Assembly: GCF_035751725.1 (NCBI RefSeq)
Contig: NZ_CP142104.1
Location: 5,332,001 to 5,396,000 of the forward strand
DNA: 64,000 bases
Source of the DNA: Pseudomonas frederiksbergensis
Lineage (GTDB): Bacteria > Pseudomonadota > Gammaproteobacteria > Pseudomonadales > Pseudomonadaceae
Reading direction: 5' to 3'
Of the stretch, positions 1 through 64,000 are shown piece by piece. The notes under the pieces were generated by a model. That model ran no database searches. It saw nothing but the letters and a program-made list of their open reading frames with translations, and had not been told where the DNA came from. A program made the translations under genes and the position numbers. Each line of letters opens with the position of its first letter. Positions within the stretch are counted from its first letter, which is position 1.

Positions 1-842
1 TGTTCAGTGGCCGCAAAGTGTCCCTGAAAAACAACCTGTCCCAGAATGAAGCGCAGCAGTATCTCGAAGCGCTCCATAAAACCGGGATCGATGCACGGAT
101 CGAAACCGAACCGTCCCTCCAGTTGAATCTTGGCGAAGTGCAGGAATCGCCCCAGCCGAGTGCACGGCATCCTGAGTCGATCATCGACCCTGCCTCTCCC
201 TACGCGCCTCCACGAGCACAAGTAGGCGAGGCATTTGCCGAATATGGCACGCTAAAGCCCTTCAGCTTCGAAGGACGTATCGGGCGCCTCCGCTACCTGG
301 CCTGGACCATGGTTCTGACCCTGGCCATGCTTCCCCTTGTCGGCCTGGGCTTCTGGCTCGCCACGACCTGGCTGCTCGCTTCCGATTCGATCGCGGGGCT
401 GATTGTCGGCGGCCTGGTCGCCGCCGTCGTCGTGCTGGCGTTTGCCTTTGTGAGCATCCAGTTCAACGTCCAGCGCCTGCATGACCTCGGCTGGTCAGGG
501 TGGTTGTGGCTGATCAACCTCGTTCCATTCGTGGGCAGCATCTTCCCGTTCATCCTCATCATCGCTCCGGGCAATACCGGCGCAAACCAGTACGGCCCGC
601 CTCCTCCGCGCAACACCACGGCGGTCAAGCTGCTGGCGTCGCTTTGGCTGGTGATGATCGTCTTGATTTTCATGGCCACGTTCGCCGGTATCTTCGGAGC
701 CCTCCAGGAGGATTACGACAGCAGCGACGTGAGCAGCTATGAAAGCAGCGAATATAGCGACCAGAGCGCCGAAGAACCCGCGGCGGAGGCAGCCGAGCCC
801 GCCTCGCCTTCTGTAGACTACCAAGAAGAAGAGGAACAATAA
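1..842 (+). CDS. DUF805 family inner-membrane protein, 5' end outside window
   Basis: The reading frame is open from the first bases (FSGRKVSLKNN precedes the first GTG at 18), so the gene almost certainly starts upstream of the window. The visible part has a short soluble N-terminal region and then a DUF805 core with the typical motifs FEGRIGRLRYLAW and RLHDLGWSGWLWL. There are about four hydrophobic segments and a strongly acidic, Ser/Glu-rich C-terminal tail that ends in EEEEQ. DUF805 proteins are inner-membrane proteins of unknown function. The N-terminal extension is common in Pseudomonas homologues. Confidence 0.85.
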   Translation, partial: FSGRKVSLKNNLSQNEAQQYLEALHKTGIDARIETEPSLQLNLGEVQESPQPSARHPESIIDPASPYAPPRAQVGEAFAEYGTLKPFSFEGRIGRLRYLAWTMVLTLAMLPLVGLGFWLATTWLLASDSIAGLIVGGLVAAVVVLAFAFVSIQFNVQRLHDLGWSGWLWLINLVPFVGSIFPFILIIAPGNTGANQYGPPPPRNTTAVKLLASLWLVMIVLIFMATFAGIFGALQEDYDSSDVSSYESSEYSDQSAEEPAAEAAEPASPSVDYQEEEEQ

Positions 843-904
843 GCGTACTTCGCGCCGGTGACTGCCACGTCCAACGGCGCGAAGCCGTTGCGATGGAGAA
901 CTGC

Positions 905-1726
905 ATGACCCGTTACGCTCTGATCACCGGCGCCTCCAGTGGTATCGGCCTGGCCATGGCCGAAGCTCTGGCTCGGCGCGGGCGCAACCTGTTACTGGTA
1001 GCTCGACAGCGCGATCGGCTGGAAAGCATTGCTATCGAACTGACCCAACGATTTGGCGTGGAAGTCCTGTTTCGGGCTTGCGACCTGAGCGAGCCCTTGC
1101 GGCTTTCAGGTTTTCTCCTGGAATTGGAGGACGGCGAGCGACAGATAGACCTGCTGGTCAATTGCGCCGGCATCGGCACCTGCGGTCCGTTCCTGGGCCA
1201 GGACTGGATGACCGAACAAGACCTGATCGAAGTGAATATCCTTGCCCTGACCCGCCTCTGTCATGCAGTAGGCAACAGCATGGCGCTGCACGGAGGCGGC
1301 CAGATTCTCAACGTCGCCTCTATCGCCGCGTTCCAGCCCGGCCCCTGGATGAGCACTTATCACGCCAGCAAGGCCTATGTGTTGCACTTCTCCGAAGCCC
1401 TTCGGATAGAGCTCAGGAAATGCGCAATCAAGGTATCAGTTCTTTGCCCGGGTCCAAACCATGCAGTTTTTTTCGCCAAGGCCCAGGCGGACGAGCAGAA
1501 ACTGCGTAGTAACAAAAAGTCGATGAGCCCTGAAGAAATTGCGCTGTATGCCGTCCGCGCATTGGACCGGGACCGCGCCATCATCATCCCTGGGCGTCGC
1601 AATCGCTTGATCGCCATGCTGCCACGACTCGCGCCGCGCTGGCTGGTTCGAACCCTGGCCGGCATATTCAATAAAACCTGCTACTCACGGTGCCCCCCCT
1701 CCGACCTGAAAACCCGGGCTCGCTGA
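905..1726 (+). CDS. Short-chain dehydrogenase/reductase
   Basis: A classical SDR of about 273 residues. The N-terminal Rossmann nucleotide-binding motif is TGASSGIG, followed by the NCAG-type motif in VNCAGIG. The catalytic Tyr-x-x-x-Lys is YHASK, with the Ser of NVASIA upstream. An in-frame ATG at 893 exists, but GGAGA at 895-899 is well placed only for the ATG at 905, so I chose 905. The substrate cannot be deduced. The C-terminal region is basic and hydrophobic (RLAPRWLVRTLAGIF), as in SDRs that associate with membranes. Confidence 0.85.
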   Translation: MTRYALITGASSGIGLAMAEALARRGRNLLLVARQRDRLESIAIELTQRFGVEVLFRACDLSEPLRLSGFLLELEDGERQIDLLVNCAGIGTCGPFLGQDWMTEQDLIEVNILALTRLCHAVGNSMALHGGGQILNVASIAAFQPGPWMSTYHASKAYVLHFSEALRIELRKCAIKVSVLCPGPNHAVFFAKAQADEQKLRSNKKSMSPEEIALYAVRALDRDRAIIIPGRRNRLIAMLPRLAPRWLVRTLAGIFNKTCYSRCPPSDLKTRAR

Positions 1727-1775
1727 CCGAGCCGGCGGTACACTCGAACTCAACCAATCCAATGGAGATACAGCT

Positions 1776-2114
1776 GTGGATACTCTGTTCACCAAGATCA
1801 TCAGCCGGGAAATCCCGGCCAGGATCCTCTACGAGGATGACCAGGTCCTGGCCTTCCATGACATTGCTCCGCAGGCTCCGGTGCACTTCCTGGTCATCCC
1901 GAAAAAGCCGATCCGCACCCTCAACGACCTGACCGAGGAAGACAAGGGACTGGCCGGACACATCCTGTTCACCGCCCAGCGCCTGGCGCTAGAACTTGGC
2001 TGCGAGGAAGGCTTTCGCGTGGTGATGAACTGCAATGAACTTGGCGGGCAAACTGTCTATCACATTCATATGCATGTGCTGGGACAGCGCCAGATGAACT
2101 GGCCGCCGGGTTGA
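1776..2114 (+). CDS. HIT-family (HinT-like) nucleotide hydrolase
   Basis: A 112-residue histidine-triad protein, the usual length for HinT. The triad is HIHMHVLGQ near the C-terminus, and the start region (DTLFTKIISREIPARILYED) is typical. HinT proteins hydrolyse adenosine phosphoramidates and aminoacyl-adenylates. The start is GTG at 1776, supported by GGAGATA about 6 nt upstream. It lies just upstream of coq7, the same order as in P. aeruginosa. Confidence 0.92.
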   Translation: MDTLFTKIISREIPARILYEDDQVLAFHDIAPQAPVHFLVIPKKPIRTLNDLTEEDKGLAGHILFTAQRLALELGCEEGFRVVMNCNELGGQTVYHIHMHVLGQRQMNWPPG

Positions 2115-2188
2115 TACCCTGACCCAACGCAAATCCTCAGCGGCCGATTGAGTTAAACTGGCCGCCGTGATTTTTTCCGGAGGTACGC

Positions 2189-2836
2189 ATGACTACCCAA
2201 CGTCACTACTCGCCCATTGACCGTTTGCTGCTGCAAGCCGATACCGCGATGCGCACGCTGCTACCCTTCAGTGGCCAGCCGTACCGCCCATCACCGGCAA
2301 TCGTGCAGCCGGACGTGCAGATGAGCGACGAAGAGACTCGCCATGTCGCTGGGCTGATGCGCATCAACCACACCGGTGAAGTTTGCGCCCAGGCCCTTTA
2401 TCAAGGGCAGGCGCTGACGGCAAAACTGCCGCAGGTCCGCGAGGCGATGGAACAGGCCGCCGAAGAAGAAATCGATCACCTGGTCTGGTGTGAGCAACGC
2501 ATCCGCCAACTGGGCAGCCATACCAGCGTGCTGAATCCGTTGTTCTATGGGATGTCCTTCGGGATCGGCGCGGTCGCCGGCTTGATCAGCGATAAAGTCA
2601 GCCTCGGTTTCGTAGCGGCAACCGAGCATCAAGTGTGCAAGCATTTGAATGAACACCTGCAGCAATTGCCGGCCGAGGATGACAAATCCAGGGCGATACT
2701 CGAACAGATGCGCGAGGACGAGGAGCACCACGCGGAAAGCGCGCTCGATGCAGGCGGCTTCCGCTTCCCCGCGCCCGTCAAGTTCGGCATGAGTCTGTTG
2801 GCGAAGGTGATGACCAAGAGCACCTATCGGATCTGA
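2189..2836 (+). CDS. coq7: 3-demethoxyubiquinol 3-hydroxylase (Coq7)
   Basis: A di-iron carboxylate monooxygenase of ubiquinone biosynthesis; it hydroxylates 2-polyprenyl-3-methyl-6-methoxy-1,4-benzoquinol. Length is 215 residues. The paired iron-binding motifs are visible: [28 protein letters not shown] and DEEHHAESA near the C-terminus. A good Shine-Dalgarno (GGAGGT) precedes the ATG. It converges on speD, and the two share a bidirectional terminator at about 2866-2899. Confidence 0.96.
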
Positions 2837-2865
2837 TAACGGAACCAGCCTCCAGAACCAAAAAA

Positions 2866-2899
2866 GGCGACTGTCCCCAAGGGCAGTCGCCTTTTTTTT
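2866..2899. terminator. Rho-independent terminator between coq7 and speD
   Basis: A perfect inverted repeat (GGCGACTG paired with CAGTCGCC, extended by CCC/GGG) is flanked by an A run on the left and a run of eight T on the right. It can therefore terminate both of the convergent transcripts. Confidence 0.93.
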
Positions 2900-2908
2900 G
2901 CCGAATCC

Positions 2909-3703
2909 TTAGCGCGGCATGTTGCGCGCGTAGAAGATTTCCAGCATTTCGTGCTTCACACGCTCTTCCACCTGGCCACGCTGCTCGATAGACAGGTTGC
3001 TGGTGGCGTCACCGAACAGGTAGTTATCCAGTTCGAAGTCCTTGAGGAGCATTTTCGTGTGGAACAGGTTTTCCTGGTACACGTTCACGTCGGTCATCTG
3101 GTACGCGTCGCGAGTGTCCTCGGACAGATAGTTCTGAATCGAGTTGATCTCATGATCGATGAAGTGCTTGTGGCCTTCCACGTCCCGGGTAAACCCACGC
3201 ACGCGATAATCCACGGTCACAATATCGGAATCGAACTGGTGAATCAGGAAGTTGAGTGCCTTGAGCGGTGAAATGACGCCACAGGTCGACACATCGATGT
3301 CCACTCGGAACGTCGCGATACCGTCCACCGGATGGATTTCCGGATAGGTATGTACCGTGATGTGGCTCTTGTCGAGGTGTGCCAGGATAATTTCAGGCAA
3401 CGGACCCGGCGACTCTTCGATCTGGCTGTCGGTCGGTGTCACCGGCTCTTCCGAGATCAGAATGGTCACGCTGGCGCCCTGGGGTTCATAGTCCTGACTG
3501 GCGATGTTCAGGATGTTGGCACCAATGATATCGACAACTTCAGTGAGGATCTGCGTGAGGCGCTTGGCGTTGTACTCTTTATTGATGTACTCGACGTAGG
3601 CCTGCTGGTCTTGCGGGGTTTCCGCATAGCAGATGTCATAGATGTTGAAGCTCAAGGTCTTTGTCAGGTTATTGAACCCATGGAGCTTGAGTTTGCTTTT
3701 CAC
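2909..3703 (-). CDS. speD: S-adenosylmethionine decarboxylase proenzyme (SpeD)
   Basis: This pyruvoyl enzyme makes decarboxylated SAM for spermidine synthesis. The 264-residue product starts at GTG 3703 ([12 protein letters not shown]), the conserved start of Pseudomonas SpeD. The frame stays open upstream, but that extension (positions 3704-3856) looks non-coding. The self-cleavage site is the Lys-Ser in [14 protein letters not shown]; the Ser becomes the pyruvoyl group. Convergent with coq7. Confidence 0.95.
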
Positions 3704-3941
3704 CGTTTGAAAACTCTCTGTGTATTGCGGCCCGGCCGCGTGATCAAGCATGCCCGTCAGATGCGAACGACGCACCTGCGTAGGACGGTTAACACCTCTT
3801 CGCGATGGCGATTTTGGTTGTCTGTCCAGGCAAATGACCGACCACTGGCCGATCACCGCCCTGAAAAAAGTGGCGCATTATGCAGACGTCAGCTTCTGAT
3901 CGCCAGAGCTTGCACCGCTTTTGTGATGGTTGGATGTCGAT

Positions 3942-4364
3942 TCAACCCAATTCGATGATTTCATAATCGTGAGTGATTTCAACACCTGCTGCGCCGAGCA
4001 TGATCGAAGCTGAGCAGTACTTCTCCGCCGACAACTCAATGGCGCGCTTGACCTGGGCTTCCTTCAGCCCCCGGCCCTTAACCACGAAATGCATGTGGAT
4101 CTTGGTAAATACCTTCGGGTCTTCGGTCGCACGCTCCGCTTCAAGGAAAGCCTCACAACTCTCGACCGCCTGGCGTGATTTCTTGAGGATGCTGACCACG
4201 TCGAAGTTACTGCAGCCACCCACACCCAGCAGCAGCATTTCCATCGGCCGGACACCCAGGTTACGACCTCCAGCTTCTGGCGGGCCGTCCATGACGACCA
4301 CATGACCGCTGCCCGATTCACCGAGGAACATGGCTTCGCCAGCCCATTGGATGCGTGCCTTCAT
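3942..4364 (-). CDS. OsmC family protein (YhfA-like)
   Basis: A 140-residue OsmC/Ohr-fold protein with two conserved cysteine contexts, [12 protein letters not shown] and [11 protein letters not shown]. In Ohr/OsmC proteins such cysteines form the thiol peroxidase centre. I chose the ATG at 4364 ([13 protein letters not shown]); the upstream extension is not family-like. It is divergent from vfr, just as yhfA lies next to crp in E. coli, so the OsmC-crp pairing is ancient. The physiological substrate is not known. Confidence 0.9.
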
Positions 4365-4598
4365 CGCCAAGACTCCACTGTCAAAAAAAGGGGGCGCCAG
4401 CTTAGCACACCACCCTGCAGTGGCAGCTGTCGCCTTGGGACAGCGGGGCGGATACCGCCAAGTAAATTCTCGAATCAATTTTGGACGCCTCTGTTAAGCT
4501 GGCGCCCAATCACTGGCGTATTGCCAGCTTTTAGCGAAAGCTATTCGCATCCACAAAAAATCAAACCAACACACCGCGCAGTTTTCCGGGACACAACC
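4365..4598. promoter_or_regulatory. Divergent promoter region OsmC-like gene / vfr
   Basis: This 234-bp intergenic stretch must hold the promoters of both divergent genes. It contains a near repeat of CTGGCG (about 4499-4504 and 4513-4518). I cannot assign -35/-10 boxes or a Vfr operator with confidence. Confidence 0.5.
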
Positions 4599-5243
4599 AT
4601 GGTTGCCATTACTCCCACGTCCAAGATCAAGAACCTCGACAAACTCTTGATGCATTGCCAGCGTCGCCGCTACCCCGCCAAGCAAAACATCATCTGCGCG
4701 GGCGATCGTTCCGACACGCTGTTTTTTATCATCAAGGGTTCGGTCACTATCCTGATCGAAGATGATGACGGACGAGAGATGATCATTGCCTACCTCAACT
4801 CCGGGGATTTTTTTGGCGAGCTGGGGTTGTTTGAGCAGGCGGGGAGAGAGCAGGAACGCAGTGCCTGGGTGCGAGCCAAAATCGAATGCGATGTTGCTGA
4901 AATCAGCTACAGCAAATTCAGGGAGCTGTCGCAGCAGGACCCGGATATCCTTTACGTCCTCAGCGGACAAATCGCACAGCGCCTGCGCAACACCACTCGC
5001 AAAGTCGGCGACCTCGCCTTCTTTGATGTCACCGGCCGCGTCGCTCGCTGCTTATTGGAATTGTGCAAGCAGCCCGACGCGATGACCCATCCGGATGGCA
5101 TGCAAATCAAAGTGACCCGCCAGGAAATCGGCCGAATCGTGGGCTGTTCGCGGGAAATGGTCGGTCGTGTGCTCAAGGATCTGGAAGAACGCAACCTGGT
5201 CAGCGTCAAAGGCAAGACCATGGTGGTATTCGGAACCCGCTAA
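4599..5243 (+). CDS. vfr: cAMP-activated global regulator Vfr (Crp family)
   Basis: A 214-residue Crp homologue, the same length as P. aeruginosa Vfr and closely matching it by eye. The N-terminal cyclic-nucleotide-binding domain includes [11 protein letters not shown] and the cAMP phosphate-binding ERSAWVRAK. The C-terminal helix-turn-helix is [26 protein letters not shown]. In P. aeruginosa, Vfr controls virulence, type IV pili and quorum sensing. The start is the ATG at 4599 (MVAITPTSK). The stop codon overlaps the end of the convergent lipoate-ligase-like gene. Confidence 0.96.
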
Positions 5244-5935
5244 AGGCGGTCGAGCAGGTCCTGGTATAGCGTTTCAAGCCGTTCCAGCGCATGAGGTGCC
5301 GGGTACTTTTCATGGAGGGCGATGTGGCTCTCGGCGCGCACGCGCTGATCCAGGCCACACGCCTCGTTGAAACGATTGACCGCCGCGACCATGCCCTCGC
5401 GTTCGTCCTCCAGCAACAGCGCGCCATGCACCAGCCCTACCGGGCGTTGCCCGCCTTTGCTCTGTCGCCAGCGCTGCGCGGTGCCGACCATCTTCCGACC
5501 GTCGAGATTGACGTTGAAACGCCCATCACAAAATGCGCCCTCCACTTCACCCAGCGAAGCGACCCCGCCCAACTCATCGAGCAACTGGCAGATGGGATCA
5601 CACAACCGACGATAGGCGGTTTCGATCCGACCGTGATCGCCTTCGCTTCGCGGTGGTGCGTAGACCAGGGCGATATTGACGGTAGCGCCTGACTGAGGCA
5701 CCGGCTCGCCACCCGTTTCGCGCAGGAGCACCGGCCACCCGTTGGCCGCCGAAACCTCACAGGCCAGTTCGAAGCCCGGCAAGCGGCTCAAGCGCCGCGG
5801 CATGACCAACGCACGGTCGCTGGGTTGCCAGAACAGCAAGCCGAACTCAGCGTCGCCGGCGCAAATGCTGGCCAGCAGATCCTGTTCGGCTTGCAGGCCG
5901 TTTTCGACAGTGAAGGCAATGGCTGGAGGCATCAT
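5240..5935 (-). CDS. Lipoate-protein ligase A-like (BPL/LPL domain) protein
   Basis: A 231-residue BPL/LPL-fold protein. It has an RRLSR-like segment, the glycine-rich [20 protein letters not shown] (compare the RRxSGGGAVxHD region of LplA) and [13 protein letters not shown], where the Lys is the one that binds the lipoyl group in LplA. It is shorter than full LplA and lacks its C-terminal accessory domain. Real lipoylation activity is uncertain. Its ATG overlaps the trpC stop by 1 nt (TGATG), so it is probably the last cistron of the trp operon. Its stop overlaps vfr by 4 bp, tail to tail. Confidence 0.82.
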
Positions 5936-6771
5936 CAGTCCAGCGTCGAACCGCTCACCGGAACGCCGCGCTCGGGGAAAAACAACCGCTGCAACTCCAT
6001 GCCAGGGTTTTCGGCCCGCATGAACGCTTCGCCTACCAGGAACGAATAGACATCGCTGACTTCCATCAACTCGACATCGGCCCGGTTAAGGATACCGCTC
6101 TCCGTGATGACCAGACGATCACGCGGGATGCGTGGCAGCAGGTCCAAGGTAGTTTCCAGGCTGACTTCAAAGGTATGCAGATTGCGATTGTTCACGCCTA
6201 CCAGCTTGGTATCCAGGGTCTTGAGGGCCCGCTCCAACTCGTCGCCGTCATGGACTTCCACCAATACGTCCAGGCCGACGTCCTTGGCGACCGCAGCCAA
6301 CTCGGCCATTTTCACGTCGTCCAGCGCCGAGACGATCAACAGCACGCAATCGGCGCCCAACGCCCGCGCCTCGACGATCTGGTAGGGATCGATCATGAAG
6401 TCCTTGCGGATCACCGGCAGCTTGCATGCAGCTCGAGCCTGCTTGAGGTAATCGTCGGCACCCTGGAAAAAATCGACATCGGTCAGCACCGAAAGGCAGG
6501 TGGCGCCGCCTTTTTCGTAGCTCTTGGCAATGTCGGCCGGAACGAAGTTCTCCCGGATCACGCCCTTGCTGGGAGAGGCCTTTTTTATCTCGGCAATCAC
6601 CGCCGGCTGCTTTCTTTTCGCCTGGTCGATCAGTGCCTGGGCAAAGCCGCGAGGCGCATCTGCCGAACGCGCGAGGGTTTCCAACTCGGCCAGACTGACC
6701 CGGGCAATGCGCTCGGCGACCTCCTGCCTTTTGCGAGCCAGAATGTTTTCCAGAACTGTTGGCACGCTCAT
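5935..6771 (-). CDS. trpC: Indole-3-glycerol phosphate synthase (TrpC)
   Basis: This single-function TrpC of 278 residues closes the indole ring from CdRP in tryptophan synthesis. The TIM-barrel motifs are clear: [13 protein letters not shown] (catalytic Lys), [27 protein letters not shown] and ITESGI. The start overlaps the trpD stop by 4 nt, so translation is coupled within trpGDC. Confidence 0.97.
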
Positions 6772-7817
6772 CCTTCATTCTCCACTTTGAATACGGCGGT
6801 AAACGCGCCCAATTCTTCCAGTTTTTCCCTGGCCAGGCCGGTGTGCAACGCATCATGGGCGAGCTCGACACCTTGCTTGAGGCTGCTGGCGTGATCGGCG
6901 GCATACAACGCGGCACCCGCATTGAGCATGATCATTTCCGCAGCTTTCTGGCCATTCTCGGTTTTACGACGCCCCAAGGCGTCGCGAATCAACTCCAGCG
7001 ACTGGGCCGGCCCATCCACCGCCAGGCCATGCAGGCTCTGGCTCTTCATGCCCAGGTCTTCAGGTTCGACCCAATATTCGGTGATCTGATCATTTTTCAG
7101 CTCAGCCACGAAGGTCGGCGCCGCCAGGCTGAATTCATCCAGGCCATCCTTCGAATGGACCACCAGCACGTGCTTGCTGCCCAGGCGCTGCAGGACCTCG
7201 GCCAAAGGGCGGCACAACGCCTGGCTGAATACGCCGACGACCTGATGCTTCACACCGGCCGGATTCGTAAGCGGGCCGAGCATGTTGAACAGCGTGCGCA
7301 AACCCAGTTCGCGACGGGGCGCAGCAGCATGTTTCATGGCGCTATGGTGGGTCTGGGCGAACATGAAGCCGATGCCGACGTTATCGATACAGCGAGCCAC
7401 CTGGACCGGTGTCAGGTTCAGGTAGATACCGGCAGCCTCCAGCAGGTCGGCGCTGCCGCTCTTGCCCGAGACCGCTCGATTGCCATGCTTGGCGACGGTG
7501 CAACCAGCTGCAGCAACGACAAACGACGCGGCGGTGGAAACGTTGAAGATATTGGCGCCATCACCGCCGGTACCCACCACGTCCACCACGCCGTCCAGCG
7601 TCTTGAGTTCGACCTTGTCCGCCAGCTCTCGCATGGTCGTGACCGCACCGACGATTTCGTCGATGCTCTCGCTCTTCATGCGCATGGCCATCATGAACGC
7701 GCCGATCTGCGCGTCTGTGCACTGGCCAGTCATGATCTCGCGCATCACGTCGCGCATCTCGTCGGTACTCAGGTCGAGCTGGCCGACGATACGGTTCAGG
7801 GCTGTCTTGATGTCCAT
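6768..7817 (-). CDS. trpD: Anthranilate phosphoribosyltransferase (TrpD)
   Basis: A 349-residue enzyme that joins anthranilate and PRPP. The family motifs [15 protein letters not shown] (PRPP-binding) and [20 protein letters not shown] are complete. It lies 9 bp downstream of trpG and overlaps trpC by 4 nt (ATGA). TrpD and TrpG are separate proteins, as usual in Pseudomonas. Confidence 0.97.
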
Positions 7818-7826
7818 GAAAAGTCC

Positions 7827-8420
7827 TTAGCGCGTGCCGCCGGTTTGTTTGAGGAAGTTGGCGAACAGCTCGTGGCCCTGTTCAGTGAGGATAGACTCGG
7901 GGTGAAATTGCACACCTTCGATATTTAACGTCTTGTGTCGCAGGCCCATGATTTCATCCACCGAGCCGTCTTCGAGCTGGGTCCAGGCGGTCAATTCCAG
8001 GCATTCCGGCAATGTCTCACGCTTGACGATCAAAGAATGGTAGCGAGTGACGGTAAGCGGATGGTTCAGGCCCTCGAAAACACCCTTGTCTTCGTGGAAG
8101 ACCGGACTGGTCTTGCCATGCATGACTTGTCGGGCGCGCACGACGTCGCCACCAAACGCCTGGCCGATGGACTGGTGGCCCAGGCAGACGCCGAGTATCG
8201 GCAACTTGCCGGCAAAATACTTGATAGCCTCGATGGAGACGCCCGCTTCGGTCGGCGTGCATGGGCCAGGCGAGACCACGATGCGCTCAGGCTTGAGGGC
8301 CTCGATTTCGGCGATGGTCAGCTCGTCGTTGCGCACTACCTTGACCTCGGAGCCCAGCTCGCCAAGGTATTGCACAACGTTGTAGGTAAAGGAGTCGTAG
8401 TTATCGATCATCAGCAACAT
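7827..8420 (-). CDS. trpG: Anthranilate synthase glutamine amidotransferase subunit (TrpG)
   Basis: A class I glutamine amidotransferase of 197 residues that supplies ammonia to TrpE. The catalytic triad is visible: Cys in [11 protein letters not shown], and His and Glu in GVQFHPESI. The N-terminus is [14 protein letters not shown]. It is the first structural gene of trpGDC and is preceded by a leader region with a Trp-containing leader peptide (8582-8668). It may also serve folate (PabA) synthesis, since many bacterial TrpG proteins are amphibolic. Confidence 0.96.
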
Positions 8421-8581
8421 GGCGTAAACAACCTATTGAATACACTGACTTGGAATACAGCCTTCGAAGAGTGACCCGCACGGTGCTGCGCTGGGCATCA
8501 CAGCGATGCGCCTGCAAAGCGGTTTTCAAGCGGGTAAAGAAGGCAAATCGGTACAAGTCCGGCGTAGCCGGCATGGAACGT
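8421..8581 (-). promoter_or_regulatory. trpGDC attenuator leader, distal part
   Basis: The untranslated leader between the leader-peptide stop and trpG. Just after that stop is a short GC-rich hairpin, CCGGC-GTA-GCCGG (8559-8571). The trpE leader has an equivalent, which suggests an attenuator element. Attenuation of trpE and trpGDC is established in P. putida. A good U tract is not visible, so the exact terminator fold is uncertain. Confidence 0.6.
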
Positions 8582-8668
8582 TCAGGCGCGCCAACGCCAG
8601 CGGGCGTGAGCCTTGATCAATTGATTCAGAAATTTGCTGACAATCGACACGGGGAAAGTCTCGTTCAT
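8582..8668 (-). CDS. trpGDC leader peptide with WRW control codons
   Basis: A 28-codon open frame on the minus strand starts MNETFPVSIV and ends HARWRWRA, then stop. Two Trp codons separated by one Arg codon are a classic attenuation signature. A GGAAC Shine-Dalgarno lies 4 nt before the ATG. The last 24 nt (8582-8605) are identical to the end of gph (12355-12378), upstream of trpE. Role inferred: ribosome stalling when charged tRNA-Trp is scarce lets transcription continue into trpG. Confidence 0.8.
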   Translation of the reverse strand: MNETFPVSIVSKFLNQLIKAHARWRWRA

Positions 8669-8829
8669 ACGTTCCGGCACAGTAACTTAGCTGGGCGGAG
8701 CACGCAATAAGACGGGCCCGCAGGGCCTCTAAACAATCACGATGCCAGCCGACGGGTGGCAGAGCGCGGGAGGCATTTGGTACTGTCGTTTCGTTTCTCT
8801 ATAAAAACAAGATTGAAAAGGACCTTCTC

Positions 8830-10737
8830 ATGATCAAACAGACGTTGTTCGTACCGCTTGCCGGTTGCCTGCTGGCGATAGCATGTGCCCAGGCAGGCGC
8901 CGCTCCGAACCCTTATTCCAAGTTCATTGTGTTCGGGGACAGCCTCAACGACGCCGGCCAATTCACCGATGCCGGAGGCCCACCCGGCTCGACCGAGCGC
9001 TATACCAACCGAACCGGCCCGATCTACACGGACGGCAGCGGCGAGGCCTACTCGGCCAACTCCACCCAATTACTCGGCGGGCGCCTGGGCTACTCCGACG
9101 ATGAGACCGCCGCCTCCACTTCGGCTGTGCGCGCCGGTCAGGGGCTGGCAGATGGCAATAACTGGGCGGTGGGTGGTTATCGCACCGACCAGATCCTCGA
9201 ATCGATTACCGGCATTTCCGACACCGGTGAGCGTAGCCGCCCCGGTTATCTGCAATCCAATGGCCTGCGTGCCGATCCGGATGCGCTGTACTACATATCC
9301 GGCGGTGGTAACGATTTCCTTCAAGGCCTGGTGCTGACTCCCGCACAAGCGAACGCCGCCGCGGACCGCCTGGCCGACAGCGTCCAAGTTCTGCAAACCG
9401 CCGGTGCCCGCTATGTAATGGTCTGGTTGTTACCCGACCTGGGGCTGACACCAGCCCTCAATGGCACGCCACTGCAAGGCGCTGTCTCGCAGCTGGGCAA
9501 CCAGTTCAACCAACAACTGATCACGCGACTGCAGGGCATCGACGCTGAAATCATTCCGTTGAACGTACCGTTGTTGCTAAAGGAAAGCTTCGCTGATCCG
9601 GCACGATTCGGCCTCGCCGCCGGAGAAAATCTTACCGCCACATGCTTCAGCGGCAACGGCTGCACGGAAAACCCCACCTATGGCATCAACAGCGCCACGC
9701 CCGATCCCAGCAAACTGATCTATAACGACGCGGTCCACCCCACCGAGGCCGGGCAGAAGCTGATTGCCGGCTACGCCTATTCCCTATTGGCGGCGCCGTG
9801 GGAACTGACATTGATGCCGGAAATGGCCCATTCGACCTTACGCGCCCATCAGGATGAACTGCGCAGCCAATGGCAATCGGACTGGGAGGACTGGCAGGCG
9901 GTCGGCCAATGGCGCGCCATCGTCGCAGGCGGCGGCCAGCACATGGACCTGGACAGCCAGGACAGCGGCGCCAGTGCCGACGGCAGCGGCTACAGCCTCA
10001 ACGTCGGCGGCAGCTATCGCCTCAACGAGGCCTGGCGTGTGGGTGTAGCTGCCGGGCTGTACCGCCAGGATATGGACGCAGGCGCTAACGATTCGACGTA
10101 CAAGCTCAACAGCTACCTGGCGACGGCTTTCGCGCAGTTCCAGCAGAACCGCTGGTGGGCCGACGCTGCGCTGACCGGCGGCAAGCTCGACTACGACAAC
10201 CTGGAGCGCAAGTTCGACCTGGGTGTCAACGAAGCCCAGGAAAAAGGCGACACCGACGGTCATCTGTGGGCATTCAGCTCGCGGGTGGGCTACGACATTG
10301 CCCAGCCGGGCAGCGAATGGCATCTCTCGCCGTTCGTCAGCGCCGACTACGCGAAGGTTGAGGTAGATGGCTATTCGGAAAAGAGCAACCGCTCCACGGC
10401 CCTGACCTTCGATGACCAGACCCGCGACTCGAAACGCCTGGGCATCGGCTTGCAGGGCAAATACAACATCACCCGGCAGACCCAGGTGTTTGGCGAATAT
10501 GCCCACGAACGCGAATACGAAGACGACACGCAAAAGGTCAACATCGCCCTCAACAGCTTGCCAGCCAACGACTTCACGCTTGAAGGCTACACGCCACAGA
10601 GCCACTTGAATCGCCTGAGCCTGGGCGTCAGTCACAAGTTGACCAACGACCTGGCGCTGCGGGGCGGTTATACGTTGCGCAAGGATGATGACCTGACCCA
10701 GCAAGGCGTGAGCCTGGGGGTCAGCCTGGACTTCTAG
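8830..10737 (+). CDS. estA: Autotransporter GDSL esterase (EstA)
   Basis: A 635-residue type V secreted esterase anchored in the outer membrane. It has a signal peptide (residues 1-24, ending AGAA) and an N-terminal GDSL hydrolase domain: FGDSLNDAG with the nucleophilic Ser, the block III-type SGGGNDF, and [10 protein letters not shown] with the catalytic Asp and His. From about residue 340 follows a C-terminal beta-barrel that ends in a terminal Phe (SLGVSLDF). EstA in P. aeruginosa is needed for rhamnolipid production and motility. AAGGACC lies upstream of the ATG. Confidence 0.95.
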
Positions 10738-10750
10738 TCGTGTAAACCCT

Positions 10751-10775
10751 GTGGGAGCGAGCTGCTCGCTCCCAC
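10751..10775. repeat. REP palindrome after estA
   Basis: A perfect 12-bp stem, GTGGGAGCGAGC paired with GCTCGCTCCCAC, with a 1-nt centre. This is the common REP type of fluorescent Pseudomonas. It lies between the convergent estA and trpE ends and may act as a transcript-end structure. Confidence 0.9.
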
Positions 10776-10802
10776 ATTGATCAGATCAAGCTGCGACAGG
10801 AT

Positions 10803-12284
10803 TCAGTCGCTGGAGGTCTGCTCGGCCAACGCCACGGCGCGGAACATCGCCCGGCGCTTGTTCAGGGTTTCTTCCCATTCCAACGCGGGCACCGAGTCGG
10901 CGACGATGCCGCCGCCGGCCTGCACGTGCAGCTCGCCGTCCTTGATGACCGCAGTGCGAATGGCAATCGCGGTGTCCATGTTGCCGTTCCAGGCAAAGTA
11001 ACCCACGGCCCCGCCGTACACACCCCGCTTGACCGGCTCCAGTTCGTCGATGATTTCCATCGCGCGGATCTTCGGCGCGCCCGACAAGGTGCCCGCCGGC
11101 AGGATCGCCCGCAAAGCGTCCATTGCCGTCAGCCCGGCCTTCAACTGGCCGGTGACGTTGGACACGATATGCATCACGTTTGAATAGCGCTCGATGACCA
11201 TTTTCTCGGTGAGCTTCACCGACCCCACTTCCGAGACCCGCCCAGTGTCATTGCGGCCCAGGTCGATCAACATCAAGTGTTCGGCGATTTCCTTGTCGTC
11301 CGACAGCAGGTCCTCTTCCAGCGACCGGTCAGCCTCCTCCGTGGCGCCACGGGGACGAGTGCCGGCGATCGGTCGGACGGTGATCAGGTTGTCTTCGACG
11401 CGCACCAGCACTTCCGGCGAACTGCCCACGACATGGAAGTCGCCGAAATTGAAGAAGTACATGTAGGGCGTCGGGTTGAAACAGCGCAGCGCCCGGTAGA
11501 GATCGATGGGCGCGGCCTTGAAGTCGATGGACATCCGTTGCGACGGCACGACCTGCATGCAATCGCCGGCGAGGATGTATTCCTTGATCGTATCGACGGC
11601 CCGTTCGTAATCGTCCTGGGTGAAGCTGGAACGGAACACCGGGTCGGCGGCCGACTGCTTGTGGAAGTCCAGGCCTGGGCGCGGCGTGATTGGCTGGCGA
11701 AGCTTTTCCAGCAGCGCCTGCAGGCTTTCCTGCCCCTGCTCGTAGGCGTCTTCCCGGGACGGGTCGGCGAGGATAATCGCGTGCATCTTGCCGGCGAGGT
11801 TATCGAAGACCACGACCGCGTCGGAGACCATCAGCAAAATGTCCGGCACCCCAAGCGGATCGGGGTTCGGACAGGTGCCGAGACGTTTTTCCACATAGCG
11901 CACGCAGTCATAGCCGAAATACCCCACCAGGCCACCGTTGAAACGCGGCAGCCCGGGGATGGTCGGCACGTTGTAGCGGGCCTTGAAGGATTCGACGAAC
12001 GCCAGCGGATCCTCCACTTCTAAGCTTTCGATCTCGACGCCGTCCTGGGTCACGCTGACGCGATGGTCATGCACCCGCAGCACCGTACGGCACGGCAAGC
12101 CAATCATGGAATAACGGCCCCACTTCTCACCGCCCTGCACCGATTCAAGCAGATAGGAGTTCGGCTGGTCGGCCAGCTTGAGATAGATCGACAGCGGCGT
12201 GTCGAAGTCGGCCAGGGTTTCGCAGGCAAGCGGGATGCGGTTGTAGCCGGCAGCGGCTAGACGCAGAAATTCTTCGCGGATCAT
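10803..12284 (-). CDS. trpE: Anthranilate synthase component I (TrpE)
   Basis: A 493-residue chorismate-using enzyme, first step of tryptophan synthesis. The N-terminal feedback region contains [15 protein letters not shown] (Trp-binding LLES motif). The C-terminal chorismate-binding domain contains [51 protein letters not shown] and YGGAVGYF. It is separated from trpGDC by estA but faces the same way, and has its own leader inside gph. Confidence 0.97.
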
Positions 12285-12354
12285 GGTGTGCCTCGTGGCA
12301 AGAGGAGCTGACAGTCAGGTATGCAAACGCGCCGGATAACCGGCCAAGATCACG
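12285..12354 (-). promoter_or_regulatory. trpE attenuator region
   Basis: The 70-nt stretch between the WRW leader stop and the trpE ATG. It contains the hairpin GCCGG-ATAA-CCGGC (12331-12344), followed on the transcript by GCGTTTGC, a weak U-rich end. The layout matches the trpGDC leader. The placement of the antiterminator is inferred. Confidence 0.6.
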
Positions 12355-12399
12355 TCAGGCGCGCCAACGCCAGCGGGCCAGGGCCTTCATGACTTTCAT
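12355..12399 (-). CDS. Putative trpE leader peptide nested in gph
   Basis: The last 14 codons of gph ([14 protein letters not shown], with alternative ATGs at 12399 and 12390) have the form of a trp leader peptide: short, ending Trp-Arg-Trp, and placed 70 nt before trpE. The final 24 nt are identical to the trpGDC leader. Translation could come from ribosomes reading gph or from internal initiation. That this is the trpE leader is inferred from the match and from known attenuation of trpE in P. putida. Confidence 0.65.
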   Translation of the reverse strand: MKVMKALARWRWRA

Positions 12400-13173
12400 C
12401 CAGAGTTTGCGAGTGACCACCACGATGGCGTTTCCAGAAGAGGATTGAACAGCGTCGGGCAACGTTATCTCAGCGGCCGGGTCCAGGCAACCGGGAATTA
12501 ACAGGCGCAAATCATCGATCACCAGCGTCGGAAACTCTTCGGCGATGGGCCGGCCGTGGTTGTAGCCGTAACTCAGGGCAACGCACTTGACCCCTGCCGC
12601 CTTGGCCGCCAGCACATCGCTGCGCGAGTCGCCGACAAACAAGGATTGGGAGGCCGGGATGTTGGCCATTTTCATGACGAAGAACAGCGCGGCCGGGTCG
12701 GGCTTTTTCTGTGGCAAGGTATCGCCGCCGATGATCCAGCGGAAATAGCGGCCGATCTTCATCTGGTCCAGCAGCGGCGCGACGAAGCGTTCCGGCTTGT
12801 TGGTGATTAGGGCCATCTCCACGCCTTGCTTTTTCAGCCACTTGAGGGTGGAACGCACGCCGGGATAGACCACCGTCAGCTGGTGATTGTCTTCATAGGC
12901 TTCATTGAACAACGCCAGCGCCTGCTCGGCCTCGGCGTCATCGACGCCTTGGGCATCGATGTCGTTGGCCAGGGCCCGGCGCACCAGCATGGGCGCGCCG
13001 TTGCCGACCCAGTGGCGCACCGCATCGATGCCGGCGGGCGGGCGTCCGAGCTTGAGCAGCATCGTGTCCACGGCCGCCGCGAGATCCGGAACCGAATCGA
13101 CCAGTGTGCCATCAAGGTCGAACATCACCAGACGCGGCAAGCTGCCGGGGAACAGCTGCTCGAAGCCGCTCAT
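12355..13173 (-). CDS. gph: Phosphoglycolate phosphatase (Gph)
   Basis: A 272-residue HAD hydrolase that dephosphorylates 2-phosphoglycolate. Motif I is [15 protein letters not shown] (nucleophilic Asp), motif II lies around [10 protein letters not shown], the Lys is in QKKPDPAAL, and the acidic motif is [16 protein letters not shown]. The C-terminal extension ([24 protein letters not shown] in part) is not HAD-like and carries the trp leader sequence. Its start overlaps the rpe stop by 4 nt. Confidence 0.95.
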
Positions 13174-13844
13174 GGACGGGCCAGGGCCAGTTCAGAACGC
13201 ATCTTTTCAATCACTTCTGCATAGTTCGGCGCATTGAAGATCGCAGAACCGGCGACAAAGGTGTCGGCGCCGGCCGCGGCGATTTCACGAATATTGTTCA
13301 CATTCACGCCACCGTCGATTTCCAGGCGGATGTCGCGGCCCGAGGCATCGATCAGCGCACGGGCTTCGCGCAGCTTGTCGAGGGTGCCCGGGATGAACTT
13401 CTGCCCGCCGAAGCCAGGGTTGACGCTCATCAGCAGGACCATGTCGACCTTGTCCATCACGTACTTGAGCACGTCCAGGGGCGTGGCCGGGTTGAATACC
13501 AGGCCGGCCTTGCAACCGCCTTCGCGGATCAACTGCAGGGAACGGTCGACATGCAGCGTAGCTTCCGGGTGGAAGGTGATGTAGGTCGCGCCAGCCTCGA
13601 TGAAATCGCCAACGATGCGATCCACCGGGCTGACCATCAGGTGCGCATCGATCGGCGCGGTGATGCCGTATTTGCGCAGCGCCGCGCAGACCATCGGGCC
13701 GATGGTCAGGTTGGGCACGTAGTGGTTGTCCATGACATCGAAGTGCACGATGTCGGCCCCGGCGGCCAGAACGTTGTCCACTTCCTCGCCCAGGCGGGCG
13801 AAGTCGGCGGAGAGAATCGACGGAGCAATAGCGAAGGGCTGCAT
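13170..13844 (-). CDS. rpe: Ribulose-phosphate 3-epimerase (Rpe)
   Basis: A 224-residue TIM-barrel epimerase of the pentose phosphate pathway. It starts [21 protein letters not shown] at 13844; the longer open frame upstream is not family-like. Metal-binding motifs include [12 protein letters not shown] and [18 protein letters not shown] and EIDGGVN are complete. It is translationally coupled to gph, so rpe-gph probably form one transcript that reads on into trpE. Confidence 0.97.
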
Positions 13845-13922
13845 CACGCACCTGTTTTGAGCGAAATCACGATGGCGCGCATTGTATACCTCAAGATTTG
13901 GCGCGCCCACCGTGACAATCGA

Positions 13923-15071
13923 TCAATACGCCGCACGGTAGATCTTCTCGATATCGGCGGCGCTCAGTTGGCGCGGGTTGTTGCGCATCAGCCGCTCGAT
14001 CCCTGCGGCTTCCACCGCCATGGAGGGGATCACGTCCTCGGTCACGCCCAGTCCGCTCAGGCCCTGGGGAATCTGCACGGCGGCGCACAAGGCGACCATG
14101 GCCTCCACGGCTTCATCGGCCGCTTCGAGGTCACTCAGGTGGGCGGTCCTGAGGCCCATGGCCTCGGCAATGTCGCGCATGCGCTCGACGCAGGCCATCT
14201 TGTTCCAAGCCATCACATAAGGCAGCAACAAGGCATTGGCGACACCATGGGACACATGGAAGCGCCCGCCCAACGGATAGGCCAGCGCGTGCACCGCCCC
14301 GACCCCGGCATTACCAAAGGCCATGCCGGCCATCAGGCTGGCCGTGGCCATGTCTTCACGGGCCTGCAGATGGTTAGGATTGGCGTAGGCCTTGGGCAAC
14401 GCGCGGGTGATCAGCTTGATTGCACCGATGGCCAGGGCGTCGGTGATCGGTGAAGCATTGAGGGACAGGTAGGCCTCGATGGCGTGCACCAGCGCATCCA
14501 CGCCACTGGCAGCCGTTACGCCGCGTGGGCAGGTGAGCGTCATTTGCGGGCTGACCAGCGCCACGTCCGGCAACAGGTAATCGCTGACGATGCCTTTTTT
14601 CAGTTGCGCGGCCTTGTCGGAGAGAATGGCGACGTTGGTAACTTCCGACCCGGTACCGGCCGTGGTGGGAATGGCGATCATCGGCGGGCCTTTGCGCGGC
14701 ACCTGGTCGACGCCGAACATATCCTGCAACTCGCCGTGGTATCCGGCATAGACGCCCACGCACTTGGCGATGTCGATGGCACTGCCGCCGCCCAGGCCAA
14801 TCAGGCCGTCATGCCCACCGTCGCGGTAGGCTTGCATGCAGTCTTCGACGATGGCGATTTCCGGGTCGGGCATGACCCGGTCGAAGATCTCGTAGTCGCG
14901 CCCGCCCAGGTGCTGCAAGGCCAAGTCCACGGTGCCGGACTTGACCAGCGCCGCATCGGTCACGATCAACGGATTGTCGACATCCAGCCGCGTCAGCTCG
15001 GCCGCCAGTTGCTCGATGGCAGCAGCACCGGTGATCAATTTATGGGCGATCTTGAACGAGGAAAGACTCAT
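13923..15071 (-). CDS. Iron-containing alcohol dehydrogenase
   Basis: A group III alcohol dehydrogenase of 382 residues. The N-terminal NAD-binding half has GLGGGSAIDIAKCVG and PTTAGTGSEVTNVA. The C-terminal metal site includes DALVHAIEAY and HALAYPLGGRFHVSHGVANALLLP (His ligands). It resembles ErcA/PedE-vicinity Fe-ADHs of Pseudomonas, but the substrate cannot be assigned. In P. aeruginosa the agt cluster adjoins rpe directly; here this gene lies between them. Confidence 0.88.
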   Translation of the reverse strand: MSLSSFKIAHKLITGAAAIEQLAAELTRLDVDNPLIVTDAALVKSGTVDLALQHLGGRDYEIFDRVMPDPEIAIVEDCMQAYRDGGHDGLIGLGGGSAIDIAKCVGVYAGYHGELQDMFGVDQVPRKGPPMIAIPTTAGTGSEVTNVAILSDKAAQLKKGIVSDYLLPDVALVSPQMTLTCPRGVTAASGVDALVHAIEAYLSLNASPITDALAIGAIKLITRALPKAYANPNHLQAREDMATASLMAGMAFGNAGVGAVHALAYPLGGRFHVSHGVANALLLPYVMAWNKMACVERMRDIAEAMGLRTAHLSDLEAADEAVEAMVALCAAVQIPQGLSGLGVTEDVIPSMAVEAAGIERLMRNNPRQLSAADIEKIYRAAY

Positions 15072-15159
15072 TGTGCGCGGCCTCTTGTTCGAGAATGGGC
15101 TGGCACAAGGATAGCTCGGTATTGAGGGTTAGCTTGTCATTCAGCGCGTGAATGCGATG

Positions 15160-15205
15160 AAGGACCATCGTGGCAGCGAGCCTGCTCGCTGCCACGATGG
15201 TCCTT
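15160..15205. repeat. 46-nt perfect inverted repeat, REP-like
   Basis: A 22-bp perfect stem with a 2-nt loop. The inner part is the REP core (GGCAGCGAGC paired with GCTCGCTGCC), and the outer part (AAGGACCATCGT and its complement) extends the stem well beyond a normal REP. It lies between agtD and the Fe-ADH. No T run follows; it probably acts as an RNA stabiliser or transcript-end structure. Confidence 0.9.
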
Positions 15206-15215
15206 CAGCAAGCCG

Positions 15216-16040
15216 TCAGACTTGGGTAGTACGCAGCTTCTCGCTGCGCCCACGCAACCATTCCAATGTCAGCAACAGGATCACCGAGAAGGCAATCAGC
15301 AGCGTCGCCGCCGCTGCGATGGTGGGGCTGAGGTTTTCGCGGATGCCGCTGAACATCTGCCGTGGCAACGTGGCCTGCTCGGGACCGGCCAGGAACAAGG
15401 TCACCACCACCTCATCGAACGATGTCGCGAAGGCGAACAGCGCGCCGGAAATCACGCCAGGGGCGATCAGCGGCAGGGTCACCCGGCGAAACGCCGTCAA
15501 TGGCGAGGCTCCGAGGCTGGCGGCGGCTCGAACCAGGTTGTGATTGAAGCCCTGCAAGGTCGCCGAAACCGTGATGATGACGAACGGTACGCCCAGTACC
15601 GCGTGGACCACGATCAGCGAGAAGAAACTGTTGCCCATTCCCAGTGGTGCGAAAAACAGGTAGCTGGCCACCCCGATGATCACGACCGGCACCACCATGG
15701 GCGAAATCACCAGGGCCATCACCAGCGCCTTGCCCGGGAAGTCGCCACGGGTCAGGCCAATGGCCGCCAGCGTGCCGAAGATCATCGCCAGCAACGTCGC
15801 CGCCGGGGCAACAATGATGCTGTTCTTCAAGGCCCGCATCCATTCCGCCGAAGCGAAGAAATCGTGGTACCACTGCAGCGAAAAACCTTGCAGCGGGTAG
15901 ACCAGGAAGCTGCCGGAGTTGAACGACAACGGGATGATCACCAGCACCGGCAGGATCAGAAACAACAGGATCAGCCCGCAGAGAATGCGCAAGGTGTAGA
16001 ACCACACCCGCTCGACGGGGGACATGTAAGGACTCAGCAT
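15216..16040 (-). CDS. agtD: ABC transporter permease, PotC/AgtD type
   Basis: A 274-residue inner-membrane permease with about six hydrophobic helices. The EAA-like cytoplasmic loop (AAASLGASPLTAFRRVTLPLIAPGVISG) contacts the ATPase. It is the last gene of the four-gene importer, 12 bp after agtC. The symbol rests on gene order identical to P. aeruginosa agtABCD next to rpe (ATPase, binding protein, two permeases). That system takes up 5-aminovalerate and GABA. Confidence 0.85.
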   Translation of the reverse strand: MLSPYMSPVERVWFYTLRILCGLILLFLILPVLVIIPLSFNSGSFLVYPLQGFSLQWYHDFFASAEWMRALKNSIIVAPAATLLAMIFGTLAAIGLTRGDFPGKALVMALVISPMVVPVVIIGVASYLFFAPLGMGNSFFSLIVVHAVLGVPFVIITVSATLQGFNHNLVRAAASLGASPLTAFRRVTLPLIAPGVISGALFAFATSFDEVVVTLFLAGPEQATLPRQMFSGIRENLSPTIAAAATLLIAFSVILLLTLEWLRGRSEKLRTTQV

Positions 16041-16052
16041 TTCGATTTCCCC

Positions 16053-17300
16053 TTAGCTCAGACGCAGGCGACTGGCGCCCACCAACCAGCTGTAAATCAG
16101 ATAAAGCACGATGGTCGCCAGCAAGAGCAGCCCGCCGAGCGCCGTGGCCATGCCCCAGTTGATGCTGGTGTTGGTGTAGAACGCGACGAAGTAGCTGACC
16201 ATCTGGTCGTTCGGGCTGCCCAGCAGCGCCGGCGTGATGTAGTAGCCGATGGCAAGGATGAACACCAACAGGCAACCGGCGCCGACACCGGCATAGGTTT
16301 GTGGGAAGTACACCCGCCAGAAACTGGCGAACGGGTGGCAGCCCAGGGAAATTGCCGCTCGCATGTAGGTTGGCGAGATGCCCTTCATCACGCTGTAGAT
16401 CGGCAGGATCATGAACGGCAGCAGGATGTGGACCATGGAGATGTACACGCCGACGCGGTTGAACACCAGCTCCAGGGGCTTATCGATGATGCCCATGGCC
16501 ATCAAGGCGCTGTTGATCAAGCCACCCGATTGCAGCAACACGATCCACGCCGCCACCCGCACCAGGATCGAGGTCCAGAACGGCAACAACACCAGGATCA
16601 TCAACAGGTTGCTTTGGCGCGATGGCAGATTCGCCAGCAGGTAGGCCAATGGATAGGCGAGCACCAGGCAGATTGCGGTGATCACCAGGCCCATCCAGAA
16701 GGTACGGGTGAAGATATCGAGGTAGATCGCCTGGTCAGGGGTGGCCGGGGCCAGTTCGCCGAGGTCATCGATGCGGTGATCGACAGCCGCCAGCAAGTAA
16801 TACGGGGTAACGTCGCTGGTGTTGCGGCGGATCACCTGCCAGTACGCCGGGTCACCCCAACGCTCATCGAGGTTCTCCAATGCTTCTTTATAAGAGGTCG
16901 GCTCGGTGGCAAACGGCAACGCCCGAGCGGTCTTGGTCAGCAGGCTGCGATAGCCGGCCAGCTCCATGTTCAGGCGCTTGGACAAGTCGCCCAGGGTCTG
17001 ATTCTTGCGGGCTTCGGCCAGGTCTTCACTGGCAGCCTTGTACACCGGCTCGCCCGGCAAACCGCGTCCGTCCCACGCTGCGACGGCGGCGACGGTGCGC
17101 GGCATGGCGCCCACCACTTCCGGGTTGCTGACGCTTTTGAACAGCAGCGCGACGATGGGCACCAGGAACACCAGCAACAAAAACAGCACCAACGGCGCGA
17201 TCAGGGCCTGGGCCTTCCAGCGGTTGACCCGCTCTGCGCGCTTGAGCCGCTGCTTGAGGGTGGGGCTGGTGCCCGCGTTCAGTGGAACGGCGATGGCCAT
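16053..17300 (-). CDS. agtC: ABC transporter permease, PotB/AgtC type
   Basis: A 415-residue permease, longer than usual for PotB. After the first transmembrane segment (about residues 30-55) there is a roughly 150-residue, mostly hydrophilic periplasmic insertion, then the usual helices. The EAA-like loop is RAAISLGCHPFASFWRVYFPQTYAG. It works as a heterodimer with agtD. The gap of 238 bp to agtB holds a REP-type inverted repeat, which may lower permease expression relative to the binding protein. Confidence 0.85.
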   Translation of the reverse strand: MAIAVPLNAGTSPTLKQRLKRAERVNRWKAQALIAPLVLFLLLVFLVPIVALLFKSVSNPEVVGAMPRTVAAVAAWDGRGLPGEPVYKAASEDLAEARKNQTLGDLSKRLNMELAGYRSLLTKTARALPFATEPTSYKEALENLDERWGDPAYWQVIRRNTSDVTPYYLLAAVDHRIDDLGELAPATPDQAIYLDIFTRTFWMGLVITAICLVLAYPLAYLLANLPSRQSNLLMILVLLPFWTSILVRVAAWIVLLQSGGLINSALMAMGIIDKPLELVFNRVGVYISMVHILLPFMILPIYSVMKGISPTYMRAAISLGCHPFASFWRVYFPQTYAGVGAGCLLVFILAIGYYITPALLGSPNDQMVSYFVAFYTNTSINWGMATALGGLLLLATIVLYLIYSWLVGASRLRLS

Positions 17301-17384
17301 GGCGAACTCCGCAAATCTTTTATCGTTACAGGGGCGGCGGGCCGCCTCTGTTCTTTTGAAACCGCAACCTGTGGGAACGAGTCA

Positions 17385-17512
17385 TTGTGGCGAGCGAGCT
17401 TGCTCGCGCTGGGCCGGCCCGACGCCTCGGGCGAAGCGGCCCCAAAATTTTGTCGGCAACATCAATTTTGTGAGTGCTGCGCACTCAAGCGGGAGAATCT
17501 CCCTCGCCACAA
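17385..17512. repeat. BIME-like inverted repeat between agtB and agtC
   Basis: TTGTGGCGAG at 17385-17394 is inverted exactly at 17503-17512 (CTCGCCACAA). The inner sequence carries a REP half (CGAGCTTGCTCGCG). The whole intergenic space is taken up by this structure. Confidence 0.8.
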
Positions 17513-17538
17513 AAGCCCGTTCAGCCGGGATGCTTCAG

Positions 17539-18582
17539 TTACTTCGCAGCCCAGGAATTGAAGCGCTGCTCAAGTTGCTCGCCGTTGTCAGCCCAGAAGC
17601 TGACGTCGATCTGCACCTGGTTGGCGATGTTTTCCGGGGTGGTCGGCATGTCCTTCAGGACATCCTTGGCCAGCAACGGCACTGCCTGGGTGTTGGCCGG
17701 GCCGTAGGCGATGTTTTCCGAGTAGGTCTTCTGCTGCTGCGGCGCCACCGAGAAGGCGATGAACTTCTTCGCCGCTTCGGCGCGGGTCTTGTCCAGGCCG
17801 CGTGGAATGGCCCATGCATCGAAGTCGTAGATGCCGCCGTTCCACACCACTTTCAGGTTGCTTTCTTTTTGTACCGCAGCGATCCGGCCGTTGTAGGCCG
17901 AGCTCATGACCACGTCACCGGAAGCCAGGTACTGCGGCGGTTGGGCGCCAGCTTCCCACCATTGGATGTTCGGCTTGAGTTCGTCGAGCTTCTTGAACGC
18001 GCGATCCTGGCCATCCTTGCCGGCCAGCACTTTGTAGACGTCTTTCGGCGCTACGCCGTCGGCCATCAGGGCGAATTCCAAGGTGTACTTGGCGCCCTTG
18101 CGCAGGCCGCGCTTGCCTGGGAATTGCTTGGTGTCCCAGAAGTCCGCCCAACTGGTCGGCGCGGTCTTGAGTTTGTCGGCGTTGTAGGCCAACACGGTCG
18201 ACCACACGAAGAAACCTACGCCGCAAGGCTGGATGGCGCCCTTGACGTAGTCTTCGGCTTTGCCGAACAGGGCCGGATCCAGCTGTTCGAACATGTCTTC
18301 GTCGCAACCACGGGACAATTCCGGGGATTCGACTTCAACCAGATCCCAGGAAACGCTCTTGGTGTCGACCATGGCCTTGACCTTGGCCATTTCGCCGTTG
18401 TATTCGCCGGCCACGATCTTGCCGTTGCCGGCCGCTTCCCACGGTGCGTAGAAGGCTTTGACCTGGGCCGCCTTGTTCGCCCCGCCGAAAGACACCACGG
18501 TCAGGTCCGGGCCCGCCGCCATCGCGCTTGCCGCACCCATCATGCCCAGTGTCAGGGCTGTGAACTTCAGGGATCTCAACAT
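17539..18582 (-). CDS. agtB: Extracellular solute-binding protein, PotD/AgtB type
   Basis: A 347-residue periplasmic binding protein with a signal peptide (MLRSLKFTALTLGMMGAASA, cleavage near AMA-AG). The mature protein starts with a family-1/PotD-like fold (DLTVVSFGGANKAAQVKAFYAPWEAAG). It delivers substrate to the AgtCD permeases. Ligand specificity (5-aminovalerate/GABA in P. aeruginosa) is inferred from synteny only; polyamine binding cannot be excluded from sequence. Confidence 0.87.
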   Translation of the reverse strand: MLRSLKFTALTLGMMGAASAMAAGPDLTVVSFGGANKAAQVKAFYAPWEAAGNGKIVAGEYNGEMAKVKAMVDTKSVSWDLVEVESPELSRGCDEDMFEQLDPALFGKAEDYVKGAIQPCGVGFFVWSTVLAYNADKLKTAPTSWADFWDTKQFPGKRGLRKGAKYTLEFALMADGVAPKDVYKVLAGKDGQDRAFKKLDELKPNIQWWEAGAQPPQYLASGDVVMSSAYNGRIAAVQKESNLKVVWNGGIYDFDAWAIPRGLDKTRAEAAKKFIAFSVAPQQQKTYSENIAYGPANTQAVPLLAKDVLKDMPTTPENIANQVQIDVSFWADNGEQLEQRFNSWAAK

Positions 18583-18632
18583 TTATTGTTCTCTCCACGT
18601 GCAGGGTTGGTGTTGGTTACAGCAGGGGGCGA

Positions 18633-19757
18633 TCAATTCGCCTCTAGAAGGGGATCGAGCGCACGCACATGCTCGACTTGCCAGCCAAGCGGAACCACGT
18701 CCCCAACGGCCAGCCCGGGATCGAGCTCGGCAATCGGTTGTTTCACGAAGAAGTCGTTCTTGCCGCAGACTTCCAGGCGAACCCGGACGTGGTCGCCCAG
18801 ATAGATGAATTCCGCCACCCTCCCTGAGAAGCGGTTGACACATTGTTCACTGGAACCGTTGAGGCTGACCCGCTCCGGCCGGATCGACAGCGTGACCGGC
18901 TCGCCCGGCTTGCCGACATTGACGGCCAGGGCCTCGACTTTTTCGCCACGCCCCAGTTCCACCAGGCAGCGATCACCGGTCTGGCTGTGCAGGCGCCCGT
19001 TGAGGCGGTTGTTTTCACCGATGAAGTTGGCGACGAAGGTGTTCTTCGGTTCTTCGTACAAGGTACGCGGAGGAGCGATCTGCTGGATCTCGCCTTGGTG
19101 GAACACGGCAACGCGGTCGGACATGGTCAAGGCTTCGCCCTGGTCGTGGGTCACGTAGACGACGGTCACGCCGAGGCGCTGGTGCAGGTGCTTGATTTCC
19201 ATCTGCATGTGTTCGCGCAGTTGTTTGTCCAGTGCGCCGAGGGGTTCGTCCATCAACACGAGTTGCGGCTCGAACACCAGCGCCCGCGCCAGGGCAACTC
19301 GCTGCTGCTGGCCACCGGACAATTGTGCCGGGTAGCGTTGTGCGAAGGTTTCCAACTGGACCATGCTCAGGACACGCTTGACCCGATCACCGACGTCGCT
19401 CTTGTTCAGGCCGCGCACGGTCAGCGGGAAGGCCAGGTTCTCGGCGACGGTCATGTGCGGGAACAAGGCGTAGTTCTGGAACACCATGCCGATGTCGCGC
19501 TTGTGCGGCGGCACGTTATTGATCGAGCGGCCGGCCAATTGGATCTCGCCGGCGGTCGGGGTCTCGAAACCGGCGAGCATCATCAGGCTGGTGGTCTTGC
19601 CGGAGCCGGAAGGCCCGAGCAGGGTCAGGAACTCGCCTTTGCGAATGTCCAGGTTGAGGTCCTTGACGATCAGGTTCTCGCCGTCGTAGCTCTTTTGAAC
19701 ACCACGAAAGCTGACCAGCACATCACTGGTCCCCGCGCTTGAATCGACCTGGCTCAT
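18633..19757 (-). CDS. agtA: ABC transporter ATP-binding protein, PotA/AgtA type
   Basis: A 374-residue ATPase: Walker A GPSGSGKTT, Q-loop VFQNYALFPHMTV, signature LSGGQQQR, Walker B LVLMDEP, H-loop YVTHDQ, and a C-terminal TOBE regulatory domain from about residue 250. I chose the ATG at 19757 (MSQVDSSAG); the upstream open frame is not conserved-looking. It is first in the importer operon, 50 bp before agtB. Confidence 0.9.
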   Translation of the reverse strand: MSQVDSSAGTSDVLVSFRGVQKSYDGENLIVKDLNLDIRKGEFLTLLGPSGSGKTTSLMMLAGFETPTAGEIQLAGRSINNVPPHKRDIGMVFQNYALFPHMTVAENLAFPLTVRGLNKSDVGDRVKRVLSMVQLETFAQRYPAQLSGGQQQRVALARALVFEPQLVLMDEPLGALDKQLREHMQMEIKHLHQRLGVTVVYVTHDQGEALTMSDRVAVFHQGEIQQIAPPRTLYEEPKNTFVANFIGENNRLNGRLHSQTGDRCLVELGRGEKVEALAVNVGKPGEPVTLSIRPERVSLNGSSEQCVNRFSGRVAEFIYLGDHVRVRLEVCGKNDFFVKQPIAELDPGLAVGDVVPLGWQVEHVRALDPLLEAN

Positions 19758-20102
19758 ACCCGCACCTTTTGTATTGATGACTGCTTGTGAGTCCAAGCCT
19801 AGTGGAGCCCGGGACCCACGCAAATCGGGGCGCAGGAGAGAATCGCCTCAGCCGGGTGGAAGAGCCGGGGTAGGGATTGCCCTACAAGGATGGCGGGATT
19901 GGATAAATGCAGTTGCGCACTTCAAGCGGCAAGCTGCAAGTTGGGGGCAAATGCGGTAGCGAGGCGTGTCGTAAATGGATATGCCGACACGAAACGCTGT
20001 GGGAACGAGCTTGCTCGCGATGGCGGCGTGTCGGCGACATCGGTACTGATGGTGTGACGCTTTCGCGAGCAAGTTCGCTACCACAGGAGACGGTGGTGAA
20101 CG
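19758..20102. repeat. Intergenic region with BIME (19997-20086)
   Basis: This 345-bp gap between agtA and agtR must hold the agtA promoter; no boxes can be assigned. CTGTGGGAACGAGCTTGCTC at 19997 is the left arm of a near-perfect 24-nt inverted repeat whose right arm is 20063-20086. The REP-like GCGGCAAGCTGCAAG near 19929 resembles a repeat at 36761. Confidence 0.8.
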
Positions 20103-20732
20103 TCAGAGCAACTTGTGCTCCATCGCATACTTCACCAATTCGGCCAGCGAGGTGATGTTGAGCTTTTGCATCAACCGCGCCTTATGGGTACTGATGGTCT
20201 TGCTGCTCAGGGCTAATTGCTGGGCGATGTCATTGACGTTGGCGCCTTGCGCGAGGCGCTCGAAGACCGAGAATTCGCGCTCCGATAACAGCGAGTGCAG
20301 CGGCCGCGTATCGGTCAGGCCCACTTCGAAGACCATGCGGTCCGCCAGGTCCGGATCAATATATCGACCACCGGCCGCGACCTTGCGAATCGCCATGAGC
20401 AGCAAGGCTGGATCGCTGTCCTTGGTGGCGTAGCCGGCGGCACCGACCTTCAGGGCGCGAGCGGCCATTTGCGCCTCGTCATGCATCGACAGCACCAGGA
20501 TGGCCGGCGGATTGCTCAGTGCCCGGATCCGCGGGATCGCCTCCAGGCCGTTGACGCCTGGCATGGAAATATCCAGCAGCACCACTTCGCACGGCACGTG
20601 TCGCAAGGTCTCGAGCAATTGCTCACCATTGCTCGCCTCCCCCACCACCACCAGATCCTTGGCCAGGCCGATCAATTGCTTGATACCTTCACGGACGATG
20701 GTGTGGTCTTCGGCTACCAGTACACGGATCAC
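20103..20732 (-). CDS. agtR: LuxR/NarL-type response regulator (AgtR-like)
   Basis: A 209-residue response regulator. The receiver domain has acidic residues in VLVAEDH, phospho-acceptor Asp54 in VVLLDISMPGVNG, and Lys in YATKDSD. The C-terminal GerE helix-turn-helix is ANVNDIAQQLALSSKTISTHKARLM. It lies between the sensor kinase and the importer, as in P. aeruginosa PA0600-PA0606. There AgtSR switches on agtABCD, and AgtR is linked to sensing peptidoglycan-derived GlcNAc. The assignment is by synteny and domain content. Confidence 0.87.
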   Translation of the reverse strand: MIRVLVAEDHTIVREGIKQLIGLAKDLVVVGEASNGEQLLETLRHVPCEVVLLDISMPGVNGLEAIPRIRALSNPPAILVLSMHDEAQMAARALKVGAAGYATKDSDPALLLMAIRKVAAGGRYIDPDLADRMVFEVGLTDTRPLHSLLSEREFSVFERLAQGANVNDIAQQLALSSKTISTHKARLMQKLNITSLAELVKYAMEHKLL

Positions 20733-20756
20733 GGTTCTTCTCCAGATTTGGAATCA

Positions 20757-20776
20757 TCGCGAGCAAGCTCGCCACA
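20757..20776. repeat. REP half-element between agtS and agtR
   Basis: TCGCGAGCAAGCTCGCCACA is a single REP-like palindromic core in the 59-bp gap. Confidence 0.7.
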
Positions 20777-20791
20777 CAGGGTTCGTGCACA

Positions 20792-23197
20792 TCAATCGAG
20801 TTGCGGCTTGTCCAGCGGTACCCACACGGCAAGGGAAGTCCCCTCGCCCGGTTCACTTTCCAGGGTCAACCGCCCCCCCATGATCAACACTCGCTCACGC
20901 ATGCCGACCAGGCCGAAGGATGTCGGCCGCCCGGTATCAGCAATAAATCCTACACCGTCGTCGCTGACTGTCAGACACAACTGGTCGCCTTCCTGAGTCA
21001 GCGTCAGTTCCACAGTATGCGCCTGGGCATGGCGCATCACATTGGTCAGAGCTTCCTGGAGAATCCGGAACAGGCCGATGGCCTTGGCGTCGCTCAATGG
21101 CGGCAAGTTGTCAGGAACCTGCACCAGACAGGGAATCTGCGTGCGCGCCTCGAAGCGCCGGGCCTGCCATTCAATGGCCGAGGCGATACCGGCATCGAGA
21201 ATCGGCGGGCGCAAAGCCGTCGCCACGTCCCGCACCAACTGGAACAATTGGGCGATCAGGCGTTTCATGCTGTTGAGCCGCTCTTGCAGGCCGGGGTCCA
21301 GCTGGGCGTAGGCCAGTTCGCACATGGATGTCTCCAGCTTCAGCACCGTCAGCATCTGACCCAGCTCATCGTGAACTTCCCGGGCAATGCGCGCTTTTTC
21401 CTCCTCCCGCACGCTTTCCAGGTGCGCCGACAATTCACGCAACTGCTCTCGGGAGCTGGCCAGCTCCAGTTCGATGCGCTTGCTTTCGGTGATGTCCCAG
21501 ACGATTCCGTCCCAGACGTAGGCGCCATCCTCGAGACGGCGCGTGATTGCCTTGATCTCGGCCCAGCGCTGCTGACCGTCGCGGGTGAGGATGCGGCCTT
21601 GCCATGACCAGTCGCTGTCACTGTCCAGCGCCTGGTCCTGGGTGCGGTGATAATCGGCCTTGTCCTCCGGGTGCACCAGGCTGCGCAGCCCGGTATCGCT
21701 GCGGGCCAGGGTCGCCGGAGAGTAGCCCACCAGACTTTCGCTGCCTTCGCTGATGTAGGCAAAATCGATCTGCCCAGTCACCGGCGCCCGCTCCAGGCGA
21801 AAGACCAACCCCGGCACGTTGGCGGCGATGCCTTGCAGCCGCGCCTCGCTTTCGCGCAAAGCCGCCAATGCGCGTCGCCGCTCGGTCACGTCGTTGAGGT
21901 AGACGACCAGGTATTCGGCATCACGAAACCGCAAGAAGCTCAGGGAAACGTCGGCCGGCAGGATACTGCCATCGGCTCGCACGCATTCGGTCTCGAAACT
22001 CTGTGGTCCGTCTTCACTGGCGCGGGCGCGTTTCCACAAATTCAACCAGCGGTCCATGTGCAAACCCGGCTCGAAATCGATAAGCGGCCGGTCGATGATC
22101 GCGCCCGAAGCGTAGCCCAACATGGTTTCAGCGGCGCGGTTGGCGTAGCGCACATGACTGTCCCAGTTGACCCAGAGGATGCCGACCGTGCTCTGGTCAA
22201 TGGAAAACTGTGTCAAGCGCAAGGCTTCTTCGCTGGCGGTACGCTGGGCAATGTCCTCGCGCGCGGTACGCAAGCGGCGCTCCAGTGCGCGTTGCTGGCG
22301 GCGTTGCCAAAACACGATGGCCACGCTGGCGAGCAACAGCGCCAGCAACAGCAAGGTCAGGTTCTGCCAGAAACCCGGGGTTTCGGTCAGGCGCGGGTAT
22401 TTCGGCTTGAGCCAACGACTGTGCAACTGTTCCAGCTCCTTGGCCGGGATGGCCTGCAGGGCACTGTCGATAATTTCGGACAACTGGAGCCAGTCCCGGC
22501 GCGTGGCGACCCGTAGCAACTGTGGTGAACCAATATCGCCCACTACCGCCAGCTCGGAGAATTCGGGTTCGACCATCAACCGTCCAAGCTGCGCCTCATC
22601 GACCACCGCGTATCGGGCCTGCTGGGTCAGCAACAATTGCAGCGCCTCGCGCTCCATCGGCACGCCTTGCAGGTTCAGCGCCGGATAATTGCCGCGCAGA
22701 TAATCGGCCGTGGCGCTGGGCATGCGCACCGCAACGCGGACCTGGCCGTCGAGCTTCTCCAACTCCACGCCCTCAGCGCCCTTCTGCGCGCCGACGATCA
22801 ATTGCGGCACGCGCATGTAAGGATCGGAAAACTGCCAGAGCCTGAGCCCGACCGGAGTCTGGGTCAGGCCGGGAGCAACATCGATTTCGCCGTCGCGCAC
22901 CGCTGCTTCCAGTTGCGCGACGTCTTGGAAATTGCGCCACGTCAGATCGACGCCCAACGCCTTGCCCAGCCATTGCATCAACTCGACGTTGGTGCCGGAC
23001 AACCGCTGCAAACGCCGGTCGTACTGCGCAAAAGGCGCCTGCAATACCAGGCCGACCCGCAGCGGTTGATGTTGTGCCAACCATTGGCGCTGCTCTGCGC
23101 TCAATTGCACGCCATGGGTCTGCGGCGCGGGCGCAGCCCATGTCATCAAGGGAAGCCATAAACAGCCGATAACCCACAGGCAGCAAAAACGCATCAT
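20792..23197 (-). CDS. agtS: Sensor histidine kinase with periplasmic binding-protein domain (AgtS-like)
   Basis: About 801 residues. Order: signal peptide (MMRFCCLWVIGCLWLPLMTW), a periplasmic SBP family-3 domain (about 30-260), one transmembrane helix (LTLLLLALLLASVAIVFW), PAS/PAC domains in the 310-590 range, then a NarX-type HisKA_3 domain with His in REVHDELGQML (about residue 608) and a HATPase_c domain (SDDGVGF, FGLVGMRERV). The frame continues upstream to TTG at 23218, but the ATG at 23197 starts a proper signal peptide. It faces away from the DUF3530 gene and likely senses an importer substrate in the periplasm. Confidence 0.87.
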   Translation of the reverse strand: MMRFCCLWVIGCLWLPLMTWAAPAPQTHGVQLSAEQRQWLAQHQPLRVGLVLQAPFAQYDRRLQRLSGTNVELMQWLGKALGVDLTWRNFQDVAQLEAAVRDGEIDVAPGLTQTPVGLRLWQFSDPYMRVPQLIVGAQKGAEGVELEKLDGQVRVAVRMPSATADYLRGNYPALNLQGVPMEREALQLLLTQQARYAVVDEAQLGRLMVEPEFSELAVVGDIGSPQLLRVATRRDWLQLSEIIDSALQAIPAKELEQLHSRWLKPKYPRLTETPGFWQNLTLLLLALLLASVAIVFWQRRQQRALERRLRTAREDIAQRTASEEALRLTQFSIDQSTVGILWVNWDSHVRYANRAAETMLGYASGAIIDRPLIDFEPGLHMDRWLNLWKRARASEDGPQSFETECVRADGSILPADVSLSFLRFRDAEYLVVYLNDVTERRRALAALRESEARLQGIAANVPGLVFRLERAPVTGQIDFAYISEGSESLVGYSPATLARSDTGLRSLVHPEDKADYHRTQDQALDSDSDWSWQGRILTRDGQQRWAEIKAITRRLEDGAYVWDGIVWDITESKRIELELASSREQLRELSAHLESVREEEKARIAREVHDELGQMLTVLKLETSMCELAYAQLDPGLQERLNSMKRLIAQLFQLVRDVATALRPPILDAGIASAIEWQARRFEARTQIPCLVQVPDNLPPLSDAKAIGLFRILQEALTNVMRHAQAHTVELTLTQEGDQLCLTVSDDGVGFIADTGRPTSFGLVGMRERVLIMGGRLTLESEPGEGTSLAVWVPLDKPQLD

Positions 23198-23271
23198 CGA
23201 AGTCTCATGCACTGACAAATACTGACCAACCCATTAGGCTGCCGGAAATACTTCTGGTCATGGAATATCCG

Positions 23272-24267
23272 ATGCCCTCTGTTTATCGCCTGGCGTTGCC
23301 AGCATTGTGCCTGTCGCTGATCCTGCCGAGTGCATTTTCTGCACAGGCTGGCGAAACGGCGCCCGCCGCCGCGGAGCAAGCCGCCGGGGACAAACCGGTC
23401 GAACGCCAGCCCTTGCTCGAGCGAAGCCAGGAAGAGGCCGCGGCGCTCGTACGAAAAGTGCCCGCTCAGGAACAGCAACAGCTACAAACCGGCAGCGATG
23501 CTTTTCTAGCGCTGTGGAAGCCCGCCAATACCAGCGAGCCCAAGGGCGCAGTCATCATAATCCCCGGTGCGGGTGAAACCGCTGACTGGCCTCAAGCCGT
23601 CGGCCCCCTGCGCAAGAAACTGCCTGATGCCGAATGGAGCAGCCTGAGTATCACGCTACCGGACCTGCAAAGCGACGTCATCGCTCCGCGCACCGTGGAA
23701 ACTCCTCCCGAGACCAAGCCCGCGGATGTCGCTGCTGCGGCACCAGACACCACGACTGCGGCGCCGATCGAGCAAGTGACCGGGGGCGAAGCCGAGGCGG
23801 CGGATGCGGTCATCGCTGAAACCGGCGAAGAACATGCCAAGGCCGATGCCGAGCGCATTTTCGCCCGCATCGACGCGGCCCTGGCCTACTCCGAACAGCA
23901 GAGCGCCCGCAGCATTGTGCTGCTGGGCCATGGCACGGGCGCCTATTGGGCAGCGCGCTACCTTAGCGAAAAGCAGCCTTCGCAGATCGAGCGCTTCGTG
24001 ATGGTCGCAGCCCAGGCCCCGGTCACCGCCAAACCTGGCCTGGCAGAGCTGACGCCAACCCTGAAGCTGGCAACCGCCGATATTTTCTATATGGACAAGC
24101 CGCTGGACCGCAACGCGGCGCTGGAACGCCTGCAAGCGAGCAAACGCTTGAAAGGTTCGACCTTCAGCCAGGTTGCCCTCAAGGCCCTGCCGAACCGGTC
24201 GGCGGAACAAGAGCAACTGTTCCGTCGGATTCGGGGTTGGTTGAATCCTCAGAATCCGGGGGAGTGA
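23272..24267 (+). CDS. DUF3530 alpha/beta-hydrolase-like secreted protein
   Basis: About 331 residues with a signal peptide (MPSVYRLALPALCLSLILPS, then AFSAQA). The fold pattern is alpha/beta hydrolase-like: AVIIIPGAGETADWP, then RSIVLLGHGTGAYWAARYL. At the nucleophile elbow the usual GHSxG is GHGTG, so the catalytic Ser is absent. An Ala/Glu/Thr-rich low-complexity insertion (about 140-185) separates the two halves. GGAATA suits the ATG at 23272 better than the one at 23260. Function unknown. Confidence 0.83.
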   Translation: MPSVYRLALPALCLSLILPSAFSAQAGETAPAAAEQAAGDKPVERQPLLERSQEEAAALVRKVPAQEQQQLQTGSDAFLALWKPANTSEPKGAVIIIPGAGETADWPQAVGPLRKKLPDAEWSSLSITLPDLQSDVIAPRTVETPPETKPADVAAAAPDTTTAAPIEQVTGGEAEAADAVIAETGEEHAKADAERIFARIDAALAYSEQQSARSIVLLGHGTGAYWAARYLSEKQPSQIERFVMVAAQAPVTAKPGLAELTPTLKLATADIFYMDKPLDRNAALERLQASKRLKGSTFSQVALKALPNRSAEQEQLFRRIRGWLNPQNPGE

Positions 24268-24298
24268 GACTAAGCTCACTCGACCCAGGTGCCGCGAA

Positions 24299-25066
24299 CT
24301 AGCGGAAATCCCTTCGCTCGCGAATCAAGCGATAGGCATTGTGCAGGTCCCGGGTCTTATCGGTGGCCTCGCGAACCTGTGAAGGCGTGGCTCCGCTGCC
24401 GGCGATCTTGTCCGGGTGATGCCGGCTGAGCAAGCGGCGGTAGGCCCGCTTGATTTGCGGCGGTTCACTGGTGCCCGAAACACCCAGCAATCGCAATGCC
24501 TCCTGATAAGTCATGCCACTCGTGGGTTGCGACAGTTTCTGCGGTTCGTAGTCCATCGCCAGCGCCTGGACCTGCTGCGGCGTCCAGCCGAGCCACTTTC
24601 CCCATTGGACAAGCAGCTCGCGCTCGCTGGCGCCGGCGCGGCCATCGGCCCAGACCATCCGCCAGCAGGCGCGTAGCACGCCTTCAGCCGCATGGGGTTG
24701 GGTGGCGAGGCGACGCAGATAACCGCGCAGGCGATCATGCTCGGACTTGCCCCGGTTGAACGCCGCGATGGCACGACGTTGCGCCGGCTCGCTCAAATCA
24801 AGCGCGCGCATTTCCTGGCGAGCCTGCTGGATATGGCCGTCAACAACGCGGCCATCGCTTTTCGCCAAGCGTCCGAGCAACACAAACAACAACTCATCGT
24901 TGCGCAACGCCGGGCGGCCGCCCAGGCGTTCACGCACTTGTGCCCAACTGTGCACGTTCAGGCGCCTGTCCAGCGCCTGCCCCAGCAACGCGCCAAGCAT
25001 GGCCCCCGGGATGCTGGCTATGGCAAAGCCTGCTCCCGCTCCGATCAGAGTCCCTGGCCACCACAT
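24299..25066 (-). CDS. djlA: DjlA-like co-chaperone (TerB + J domain)
   Basis: A 255-residue membrane-anchored J protein. A short N-terminal hydrophobic segment (LIGAGAGFAIASIPGAMLGALLG) is followed by a TerB-like helical domain (about 60-170) and a C-terminal J domain with the HPD motif in RLLSRHHPDKIAG. DjlA stimulates the ATPase of DnaK. It is immediately downstream of murU (1-bp gap), so the two are likely cotranscribed. Confidence 0.9.
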   Translation of the reverse strand: MWWPGTLIGAGAGFAIASIPGAMLGALLGQALDRRLNVHSWAQVRERLGGRPALRNDELLFVLLGRLAKSDGRVVDGHIQQARQEMRALDLSEPAQRRAIAAFNRGKSEHDRLRGYLRRLATQPHAAEGVLRACWRMVWADGRAGASERELLVQWGKWLGWTPQQVQALAMDYEPQKLSQPTSGMTYQEALRLLGVSGTSEPPQIKRAYRRLLSRHHPDKIAGSGATPSQVREATDKTRDLHNAYRLIRERRDFR

Positions 25067-25067
25067 A

Positions 25068-26761
<1,694 letters not shown>

Positions 26762-26891
26762 TGCAAGGGTCTCCGACGGCGCTAGCCGTCAAGCGGGTCA
26801 TGCTTTATTATCCAGCATCTTTTTCAGACCATCGAGAGGCGTGCGGCCCACACCGCGGGCAGATGGCACGCAGGAAGCCCGGACTAATAAG

Positions 26892-29690
26892 ATGGCATTG
26901 AAATCCCCCGCGTTTCGTAAAAAATTTCCGTTGCTGGTCACCGGCAGTCTGCTGGCCCTGCAACCCCTGGCCTCTTCATTCGTCGTTGCGGCGCAGCAGT
27001 ATGACTGTTCCGTCTCCGCTTCGGGTGCCTGGGACTGTTCACCCAAGACACCGGCCGCAGCTTTGCCGCCACGTCCCGTGCATGAAGGCAGCGCGGTTGC
27101 CGACAGTGGCAGCGCTCCGGCCGACAGCGATTCGGGCGAGGTAGCCGGCGACAAGCCGATGCTCGTCACCGAAGCCAAGGGCCGCGGCCTGAAGACGCGC
27201 AGTGAAGACTACAGCCACCTCGACTGGGTTCCTCGCGAGAATCTCACGCCTGCTCAACTGGCCGAGACCGGCCCGTACTGCGCTGGCGCGTACATCGAGC
27301 CGTCGCGCCCGGGCATGAACGACAAGACCGCCAAGAGCGATGCCCCGACCTTCCTCGGTGCCAAGGCTTCGCGCTACGAGCAGGAGCAACAGGTGGCGAC
27401 CCTGGCCGGTGACGTTGTCATGCGCCAGGGCAGCATGCAGGTCGAGGCCGACGAGGCCAGCCTGTACCAGGCCGAGAACCGCGGCGAGCTGAGCGGCAAC
27501 GTGCGCGTTCGCGACAACGGCGCGCTGATCGTCGGCGACCATGCCGATGTACAGCTGGATACTGGCGAAGCCAAGGTCGACAACGCCGAATACGTGATGC
27601 ACAAGTCGCGCATCCGCGGTAATGCGCTGTATGCCAAGCGCGCCGAGAACGCGATCATCCGCCTCAAGGACGGTACGTACACCACGTGCGAACCGGGCAG
27701 CAACGCCTGGACACTCAAGGGCAACAACATCACCTTGAACCCGGCCACCGGCTTCGGCACCGCGACCAACGTGACACTGCGGGTCAAGGACATTCCGGTC
27801 CTGTACACGCCCTATATCTACTTCCCGATCGATGACCGTCGCCAGTCCGGCTTCCTGCCGCCGACCATCGGCAGCGGCAGCGATACCGGCTTCCTGCTGG
27901 TTACCCCGTACTACTTCAACCTGGCGCCGAACTACGACGCCACGTTGTACCCGCGCTACATGAGCAAGCGCGGCATGTTGATGGAAGGCGAATTCCGCTA
28001 CCTGACCAAGTCCAGCGAAGGTCAGTTCGGCGCTGCATACCTCAACGATGAAGACGATGAGCGTAGTGGCCAGACCGACTACGACAAGACTCGCTACATG
28101 TACAACTGGCAGCACAAGGGCGGCCTGGATTCGCGTGTATTCACAGAAGTCGACTACACCAAGATCAGCGATCCGTACTATTTCCAGGATTTGCAGACCG
28201 ACCAGATCGGCGTCGAATCGCGGGACTATGTGAACCAGCAAGGCGCGGTCAGCTATCGAGGCGATACCTATACCGCACGGCTGAATGTCCAGGCCACACA
28301 GATGGCCACTATCTCGAACATCACGCCTTATGATCGCTTGCCGCAGATCACCTTCAATGGTGCGTTGCCGCAGCATCCGGGCGGTCTGGATTTCGCCTAC
28401 AAGACTGAGTTCGTGCGCTTCGATCGTGATCTGCGGACCGGTAATTACGTCGATGAAAACGGGGTACCCGACCCATTCCTTGACACTAACGTCAGAGGAT
28501 TGGCCCGTGCTACTGGCGACAGGATGAATCTGGCACCTGTGGTCAGCCTGCCGATGAACGCAAGTTATGGCTTCATCAAGCCATCACTCAAGTATCAGTA
28601 CACTCAGTACGATCTGGACCTCGACAGCAGAGGCAAAGCCGACATTGCCGCCCAGGGCCCAGAGGGCGATCGCCTCAACGGTACGTATAGCAGCAGCCAG
28701 AACCGTGGCGTTCCAATCGCCAGCATTGACAGCGGTCTTTACTTTGACCGTGACACCCAGTGGTTCGGCAAGAACTATCGCCAGACCCTGGAACCGCGCC
28801 TGTTCTACCTCTACGTGCCGGATGAAGACCAGAGCGACATTCCGGTCTTTGACACCAGCGAATATACCTTCAGCTATGCATCGCTGTTCCGTGACAACCG
28901 ATTCTCGGGTTCCGACCGCGTAGGGGACGAGAACAAGCTGTCCCTGGGCGTCACGAGCCGCTGGATCGAAGAAAACGGCTTCGAGCGTCAACGCATCAGT
29001 GTTGGCCAAGCCCTCTACTTCAAGGATCGCGAGGTCCAGTTGCCAGGCATTGATGCCCGAACTCGGGACGATGCCCATTCCGACGTTTCGCCATATGCGC
29101 TGGAATATGAATATCGCTGGAATCGCGACTGGCGCACCACGGCCGAATATAACTGGGACCCAGACACCCACAGCCCTCGCTCCGGCAGCGCAATGTTCCA
29201 CTACCAGCCGGAGGACAACCCGAACAAGGTTATCAACGCCGGTTATCGCTATCGCAACGACCAGATCCGGTACGACGAGAACACTGGCCAATGGCAAGTC
29301 GGCGGCGGCGACTACGGCACTCCCGGTTCGCCTGGCTACGTGAAGGACTACTACAAGATCAAACAGCACGACTTCTCGGTCATCTGGCCGATCGTGCCGC
29401 AGTGGAACGCAATCAGCCGCTGGCAGTATGACTACAACCGCAACCGTACTCTGGAAGCCTTCGGTGGTTTCGAATACGACAACTGCTGCTGGAAACTGCG
29501 CCTGATAAACCGTTACTGGGTCGACTATGAAGAATTCAGTCAAGCCGCCCCGGAAAACGAAAAAGGCGACCACGGCGTCTTCCTCCAAATTGTTCTGAAG
29601 GGACTCGGCGGCCTCACCGGCGCCAAGGTAGAGAGCTTCCTCGACAAAGGCATTCAAGGTTATCGTGAACGTGAAGACCAAGCTTTCTGA
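26892..29690 (+). CDS. lptD: LPS-assembly outer-membrane protein (LptD)
   Basis: 932 residues from ATG 26892; the frame is open further upstream but overlaps amgK there. It has a signal peptide (ending near SSFVVAA), an N-terminal periplasmic beta-jellyroll domain (OstA/LptA-like, about 150-310) and a large C-terminal beta-barrel. Cysteines at both ends ([13 protein letters not shown] and [10 protein letters not shown]) correspond to the disulfides that link domain and barrel. It inserts LPS into the outer leaflet together with LptE. surA follows, overlapping. Confidence 0.96.
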
Positions 29691-30987
29691 TTGTCTGCGC
29701 CCGCTGATGCTGGGCGCATTGTTCCTGGGTACCGCGGCCAACGCCGCGGTACAGTCCATCGACAAGGTCGTGGCCATCGTCGATAACGACGTGGTCATGC
29801 AAAGCCAACTGGACCAGCGCGTCCAAGAAGTGCAGCAAACCATTGCCAAGCGTGGCGGCGGCTTGCCACCACCGGGCGTGCTGGACCAACAAGTGCTCGA
29901 GCGCCTGATCGTCGAAAACCTGCAGTTGCAGATTGGCGAACGTTCCGGCATCCGCATCACTGATGAAGAACTGAACCAGGCCGTCGGCACCATTGCCCAG
30001 CGCAACAACATGACCATCGATCAGTTCCGCGCCGCCCTGGCTCGCGACGGCCTGTCCTTTGACGACGCCCGCGACCAGATCCGCCGCGAGATGGTCATCA
30101 GCCGGGTACGTCAGCGTCGCGTGGCCGAACGCATCCAGGTGTCCGAGCAGGAAGTGAAGAATTTCCTCGCCTCAGACCTGGGCAAGATGCAACTGTCTGA
30201 AGAACTGCACTTGGCGAACATCCTGATTCCTACCCCCGAAAGCGCCAACTCCGAAGCGATTCAGAGTGCTTATCGCCAGGCCATGGATGTCTACCAGCAG
30301 CTCAAGCAAGGCGCTGACTTCGGCCAAATGGCGGTAGCGCGTTCGGGCAGTGAAAACGCCCTGGAAGGCGGCGACATGGGCTGGCGTAAAGCCGCTCAAC
30401 TGCCACCACCGTTCGACCGTGAGCTCAGTGCCATGGCCGTCGGCGACATTACCCAGCCTGCCCGCACCCCTGGCGGCTTCATCATCCTGAAGTTGCTGGA
30501 GAAACGCGGTGGCGGTACCCAGGTGCGCGACGAAGTCCATGTTCGCCATATCCTGATCAAACCGAGTGAAATCCGCAGCGAAGCCGAGACCAAGCGCCTG
30601 GCCGAGAAACTCTACGAGCGGATCACCTCAGGCGAAGACTTCGCCGAGCTGGCCAAGAGCTTCTCGGAAGACCCTGGGTCGGCCCTCAATGGTGGCGACC
30701 TGAACTGGGTCGATCCGAATGCGCTGGTTCCCGAGTTCCGCCAGGTCATGGCCGAGACCCCACAGGGTCAACTGTCCAAGCCGTTCAAGAGCCCTTATGG
30801 CTGGCACGTACTGGAAGTCCTTGGCCGTCGCGCCACTGACAGCACCTCCCAGGCGCGCGAACAGCAGGCGATGACGGTATTGCGTAACCGCAAGTACGAC
30901 GAAGAGCTGCAAACCTGGCTACGCCAGATTCGCGACGAAGCCTACGTCGAGATCAAACTCCCTGGTGCAGACCAGGCAGCGCAGTGA
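29665..30987 (+). CDS. surA: Periplasmic peptidyl-prolyl isomerase / chaperone (SurA)
   Basis: A 440-residue outer-membrane-protein chaperone. It has a signal peptide (ending TAANA), a SurA N-terminal domain ([18 protein letters not shown]) and two parvulin PPIC domains (about 175-275 and 285-385). The start is GTG at 29665, with a second GTG two codons later; both overlap the last 26 nt of lptD. LptD is a known SurA client. Confidence 0.95.
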
Positions 30988-31973
30988 AACCCAAGCGTTT
31001 CGCGCTGACCCCCGGCGAGCCTGCCGGCATCGGTCCCGACCTGTGCCTGCTGCTCGCCTCGCAAGCCCAGCCGCACCCCCTGATTGCCATCACCAGCCGC
31101 GACCTGCTCCTCGAGCGGGCCGCGCAGCTGGGGGTGGACGTCAATCTGCGTCCGGTCACACCAGACGCCTGGCCTGATGCCCCGGCACCCGCGGGCAGCC
31201 TGTATGTCTGGGATACACCGCTGGGCGCCCCGGTTGTTACGGGCCAACTGGATACCGCCAACGCTGCTTTTGTCCTGGAAACCCTGACCCGCGCCGGCCA
31301 AGGCTGCCTGGACGGGGCTTTCGCCGGCATGATCACCGCGCCGGTACACAAGGGCGTCATCAATGAATCCGGCATTCAGTTTTCCGGACACACGGAATTC
31401 CTGGCCGACCTGACGCAAACCGCGCAAGTCGTGATGATGCTCGCCACCCGCGGCCTGCGCGTGGCCCTGGTCACCACTCACCTGCCCCTGCGGGACATCG
31501 CCGACGCTATTACCCCGGAACGCATCGAGCGAGTCGCGCGGATATTGCACACCGACCTTCAGAACAAATTCGGCATCGCCCGGCCACGTATCCTGGTGTG
31601 CGGGCTGAACCCTCATGCAGGGGAAGGCGGACACCTGGGCCGTGAAGAAATCGACATCATCGAACCCACATTGGAGCGCTTGCGCAGCGAGGGCATGGAC
31701 CTGCGTGGCCCGCTACCTGCCGACACTCTATTTACCCCCAAATATCTGGAGCACTGCGATGCGGTGCTGGCGATGTACCACGACCAGGGCCTGCCCGTGT
31801 TGAAGTACAAAGGCTTCGGCGCAGCGGTGAACGTGACCCTGGGCTTGCCGATCATCCGCACCTCCGTGGACCACGGCACTGCCCTGGACCTGGCTGGCAG
31901 CGGCAAGATCGACACCGGCAGCCTGCAAGTCGCATTGGAAACCGCGTACCAGATGGCCGAGACTCATATATGA
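30984..31973 (+). CDS. pdxA: 4-hydroxythreonine-4-phosphate dehydrogenase (PdxA)
   Basis: A 329-residue NAD-dependent enzyme of pyridoxal phosphate synthesis. Metal-binding His residues lie in [28 protein letters not shown] and [13 protein letters not shown]. The start is GTG, overlapping the surA stop (GTGA). It overlaps rsmA by 4 nt downstream. Confidence 0.96.
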
Positions 31974-32788
31974 CCGAGCAATACCAACACCGCGCGCGCA
32001 AGCGCTTCGGCCAGAATTTCCTGCATGATGCCGGCGTGATCGACCGCATCCTGCGCTCAATCAATGCCAAGCCCGATGATCGCTTGTTGGAAATCGGTCC
32101 GGGCCAGGGCGCACTGACGCAGGGTCTGCTCAGTAGCGGCGCGCAACTCGACGTGGTGGAACTGGACAAGGACCTGGTCCCGATTCTGAATCAGCAGTTT
32201 GCAGGAAAAAGCAATTTCAACCTGCATCAAGGCGATGCGCTGAAATTCGATTTCAACAGCCTGGGTGCCGCGCCGGGCAGCCTTCGTGTAGTGGGCAACC
32301 TGCCCTATAACATCTCGACGCCACTGATCTTCCACCTGCTGAACAATGCCGCCCTCATCCGCGACATGCACTTCATGCTGCAAAAGGAAGTGGTCGAGCG
32401 CCTCGCCGCGGGTCCTGGCGGCGGTGATTGGGGTCGCTTGTCGATCATGGTCCAGTACCATTGCCGGGTCGATCATCTGTTTAACGTGGGTCCGGGCGCA
32501 TTCAACCCTCCCCCCAAAGTCGATTCCGCGATCGTCCGCCTTGTACCGCACGCGGTCCTGCCGCACCCCGCCAGGGACCACAGACTTCTGGAGCGCGTGG
32601 TACGCGAAGCATTCAACCAGCGTCGCAAAACCCTGCGCAACACCTTGAAACTATTGCTCGGCAGCGCTGAAATCGAAGCCGCCGGCGTCGACGGCAGCCT
32701 GCGCCCCGAGCAATTGGACCTGGCGGCCTTTGTGCGCCTGGCCGACAAGCTCAGCGAACAGGTCACGCCAAACGACAACGCCCCCTGA
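31970..32788 (+). CDS. rsmA: 16S rRNA dimethyladenosine transferase (RsmA/KsgA)
   Basis: A 272-residue methyltransferase that dimethylates A1518/A1519 of 16S rRNA. The SAM-binding motif is [15 protein letters not shown] and the catalytic motif is NLPYNIST. N-terminal [10 protein letters not shown] is typical. It is the last gene coupled in the surA-pdxA-rsmA run. Confidence 0.97.
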
Positions 32789-32896
32789 CACGCGACGATC
32801 GTTATCGGGCAGTACGCCAGTCTGGTTTACTACCCGATACTTGGCCTAGACTGACTCCCTCAGTGACTCCCGCGTCCCGCTTCCAAGGCCTTTTGC

Positions 32897-33277
32897 ATGT
32901 CCGATCCTCGTTACCAGGTCGACGTCAGCGTCGCCACCCGCTTTCTCGCTGAACAGTCGCAACCCGAGCACAACCGCTTCGCCTTCGCCTACACCATTAC
33001 CGTGCGCAACAACGGCTCGCTGCCAGCCAGGTTGCTGTCCCGGCATTGGGTCATCACCGACGGCGACGGCCATGTCGAAGAGGTGCGGGGCGAAGGAGTG
33101 GTTGGCCAGCAGCCGCTGATCGATGCAGGCAAGAGCCACAGCTACAGCAGCGGGACGGTGATGACGACCAAGGTCGGCACCATGCAAGGCACTTACCAGA
33201 TGCTTGCCGAAGACGGTAAGCGCTTCGATGCGATCATCAAGCCTTTCCGCCTCGCGGTGCCTGGAGCGCTGCACTGA
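32897..33277 (+). CDS. apaG: ApaG domain protein
   Basis: A 126-residue beta-sandwich protein, the usual ApaG length, with [19 protein letters not shown] and GTMQGTYQM. Function is unclear; it is linked to the CorD/ApaG family. It overlaps apaH by 1 nt (TGATG). Confidence 0.95.
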
Positions 33278-34152
33278 TGGCCACGTATGCGGTGGGCGAC
33301 CTGCAGGGCTGCCTGGACCCGCTCAAATGCCTGCTGGAACAGGTAGCGTTCGACCCATGCAAAGACACGTTGTGGCTGGTAGGCGACCTGGTCAACCGGG
33401 GTCCGCAATCGCTGGAAACCCTTCGTTTCCTCTACGGCATCCGCGATTCGTTGGTGTGCGTGCTTGGCAATCACGATTTGCACCTGCTGGCCGCCTGGCA
33501 AAACATCGAACGCCTGAAAAAGTCCGATACCTTGGGCGAGATCCTGGGCGCGCCTGATTGCGTCGAACTGCTCGAATGGTTGCGCCAGCAAAAACTCATG
33601 CATTACGACGAGGCGCGACATCTTGCGCTGGTACATGCCGGCATCCCGCCCCAATGGTCCCTGCGCAGGGCGCTAAAATGCGCGGGCGAAGTGGAGCAGG
33701 CATTGCGCGACGATAACCTGTTCGCTCCCTACCTGGACGGCATGTACGGCAACGAACCCGTCAAATGGGACAACGACCTCACCGGAACGGCCCGCCTTCG
33801 GGTGATCACCAACTATTTCACCCGCATGCGTTTCTGCACCCGCGACGGCAAGCTCGACCTCAAGGGCAAGGAAGGCATCGAGACCGCCCCGCCCGGCTAC
33901 GCGCCCTGGTTCAAGCACAAGGAGCGCAAGACCCGCGACCTGAAGATCATTTTCGGGCACTGGGCGGCCCTTGAGGGAAAAACTGGCGAAGCCGGGGTCA
34001 TTGCCCTCGATACCGGCTGCGTCTGGGGTAGCGCGATGACACTGATGAACGTCGACACCGGCGAGTTGCTGCGCTGCGATTGCGACGAGAAAGGCCACGC
34101 CAAGCCCCATCAACCGACTACTGAATCAATGCCGGCCAGCACCGCCGTTTGA
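33277..34152 (+). CDS. apaH: Symmetrical Ap4A hydrolase (ApaH)
   Basis: A 291-residue metallophosphatase that splits diadenosine tetraphosphate to two ADP. The metal motifs are [16 protein letters not shown] and LGNHDLHL. Its ATG overlaps the apaG stop. Confidence 0.96.
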
Positions 34153-34185
34153 ACGGCGCCACGCTTGAGGCCAGAGGAGTCTTTC

Positions 34186-34515
34186 ATGACCGAATTCAAA
34201 CGTATCCCTCCCGAAGCGGCCCACGCACTGCTCAAGAAAGGGGCTGTCGTCGTCGATGTGCGCGACCCGGCGACTTTCGCAGCTATGCATATCAGCGGCT
34301 CCAAGCATCTGGATAACCATTCCCTCCACGCTTTCATCCAGGGCGCTGATCTCGATGCGCCTACCGTCGTGGTCTGCTATCACGGCAACTCCAGCCAGAG
34401 CGCGGCGGCTTACCTGGTCAGCCAGGGCTTCAGCGACGTCTACAGCCTGGACGGCGGTTTCGAGCTATGGCGGACGGTTTATCCTAATGAAACAGAGCAA
34501 GCCACCCAGGAATAA
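34186..34515 (+). CDS. glpE: Thiosulfate sulfurtransferase GlpE (rhodanese)
   Basis: A single-domain rhodanese of 109 residues. The active-site loop is [16 protein letters not shown], with catalytic Cys. Start ATG 34186 follows AGAGGAGT. It lies 33 bp after apaH and is followed by a strong hairpin. Confidence 0.95.
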
Positions 34516-34526
34516 TTTTTTATGAC

Positions 34527-34557
34527 GCCCAAGCCCGCGAGAACCGCGGGCTTGGGC
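34527..34557. terminator. Strong hairpin after glpE
   Basis: A perfect 13-bp stem (GCCCAAGCCCGCG paired with CGCGGGCTTGGGC), 5-nt loop. No U tract follows on the + strand, so termination may be Rho-assisted or the element may stabilise the 3' end. Confidence 0.7.
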
Positions 34558-34815
34558 GATGGCAGACGAACGGTCTGCCACAACTAATTACGTATTCAAC
34601 CTTTACCTCTCGGATTCCGAACTATCCTTAGCCTCAGGCCATCCAAAACAGGGGAGAGCCGGTACACCGGCGCGCGGATCATCGGTAGTCAGCTTTCAGG
34701 AGCCCACATTCTTGAAAGCACTCTGGGGGGTAAAACGGCAACTGGGTTCCCAGCGGCTGTCCAGCATCGACTGATTGATCCGACACCGGCTCCACGTATC
34801 GAGCGAGGTGACGTC
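34558..34815. promoter_or_regulatory. Upstream region of prkA operon
   Basis: A gene-free stretch with a small dyad (GGCAGAC-GAACG-GTCTGCC, 34561-34579). The promoter of the stress operon prkA-yeaH-spoVR must lie here. I looked for -24/-12 sigma-54 and sigma-S-type boxes and could not place them with confidence. A short open frame at 34559-34774 is not protein-like. Confidence 0.5.
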
Positions 34816-36738
34816 ATGAGTATTTTTAGCCACTTCCAGCAACGTTTCGAGTCCACGCGGCAAGAGGAGTACTCGCTGCAGGAATACCTCGAACTCTGCA
34901 AGCAAGACCGCAGTGCCTATGCATCGGCCGCGGAGCGCCTGTTGCTGGCAATCGGAGAACCGGAACTGCTGGATACCTCGACCAACTCGAGGCTCTCGCG
35001 AATTTTTTCCAACAAAGTGATCCGGCGCTACCCGGCCTTTGCGGACTTCCACGGGATGGAGGAATGCATCGAACAGATCGTGTCTTATTTCCGCCATGCT
35101 GCCCAAGGCCTGGAAGAGAAAAAGCAGATTCTCTATCTGCTCGGCCCCGTTGGTGGTGGTAAATCGTCCCTGGCCGAAAAACTCAAGCAACTGATCGAAA
35201 AAGTCCCCTTCTACGCCATCAAGGGCTCTCCGGTTTTCGAATCGCCCCTGGGGCTGTTCAACGCGACCGAGGACGGCGCGATCCTCGAAGAAGACTTCGG
35301 GATCCCGCGCCGTTACCTCAATACCATCATGTCGCCATGGGCCACCAAGCGCCTGGCGGAGTTCGGCGGCGACATCAGCCAGTTCCGCGTGGTCAAGCTC
35401 TACCCTTCGATCCTCAACCAGATCGCAGTGGCCAAGACCGAACCGGGCGACGAAAACAACCAGGACATCTCGGCCCTCGTGGGCAAGGTCGATATTCGCA
35501 AACTGGAGGAATTCCCACAGAACGACGCCGACGCTTATAGCTATTCGGGTGCACTGTGCCGGGCCAACCAGGGCCTGATGGAATTCGTCGAGATGTTCAA
35601 GGCGCCCATCAAGGTACTCCACCCATTGCTGACCGCCACCCAGGAAGGTAACTACAACAGTACCGAGGGGCTGGGGGCGATTCCGTTCAGCGGCATCCTG
35701 CTGGCGCACTCCAACGAGTCGGAATGGCATACCTTCCGCAACAACAAGAACAACGAAGCCTTCATCGACCGGATCTACATCGTCAAGGTGCCTTACTGCC
35801 TGCGGGTCACCGACGAGGTGAAGATCTACGACAAACTGTTGTTCAACAGCTCGCTATCCAAGGCCCATTGCGCGCCCGACACGCTGAAGATGCTTGCCCA
35901 GTTCACCGTGTTGTCGCGCCTGAAGGAGCCGGAAAACTCCAACATCTATTCGAAGATGCGGGTGTACGACGGCGAAAACCTCAAGGACACCGATCCGAAG
36001 GCCAAGTCTATCCAGGAATACCGCGACAACGCGGGCGTGGACGAAGGCATGAATGGCTTGTCCACCCGTTTCGCGTTCAAGATCCTGTCCAAGGTATTCA
36101 ACTTCGACCCCCACGAAATCGCCGCCAACCCGGTCCACTTGTTGTATGTGCTCGAGCAACAGATCGAGCAGGAGCAGTTCCAGGCAGAGACCCGCGAGCG
36201 CTACCTGCGCTTCCTCAAGGAATACCTGGCGCCACGCTATATCGAGTTCATCGGCAAGGAGATCCAGACCGCATACCTGGAATCCTATAGCGAATACGGC
36301 CAGAACATTTTCGACCGCTACGTGCTGTACGCGGACTTCTGGATTCAGGACCAGGAATATCGAGATCCGGAAACGGGCGAGATCCTCAATCGCGTAGCGC
36401 TCAACGAGGAACTGGAAAAGATCGAAAAACCAGCGGGTATCAGCAATCCGAAGGACTTCCGCAACGAGATCGTCAACTTCGTGCTGCGCGCCCGGGCCAA
36501 CAACAACGGCAAGAATCCTACCTGGCTCAGCTATGAGAAGCTGCGGGTGGTCATCGAGAAGAAAATGTTCTCCAACACCGAGGACCTGCTGCCTGTCATC
36601 AGCTTCAACGCCAAGGCCAGCAAGGAGGACCAGCAAAAACACAACGACTTCGTTACGCGCATGGTCGAACGTGGCTATACCGACAAACAGGTACGACTGC
36701 TCTCCGAGTGGTATCTGCGGGTCCGTAAATCACAATAG
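34816..36738 (+). CDS. prkA: PrkA-type AAA+ serine protein kinase/protease (YeaG)
   Basis: A 640-residue protein, the usual family length. The N-terminal AAA+ domain has Walker A LLGPVGGGKSSLAEKL; the C-terminal part is the PrkA kinase-like domain. E. coli YeaG acts in nitrogen-starvation and stationary-phase stress. It heads the conserved operon prkA-yeaH-spoVR. Confidence 0.95.
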   Translation: MSIFSHFQQRFESTRQEEYSLQEYLELCKQDRSAYASAAERLLLAIGEPELLDTSTNSRLSRIFSNKVIRRYPAFADFHGMEECIEQIVSYFRHAAQGLEEKKQILYLLGPVGGGKSSLAEKLKQLIEKVPFYAIKGSPVFESPLGLFNATEDGAILEEDFGIPRRYLNTIMSPWATKRLAEFGGDISQFRVVKLYPSILNQIAVAKTEPGDENNQDISALVGKVDIRKLEEFPQNDADAYSYSGALCRANQGLMEFVEMFKAPIKVLHPLLTATQEGNYNSTEGLGAIPFSGILLAHSNESEWHTFRNNKNNEAFIDRIYIVKVPYCLRVTDEVKIYDKLLFNSSLSKAHCAPDTLKMLAQFTVLSRLKEPENSNIYSKMRVYDGENLKDTDPKAKSIQEYRDNAGVDEGMNGLSTRFAFKILSKVFNFDPHEIAANPVHLLYVLEQQIEQEQFQAETRERYLRFLKEYLAPRYIEFIGKEIQTAYLESYSEYGQNIFDRYVLYADFWIQDQEYRDPETGEILNRVALNEELEKIEKPAGISNPKDFRNEIVNFVLRARANNNGKNPTWLSYEKLRVVIEKKMFSNTEDLLPVISFNAKASKEDQQKHNDFVTRMVERGYTDKQVRLLSEWYLRVRKSQ

Positions 36739-36760
36739 CCAGCTACAAGCCGCAAGCGAC

Positions 36761-36820
36761 AAGCTGCAAGAAGAAGTTGCGTGACCCTACAGCTGGGTAA
36801 CTGCTTTTTACTTGCAGCTT
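36761..36820. repeat. Inverted repeat between prkA and yeaH
   Basis: AAGCTGCAAG at 36761-36770 is inverted exactly at 36811-36820 (CTTGCAGCTT), within a 117-bp gap that holds more copies of GCTTGCAGCT-like words. It is related to the sequence near 19929, so it is probably a dispersed repeat family. Confidence 0.75.
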
Positions 36821-36855
36821 GCAGCTCACAACTTGAAGCTGCCCGGAGGGCCCCC

Positions 36856-38127
36856 ATGAGCTATGTGATCGACCGACGCCTGAATGGCAAGAACAAGAGC
36901 ACGGTAAACCGCCAGCGTTTCTTGCGGCGCTACCGTGACCACATCAAGAAGGCCGTCGAGGAGGCGGTCAGCCGTCGTTCCATTACGGACATGGAACATG
37001 GCGAGCAGATCAGCATCCCCGGCCGCGACATCGACGAGCCGGTGCTTCACCATGGTCGCGGCGGCAAGCAGACCGTCGTGCACCCCGGGAACAAGGAATT
37101 CACCAGCGGCGAACATATCCCACGCCCACCGGGTGGGGGCGGCGGCAAGGGCCCCGGCAAGGCCGGCAATTCCGGCGAGGGGATGGACGAGTTCGTCTTC
37201 CAGATCACCCAGGAAGAGTTCCTCGAATTCATGTTCGAGGACCTGGAGCTACCGAACCTGGTCAAACGCAACCTGACCGGCACCGACACCTTCAAGACCG
37301 TGCGCGCCGGTATCAGCAACGAAGGTAATCCTGCGCGTATCAATATCATCCGCACCCTTCGCTCAGCCCATGCGCGTCGTATCGCCCTTTCGGGCAGCAG
37401 CCGGGCGAAACTGCGCGAGGCCAAAGAAGCGCTGGCTCGCCTCAAGCAGGAAGAACCGGATAACTTCGGGGATATCCAGGCGCTGGAAGCAGAGATCGAG
37501 CGCCTCAGCGCACGCATCCATCGCGTGCCCTTCCTCGACACCTTCGACCTCAAGTACAACCTCCTGGTCAAACAGCCGAATCCCAGCTCGAAAGCCGTCA
37601 TGTTCTGCCTGATGGACGTCTCCGGCTCCATGACCCAGGCAACCAAGGACATTGCCAAGCGGTTCTTCATCCTGCTGTACCTGTTCCTCAAGAGGAACTA
37701 CGACAAGATCGATGTGGTGTTCATCCGGCACCACACCAGCGCCAGGGAAGTCGACGAAGAAGAGTTTTTCTATTCTCGGGAGACCGGCGGCACCATCGTT
37801 TCCAGTGCCCTGAAGCTGATGCAGGAGATCATGGCCGAACGCTACCCAGCCAACGAATGGAATATTTATGCGGCCCAGGCGTCCGACGGCGACAACTGGA
37901 ACGACGACTCGCCGATTTGCCGAGACATCCTGATCAACCAGATCATGCCGTTCGTCCAGTACTACACGTACGTCGAGATTACGCCGCGCGAACATCAAGC
38001 GCTGTGGTATGAATACGAACGCATCGCCGAAGCGTTTTCCGACACGTTCGCCCAGCAGCAACTGGTCTCGGCCGGGGATATCTACCCGGTCTTCCGTGAA
38101 CTCTTCCAGCGCAGGTTAGTGACATGA
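36856..38127 (+). CDS. yeaH: DUF444 / VWA-like protein YeaH
   Basis: A 423-residue protein with a basic N-terminus, a Gly-rich linker ([15 protein letters not shown]) and a VWA-like domain with the MIDAS motif MDVSGSMTQ. It starts at ATG 36856 after GGAGG. It is the conserved partner of PrkA, and overlaps spoVR by 4 nt (ATGA). Confidence 0.93.
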
Positions 38128-39689
38128 CCGCCAAAAAAGAGCAGAAACGCCAGCCCATATCCACCGGCTCCGAATGGACATTCGAGCTGATACAGGCCTA
38201 CGACCGCGAGATCAGCCGTATCGCGGATCGCTATGCCCTGGACACTTACCCCAACCAGATCGAAGTGATCACCGCTGAGCAAATGATGGACGCCTACGCG
38301 TCCGTCGGGATGCCGCTGGGTTACCACCACTGGTCGTACGGCAAGCATTTTCTCAGTACCGAGAAATCCTACAGTCGCGGCCAGATGGGGCTGGCCTATG
38401 AAATCGTGATCAACTCCGACCCGTGCATCGCCTACCTGATGGAAGAAAACACCATCTGCATGCAGGCGTTGGTAGTGGCGCATGCCTGTTATGGCCATAA
38501 CAGCTTCTTCAAGGGCAACTATCTGTTCCGCACGTGGACCGATGCCAGCTCGATCATCGATTACCTTGTATTCGCCAAGCAGTACATCATGCAGTGCGAA
38601 GAGCGCCATGGTATCGATGCGGTGGAGGATCTCCTCGACTCTTGCCACGCCTTGATGAACTACGGCGTGGACCGCTACAAGCGGCCCTATCCTATCTCCG
38701 CCGAAGAAGAACGTCGGCGGCAGAAGGATCGGGAGGAGCATCTGCAGAAGCAGATCAATGACTTGTGGCGCACCATTCCCAAAGGCGCCGACAAGTACAA
38801 CGAGAAGGACAACGCGCGCTTCCCTGCCGAGCCCCAGGAAAACATTCTCTACTTCATCGAAAAACATGCGCCGCTGCTGGAGCCGTGGCAGCGGGAAATC
38901 GTGCGTATCGTGCGCAAGATCGCCCAGTATTTCTATCCACAACGCCAGACCCAGGTGATGAACGAGGGATGGGCAACGTTCTGGCACTACACCTTGATGA
39001 ACGATCTGTACGATGAGGGCCTGGTCACGGACGGCTTCATGATGGAGTTCCTGACGTCCCACACCAGCGTAGTGTTCCAGCCCGGCTTTGACAGCCCCTA
39101 CTACAGCGGTATCAATCCCTATGCCCTGGGCTTTGCCATGTACCGTGACATCCGGCGCATGTGCGAAACCCCCACCGAGGAAGATCGCCGCTGGTTCCCG
39201 GAAATCGCCGGTTCGGACTGGCTGTCGACAATAAAATTCGCGATGAGCAGCTTCAAGGATGAGAGTTTTATTCTGCAATACCTGTCGCCCAAGGTGATCC
39301 GCGACCTCAAGCTGTTCAGCATCCTCGACGACGACCAGAAAGACGATCTGCTGGTGCCCGCCATCCATGACGAGGGCGGTTATCGCATCATCCGGGAAAC
39401 CCTGGCGGCGCAATACAACCTGGGTAATCGCGAGCCCAACGTGCAGATCTACAGCATCGATCGCCGCGGGGATCGCTCCCTGACCCTGCGTCATCAGCAG
39501 CACAACCGCAAACCGCTAGGCGAATCGACGGATGAGGTACTCAAGCACCTGCACCGCCTGTGGGGGTTCGACATTCATCTGGAAACCCTGCAAGGCGACC
39601 AGGTAATGAAAACCCATCATGTGCCCCCACGGACCGAACAAGCCGAAGGCGATTATGGACGCCTGGATCTGGCCGTCATTCATCTTTGA
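38124..39689 (+). CDS. spoVR: SpoVR family protein (YcgB)
   Basis: A 521-residue SpoVR-like protein with the family motifs [23 protein letters not shown] and [15 protein letters not shown]. Its biochemical role is unknown. In proteobacteria it follows prkA and yeaH and belongs to the same stress response. Last gene of the operon. Confidence 0.94.
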
Positions 39690-39753
39690 TCACGCTTTCG
39701 CCTCCGGACGTCCGACGTAAAGGTTTATCCTGTCGGCCCAACGGAGGTTTTTT

Positions 39754-40980
39754 ATGCAGATCTACAAAGTCGGCGGCGCTGTTCGTGATCGCCTGCTAGG
39801 CATCCCGGTCACTGACATTGACCGAGTGGTGGTGGGCGCCACTGCCGAGGAAATGCTTGCCAAGGGTTTCCGTCCCGTGGGGGCTGATTTCCCGGTATTC
39901 CTCGATCCGAAGACAGGCGACGAATACGCCCTCGCCCGCACGGAGCGCAAGAGCGGCAGGGGTTATGGTGGTTTCATCTTCCATGCCAGCCCTGAGGTCA
40001 CGCTTGAAGAAGACCTGATCCGCCGGGACTTGACGATCAACGCGATGGCCGAGGACGATCACGGCAATCTTACCGACCCCTACCACGGGCAGCGCGATCT
40101 TGAAGCTCGCCTGCTTCGCCACGTTTCCCCCGCATTCGCCGAAGATCCTCTCAGAGTCCTGCGTGTTGCGCGCTTCGCTGCACGCTATGCCCCCCTGGGT
40201 TTCAGGGTGGCTGACGAGACGCTTGAGCTGATGCGCCAACTCAGCGACTCCGGCGAGCTGGAGGCATTGACGGCCGAACGCAGTTGGAAAGAAATTTCCC
40301 GGGCACTGATGGAGAGCCAGCCGCAGGTATTTATCCAGGTGTTGCGCGACTGCAACGCCTTGAAGACCCTGATGCCCGAGGTTGATGCACTGTTTGGTGT
40401 TCCACAACCTGAAGCTCATCACCCCGAAATCGATACAGGCGCTCACACGCTGAGCGTGCTGGAACAGTCAGCAAACCATGGCCAGCCCCTGACTGTGCGC
40501 TGGGCTTGCCTGCTCCACGATTTGGGCAAGGGCCTGACACCTGAACACGAATGGCCGAGACACATCGCCCATGAGCACAAGGGGCTGAAGCTGATCAAGG
40601 CGGTCAACGAACGCTTCAAGGTGCCTCGCGACTGTCAGGAACTGGCGCTGCTGGTTGGCCAATACCACACGCATGGCCATCGAGCGCTTGAACTCAAGGC
40701 ATCCACTCTGCTTGAACTGCTTCAAAGCTTCGATGCTTACCGCCGCCCCCAGCGCTTCGAGGAGTTCATCGCCGCCTGCGAGATGGATGCACGCGGTCGC
40801 AAGGGGCTCGAACAGCGCAGTTATCCACAGGCCGATTACTTACGGGGCGCAGCGGCCGCAGCACGGGCGGTGGCAGTCCAGCCGTTGCTGGAGAAAGGCT
40901 TCAAGGGACCGGAACTCGGTGAAGCGATCAAGCGTGAGCGTCTCAGGGCGCTGAAGGCTTACAAGGAAACGGCGAGCTGA
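39754..40980 (+). CDS. cca: Multifunctional CCA tRNA nucleotidyltransferase
   Basis: A 408-residue class II nucleotidyltransferase with an HD domain. The N-terminal motif is [12 protein letters not shown] with the catalytic DxD in [16 protein letters not shown] and [15 protein letters not shown] follow. The HD phosphohydrolase domain has CLLHDLGKG. It adds CCA to tRNA 3' ends. GGAGG lies upstream of the ATG. Confidence 0.96.
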
Positions 40981-41022
40981 CGGGACCTGCGTCAGTTTGC
41001 CTGGGTGGTGGATATCCCGCTG

Positions 41023-41082
41023 TCATCGCGAGCAAACCTGCTTCCACAGGACTTATGCAGACCACAAGCGTGCTCGCGATGA
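41023..41082. repeat. REP inverted pair between cca and folK
   Basis: TCATCGCGAGCA (41023-41034) is inverted exactly at 41071-41082 (TGCTCGCGATGA), a BIME-type element between two convergent genes. Confidence 0.85.
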
Positions 41083-41093
41083 TGGCAGACGCC

Positions 41094-41612
41094 TTACAGC
41101 AGGCTCGGTGGCGTAAGCTGCTCCCCTCGCCACTCGAAAGCCACCGGCGCCAATACCTGGTCGATCTTCGCCTCTTCCCACAACGTGGCAAAACTTTTAC
41201 CCACGCCTGGATGAGTCCGATCCGGCGCGATCAAGGATAAGGGCCACAGCACAAAGGCATTCTTGAGAATTTCAGCACGCGGCAGGATCAAGCCATCGAA
41301 GTTGCCGACCTGTTCGCCGTACAACAACACGTCGATATCCAGCGGCAGACCCTTGCGGTCCGGCGCATAACGACCGTTGTCGGCCTCGATGAACTTGAGG
41401 CGGCGGTCCAACTCCATCAGCGACAGGTCAGTGAAGGCCGAGACGACGAAGTTGAAAAACGGTCCACTCTTGATCCCCACCGGCTGGCTCTCGAACACAG
41501 CCGAGCAGCGCATATCCACCAGGAAGCCGGACAGCGCTTCCAGTCCGGCACACAGATGGGTTTCGCGCTCGATATTGCTACCAAGCCCTAGGAAAACCTG
41601 GGTCAACGACAT
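41094..41612 (-). CDS. folK: HPPK, 2-amino-4-hydroxy-6-hydroxymethyldihydropteridine diphosphokinase (FolK)
   Basis: A 172-residue folate pathway kinase. Motifs: FLGLGSNIERE, FESQPVG, and the metal-binding RKGLPLDIDVLLYG. Its ATG lies inside the end of folB (10-nt overlap). Confidence 0.95.
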   Translation of the reverse strand: MSLTQVFLGLGSNIERETHLCAGLEALSGFLVDMRCSAVFESQPVGIKSGPFFNFVVSAFTDLSLMELDRRLKFIEADNGRYAPDRKGLPLDIDVLLYGEQVGNFDGLILPRAEILKNAFVLWPLSLIAPDRTHPGVGKSFATLWEEAKIDQVLAPVAFEWRGEQLTPPSLL

Positions 41613-41956
41613 CCGCGCTCGATCTCCACGCCCACACCACTGGCAGCCGGTACGGCGCCAGGCTTGGTCACTTTCAGGCGCAGCCAGGTGATCTTGAACT
41701 CATCCATGAGCTCCTGGGCCAGGCGTTCGGCGAAAGTCTCGACCAATTGGAACTGCGCCTGCTCGGCGAACGCCTGGATGCGTGACGACACGCTGGCATA
41801 GTCGAGCGCCAGTGTCAGGTCGTCGCCTGCGGCAGCCGGACGGTTATCCCAGGCGAAGCTCAGGTCAAGCCGCAGGCACTGTCGGATGCCTCGCTCCCAG
41901 TCGTAGGCACCGATTACCGTGTCGACTTCAAGGCCTTCGATAAACACTCTGTCCAA
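41603..41956 (-). CDS. folB: Dihydroneopterin aldolase (FolB)
   Basis: 117 residues: [25 protein letters not shown] at the N-terminus and [17 protein letters not shown] at the C-terminus. I placed the start at TTG 41956 because GGAG lies 9 nt upstream and the family starts at this point; the frame stays open to 41980. Works directly before FolK in folate synthesis. Confidence 0.92.
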
Positions 41957-42030
41957 GCACTCTTCTCCGCAGCACGACAAGGGCGCATTGCGCCGTTAGA
42001 ATCAGGGCGTCCCCGCCCGGAATGGTTAGC

Positions 42031-42600
42031 ATGTTTTGGTTACTGGCGATCCTCGCCTACCTGCTCGGCTCACTGTCCTTCGCCATTTTGCTCAGCCGCC
42101 TGACCGGTCGCCCGGATCCGCGAACGAGTGGCTCGGGCAATGCCGGCGCCACCAACATGCTGCGCCTGGCCGGACGCAAACTGGCCATCCTGACCCTGCT
42201 CGGCGACCTCTGCAAAGGCCTCTTCCCGGTACTGATCGCCAGCCTTGCAGGGCTCTCGTTGCAGCAACAGGCCTGGATCGGCGTCTGTGCCGTCATCGGC
42301 CATCTGTTTCCACTGTACTTTCGCTTTCGCGGCGGCAAGGGCGTCGCCACTGCCGCCGGCATGCTGCTGGGCCTGTACCCACCGGCCGCCCTGCTTGCCG
42401 TCTGCGCCTGGCTGCTGACCTTCTACCTGACCCGCACCAGTTCCCTGGCCGCACTGATCGCCACGCCACTCACCCTGCCGTTACTGGCCTGGCAGGAGCC
42501 GGCGGCCTTGCTGCCGATGACAGCACTCGTCGCACTGATCGTCTGGCGCCACCGGGGCAATCTACGCGACCTGTTCGCCGGGCGCGAACGGCATTTTTAA
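42031..42600 (+). CDS. plsY: Glycerol-3-phosphate acyltransferase PlsY
   Basis: A 189-residue inner-membrane acyltransferase (uses acyl phosphate) with about five helices. Motifs: [26 protein letters not shown] and the [12 protein letters not shown] loop. The ATG at 42031 is chosen over 42022 because of the GGA spacing. Convergent with tsaD, 7 bp apart. Confidence 0.95.
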
Positions 42601-42607
42601 TGCCGCT

Positions 42608-43633
42608 TCACAGCGGCGACAACTGCTCCATGGGCCAACGGGCTTGCACGCTGATCGCCAGGCCCTCATGTTGGCCCGCTTGCAGGCGCTGGCAACCGGC
42701 AAAAGCAATCATCGCGCCGTTATCCGTGCAGAACTGTGGCCGGGCGTAGTAGACATCCCCTTTCATGTCACCGAGCATTTTTTCCAGAGATGTCCGCAAG
42801 GCCTTGTTCGCGCTCACGCCGCCGGCGATCACCAGGCGCTTGAGCCCGGCCTGCTTCAAGGCGCGCTTGCACTTGATGGTCAGAGTCTCTACCACGGCCT
42901 GCTGGAACGCCAGGGAGATGTCGCAACGGGCTTGCTCGCTGTCGTCCCCGGCGTTGACACACTGTTGCCAGGTGTTGAGCGCAAAGGTTTTCAGGCCGCT
43001 GAAGCTGAAATCCAGGCCCGGTCGATCGCACATCGGACGCGGAAAGACGAAGCGTCCTTCAACCCCCTGGGTTGCCAGCCTTGCGATTTCCGGCCCACCG
43101 GGATAGTTGAGGCCCATCATCTTCGCGGTTTTGTCGAAAGCCTCACCGGCGGCATCGTCGAGCGACTCCCCCATGAGCTCGTATTGACCGATCCCATCAA
43201 CGCGGACCAGTTGGGTGTGTCCACCCGATACCAACAAAGCGACGAACGGGAATTGCGGCGGTTGCGGCTCCAGCATCGGTGCCAGCAGATGGCCTTCCAT
43301 ATGATGCACGCCCAAGGCTGGAATGCCCCAGGCGAAGGCCAGCGCCTGAGCGCAGGAGGCACCAACGAGCAGCGCGCCTACCAGGCCCGGCCCGGCCGTA
43401 TAGGCGATGGCATCGATCTCGGTCGGCACGCAGCCGGCTTCTGCCAGGACCTGGCGGATCAAGGGCAGCATGCGCTTGACGTGGTCGCGGGACGCAAGCT
43501 CGGGCACGACGCCGCCATAGGCGCGATGCAGGTCGATTTGACTGAACAAAGCGTCGGCCAGCAGGCCGCGCTCACTGTCGTAGAGTGCAACGCCGGTTTC
43601 GTCGCAGGACGTTTCTAATCCCAGTACTAGCAT
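42608..43633 (-). CDS. tsaD: tRNA N6-threonylcarbamoyladenosine transferase TsaD
   Basis: 341 residues. N-terminal [16 protein letters not shown], metal-binding [15 protein letters not shown], and [12 protein letters not shown] near the C-terminus. It makes t6A37 with TsaB/C/E. It is divergent from rpsU, as in most gammaproteobacteria. Confidence 0.97.
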
Positions 43634-43720
43634 GGGTTTACGCCTTGTAGAGGCTGAATTCGAAGGCGCGCATAATAGTCGCCGCGTTGTGCCCCGACCA
43701 GCGGTTTTCGATCAGAGGCT

Positions 43721-43749
43721 TTGCATTCCGAGCGATGAGGGGTTAACAT
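43721..43749 (+). promoter_or_regulatory. Candidate sigma-70 promoter of rpsU
   Basis: TTGCAT (43721-43726), a 17-bp spacer, then TAACAT (43744-43749), 84 nt before rpsU. Confidence 0.5.
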
Positions 43750-43832
43750 CCGCAACCCTTAAAAACCGACGTCTTCAAGTGCTCTTTTGCCGCGAGGATG
43801 TTGACCCCGGTAATGAATGAAGGTAGCTCTGG

Positions 43833-44048
43833 ATGCCAGCCGTCAAAGTAAAAGAGAACGAACCCTTCGACGTAGCTCTGCGTCGTTTCAAGCGCTCCTG
43901 CGAAAAAGCCGGTGTTCTGGCTGAAGTTCGTAGCCGCGAATTCTACGAGAAGCCGACTTCCGAGCGTAAGCGCAAAGCAGCAGCCGCTGTTAAGCGTCAC
44001 GCCAAGAAAGTTCAGCGCGAACAGCGCCGCGCCGTACGTCTGTACTAA
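43833..44048 (+). CDS. rpsU: 30S ribosomal protein bS21
   Basis: 71 residues, the full length for S21: [28 protein letters not shown] and a basic C-terminus. First gene of the macromolecular synthesis operon rpsU-dnaG-rpoD. Confidence 0.98.
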
Positions 44049-44078
44049 TACACAGACGTCCGTCGCAAGCTTCTTGCC

Positions 44079-44102
44079 AAGCCCGGCCCTCAAGCCGGGC
44101 TT
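44079..44102 (+). terminator. Hairpin between rpsU and dnaG
   Basis: AAGCCCGGC paired with GCCGGGCTT, 6-nt loop, no long U tract. E. coli has a partial terminator at the same place, which makes S21 more abundant than primase. Confidence 0.7.
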
Positions 44103-44528
44103 ATGGCATTTGCGGAACAACGCTTGATGCTTCACCGTCAAAGCCGCAGACGCGACCTAGACAAACCGCTTCACCGCGTCAGACCTGGCTCTTTTGCCAG
44201 CGGTGCACGTCTTTTCTGACGAGCCTTCCAAGGCTACTGACGAGCACACCCTGATTCCTCTAACGACGATCAGCCCAAGGCACCTCCTTGCGTGCCCGCT
44301 TCATGAGCTATCCGTGGCCAGATCAGCGGTTACCGGATTCAGCGCAACACATTCGCACAGTCGAGTACTGATAGTAATTAACGTCAGTGGACAATCGGCA
44401 GATACACTTCCGACAGCAATGAAGCAGACAATCCGGTCGAGCCATCTTTTTTGAGTGCCTCGAAACCAGGAATCAATCACGCCTGCTGATTTCGGGCCCC
44501 TATTTCGCGCAGTGATGATGAGAACGCC
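44103..44528. other. rpsU-dnaG intergenic region
   Basis: 426 bp without a credible gene. An open frame at 44194-44454 has no Shine-Dalgarno or protein-like composition. It may contain a dnaG promoter, but no boxes stand out. Confidence 0.5.
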
Positions 44529-46487
44529 ATGGCCGGGCTAATTCCCCAGAGCTTTATTGACGACCTCCTGAACCGTACCGACATCGTCGACGTGGTCAGC
44601 TCTCGCGTGCAAATGAAGAAAGCAGGCAAGAACTACACAGCCTGCTGCCCGTTTCACAAAGAAAAAACCCCATCTTTCAGCGTCAGCCCCGACAAGCAGT
44701 TCTACTACTGCTTTGGCTGCGGCGCGGGCGGCAATGCCCTCGGCTTCCTGATGGACCACGACAACCTGGACTTCCCCCAGGCTGTCGAAGAACTGGCCAA
44801 AGCCGCCGGCATGGAGATTCCCCGCGAGGAAAGCGGTCGGGCGCACAAGCCGCGCCAACCGACCGATTCCCCGCTTTACCCACTGCTGACGGCCGCGGCG
44901 GATTTTTATCGCCAGGCGCTTAAAAGCCACCCAGCCCGCAAGGCGGCGGTGGATTATCTCAAGGGCCGCGGCCTGACCGGGGAAATCGCCCGGGATTTCG
45001 GCCTCGGCTTCGCCCCGCCCGGCTGGGACAATCTCTACAAGCACCTGAGCAGCGACACGCTGCAACAACGCGCCATGATCGACGCCGGCCTGCTGATCGA
45101 GAATGCCGAGACCGGCAAGCGCTACGACCGTTTCCGTGACCGGGTGATGTTCCCGATCCGCGATACACGCGGGCGAATCATCGCCTTTGGCGGCCGGGTA
45201 CTGGGCGACGACAAGCCCAAGTACCTGAACTCCCCGGAAACCCCGGTTTTCCATAAAGGCCAGGAACTCTACGGCCTTTACGAGGCGCGCAAGAATAACC
45301 GCAACCTCGACGAAATCATCGTCGTCGAAGGCTACATGGACGTGATTGCCCTGGCCCAGCAAGGCCTTCGCAACGCCGTCGCGACCCTGGGCACGGCCAC
45401 CAGCGAAGAACACATGAAGCGTCTGTTTCGCGTGGTGCCCAACGTGCTGTTCTGCTTCGACGGCGACCAGGCCGGCCGTAACGCCGCCTGGCGCGCACTG
45501 GAGGCAACATTGCCCTGCCTGCAGGATGGGCGGCGCGCACGCTTTCTGTTCCTGCCCGAAGGCGAGGACCCGGACACCCTGGTGCGCTCCGAAGGCACCG
45601 ATGCATTTCGTGCGCGGATCAACCAGCACGCGCAACCGCTGGCCGATTATTTTTTCCAGCAACTGACCGAAGAAGCCGATCCACGCTCCCTCGAAGGCAA
45701 GGCCCACATGGCCACCCTCGCGGCTCCGTTGATCGACAAGGTGCCCGGCGCCAACCTGCGTACGCTCATGCGTCAGCGCCTCAGCGAAATCACCGGCCTG
45801 AACAACGAAGCGATGAACCAACTGGCGCACAGCGCTCCACAGGAAGCGCCGCCAGCGTATGACCCAGGTATCGATTACGACGCGATGCCGGATTTCGCCG
45901 ACTATCATCAACCCCAGCAGGATTACGCCCCGCAGCAGGAATGGACGCCGAAAAAAAATGCCGGCGGCGGCAAGAAATGGGACAAGAAACCCTGGGACAA
46001 GAATGGCAAGCGGGGCGATCGCGACCAGCCACGTGTCCCGCGCGTGCCGGCCGCCGTCGAACCACCAACACTGGCAGCCCTGCGCACCTTGCTGCATCAC
46101 CCGCAATTGGCTGAAAAGGTCGAGGACGCAGGACATTTTGCCGCTGAGGACCACAGCAACACGCAGTTGCTGGTCGCACTCCTTGAAGCCGTGCAGAAAA
46201 ACCCCAAGCTAAACTCATTCCAGTTGATCGCGCGGTGGCATGGCACCGAGCAGGGGCGCCTCTTGAAGGCGCTGGCCGAGAAGGAATGGCTGATAGAGGG
46301 AGACAACCTTGAACAACAGTTTTTCGACACCATTACTAGCTTGTCCGCCCGCCAACGCGAGCGAAACCTGGAACAACTTCTGCGCAAAGCTCGCCAGAGC
46401 GAGTTGACCAGCGAAGAGAAAAACCAATTGCGGGATTTACTCAGCCGCAATGTTTGCGCATCAAACCCGACCTCAACTGGCGCGTGA
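44529..46487 (+). CDS. dnaG: DNA primase DnaG
   Basis: 652 residues. The N-terminal zinc ribbon uses Cys40, His43, Cys61 and Cys64 (CPFHKEKTPSF, CFGCGAGG). The Toprim core has VVEGYMDVIAL and FDGDQAG. A Lys/Gly/Pro-rich linker (about 460-510) leads to the C-terminal DnaB-binding domain. Confidence 0.97.
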   Translation: MAGLIPQSFIDDLLNRTDIVDVVSSRVQMKKAGKNYTACCPFHKEKTPSFSVSPDKQFYYCFGCGAGGNALGFLMDHDNLDFPQAVEELAKAAGMEIPREESGRAHKPRQPTDSPLYPLLTAAADFYRQALKSHPARKAAVDYLKGRGLTGEIARDFGLGFAPPGWDNLYKHLSSDTLQQRAMIDAGLLIENAETGKRYDRFRDRVMFPIRDTRGRIIAFGGRVLGDDKPKYLNSPETPVFHKGQELYGLYEARKNNRNLDEIIVVEGYMDVIALAQQGLRNAVATLGTATSEEHMKRLFRVVPNVLFCFDGDQAGRNAAWRALEATLPCLQDGRRARFLFLPEGEDPDTLVRSEGTDAFRARINQHAQPLADYFFQQLTEEADPRSLEGKAHMATLAAPLIDKVPGANLRTLMRQRLSEITGLNNEAMNQLAHSAPQEAPPAYDPGIDYDAMPDFADYHQPQQDYAPQQEWTPKKNAGGGKKWDKKPWDKNGKRGDRDQPRVPRVPAAVEPPTLAALRTLLHHPQLAEKVEDAGHFAAEDHSNTQLLVALLEAVQKNPKLNSFQLIARWHGTEQGRLLKALAEKEWLIEGDNLEQQFFDTITSLSARQRERNLEQLLRKARQSELTSEEKNQLRDLLSRNVCASNPTSTGA

Positions 46488-46501
46488 GGTCACAGCTCAG
46501 G

Positions 46502-46507
46502 TATAAT
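46502..46507 (+). promoter_or_regulatory. Likely -10 element upstream of rpoD
   Basis: A perfect TATAAT 48 nt before the rpoD start, in the dnaG-rpoD gap. No good -35 is seen at the proper spacing. Confidence 0.5.
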
Positions 46508-46554
46508 CCTCGGCTTGTTTTTTGCCCGCCAAGACCTTCAGTGGATAGGGTGTT

Positions 46555-48402
<1,848 letters not shown>

Positions 48403-48407
48403 CCTTC

Positions 48408-48432
48408 AAACCCCCGGCCCTGCCGGGGGTTT
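48408..48432 (+). terminator. Rho-independent terminator of rpoD
   Basis: CCCCCGGC-CCT-GCCGGGGG, preceded by AAA and followed by TTTTGTT. Confidence 0.93.
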
Positions 48433-48525
48433 TGTTATGCGCAGATAAAACGCCTTTCGTTGCCACCCCCGCCCTTTTGCCCGTCTACACTCGAAACATC
48501 CTCCCCACGCCAAGACGAGACCGTG

Positions 48526-51500
48526 ATGCCCAGACTGACGGCCATGCTTTTGCTGTCACTGATGACCTGGACCGCAACGGCCGGTGCGTTGACGCTCACC
48601 GATGAAGAGCGCCGCTGGCTCAAGGACCACCCCGACCTGCGCCTGGGCGTCGATGCCTCATGGCCGCCGTTCGAATTCCGCGACGACCAGGGTCGCTACC
48701 AAGGCTTGGCCGCCGACTACGTCGATATCATCCGCCAGCGACTGGCGATCACATTGACACCCATCGAGCCAGTCAGCTGGACCGCGGTGCTGGAGCAAGT
48801 CGCGCAGGGCAAAATTGATCTTCTACCAGGCATCATGTCCACACCTGAGCGCCAGAACTACTTGGCTTTCACTCGTCCTTACCTGGACTTTCCCATCGTC
48901 ATCCTCGCCCATCACGGCGGCGCCCAACCGCGCAAGCTCGAGGATCTGTATGGCTTGAAGATCGCCGTGGTGGAAAACTATGCCCCACACGAACTGTTGC
49001 GCAATCACCATCCCGACCTGAACCTGGTTGCGCTGCCCAACGTCAGCTCGGCCTTGCAGGCTCTGGCGACCGATCAGGTGGATGCCGTGGTGGGCGACCT
49101 CGCTTCCAGCGTCTGGAGCCTGCGTCAACTCAAGCTCGATGGGCTCTATGTGAGCGGGGAAACCCCTTACCGTTATCAGTTGGCCATGGCCGTCCCGCAG
49201 GAAAACAAGTTGCTCGTCGGCATCCTGGACAAAGTGATGGCGGATATGTCTGCGGCAGAAATCAGCGAGATCCAGGAAAAGTGGATCGGCAACGTACGTG
49301 ATTATCGGCAGCTCTGGTCAGACCTGTTGCTGTATGGCCTGCCAGGGCTGCTTTTGCTGATCGGCATCCTGGCGGTGGTGATTCGCATCAATCGCCGTCT
49401 CAGCTCGGAAATTGCTCGAAGAGTCGACTTGGAACAGGAGCTGCGCAGCAGCGAATACCATTACCGCGGATTGGTCGAGAGTCTTTCAGCCATCGCATGG
49501 GAAGCGAAGGTCAGCGATTACACCTACAGCTACGTCTCGCCCCACGCCGAAGAACTGCTGGGGTATCCCCTTGCCCATTGGCTCATCCCCGGTTTCTGGC
49601 GCAACATCATCCATCCGGCCGACCTCACCCGCGCCCAGACTTATTGCGATCAAGAAGTACTTGCCGGGCGCGATCATTGTGTCGATTACAGGGTGATCAC
49701 CGCTGACGGTCGCTGCTTGTGGGTACGGGATATTGTCAGCCTGATCCAGCACGGCCATGAACCGCTGATGCGTGGCTTGATGATCGACATCAGTGAAGCC
49801 AAGCACACCGAAGAAGCGTTGCGTCTCTCCGAACAAAAATTCGCCTCGGTGTTTCGTCAGTGTCCTGACATCCTTGTGATCGCGCGCCTGCAGGATGGCT
49901 GCCTACTGGAAGTCAACAAAGCCTTTGAAGAGCAGATCGGCATCAATGCCAATCACGTCATAGGCAAAAACGCCACGGACCTGAAAATCTGGGGCATCCA
50001 GGGCGTGGGGCCGGGCCTGTTGCAGCGTCTGCAGGCCGGGAGCATTCGCAATCTGGAGATGCCCTTTCGACGCAGTAATGGCCAGATTTTTACCGGATTG
50101 ATCTCGGCCGAACCCTTCGATCTCGACACTACACCCGCCCTGGTCGTGGTTGTGCGAGACATCAGCCAGCTCAAGGAAACCCAGCAACAGCTGCAGACCT
50201 CTGAAGAGAAATTCGCAAAGGCGTTTCATGCTTCTCCCGACGGCCTGCTGCTGTCCCGGCAAAGCGACGGCCTGCTGATAGAAGTCAACGAAGGTTTCAG
50301 CCGCATCACCGGTTTCAACAGCGCCCTGTCAGTCGACCGCTCCACGCTGGACCTGGGCATCTGGGTCAATCTCAACGAACGCAAACAGATGCTCGACCTG
50401 CTGCAACGGGACGGTTTCGTAAAGGATTTCAGTTGCCATATCCGCCGCAATGACGGACAGATCCGACTTTGCGAGGTGTCCAGCCGTCCCCTGCCCATTG
50501 GCAATGAAGATTGCATGCTGACCATCGCCCGGGACATCACCGAGCGCCACTTCATGCAGGAGAAACTACAACAGGCGGCCACGGTGTTCGAAAGCACCGC
50601 CGAGGGCGTCCTGATCACCGACACGCAACAGCACATCAACGCCGTGAACCGTGCCTTCACCGAAATCACCGGCTATAGCGAAAGCGAAGCGTTGGGGCAC
50701 ACGCCTCGTTTACTGGCCTCCGGCCTGCATGACAGCGCCTTCTACGCCGCGATGTGGCATCAGTTGACGGCGGAGGGCCATTGGCAGGGGGAGATTTCCA
50801 ACCGGCGCAAAAATGGCGAGCTATACCCCAGTTGGCTGACGATCAGCGCCGTGCGCAATCGGGACCAGCAGATCACTCACTTCGTCGCGGTTTTTGCCGA
50901 TATCTCCAGCCTCAAGCATGCCCAGGCCCGACTCGATTACCAGGCACACCACGACCCGCTCACCGGCCTGCCGAATCGCACCTTGTTCGAAAGCCGCCTG
51001 CTCACAGCCCTGAACAACCAACAGGAAAACGGCGGCCAGGGCGCAGTGTTGTTTCTCGACCTGGACCGCTTCAAGCACATCAACGACAGCCTCGGGCACC
51101 CGGTCGGCGACCTGCTCCTCAAGGGCATCGCCGTGCGGCTGCGCGAGCAGCTACGTGATATCGATACAGTAGCGCGCCTGGGGGGCGACGAATTCATCAT
51201 CCTGCTGCCCGGCCTGCAACAGCCCAGCGACGCCGAGCATATCGCTCAAAAACTCCTGAACTGTTTTGCCGCGCCGTTCCAGGCGGGTGAACACGAATTT
51301 TTCATCAGCGCCAGTATCGGCACCAGCCTGTATCCGCAAGATGGCTGTGACGTGGCCACGCTGGTCAAGAACGCCGACGCGGCGATGTACCGATCCAAAG
51401 CCAAGGGTCGTAACCGGGTAGAAAGCTACACCCGCGACCTCACGGCCCAAGCCAGTGAGCGGGTGGCGCTGGAACATGAACTGCGACGGGCGATCGAGCG

Positions 51501-52269
51501 CAACGAGCTGTCGTTGTCTTTCCAGCCGAAAATCAGCCTGGCCGACAACCGTCTGGTGGGCGCCGAGGCGCTTATTCGCTGGACCCATCCGACCTTTGGC
51601 GACGTGCCCCCCGAACACTTCATTCCCCTGGCCGAAGAAAACGGGATGATCCTGCAGATCGGCGATTGGGTGTTGGAAACCGCCTGCCGGCAGCTCAGCG
51701 AATGGAACAGCATCCATGAGAGCCTCGGCCCCCTGTCCGTGAACCTGGCAGGCGTCCAACTGCGGCAACCCAACCTGCTGGGTCGCATCGAACAACTTCT
51801 GCGGGAAAACCATCTCGAGCCGGGCTTATTGCAACTGGAGATTACCGAAAACTTCATCATGAGCCAGGCCGAAGAAGCCTTGGCGGTTTTGCACCAACTG
51901 AAAAAACTTGGCGTGCAGCTGGCCATCGATGACTTCGGCACCGGCTATTCCTCCCTGAGCTATCTCAAGCGCCTGCCGCTGGACATCCTCAAGATCGACC
52001 AGTCCTTCGTCCGCGGCCTGCCCGATGACCCCCATGATGCGGCCATCGTACGGGCAATTATCGCCCTGGGCCGCAGCATGCAATTCACCATCATCGCCGA
52101 AGGCGTCGAAACCCAGGCCCAACAACAATTCCTCGCCGATGAAGGCTGCGAACAGATCCAGGGCTACATCGTCAGTCTGCCCCTGTGTGCCGAAGAATTT
52201 GCCGCAACGTTTCTATGTGTAACCGTATCGGATTTTTCGGATAGCACAGCCGAGAAACCGTCGCTATAA
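48526..52269 (+). CDS. Membrane GGDEF/EAL protein with periplasmic SBP sensor and PAS domains
   Basis: About 1247 residues. Order: signal peptide (MPRLTAMLLLSLMTWTATAG), SBP family-3 domain (about 30-260), transmembrane helix (LLLYGLPGLLLLIGILAVVI), four PAS/PAC-type modules (about 310-790), GGDEF domain with an intact GGDEF at about 885, and EAL domain (EALIRW near 1013; LQLEITE, DDFGTGYSS and IAEGVET all present). Both cyclase and phosphodiesterase motifs look functional. Start is ATG 48526, not the open frame from 48460. Its stop codon lies inside the TATAAT of the following tRNA. Confidence 0.92.
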   Translation: MPRLTAMLLLSLMTWTATAGALTLTDEERRWLKDHPDLRLGVDASWPPFEFRDDQGRYQGLAADYVDIIRQRLAITLTPIEPVSWTAVLEQVAQGKIDLLPGIMSTPERQNYLAFTRPYLDFPIVILAHHGGAQPRKLEDLYGLKIAVVENYAPHELLRNHHPDLNLVALPNVSSALQALATDQVDAVVGDLASSVWSLRQLKLDGLYVSGETPYRYQLAMAVPQENKLLVGILDKVMADMSAAEISEIQEKWIGNVRDYRQLWSDLLLYGLPGLLLLIGILAVVIRINRRLSSEIARRVDLEQELRSSEYHYRGLVESLSAIAWEAKVSDYTYSYVSPHAEELLGYPLAHWLIPGFWRNIIHPADLTRAQTYCDQEVLAGRDHCVDYRVITADGRCLWVRDIVSLIQHGHEPLMRGLMIDISEAKHTEEALRLSEQKFASVFRQCPDILVIARLQDGCLLEVNKAFEEQIGINANHVIGKNATDLKIWGIQGVGPGLLQRLQAGSIRNLEMPFRRSNGQIFTGLISAEPFDLDTTPALVVVVRDISQLKETQQQLQTSEEKFAKAFHASPDGLLLSRQSDGLLIEVNEGFSRITGFNSALSVDRSTLDLGIWVNLNERKQMLDLLQRDGFVKDFSCHIRRNDGQIRLCEVSSRPLPIGNEDCMLTIARDITERHFMQEKLQQAATVFESTAEGVLITDTQQHINAVNRAFTEITGYSESEALGHTPRLLASGLHDSAFYAAMWHQLTAEGHWQGEISNRRKNGELYPSWLTISAVRNRDQQITHFVAVFADISSLKHAQARLDYQAHHDPLTGLPNRTLFESRLLTALNNQQENGGQGAVLFLDLDRFKHINDSLGHPVGDLLLKGIAVRLREQLRDIDTVARLGGDEFIILLPGLQQPSDAEHIAQKLLNCFAAPFQAGEHEFFISASIGTSLYPQDGCDVATLVKNADAAMYRSKAKGRNRVESYTRDLTAQASERVALEHELRRAIERNELSLSFQPKISLADNRLVGAEALIRWTHPTFGDVPPEHFIPLAEENGMILQIGDWVLETACRQLSEWNSIHESLGPLSVNLAGVQLRQPNLLGRIEQLLRENHLEPGLLQLEITENFIMSQAEEALAVLHQLKKLGVQLAIDDFGTGYSSLSYLKRLPLDILKIDQSFVRGLPDDPHDAAIVRAIIALGRSMQFTIIAEGVETQAQQQFLADEGCEQIQGYIVSLPLCAEEFAATFLCVTVSDFSDSTAEKPSL

Positions 52270-52270
52270 T
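52265..52270 (+). promoter_or_regulatory. -10 element of the tRNA promoter
   Basis: TATAAT 15 nt before the tRNA. It contains the TAA stop of the GGDEF/EAL gene. No strong -35 box at 17 bp. Confidence 0.65.
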
Positions 52271-52284
52271 CCGCGGCCTACTGA

Positions 52285-52361
52285 GGGCCCATAGCTCAGT
52301 TGGTTAGAGCAGAGGACTCATAATCCTTTGGTCCACGGTTCGAGTCCGTGTGGGCCCACCA
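52285..52361 (+). tRNA. tRNA with CAT anticodon, probably tRNA-Ile2
   Basis: A 77-nt cloverleaf with an encoded CCA end: acceptor GGGCCCA/TGGGCCC, D arm GCTC/GAGC, anticodon stem GAGGA/TCCTT with loop CTCATAA (anticodon at 52319-52321), and T stem CACGG/CCGTG. The CAU anticodon with a body like E. coli ileX points to the lysidine-modified Ile tRNA that reads AUA; elongator tRNA-Met is the alternative. It is the integration target of the island, and its 3' half is the probable attL. Confidence 0.93.
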
Positions 52362-52366
52362 ACTCC

Positions 52367-52390
52367 AAAGCCGCGCATTGCGCGGCTTTT
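52367..52390 (+). terminator. Terminator of the tRNA gene
   Basis: AAAGCCGCGC paired with GCGCGGCTTT around a 3-nt loop, followed by a short T run. Confidence 0.9.
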
Positions 52391-52433
52391 GCGTTTCTGG
52401 CGGAACCATCGCGGATACAGTCCTATGGTCCAA

Positions 52434-52451
52434 AGGTACAAATTAGGTACA
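52434..52451. repeat. Direct repeats AGGTACA upstream of the integrase
   Basis: Two AGGTACA words 11 bp apart (52434 and 52445), about one helical turn. They may be arm-type integrase or excisionase sites; this is inferred from position only. Confidence 0.4.
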
Positions 52452-52487
52452 GTGCGGCTTCGCTTGCACGCCTTTGGAGTCCTTCAT

Positions 52488-53558
52488 ATGGCCACAATCG
52501 TCAAAACCCCTGCCGGCACCTGGAAGGCCGTAATCCGCAAAACCGGATGGCCGACCAACGCCAAAACCTTCCGCACCAAACGCGACGCCGAAGACTGGTC
52601 ACGACGCACCGAAGACGAAATGGTGCGCGGCGTGTACATCCAACGCAGTGGCTCCGAGCGACTGACGCTCGAGAAGGCGCTTCAGCAATACCTACGTGAA
52701 GTGAGCCCTACCAAGAAGCCCACAACGCAGAGAGCGGAAGCAACCAAGGCGCAGCAACTGATACGCCACCTGGGGAAGTATTCCCTCGCGGCGTTATCGT
52801 CCGAAGTGATCGCCAACTATCGCGATACCCGACTGGGCTCACTCACCAACCGCGGCAATCCCACGAGTAACAACACCGTGCGGCTGGAGCTAGCTTTACT
52901 GAGCCACCTGTTCACGGTTGCGATTCAAGAGTGGGGCCTTGGACTAACCTTTAACCCTGTGCTCAATATTCGTAAGCCGAGCCCAGGCGAAGGTCGTGAC
53001 CGTCGTCTATCCCCAGAGGAGGAACGACGACTACTGGCAGCCGTGAACAACCACAGCAACCCCATGCTTGGGTGGATCGTCCGTATCGCTCTGGAAACGG
53101 GAATGCGCTCTTCGGAAATCACAGGCCTACGTCGCCACCAAATCGATCTCAAAAGACGCGTGGTCCGCCTCTCAGATACCAAGAACGACAGCGCACGTAC
53201 TGTTCCTCTAAGCAGGCTGGCAACGGCGACTTTCCAGGCCGCACTTGAGAACCCTACCCGGCCACAGGATTGCGATCTTGTATTCTTCGGCGAGCCTGGG
53301 AAGGACGGAAAACGACGTCCCTATGCGTTTACCAAAATCTGGGGAGTGCTCAAAAAGAAGTTCGGAATGCCTGACTTGCGCTTTCACGACTTACGACATG
53401 AGGCGGTTAGTCGATTCGTTGAGGGAGGACTTTCTGATCAGGAGGTGTCAGCTATCAGTGGGCATAAATCCATGCAAATGCTGAAACGCTACACCCATCT
53501 CCGGGCTGAAGATCTGGTAGGCCGGCTAGATCGGATAAAAAAATTAAAAACTGCATGA
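52488..53558 (+). CDS. int: Tyrosine recombinase / island integrase
   Basis: 356 residues. An N-terminal arm/core-binding region (SAM-like, about 60-160) is followed by the catalytic domain: Arg in LETGMRSSEITGL, HDLRHEAVSRF (His, Arg), SGHKSMQML (His) and the nucleophilic Tyr in LKRYTHLR. Start is ATG 52488, after TTGGAGT; the open frame upstream runs back into the tRNA. Located 127 bp from the tRNA end and reading into the island, typical of tRNA-targeted elements. Confidence 0.95.
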   Translation: MATIVKTPAGTWKAVIRKTGWPTNAKTFRTKRDAEDWSRRTEDEMVRGVYIQRSGSERLTLEKALQQYLREVSPTKKPTTQRAEATKAQQLIRHLGKYSLAALSSEVIANYRDTRLGSLTNRGNPTSNNTVRLELALLSHLFTVAIQEWGLGLTFNPVLNIRKPSPGEGRDRRLSPEEERRLLAAVNNHSNPMLGWIVRIALETGMRSSEITGLRRHQIDLKRRVVRLSDTKNDSARTVPLSRLATATFQAALENPTRPQDCDLVFFGEPGKDGKRRPYAFTKIWGVLKKKFGMPDLRFHDLRHEAVSRFVEGGLSDQEVSAISGHKSMQMLKRYTHLRAEDLVGRLDRIKKLKTA

Positions 53559-53797
53559 AATATTTCTATCTAGACGACCACATCAATAAATTTCGCAACT
53601 AGCTGATATACAAATAATTAAACCCACCCGACAAGTAACAAAAAACCAAAACAATATATTTTGGCAAACACAAATATCTATTCTTGGAAATTACCAATAG
53701 ATCAACATGGTCAAGAGAGCGACGTTCCAGCATTTGACCAAACAAACACCAAGCAGAAGAATACGTCCACTTACCCATAACTTAGGTGGACTTACAA
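53559..53797. promoter_or_regulatory. AT-rich region before the HTH gene, with a dyad over the RBS
   Basis: A clearly AT-rich gap, unlike the core genome. GTCCAC at 53765-53770 is inverted at 53786-53791 (GTGGAC), and the right arm overlaps the AGGTGGA Shine-Dalgarno of the next gene. This is either an operator or an RNA hairpin that hides the ribosome site. Confidence 0.5.
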
Positions 53798-54040
53798 ATG
53801 ACAACAGAAGAATACATGCTCGAGCGATTTGGCCCGCTTATGAGCATCGCGGATATTGCTTCGCTATTGGGACGCTCTCCAGATGGAGTTCGAGTAGCTC
53901 TTTACTCAAATACTGATGTGTCCCGAAAACTACATCCCACGATGATGAGGGTGGGACGCCGAGTCTATTTCCGCACACTACAGGTTAAAGATGCCCTTGC
54001 ACTGGATAGCGACAGCACTTCCCAGGAAACGCATCAATGA
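53798..54040 (+). CDS. Small helix-turn-helix DNA-binding protein
   Basis: 80 residues, with an HTH-type segment SIADIASLLGRSPDGVRVALYS. It resembles AlpA/MerR-like excisionase or plasmid-associated regulators. The ATG at 53798 is preferred over GTG 53786 because AGGTGGA precedes it. It overlaps the next gene by 4 nt (ATGA). A role as excision or replication regulator is inferred. Confidence 0.75.
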   Translation: MTTEEYMLERFGPLMSIADIASLLGRSPDGVRVALYSNTDVSRKLHPTMMRVGRRVYFRTLQVKDALALDSDSTSQETHQ

Positions 54041-54942
54041 AACAGGACGATCGCAAAGAGCCGCAACCAAGCTCGGCGATCAGAGTAAAACGCCGTGCGT
54101 ATTCGTCGGTCCCCGACGACATTTTGACTGACAGACGCTTGAGCTGGAGAGCCCGTATTGTCCTGTCATGGATGCTTGGGCGCAGTCCTGAATTTGAGTT
54201 GCGAATCGGCCCTATACGTAGACTATTCGGACTTAGCGAGCAGCAGTGGTCGAAGGTTCGCTGGGAACTACAAAATACAGGCTACTTCCAGCAAGAGCGT
54301 GTACAGGGTGAACATGGGAAATTCGTATGGTTCCACGTAGTCACCGACACTCCAGAGATTCCATCCCCTACAAAACCAGGGGATGGTTCTCCACAGACTG
54401 GTGGACCAGAGGGTGGCAAGCCATCGCATGGAGGAACTGGGGATATACCAACTAGACGTTCTACCAATTACGAAAGAACCAAAAAGATAAATACCACTAC
54501 AACAGATACGGTGAATTCAAACACCAACCGCGAATCGCTGATATGGCCTCGCCTATCAGAGTCCGAAAAAAACGCTATTGCAGATTTGCTAGCAGGGATA
54601 CCTCAGAAAAGGGCGCAAGAATTGCTCGACGAACTTGCGAGTGCATTGGAAGCGCAAAGCATCAGAACAAGCCCTAGCAGATGGTTTAGAGCTGTGGTTT
54701 CTCGATGCAAGAAAGGTGAGTTCAACCCAGTGGGAGCACTAGCCATTGCAGCCAAGCGCAATGCATCAACCACTTCAAAATCTGCCAAGCCAATCAAAGC
54801 AGCGCCAAGCTCACCTTATCGTGCTCAATGTCATATGCAGGAGATTAAAGCGTTGCTTGGATTAAGGGGTTCGTCTTCTACGGATCGAGCGGAAAGCGTG
54901 ACCGCCGTTTTTTCATCTCAACAAAAAGAGTGGCAACCATGA
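54037..54942 (+). CDS. Winged-helix protein, replication-initiator-like
   Basis: 301 residues. The N-terminal part (VPDDILTDRRLSWRARIVLSWML, then IRRLFGLSEQQWSKVRWELQNTGYF) looks like the winged-helix domain of phage or plasmid replication proteins. A Pro/Gly-rich linker (about 105-140) follows, then a helical C-terminal half. GC content is below the core level. Coupled at both ends by 4-nt overlaps. The function is a guess from the domain look only. Confidence 0.65.
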   Translation: MKQDDRKEPQPSSAIRVKRRAYSSVPDDILTDRRLSWRARIVLSWMLGRSPEFELRIGPIRRLFGLSEQQWSKVRWELQNTGYFQQERVQGEHGKFVWFHVVTDTPEIPSPTKPGDGSPQTGGPEGGKPSHGGTGDIPTRRSTNYERTKKINTTTTDTVNSNTNRESLIWPRLSESEKNAIADLLAGIPQKRAQELLDELASALEAQSIRTSPSRWFRAVVSRCKKGEFNPVGALAIAAKRNASTTSKSAKPIKAAPSSPYRAQCHMQEIKALLGLRGSSSTDRAESVTAVFSSQQKEWQP

Positions 54943-55673
54943 AGGATTTCTCTGTCTCTCTCACTTTCATCGTCAGCATCACCATGTTGCCGGCCGCCTA
55001 CGCTCAAATTCCCGTAACGGTGACAACCCAGGCAAGTGACTCGCCAATGACCATGGCCGAATTCGCGGCCAACACAGCGCGCTGGGCACAGCAAGTCGAG
55101 CAGATGACTTCGCAAATCGACCAGATGAAACAGCAATACCAGTCGATCACCGGATCGCGTGGCCTGGGCACCATCATGAATAACCCGGCTCTTCGCGATT
55201 ACCTGCCGCAAGACTGGCAGCAGGTCTACGACTCAGTACAGAGCGGCGGCTATGCCGGCTTGAGTGGAAGGGCGGCCCAGATCTACAACGACAGAAAGGT
55301 CTACGACGCCTGCTCGCAGTTCACGACAACCCAGCAGAAAACCTCATGCCAAGCCCAGGCGGTAAAGCCGTCGCAAGACAAGGCTTTCGCCCTGGACGCC
55401 TACGACGCAGCCAAAGGCCGCTTGAGGCAGATCGACCAGCTGATGGGAAAGATCAACGACACCGCAGATCCCAAGGCTATCGCAGAGCTACAGAGTCGGA
55501 TTTCGGCCGAGCAAGCGATGATTCAGAACGAGCAAACCAAGCTCCAGATGTACCAGATGGTGGCCCAGGCCGAAGACCGCTTGCAGAGGCAACAACAGCG
55601 AGAAATCAATGCGCAGCTCGTCGATAAGCGCGGGCATTCGAGATTGCAAACCTTCAACCCACTTGACCAGTAA
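54939..55673 (+). CDS. VirB5-like (TrbJ-type) type IV secretion protein
   Basis: 244 residues. Signal peptide MKDFSVSLTFIVSITMLPAA-YAQ, then a long helical, Gln-rich mature region (ARWAQQVEQMTSQIDQMKQQYQSI) typical of P-type conjugation VirB5/TrbJ proteins, which sit at the pilus tip. It overlaps the previous stop (ATGA). Confidence 0.82.
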   Translation: MKDFSVSLTFIVSITMLPAAYAQIPVTVTTQASDSPMTMAEFAANTARWAQQVEQMTSQIDQMKQQYQSITGSRGLGTIMNNPALRDYLPQDWQQVYDSVQSGGYAGLSGRAAQIYNDRKVYDACSQFTTTQQKTSCQAQAVKPSQDKAFALDAYDAAKGRLRQIDQLMGKINDTADPKAIAELQSRISAEQAMIQNEQTKLQMYQMVAQAEDRLQRQQQREINAQLVDKRGHSRLQTFNPLDQ

Positions 55674-55683
55674 GGGGAATGCA

Positions 55684-56118
55684 ATGCCAATTTTTTATGT
55701 TCTTTCCATTGCCGTCGCGAGCTTTTACGCGAGCTTAATTATCAGCTTTTGGCTGGCCGTGCGCCGCTTCGGAAAGCTCAAGGCCGCCTATCGCCGGGAG
55801 TGGCAGGTTTTCAATTTCGACGTAATTGGGACCTCCTGGGCCTCACTGGTTATTTTCTGGGCTGCATATGACTGGCTTGACCTGCCCACCAGAGGATTCG
55901 AAAGCTGGGAGTGCTGCTTCTATGCGGTCATTTCAAGTATCGCAGCGGTGGGTATGGGCTACTTCAACGGTCGCGAACGATTCACCAACCCCACTCATGC
56001 CGGCATAGCTGAATCCGCACTCCGATTTCTTGCAGCTCGACACATCATTACGGCAGCCGAGGTAGCGCATGCCCTGCGCGCAATGCCGCAGCCCATTACA
56101 TCGGGAGTGAAGAAATGA
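55684..56118 (+). CDS. Hypothetical membrane protein within the T4SS cluster
   Basis: 144 residues with about three hydrophobic stretches (FYVLSIAVASFYASLIISFWL; WASLVIFWAAYDWL; FYAVISSIAAVGMGYF) and a soluble C-terminus. No family recognised. GGGG precedes the ATG. It lies between virB5-like and eexN and overlaps eexN by 4 nt. Confidence 0.75.
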   Translation: MPIFYVLSIAVASFYASLIISFWLAVRRFGKLKAAYRREWQVFNFDVIGTSWASLVIFWAAYDWLDLPTRGFESWECCFYAVISSIAAVGMGYFNGRERFTNPTHAGIAESALRFLAARHIITAAEVAHALRAMPQPITSGVKK

Positions 56119-56375
56119 AAAAGGTCTCCTTCGTTCTCGCGGTCGCAGTCATCCTGGCCGGCTGTGGCGAAAGCACGCCAGTTCAAACCGTTGACTGGTA
56201 CAAGAATCACGATGCGGAACGTAAAGGCATGATCCTCAAGTGTGAGGAAAATCCGGGCGAACTGGCAACGACGCCGAACTGTATCAACGCCAAAACCGCG
56301 GACAATCATCTAGCGGTCGATAAACGGGACTACCTCAGGTTGGTCCCATCCAATCCACTGAAAGGAGGCCAGTGA
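56115..56375 (+). CDS. eexN: EexN family entry-exclusion lipoprotein
   Basis: 86 residues, with the lipobox LAGC after a short signal sequence. The mature part WYKNHDAERKGMILKCEENPGEL, then NCINAK, is characteristic of EexN. Such lipoproteins block entry of a related conjugative element. Position between VirB5 and VirB6 is standard for conjugative plasmids. Confidence 0.88.
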   Translation: MKKVSFVLAVAVILAGCGESTPVQTVDWYKNHDAERKGMILKCEENPGELATTPNCINAKTADNHLAVDKRDYLRLVPSNPLKGGQ

Positions 56376-56376
56376 C

Positions 56377-57429
56377 ATGGAGTGGACCGTATTTCAATGG
56401 ATCGGCGGAAGCCTGGACGCGATGCTGAGCACCTTCGTTTCGCAAACGGCATCGAATGTGATTTTGGGTTTTCAGTTGACGATACTTACCTGCGTCACTC
56501 TCTACATCACGTTGACAGGCTATGCGATCAGCTCCGGCGCGATGGAAGCGCCTTTTCCAACGTTCCTCAAACAATGCATCAAGATCAGCATCATCGCTGC
56601 TTTTTGCATGACGGCAGATTCCTATACAGCAACGGTAGTATCGGCGATTCACGGATTAGAAAGTGGTCTAGCCAACATTGTGTCCACATCGAATGCGCAC
56701 TCCACCAATATCTATCAGGTGCTGGACGAATCGATGAACAAAGGGCTCAACGTTGCTTATGACATGCTCGGCAAAGCGGCAAAACGGGAGTTCTATGAGC
56801 TGGGACAAATGTTCTGGGATGCCCTAAACGCGCTTCTGATGGCGCTGGCAGTGTTTCTGATCCATCTGCCGGCCGCAGCAACCATAATTCTGGCTAAGCT
56901 TGGCCTGGGCGTGCTGCTGGGAATCGGCCCCATATTCATCGCTGCACTTATGTTCCCCGTCACTGCCCAGTGGTTCGACCGCTGGTTCCAGCAAGCGCTT
57001 TCATTCGCTTTGGAGATCGCCATCGCGATGGTGGTTGTCACTGTCGGGGTTGCCCTCTTCAAACACCTTTTCGATCAGGTAATTGTCGTAGGCGATGACA
57101 ACCCCATCACCTCTTTTTCCCAAATTCTGGCGACAGCCCTCCTCATATTCTTTGCACTTAAGAAAACGAGCGGGCTGGGCTCATCCTTGGCCGGAGGTAT
57201 TTCGTTCGGAGCTGTCACCTTCCGCAACATGGCCGATGCCGTTGGGAACGTTGTCAATCCGAAAACGACGCGGCGTGATATGCAGTCCGGGATGATGGTC
57301 ACAGCAGGTCGCACCAACCACATGGTGGCAGGCAATACAGTTTGGAATCCGGCCTACCGTCAGCACGTCTTGCAAAACCTTGGGAAGAACTGGGGCCCCG
57401 CAACGGGTGGCTCCGTTAAAGGTAGTTGA
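56377..57429 (+). CDS. VirB6/TrbL-like type IV secretion channel protein
   Basis: 350 residues with several transmembrane helices (e.g. ILGFQLTILTCVTLYITLTGYA; LLMALAVFLIHLPAAATIILAKLGLGVLLGIGPIFIAALMF). The GIGPIFIAALMFPVTAQWFDRWFQQALSFALE region is typical of VirB6. Start ATG 56377 follows AAAGGAGG. No other vir genes follow in the window. Confidence 0.88.
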   Translation: MEWTVFQWIGGSLDAMLSTFVSQTASNVILGFQLTILTCVTLYITLTGYAISSGAMEAPFPTFLKQCIKISIIAAFCMTADSYTATVVSAIHGLESGLANIVSTSNAHSTNIYQVLDESMNKGLNVAYDMLGKAAKREFYELGQMFWDALNALLMALAVFLIHLPAAATIILAKLGLGVLLGIGPIFIAALMFPVTAQWFDRWFQQALSFALEIAIAMVVVTVGVALFKHLFDQVIVVGDDNPITSFSQILATALLIFFALKKTSGLGSSLAGGISFGAVTFRNMADAVGNVVNPKTTRRDMQSGMMVTAGRTNHMVAGNTVWNPAYRQHVLQNLGKNWGPATGGSVKGS

Positions 57430-57440
57430 AGTCATTACCG

Positions 57441-57656
57441 CTGCGCGCCCTACGGGCTTACCCAAAGGGGCGCTGCCCCCTCTGGACACCTGCCCTCGCC
57501 GGGAGGCAGGGGTGCAGGGAGTAAAGCGCCCCTGCATCCCTGCCCTGAGGGTAAGGGCACTCCATCTGCATCAAGGGTACGCTTCGCCGGCATCCTCGCC
57601 CGGTCCACTCGCTACGCTCGCGGCTGCGGCCTCCGGTGCCGCCCTTGACGCCGATT
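57441..57656 (+). repeat. Large inverted repeat, copy A
   Basis: About 216 bp, GC-rich, directly after virB6. It is inverted relative to copy B (58478-58691). An uninterrupted 69-nt block (57568-57636) is identical to the complement of 58497-58565; the remainder is similar with substitutions. Confidence 0.9.
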
Positions 57657-57713
57657 CCGGCGCACGATCAACATCCAGCGCTAGCTTTGTCGTAGGAAGT
57701 GACCCTACGGTTC

Positions 57714-57908
57714 CTAGCCTGCCCCATCGCGACATTTCACGAACTCAGTCAAATCAATTTCTCCATTGATGAAACGCCTTGCGCGTTTCTCGTCGGCCTT
57801 GCTGAGTTGGAAACCCTCTAAGCCAACGGATGAGCGTGCGTATTTAACCGCTTCCTCTCTACGACGCCGTTCAGCATCAGAGATTTGGGGATGATGATTT
57901 TTGTCCAT
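57714..57908 (-). CDS. VbhA/FicA-type antitoxin, orphan
   Basis: 64 residues: RRREEAVKYARSSVGLEG, then FINGEIDLTEFV. Ser27-x3-Glu31-Gly32 fits the class I Fic inhibitory motif [S/T]xxxE[G/N], and the layout matches VbhA antitoxins. A Fic toxin normally follows and overlaps; here the downstream side (toward 57441) is repeat copy A, with no Fic (HPFxxGNG) frame. So it appears orphan, or acts on a toxin elsewhere. Confidence 0.8.
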   Translation of the reverse strand: MDKNHHPQISDAERRRREEAVKYARSSVGLEGFQLSKADEKRARRFINGEIDLTEFVKCRDGAG

Positions 57909-58144
57909 CAGCCAGCCCTACCGTCCAATCCACATGATTTAAATTTTACCCGGTAAGCCAACACAAGACGATTGCGTGAAGAAACTAGGTCGATCGAGCA
58001 AAGACACCACCTAGTATCAATGCCTCCGACGACTGCGAACGGTCCAGATCACAGCTAAAAATTTCGTCATGACGAAATTTTCGAGAAGGGACACCGGCTC
58101 GATAATAACGCGCACCTTCTTTTCGATCATCCTGGAGAAAACCC
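57909..58144. promoter_or_regulatory. Intergenic region with a 24-nt perfect palindrome
   Basis: A perfect palindrome at 58058-58081 (core ATTTCGTCATGACGAAAT) lies 63 nt before the ATG at 58145. It is the longest copy of the island's TCATGA-centred dyad and is here without the GCAGGATAGGC box, so it may be an operator. Confidence 0.75.
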
Positions 58145-58384
58145 ATGACATCATCAAAGCTCTCACTTGCTATGCGCGACAAAGCCACTAAGCTGCAAAA
58201 TCAAATGGTTGACGTAATGGAACGCTTTGCAAATGAGAATCCCGACATTCCTGCGCAGATCTTAATGGCAGGACTTGGACAATTAGTCGTCCAATTTTCG
58301 GTCAGCCAGGTTGGCCCAGACATGACCATCCGATTCCTCGATGATTTAAGAGAGGCTGTCCGAAGAATCGAACAGGCGCATTAG
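58145..58384 (+). CDS. Small helical hypothetical protein
   Basis: 79 residues: MTSSKLSLAMRDKATKLQNQ, amphipathic helices, no recognised family. Start supported by GGAGAAAACCC. It lies between the two inverted repeat copies, opposite in direction to the antitoxin. Confidence 0.65.
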   Translation: MTSSKLSLAMRDKATKLQNQMVDVMERFANENPDIPAQILMAGLGQLVVQFSVSQVGPDMTIRFLDDLREAVRRIEQAH

Positions 58385-58477
58385 TTCCTACCCGTTCGAG
58401 CCCCTTGAGCTGGCGAAGCGCGCATCGGGATGGTTGGAAAATGCCGTTTCCAGAGTCTCTACCGCTTTCTGGCTGTA

Positions 58478-58691
58478 ATCGGGGTCAAGGGCGGAACCGG
58501 AGGCCGCAGCCGCGAGCGTAGCGAGTGGACCGGGCGAGGATGCCGGCGAAGCGTACCCTTGATGCCGATGGAGTGCCCGCACCCTTCGGGCGGGATTGCT
58601 GGAGAGTTTTTCCTCCTGCAACCCTGCTACCGGCGAGGGCGGAGAGTCCAGAGGCGCAGCGCCCCTTTGGGCAAGCCCGAAGGGCGCGCAG
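58478..58691 (-). repeat. Large inverted repeat, copy B
   Basis: Inverted copy of 57441-57656; see the 69-nt identical block at 58497-58565. The two copies bracket about 820 bp holding the antitoxin and the 79-residue gene. Confidence 0.9.
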
Positions 58692-58780
58692 TCTGATCCA
58701 TTCCATTTTGCTTCACAATTCACTCGACACTTCTTGTTCGCGTTCTGCAAAACCACGTTTCTTTCCCCAAGCTCGGCATT

Positions 58781-58840
58781 CCTTCGTCATGACTAAGGAT
58801 TGGAGGCCTGAGAGGGCTATTGCAGGATAGGCAGACGCCG
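58781..58840 (+). repeat. Composite repeat unit 1
   Basis: Degenerate dyad CCTTCGTCATGACTAAGG, then GCAGGATAGGC starting 33 nt after the central ATG, then ACGCCG. Confidence 0.8.
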
Positions 58841-58963
58841 TTAAAGCGTATTACACAACGCTTGCTCAATACCGCAGCATCACAGTTACTACCACCTCCG
58901 TTCCTTAATACGAGGCAAGATAAAAACAATCGAGCAATCCCTAATGCTCGTAGCCAATAGAAA

Positions 58964-59033
58964 TTTCGTCATGACGAAAAAATCGGATCACGAAGGTGCT
59001 AGGGAGGGCTACAGCAGGATAGGCGTTCGCCGG
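58964..59033 (+). repeat. Composite repeat unit 2
   Basis: Perfect TTTCGTCATGACGAAA (58964-58979), then GCAGGATAGGC at a 43-nt spacing (59014), then CGCCGG. Confidence 0.85.
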
Positions 59034-59090
59034 GAATGTGACACCCACTACACCGGTCTACCTCCTAAGGCAGTCTCAATCGTCTGCTCT

Positions 59091-59150
59091 CTCCTCATAA
59101 CCAAGGTAGCAAACGCGTAGATGGACTAGTGCAGGATAGGCAAGACGCCG
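59091..59150 (+). repeat. Composite repeat unit 3
   Basis: Decayed dyad CTCCTCATAACCAAGG, then GGACTAGTGCAGGATAGGC at a 34-nt spacing (box at 59131), then ACGCCG. Confidence 0.75.
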
Positions 59151-59212
59151 TGACTTCGTCATACAGGCTCATTCTGAGTGAGCAAAACCGCTTCTCTCAT
59201 TAGCGGCGAAAA

Positions 59213-59282
59213 TTTCGTCATGACGAAAAAACACAATGTGCAGGCGCTACGGAGGGCTAAGGCAGGACAGGCCAAGCGCCGG
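59213..59282 (+). repeat. Composite repeat unit 4
   Basis: Perfect TTTCGTCATGACGAAA (59213-59228), then GCAGGACAGGC at a 42-nt spacing (59262), then GCGCCGG. Confidence 0.85.
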
Positions 59283-59437
59283 AATACTGGGAGCACACCG
59301 CCGTTACGGACGATCCAGCAGAATCGATATAATTCACCGGTCGCAGTTAGGACCGACTTGACCAGACAGATTACAGGTTGATTCAGCAGAATCCATTTCG
59401 GTATCTGCAAGGGGGCAGCGGGGCGTTCGATGATGCC
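59283..59437. repeat. Direct repeats GATYCAGCAGAATC
   Basis: GATCCAGCAGAATC (59312-59325) and GATTCAGCAGAATC (59380-59393), 68 bp apart, in a gene-free stretch after repeat unit 4. Possibly protein-binding sites. No gene seen. Confidence 0.6.
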
Positions 59438-59656
59438 CTATAACTGGCGTAGGCGCAGAATCACATCGGTGATGGCTCGTGCATTCTTGTCCAGTGTTTC
59501 TAGGGCCCCCGTTGCGTTAGCGGCGACACTTTCCACCCCCATTTCTGAGATCCATTTGGTCACTTCTTCAAGGGCTGCTGCTAGGGCGTGCTTGTTGTGC
59601 AGGAGCAATGTGAGAGCGTCCGCTGTGGCTATGTTGGCTTCAGAGTTATCTGGCAT
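59438..59656 (-). CDS. Small hypothetical protein
   Basis: 72 residues: MPDNSEANIATADALTLLLH at the N-terminus, Ala-rich and helical. AAGGA 8 nt before the ATG supports translation. No family recognised. It faces away from the two-gene unit. Confidence 0.65.
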   Translation of the reverse strand: MPDNSEANIATADALTLLLHNKHALAAALEEVTKWISEMGVESVAANATGALETLDKNARAITDVILRLRQL

Positions 59657-60021
59657 GGAGATCGTCCTTGAGTACTGGTGTGGGAAGACTAGCTGAACAC
59701 GCCGCTGGCTGGAGCCACTTCTCCAGATCCGCTGACGTCTGGGTATTTGCCCTGACTTGATGACTCATTTGCAATCGACCTAACCAGCCATTTGCAACGG
59801 ATTTGCCCCCCCTAGCAACCATGACCGGCAGTGAACCGGCCAAAAGCGGACATTCACTATTTAAGAAATCTGGGGCGATTCAAACGGCCGATTGTAGTCA
59901 TTGGTTGCTCCACGATTCTCTACCGGTCAATGCTTTACTGGCGAATCAGCGTTGGGGCAGCCACGGGGCGGCGTAGTATCATCCTAATGCGTACCTACCG
60001 ACGCCCTCGGAGCCAATTCAC
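59657..60021. promoter_or_regulatory. Upstream region of the two-gene unit
   Basis: 365 bp without a convincing gene. The segment around 59820-59860 (ACCGGCAGTGAACCGGCC, then AAAAGCGGACATTCA) resembles a dispersed intergenic sequence of Pseudomonas; this recognition is from memory. GTAGTATCAT near 59973 could serve as a -10 region. Confidence 0.4.
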
Positions 60022-60921
60022 ATGGACATGATCCGGTTCAACGATTTTTACCTACGCCTTTACAGAGCCAACCTTGAGCAAGATGGTGAGGCCTTGCTGG
60101 GCGAGTTCTATGCCCTCTGGCGCGAGGCGGAAACCTCCGGAGTTGAGGCCAACACCCTGGTAGATGAGGCAAAGAACTGCCTCCATCGGGTTGCGTCTAC
60201 TGACTTGTTTGTCCTGGCTGCCTGCGAATGGATCGGTGACAAAGGCCACCACAGGCTGAGCAAAGCGTTGGCGCACGAGGTCAGCGTCCAGTACCTCCAA
60301 CATCCCAAGTTGGTGAGGTTCGCGCTGTCCGGAGCCACAGAGGCATCCACCAGCGCTGTGGCCCGTAGATTGTGTGCCTTGAACGTTTCTGTACCAGTAT
60401 CACTTGGCTGGGTGTTGAGCTTGAACGAAGACCTCCCCCCAAGCCCTCTGATTTCTGCAACGACCTGTGTGGTCATCGATTTTTTGGCGACAGAGTACCC
60501 AGCCACCTGCAAACGTCTCCTTGAAGCAGATCCCTCACCGCTTGCTCAGTCAACTCCCGCCAAGCACCTGGGCGAAAGGCTGTCCGCCGAAAGCAGCGCC
60601 TTGGACGCCCTGCCCCACCTCACTGAGCTACAGATGTCATCGGAAATGCGGCGGAGCTTCAGCTACCTTCGCCGGAATGAGAATCGGGCGGTGGCGGAGA
60701 AGGCTCACGGCGAATCCCTGTTCGAAATGTTCATGACCGCGCAGCATTTCAAGTATTCCAACCAAGTATCAGTGGAATATCAGAACGATCACGAGACCGT
60801 CGAGGCGATGATCCCCATGTTCACGCAGGAAATGAGTATTGAATTGCCTCAGACCTGGATTGCCGACCCATTGCTATATGACCAGAAGATCATGAGCCTA
60901 TGGAAGGAAGCTGACCAATGA
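60022..60921 (+). CDS. Uncharacterised protein, first gene of a coupled two-gene unit
   Basis: 299 residues: MDMIRFNDFYLRLYRANLEQ, predicted mainly alpha-helical, soluble, no signal peptide or transmembrane segment. No known domain or motif is recognised. GGAG (60009-60012) lies 9 nt before ATG 60022; a second ATG at 60028 is possible. Its stop overlaps the next ATG by 4 nt (60918-60921), so the two products are probably made together and may form a complex. Role in defence is only inferred from the island setting and its partner. Confidence 0.8.
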   Translation: MDMIRFNDFYLRLYRANLEQDGEALLGEFYALWREAETSGVEANTLVDEAKNCLHRVASTDLFVLAACEWIGDKGHHRLSKALAHEVSVQYLQHPKLVRFALSGATEASTSAVARRLCALNVSVPVSLGWVLSLNEDLPPSPLISATTCVVIDFLATEYPATCKRLLEADPSPLAQSTPAKHLGERLSAESSALDALPHLTELQMSSEMRRSFSYLRRNENRAVAEKAHGESLFEMFMTAQHFKYSNQVSVEYQNDHETVEAMIPMFTQEMSIELPQTWIADPLLYDQKIMSLWKEADQ

Positions 60922-62603
60922 GCATCCAACTGGTTCTCTCACACTACCTTTCGGGGCTTCGCGAGCGCGATGAGCTGGATGCACTCCTTCCAGAGCTTCT
61001 CCAAGCGATGGGGCATTCGGTGCACAGTCGTGCCCAGATTGGCGTGAATCAGGGTGGTGTCGACGTTATGTCCACCAAGGAGGATGCTCAGGGGCAAACG
61101 GAAGTTTTCCTGTTCATCATCAAATTTGGCAATGTGAACCGGAACGACTTCTATGGCACTCAGCAGGCGATTTCGCCCTCCATCCGCCAAGCGTATACCG
61201 AGTACGTCCGGAATCGGCTGCAAGAGCCTCTGCGGGGCCTAAAAAAGCGAATCGTCCTGATTTCAAACGGCATCCTCAAGCAAGACGCACAGTCAGATTA
61301 CTCGGCAATCTCGAAGGAGGTGGTCGAATTCTCTCCTCTATGCTCGCTGGATTTCTGGGGCATGGATCAGTTGAGTCCCTACATCGAGGAGTACCTCTTT
61401 GACGATGCCTTGCTGCTCGGGAAAGGCAAATCCGACCTGAGGGCAGCCTTGGCCGGGCTTGAGGATACGCAGGCTTCATTCTCCAGATTCGTTCGGTTTG
61501 TTGATGACTGCATGGCCGCACTTGGGGATGACAAGGACGTGTCAGAAAATACGCGTGCGAACCGCTTCCACAAGCGAGCAGCGGCAGCGGGCATGGGGTG
61601 GGCTGTGCTTCTCGTCTGGGGCGAAAGTGAGGGTAATCAGAAACCAGGCGTGCTCGCAGGTGAGTACCTTTTGCTACGCCTCTGGAGCGAATCGATAACG
61701 CTTGGCCTGCAGACCGACATTCAGTTCCTCAAACGTTTCGAAACGCTTGCTCGGCTCCATGCGAACGCCTTATTACGGTACTACGAGCGCGTGATGCCGT
61801 CGCTCCTGAACCGCAGACGCATGCTCCGCTATCGCCCCGATCAGGTGCTCTACATCGACTTGATTTGCGATGAGCTTGGCCGGTTGGGCACCACACTGCT
61901 GTTGCTTCAGTCCCTGAAGGTCGATACCGCAACTCTCCGAGCCATGCACGGCTGCCTGGTGTCCTTCATCAACGCGCACAACGGATGCTTGCTACCCGTC
62001 TATGACGGACAAGCCATTGACCTTTCGATAGCCATGACCGCGATCATGGCCGTGGGTGATACAGCCAGCACCCAACTCATGGTGCGTGAGTGCATTGATC
62101 GCTTTGATGCCGCTCTGCATCGGAACAGGATCATGCCGGTGGATACCGATGATCTTGAAGATGCCATGGCCCTGTTCTCCGGGAAAGAAACCCAAAGAGG
62201 TCGATTCTTCAAAACCACGACTTTGGTGCCGCTCCTGGGAACCATGGCTGCTCTGCTGGGCGACCAGGAGGCCCTCGATCAATTGACTGCGGAGATTGTT
62301 CCAAATCTTGAAGGGGTAACCAAGGAAAGGTGGTTCCCCAAAAAGGCACTGCAGATGCTGACGGGTTCCGATGCCTACGTGAATGCCATTGGCATATCAC
62401 GTGCCCTGACTGGCTTTCGGCCGACGCCAGATGATGAGGTTGAGGCTTCTGTGAACGTGCCGAGCCAGGCCGCCTCCCCAGAGGATTTCGCTTGGCACAA
62501 CACCACCTGGGAAGTGCTGATTGCGATCTCAGCTAGGTTGCACCGCCATCCTTTGCCTACCTGGTACGTTGCAAAGCTTGCCAAAGTACATCCGACGCTT
62601 TGA
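60918..62603 (+). CDS. Large protein with restriction-nuclease-like N-terminus, second gene of the unit
   Basis: 561 residues. Residues about 15-165 follow the order of an Mrr/PD-(D/E)XK fold. They comprise a helix (LLPELLQAMGHSV), GGVDVMS with Asp49, a strand ending FIIKFG with Lys69, then KKRIVLISNGILKQDA, and a last element LDFWGMDQLSPYIEEYL. The usual Glu/Gln two residues before the Lys is Ile67, so the active site is atypical or inactive. The remaining 400 residues are helical and unrecognised. Coupled to the upstream gene by ATGA. A nuclease-type effector with a helical sensor or scaffold is one reading; none is proven. Confidence 0.82.
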   Translation: MSIQLVLSHYLSGLRERDELDALLPELLQAMGHSVHSRAQIGVNQGGVDVMSTKEDAQGQTEVFLFIIKFGNVNRNDFYGTQQAISPSIRQAYTEYVRNRLQEPLRGLKKRIVLISNGILKQDAQSDYSAISKEVVEFSPLCSLDFWGMDQLSPYIEEYLFDDALLLGKGKSDLRAALAGLEDTQASFSRFVRFVDDCMAALGDDKDVSENTRANRFHKRAAAAGMGWAVLLVWGESEGNQKPGVLAGEYLLLRLWSESITLGLQTDIQFLKRFETLARLHANALLRYYERVMPSLLNRRRMLRYRPDQVLYIDLICDELGRLGTTLLLLQSLKVDTATLRAMHGCLVSFINAHNGCLLPVYDGQAIDLSIAMTAIMAVGDTASTQLMVRECIDRFDAALHRNRIMPVDTDDLEDAMALFSGKETQRGRFFKTTTLVPLLGTMAALLGDQEALDQLTAEIVPNLEGVTKERWFPKKALQMLTGSDAYVNAIGISRALTGFRPTPDDEVEASVNVPSQAASPEDFAWHNTTWEVLIAISARLHRHPLPTWYVAKLAKVHPTL

Positions 62604-62900
62604 CCGCACTCACCGGATCAACCTGACCCTCGTCATCGATGAAGAGGGCTCGGGCACTACCAGACGAGCCTTGAGCTAGACAATTTATAGGATGGGTACA
62701 TGTCTATTCAATGAGGCTGCCCACCTATTCCAGTGTGAACCGTCCCTAGTTTTAGAGACCGTCCACTTCTGGCCGATTTCTGACAGCCAGGGTTAACCAG
62801 TGTGCTGGACAAATCCGAGGCAAACGACTGTCCAGGTCGAATGAAAATGGATCGGCACGTGAATGCAAACGGGTGGTCAGGTGGAGTGCAATTACCCGTC
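62604..62900. other. Gene-free stretch downstream of the two-gene unit
   Basis: About 300 bp. No gene with credible start and composition on either strand. An antisense frame (62708-63061) crosses the repeat units and is not protein-like. Confidence 0.6.
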
Positions 62901-62956
62901 CCCTCCCCAAGTAGTAACGGTGTAGGTGGACTAGTGCAGGATAGGCAAAGCACCGG
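62901..62956 (+). repeat. Composite repeat unit 5
   Basis: The dyad is largely lost (CCCTCCCCAAG). GGACTAGTGCAGGATAGGC matches unit 3 closely (box at 62936, equivalent spacing 33), followed by CACCGG. Confidence 0.75.
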
Positions 62957-62986
62957 GGTTTTACGCGGGTAGATTCCACCTACAGT

Positions 62987-63047
62987 TTTCGTCATGACGA
63001 AATTACACCAGGCGTGAGCGGCTAGTGCAGGATAGGCCAACCACCGG
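62987..63047 (+). repeat. Composite repeat unit 6
   Basis: Perfect TTTCGTCATGACGAAA (62987-63002), GCAGGATAGGC at a 33-nt spacing (63027), then CCACCGG. Confidence 0.85.
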
Positions 63048-63777
63048 TTGAATGTGCGCACACGCCTTCAGCAGGGCCCCCGTCCACTTTAGTCAAAATC
63101 TTGGCCATGGCTAAGATAGTAAGGTTGGTGGATTCGGCAGATGGTGAACGCAGGTAAATTACTCCGGTAGTCTATGGTTATCCTGCTGGCCTCTACACAG
63201 CGACCACTTTAGAACACGATGGTCGGACCGACTCATGAAACACAATATGAAACGAATAAGATGAATGCACAGAGCAAACCGACCTACCAGCTGTTGAACT
63301 AGATATCTTGCCGTTCGAGAACATAAATGAACAGACCGTCGACAGCGCTATAGGCCAAGCTTAGAGTGGCGGATTTTAGAGGGATAATTTGGTTGGGGAG
63401 GGGCCACTAAAAACAACTACAACGCCCCAACGCCGCGAGTCACTAAAGCAAATTTCGATTTGTACTCCATAAGCTTTCGCATGAATTTAATCCGGTCCGA
63501 AAAGCTTTTTTTCGATCCGCCAGCTCTCAACAGATAGGATGGCAAATTGAACACTTTAAATATTTATCGGAGTCTCATCATACTTTTCACCATACTGACC
63601 AAGAGACGCCAAATCGATAGCTTGACAATCAGCTTTCAGTGCGACGCCTACTGACTAGTCACATTTATTGCTGTAATATTAGATAAGCAAGAAAACTGGA
63701 AGCTCGAAACCAATCAAATCATACACCAAAAAAATTCGAGATTAAAACGCCACCACAACCAGCTCAGATCTAGAAAA
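63048..63777. other. AT-rich gene-free region with a variant dyad
   Basis: About 730 bp without a credible gene. Near its start is a dyad with one mismatch, ATCTTGGCCATGGCTAAGAT (63098-63117), in the same place a seventh repeat unit would be, with a poor GCAG match 30 nt later. From about 63400 the base composition becomes AT-rich. Confidence 0.6.
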
Positions 63778-64000
63778 ATGAGAGAAACCGATATAAAACG
63801 TATATTTGCACATCACCTTCTGAAAAAGGAGACAACTGAAGTTGTCTTTTTTGAATACGCATTTCATTTTGGACGGCGCCGTGCAGACGCAATATCTGTA
63901 GAAGATGGAATGGTCATAGGGTACGAAATAAAGTCTGCTTTTGACCGTATAGACAGACTGGAGGAGCAGTTGAAATCATATGCGCAATTATTTGATTACG
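63778..64000 (+). CDS. sce7726-type PD-(D/E)XK protein, 3' end outside window
   Basis: The frame is open from ATG 63778 to the window end (74 codons). It starts MRETDIKRIFAHHLLKKE. RRADAISVEDGMVIGYEIKS supplies Asp37, Glu50 and Lys52, a complete PD-(D/E)XK pattern (D...ExK). This matches the sce7726 family as I know it, often paired with sce7725. AT-rich, unlike the core genome. No strong Shine-Dalgarno is seen. Confidence 0.7.
   Translation, partial: MRETDIKRIFAHHLLKKETTEVVFFEYAFHFGRRRADAISVEDGMVIGYEIKSAFDRIDRLEEQLKSYAQLFDY

Follow-up and report, generated by a model that had tools for sequence, protein, structure and literature searches.

The gene pair at the locus

Two adjacent genes on the plus strand form the core of the locus described here, which lies in a window of 64,000 nucleotides (the whole stretch of DNA that was analysed) from the genome of Pseudomonas frederiksbergensis. 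The first gene, oloA, occupies positions 60022..60921 and codes for a protein of 299 aa, and the second, oloB (60918..62603), codes for a protein of 561 aa. Both reading frames are real, as the first-pass annotation had read them, and overlap by the four nucleotides ATGA, which hold the stop codon of the first ORF and the start codon of the second. Because an NTGA overlap is kept at all 21 homologous loci of the short type defined below (19 ATGA, 2 GTGA), it is not a product of chance. The same annotation had left the whole first product and 400 residues of the second unrecognised, which did not hold up: the PADLOC models of the Olokun defence system recognise both proteins, and no other PADLOC models matched them at E-values up to 5. 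Pfam gave no match for OloA or OloB at its cut-off, NCBIfam gave zero matches for the two proteins, and PHROGs yielded nothing usable (best matches for the pair at E 0.36 and 0.15). Each family is represented in the 6.0-Mb genome by a single match, both at 60022-62603.

Residues 4-548 of OloB aligned with positions 2-547 of the 556 positions of the PADLOC OloB profile (E 1.7e-75), and a profile-profile comparison (hhalign) of the OloB proteins of the short and long types gave a probability of 100 and an E-value of 8.3e-63 over 541 columns. The match of OloA to its PADLOC model (E 4.6e-15) covered only profile positions 309-589 of 596, which is the C-terminal half, and the same half only was matched by two further short OloA proteins (from loci L017 and L021). 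A profile built from 63 OloA sequences of the short type and one built from 14 of the long type aligned with a probability of 99.3 (E 1e-20), the short protein lying on residues 297-570 of a long OloA of 578 aa. The 63 sequences consisted of 49 of the 81 listed relatives from a protein search, 13 from the loci and the window copy; long OloA proteins are missing among the 81 because the search reported only lengths of 0.55-1.75x the query. The protein search with OloB, with scoring restricted to the 7,997 candidates that had most words in common with it, resulted in at least 223 relatives, and 29 of the best 120 of 223 that were listed were aligned together with the window copy (n=30). The OloA model of PADLOC is not fully specific, with matches in two of 14 control genomes (OloB model: 0/14) and in two genomes of the genus that lack OloB (E 2.5e-4 and 4.6e-4). 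Judged from these sequence comparisons, the pair almost certainly represents Olokun homologues with a half-length OloA.

A compact subtype with half-length OloA

Scanning the contig database for OloB homologues yielded 43 loci in addition to the window copy, 21 of a short type and 22 of a long type, and every one of them contained an adjacent OloA match. The window OloB is 42-99% identical (best segment) to those of the 21 short-type loci; identities to the long type were 22-31% at 21 of the 22 loci, and 39% over 128 residues at locus L043. An upstream OloA ORF of 288-325 aa was present at all 21 short-type loci, a range into which the 299 aa of the window copy fit, and a whole upstream ORF of 577-698 aa was found at 15 of the 22 long-type loci. 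The remaining seven were analysed by tblastn, which gave full-length matches to long OloA at L022, L040 and L037 (the latter with an ORF of just 401 aa), matches in two pieces at L027 and L031, and matches reaching the end of the locus at L030 and L038. Two of the long-type oloA genes look broken, namely those at L031:6281-8001, matched in two pieces, and at L037:6268-8001, where the tblastn match exceeds the ORF.

Searched with a profile of the roughly 290 residues that make up the N-terminal OloA half, the 22 short-type loci including the window gave nothing, and 21 of the 22 long-type loci gave a match, the one miss, L038, being cut by the contig end. The profile of the C-terminal half matched at 22/22 loci of either type. 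The search area for the N-terminal half was the whole window and, elsewhere, as much as 8 kb to either side of OloB, with shorter flanks at the contig ends of L007, L009, L016 and L020. A separate nearby gene for the N-terminal half was also considered and rejected, as the N-half profile detected none and the OloA matches in the window's own genome are confined to this locus. Because the N-terminal half is absent, we filed the pair as a variant and not as canonical Olokun.

In a tree of OloB (42 rows), the 22 short-type rows form one side of a single branch with a support of 100/100, at a split where, according to a warning of the program, long branches meet. The underlying alignment of 43 rows omits L040, which has no whole ORF, and the tree and the 42-row counts given below also omit the truncated L043. 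Because the tree is unrooted, either the long type may have gained the N-terminal half or the short type may have lost it. A divergent long-type pair at G288:C22:1223-4314 shows OloB and OloA scores between those of the short and canonical types and could help to root the split.

Residues 1-198 of the window OloA (60022..60615, plus strand) are predicted to form a helical-repeat solenoid of the HEAT/ARM type, followed by a C-terminal region (residues 199-299; 60616..60918, plus strand) with residues common to short and long OloA. When 22 short sequences were aligned with 15 long ones, E202 and P283 were conserved in 37/37, S232 in 36, E274 in 35 and Y245 in 34, and for these five positions the MAFFT alignment agrees with the profile-profile alignment. 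MAFFT placed the N-terminus of the short proteins at the start of the long ones, which leaves the conservation of W70, S133 and P160 unsure; because of this misplacement, we took the OloA boundary from the PADLOC match, the profile-profile alignment and the N-half profile. The structure model of OloA has low confidence at about residues 200-270.

The nuclease-like domain of OloB

The first-pass annotation had seen an N-terminal region resembling REases in the second product, and the fold prediction indeed contains an REase core at moderate confidence, with pLDDT block means of 56-86 over residues 1-170 and poorly modelled stretches at residues 39-45 and 78-82; a confident fold lacking such a core was not obtained. 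The top fold matches were FokI, AF1548 and MspJI, of which the FokI match rests on VIA-align, and a Foldseek search with the OloB model returned nothing at E 0.001 or better. A PDB profile search with OloB gave six matches without a nuclease among them and no detectable sequence homology to FokI, and the Pfam REase families searched against 24 OloB domains gave none at cut-off, the closest being Mrr_cat with one of the 24 (E 0.025). Matches of HEAT_IPO9_c to three of the 24 domains (E up to 0.011) were taken as spurious. Based on the model, a domain of REase fold is very likely present in OloB; it is followed by a mostly helical region (residues 175-555; 61440..62582, plus strand).

The motifs of the domain, named as in the accessible part of PMC1913061, are conserved across both types. 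E16, E19, D21, D49, K69 and R75 are invariant in 43/43 sequences including the window copy. Motif I would be provided by a glutamate in the first core helix, with E16 and E19 (codons within 60963..60974, plus strand) as candidates for the metal-binding acid, motif II by the aspartate D49 (61062..61064, plus strand), and the motif III lysine by K69 (61122..61124, plus strand). The two residues D49 and K69 are as the earlier reading had them, and so is I67 (61116..61118, plus strand) at the motif III position two before the lysine, which is usually D, E or Q. That I67 would be a peculiarity of this gene was not borne out, since D, E, Q or N occurs at this position in 0/43 sequences: the short-type proteins carry V or I in 22/22, and the long-type ones S, T or V in 21/21. 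As all 43 sequences have one of V, I, S and T at position 67, we do not claim a canonical PD-(D/E)XK active site. Invariant positions are concentrated in the nuclease-like domain, with 19/170 there and 8/391 in the remainder of the protein (42 rows).

Catalysis by this domain is, in our estimate, reasonably probable. We consider it rather unlikely that the REase core is catalytically dead and uses D49 and K69 for nucleic-acid binding or for structure, the system then blocking or sequestering, for instance through binding of phage DNA ends, instead of cutting. The absence of the motif III acid in 43/43 sequences means that the site may not cut, and zero known nuclease families match the OloB sequence at cut-off, both of which such a core would account for. 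However, E16, E19, D49 and K69 have remained invariant in 43/43 sequences although the domains of 13 long-type OloB proteins are only 30-36% identical to that of the window copy, as would be expected of an active site. Moreover, other PD-(D/E)XK families are described in the accessible part of PMC1913061 as having moved or substituted motif III residues, although there it is mostly the lysine that moves and not the acid.

Cassette, composite repeats and island

The pair is contained in a block of 2,950 bp (59837..62786, plus strand) which P. mediterranea CFBP 5447 also has, at 97.4% identity (blastn, E 1e-5). Beyond this block, a blastn comparison of the locus of that strain (L001, 17.7 kb) with 28 kb around the pair gave no match, and the ends of the block fall between the genes and the repeat arrays on either side. 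From this comparison, the oloAB unit appears to move as a 2.95-kb cassette within a defence island.

Composite repeats bracket the pair on both sides, as had been recognised earlier, with a left array at 58046..59281, just outside the cassette, and a right array of the same kind of repeat at 62906..63046. Each repeat consists of the 16-bp palindrome TTTCGTCATGACGAAA, a spacer and a GCAGGAYAGGC box, in this order. The palindrome occurs in four copies in the 6.0-Mb genome, all at this locus, and in four of 397 other same-genus genomes, in three of which the box lies nearby. The composite repeat may be a recombination site of the island or a regulatory element.

The left side of the island adjoins dnaG, rpoD and a gene for a DibA-like c-di-GMP phosphodiesterase, followed by a tyrosine recombinase and, after it, a weakly matching STY4528-like replication protein, VirB5 and a VirB6-like gene; the part of the window concerned in the island comparison below is 52350-57429 and beyond. 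Among the ten window proteins tested, none was named as another type IV secretion component. VirB5 and VirB6 without further components would be an unusual combination. Two further islands of the genus (L097, G051:C1:1534700-1554600, and L098, G163:C1:4813200-4833100) adjoin the same dibA-like gene and resemble the window island in the recombinase, with about 85% identity along most of the protein, in VirB5 (66-71%) and in the VirB6-like protein (42-43%). Both also carry composite repeats, and their other gene content differs from that of the window island; one of the two also shares the far flank, where the genes for an Lrp-type regulator and an amine oxidase-like protein match at 86-88%. Going by these sequences, it looks as if one chromosomal slot beside the dibA-like gene were used by an island family with exchangeable cargo.

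Distribution among genomes, plasmids and phages

The short clade ranges over Pseudomonas, Enterobacterales, Betaproteobacteria, Lysobacteraceae and Geobacteraceae. Among 398 same-genus genomes drawn from a larger group, 17 contained an OloB match, two of them a fragment only (G021, G036). The other 15 genomes carry 17 intact oloB genes, 13 of the long type (including the divergent one of G288 and three in G282) and four of the short type. OloA lies beside OloB in all 17 intact cases, which together with the 43/43 loci of the contig database bears out the conserved pairing that a survey of homologues had been expected to reveal. The genes are paired and patchy in their occurrence (17/398), not singletons of core genomes, and this is the pattern of accessory genes. 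The three long-type Olokun pairs of G282 lie within about 70 kb of one genome (G282:C1:466216-535309).

OloB matches were also present in 35 plasmid records, 21 of them at 52-54% identity, and four of four plasmids inspected from these 21 have a gene of 903 bases upstream of oloB, which corresponds to the length of a short oloA. On a conjugative plasmid of K. michiganensis (L096, 4410-10335), umuC and umuD flank the short pair in a region that also carries antirestriction genes, as if the pair had been inserted into the umuDC region. Among 5,426 genomes of E. coli, a short-type query from Rahnella gave two matches, each of which has an integrase upstream that adjoins ssrA in one case; in the other, the reverse transcriptase of retron Ec67 lies downstream. 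Phages were considered as carriers and rejected, with 0 matches in 50,697 phage records.

Defence neighbourhood

The pair had been described as standing alone in its island, which is not the case once the DNA beyond the window edge is included. A gene matching the PADLOC model cll, which we take to be sce7726-like, starts at 63778-64000 and continues at L047:779-1387 (E 2.4e-19), followed on the opposite strand by beta/PD-Lambda-2_C-like and capP-like genes. Further to the right of the window, a Septu-like pair (L047:4894-7310) matches PtuA (E 3e-160) and PDC-M01B (E 7.9e-99), and the PDC-M01B protein beside PtuA is taken to be a PtuB-like partner. By these matches, the defence island appears to extend past the window.

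Neighbourhoods rich in defence genes, another expectation of the first-pass annotation, were indeed found around the short-type loci. The 150 proteins flanking 21 short loci matched 207 PADLOC models at 1e-10, and 135 control proteins, taken from 20 arbitrarily chosen stretches in ten genomes of the genus, matched five; because many models overlap and models rather than genes are counted, these numbers indicate a direction and not a ratio. The flank sample comprised 152 proteins within 5 kb, minus L004:1616-6196 and L021:942-4019, and came from several groups; the control sample comprised 135 of 227 proteins of one genus. None of the PADLOC flank models listed matches more than two of the 150 proteins. 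Pfam matches among the flanking proteins included phage integrase (three), AbiU2 HEPN (two) and N6/N4 DNA methylase (two), and housekeeping genes too.

The proposal of a candidate new defence system therefore stands in its first part only. A defence role is supported by the Olokun matches, the predicted REase core and the flanking genes, and the operon matched is a defence operon, not one of another known function; the claim of novelty falls, as the pair is an Olokun with half-length OloA.

Proposed function and alternative explanations

Taken as a whole, the locus is probably best explained as an Olokun variant with half-length OloA, which travels as a mobile cassette and resides in a defence island, with OloB as an atypical nuclease effector and OloA as its helical-repeat partner. 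OloB, the effector in this reading, would combine a nuclease domain of the PD-(D/E)XK fold with the helical C-terminal region, and its putative active site would consist of a helix-1 glutamate (E16 or E19), D49 and K69, the second acid missing family-wide. OloA would act as a helical-repeat sensor or adaptor which may bind OloB via its conserved C-terminal part, and we infer that the two would form a complex and that the window copy would be active against phages. From the pairing and coupling of the genes, our guess is that OloA gates OloB, which would be switched on upon encountering a phage product or phage-altered nucleic acid. The N-terminal half of canonical OloA would have been lost, or never gained, in the compact variant; as the variant lacks this half, it should not be needed for the core function, and it probably broadens or tunes sensing.

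It is improbable that the short form is a separate system built from Olokun parts, with another trigger and another outcome such as anti-plasmid or anti-mobile-element activity. The absent N-terminal half of OloA fits such a system, as do the deep split in OloB (22-31% identity to the long type at 21/22 loci vs 42-99% to the short type), the 21 plasmid records with OloB at 52-54% and the pair between umuC and umuD near antirestriction genes. OloB is nevertheless homologous over its full length, the gene order is identical, and so are the invariant residues, all of which argue for the same system. Decay of a canonical copy by loss of the 5' half of oloA, suggested by the match of OloA to half its model, has a negligible chance of being right: both ORFs are intact, the 299 aa lie within the clade range of 288-325 aa, no N-terminal remnant occurs in the searched DNA, and the half-length OloA at 22/22 loci of a single clade in several lineages refutes it.

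As a tentative joint picture extending the Olokun variant reading, Olokun may be a nuclease-based defence that relies on an atypical OloB active site (helix-1 glutamate, D49 and K69, without the motif III acid) and comes in two subtypes; the compact one, with half-length OloA, would spread as a cassette among Pseudomonas islands and Enterobacterales plasmids, and the N-terminal OloA half would be a removable sensing module. The comparison of short and long forms suggests, at the level of sequence, which part may cut nucleic acids and which part can be lost, and it leads to testable claims on the likely effector, the residues to mutate and the dispensable half of OloA. With an OloA of about 300 aa vs 577-698 aa, the compact form is a natural minimal Olokun and suits structural studies better. 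Defence callers could overlook this subtype if they demand that most of the OloA model be covered.

Comparison with known systems

Compared to the FokI cleavage domain, I67 of OloB stands at the place of the second acid, D467 of FokI, and the fold match comes without detectable sequence homology. The Mrr-like and MspJI-like REases (Pfam Mrr_cat, MspJI, AF1548) have a motif III Q or E which is absent from OloB, where the short type has V/I at this position and 18 of the 21 long-type proteins have S/T.

The closest known system is Olokun (OloA-OloB; PADLOC PDLC03925, PDLC03926), reportedly first described by Millman et al. in 2022. Like Olokun, the window pair consists of two adjacent genes in identical order, OloB being homologous over its full length and OloA over its C-terminal half, and both genes of this two-gene system are present, the OloA homologue lying directly upstream of OloB on the same strand and coupled to it by the 4-nt overlap. 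In contrast to canonical Olokun, for which the OloA model has 596 positions, the N-terminal half of OloA is absent. In the accessible parts of PMC10121019, PMC12629846, PMC12926258 and PMC12592470, Olokun appears as a name in surveys, its mechanism given as unknown or the system as not characterised in depth. No description of a subtype with half-length OloA was found in the searchable literature, a scope outside which the founding Olokun paper lies.
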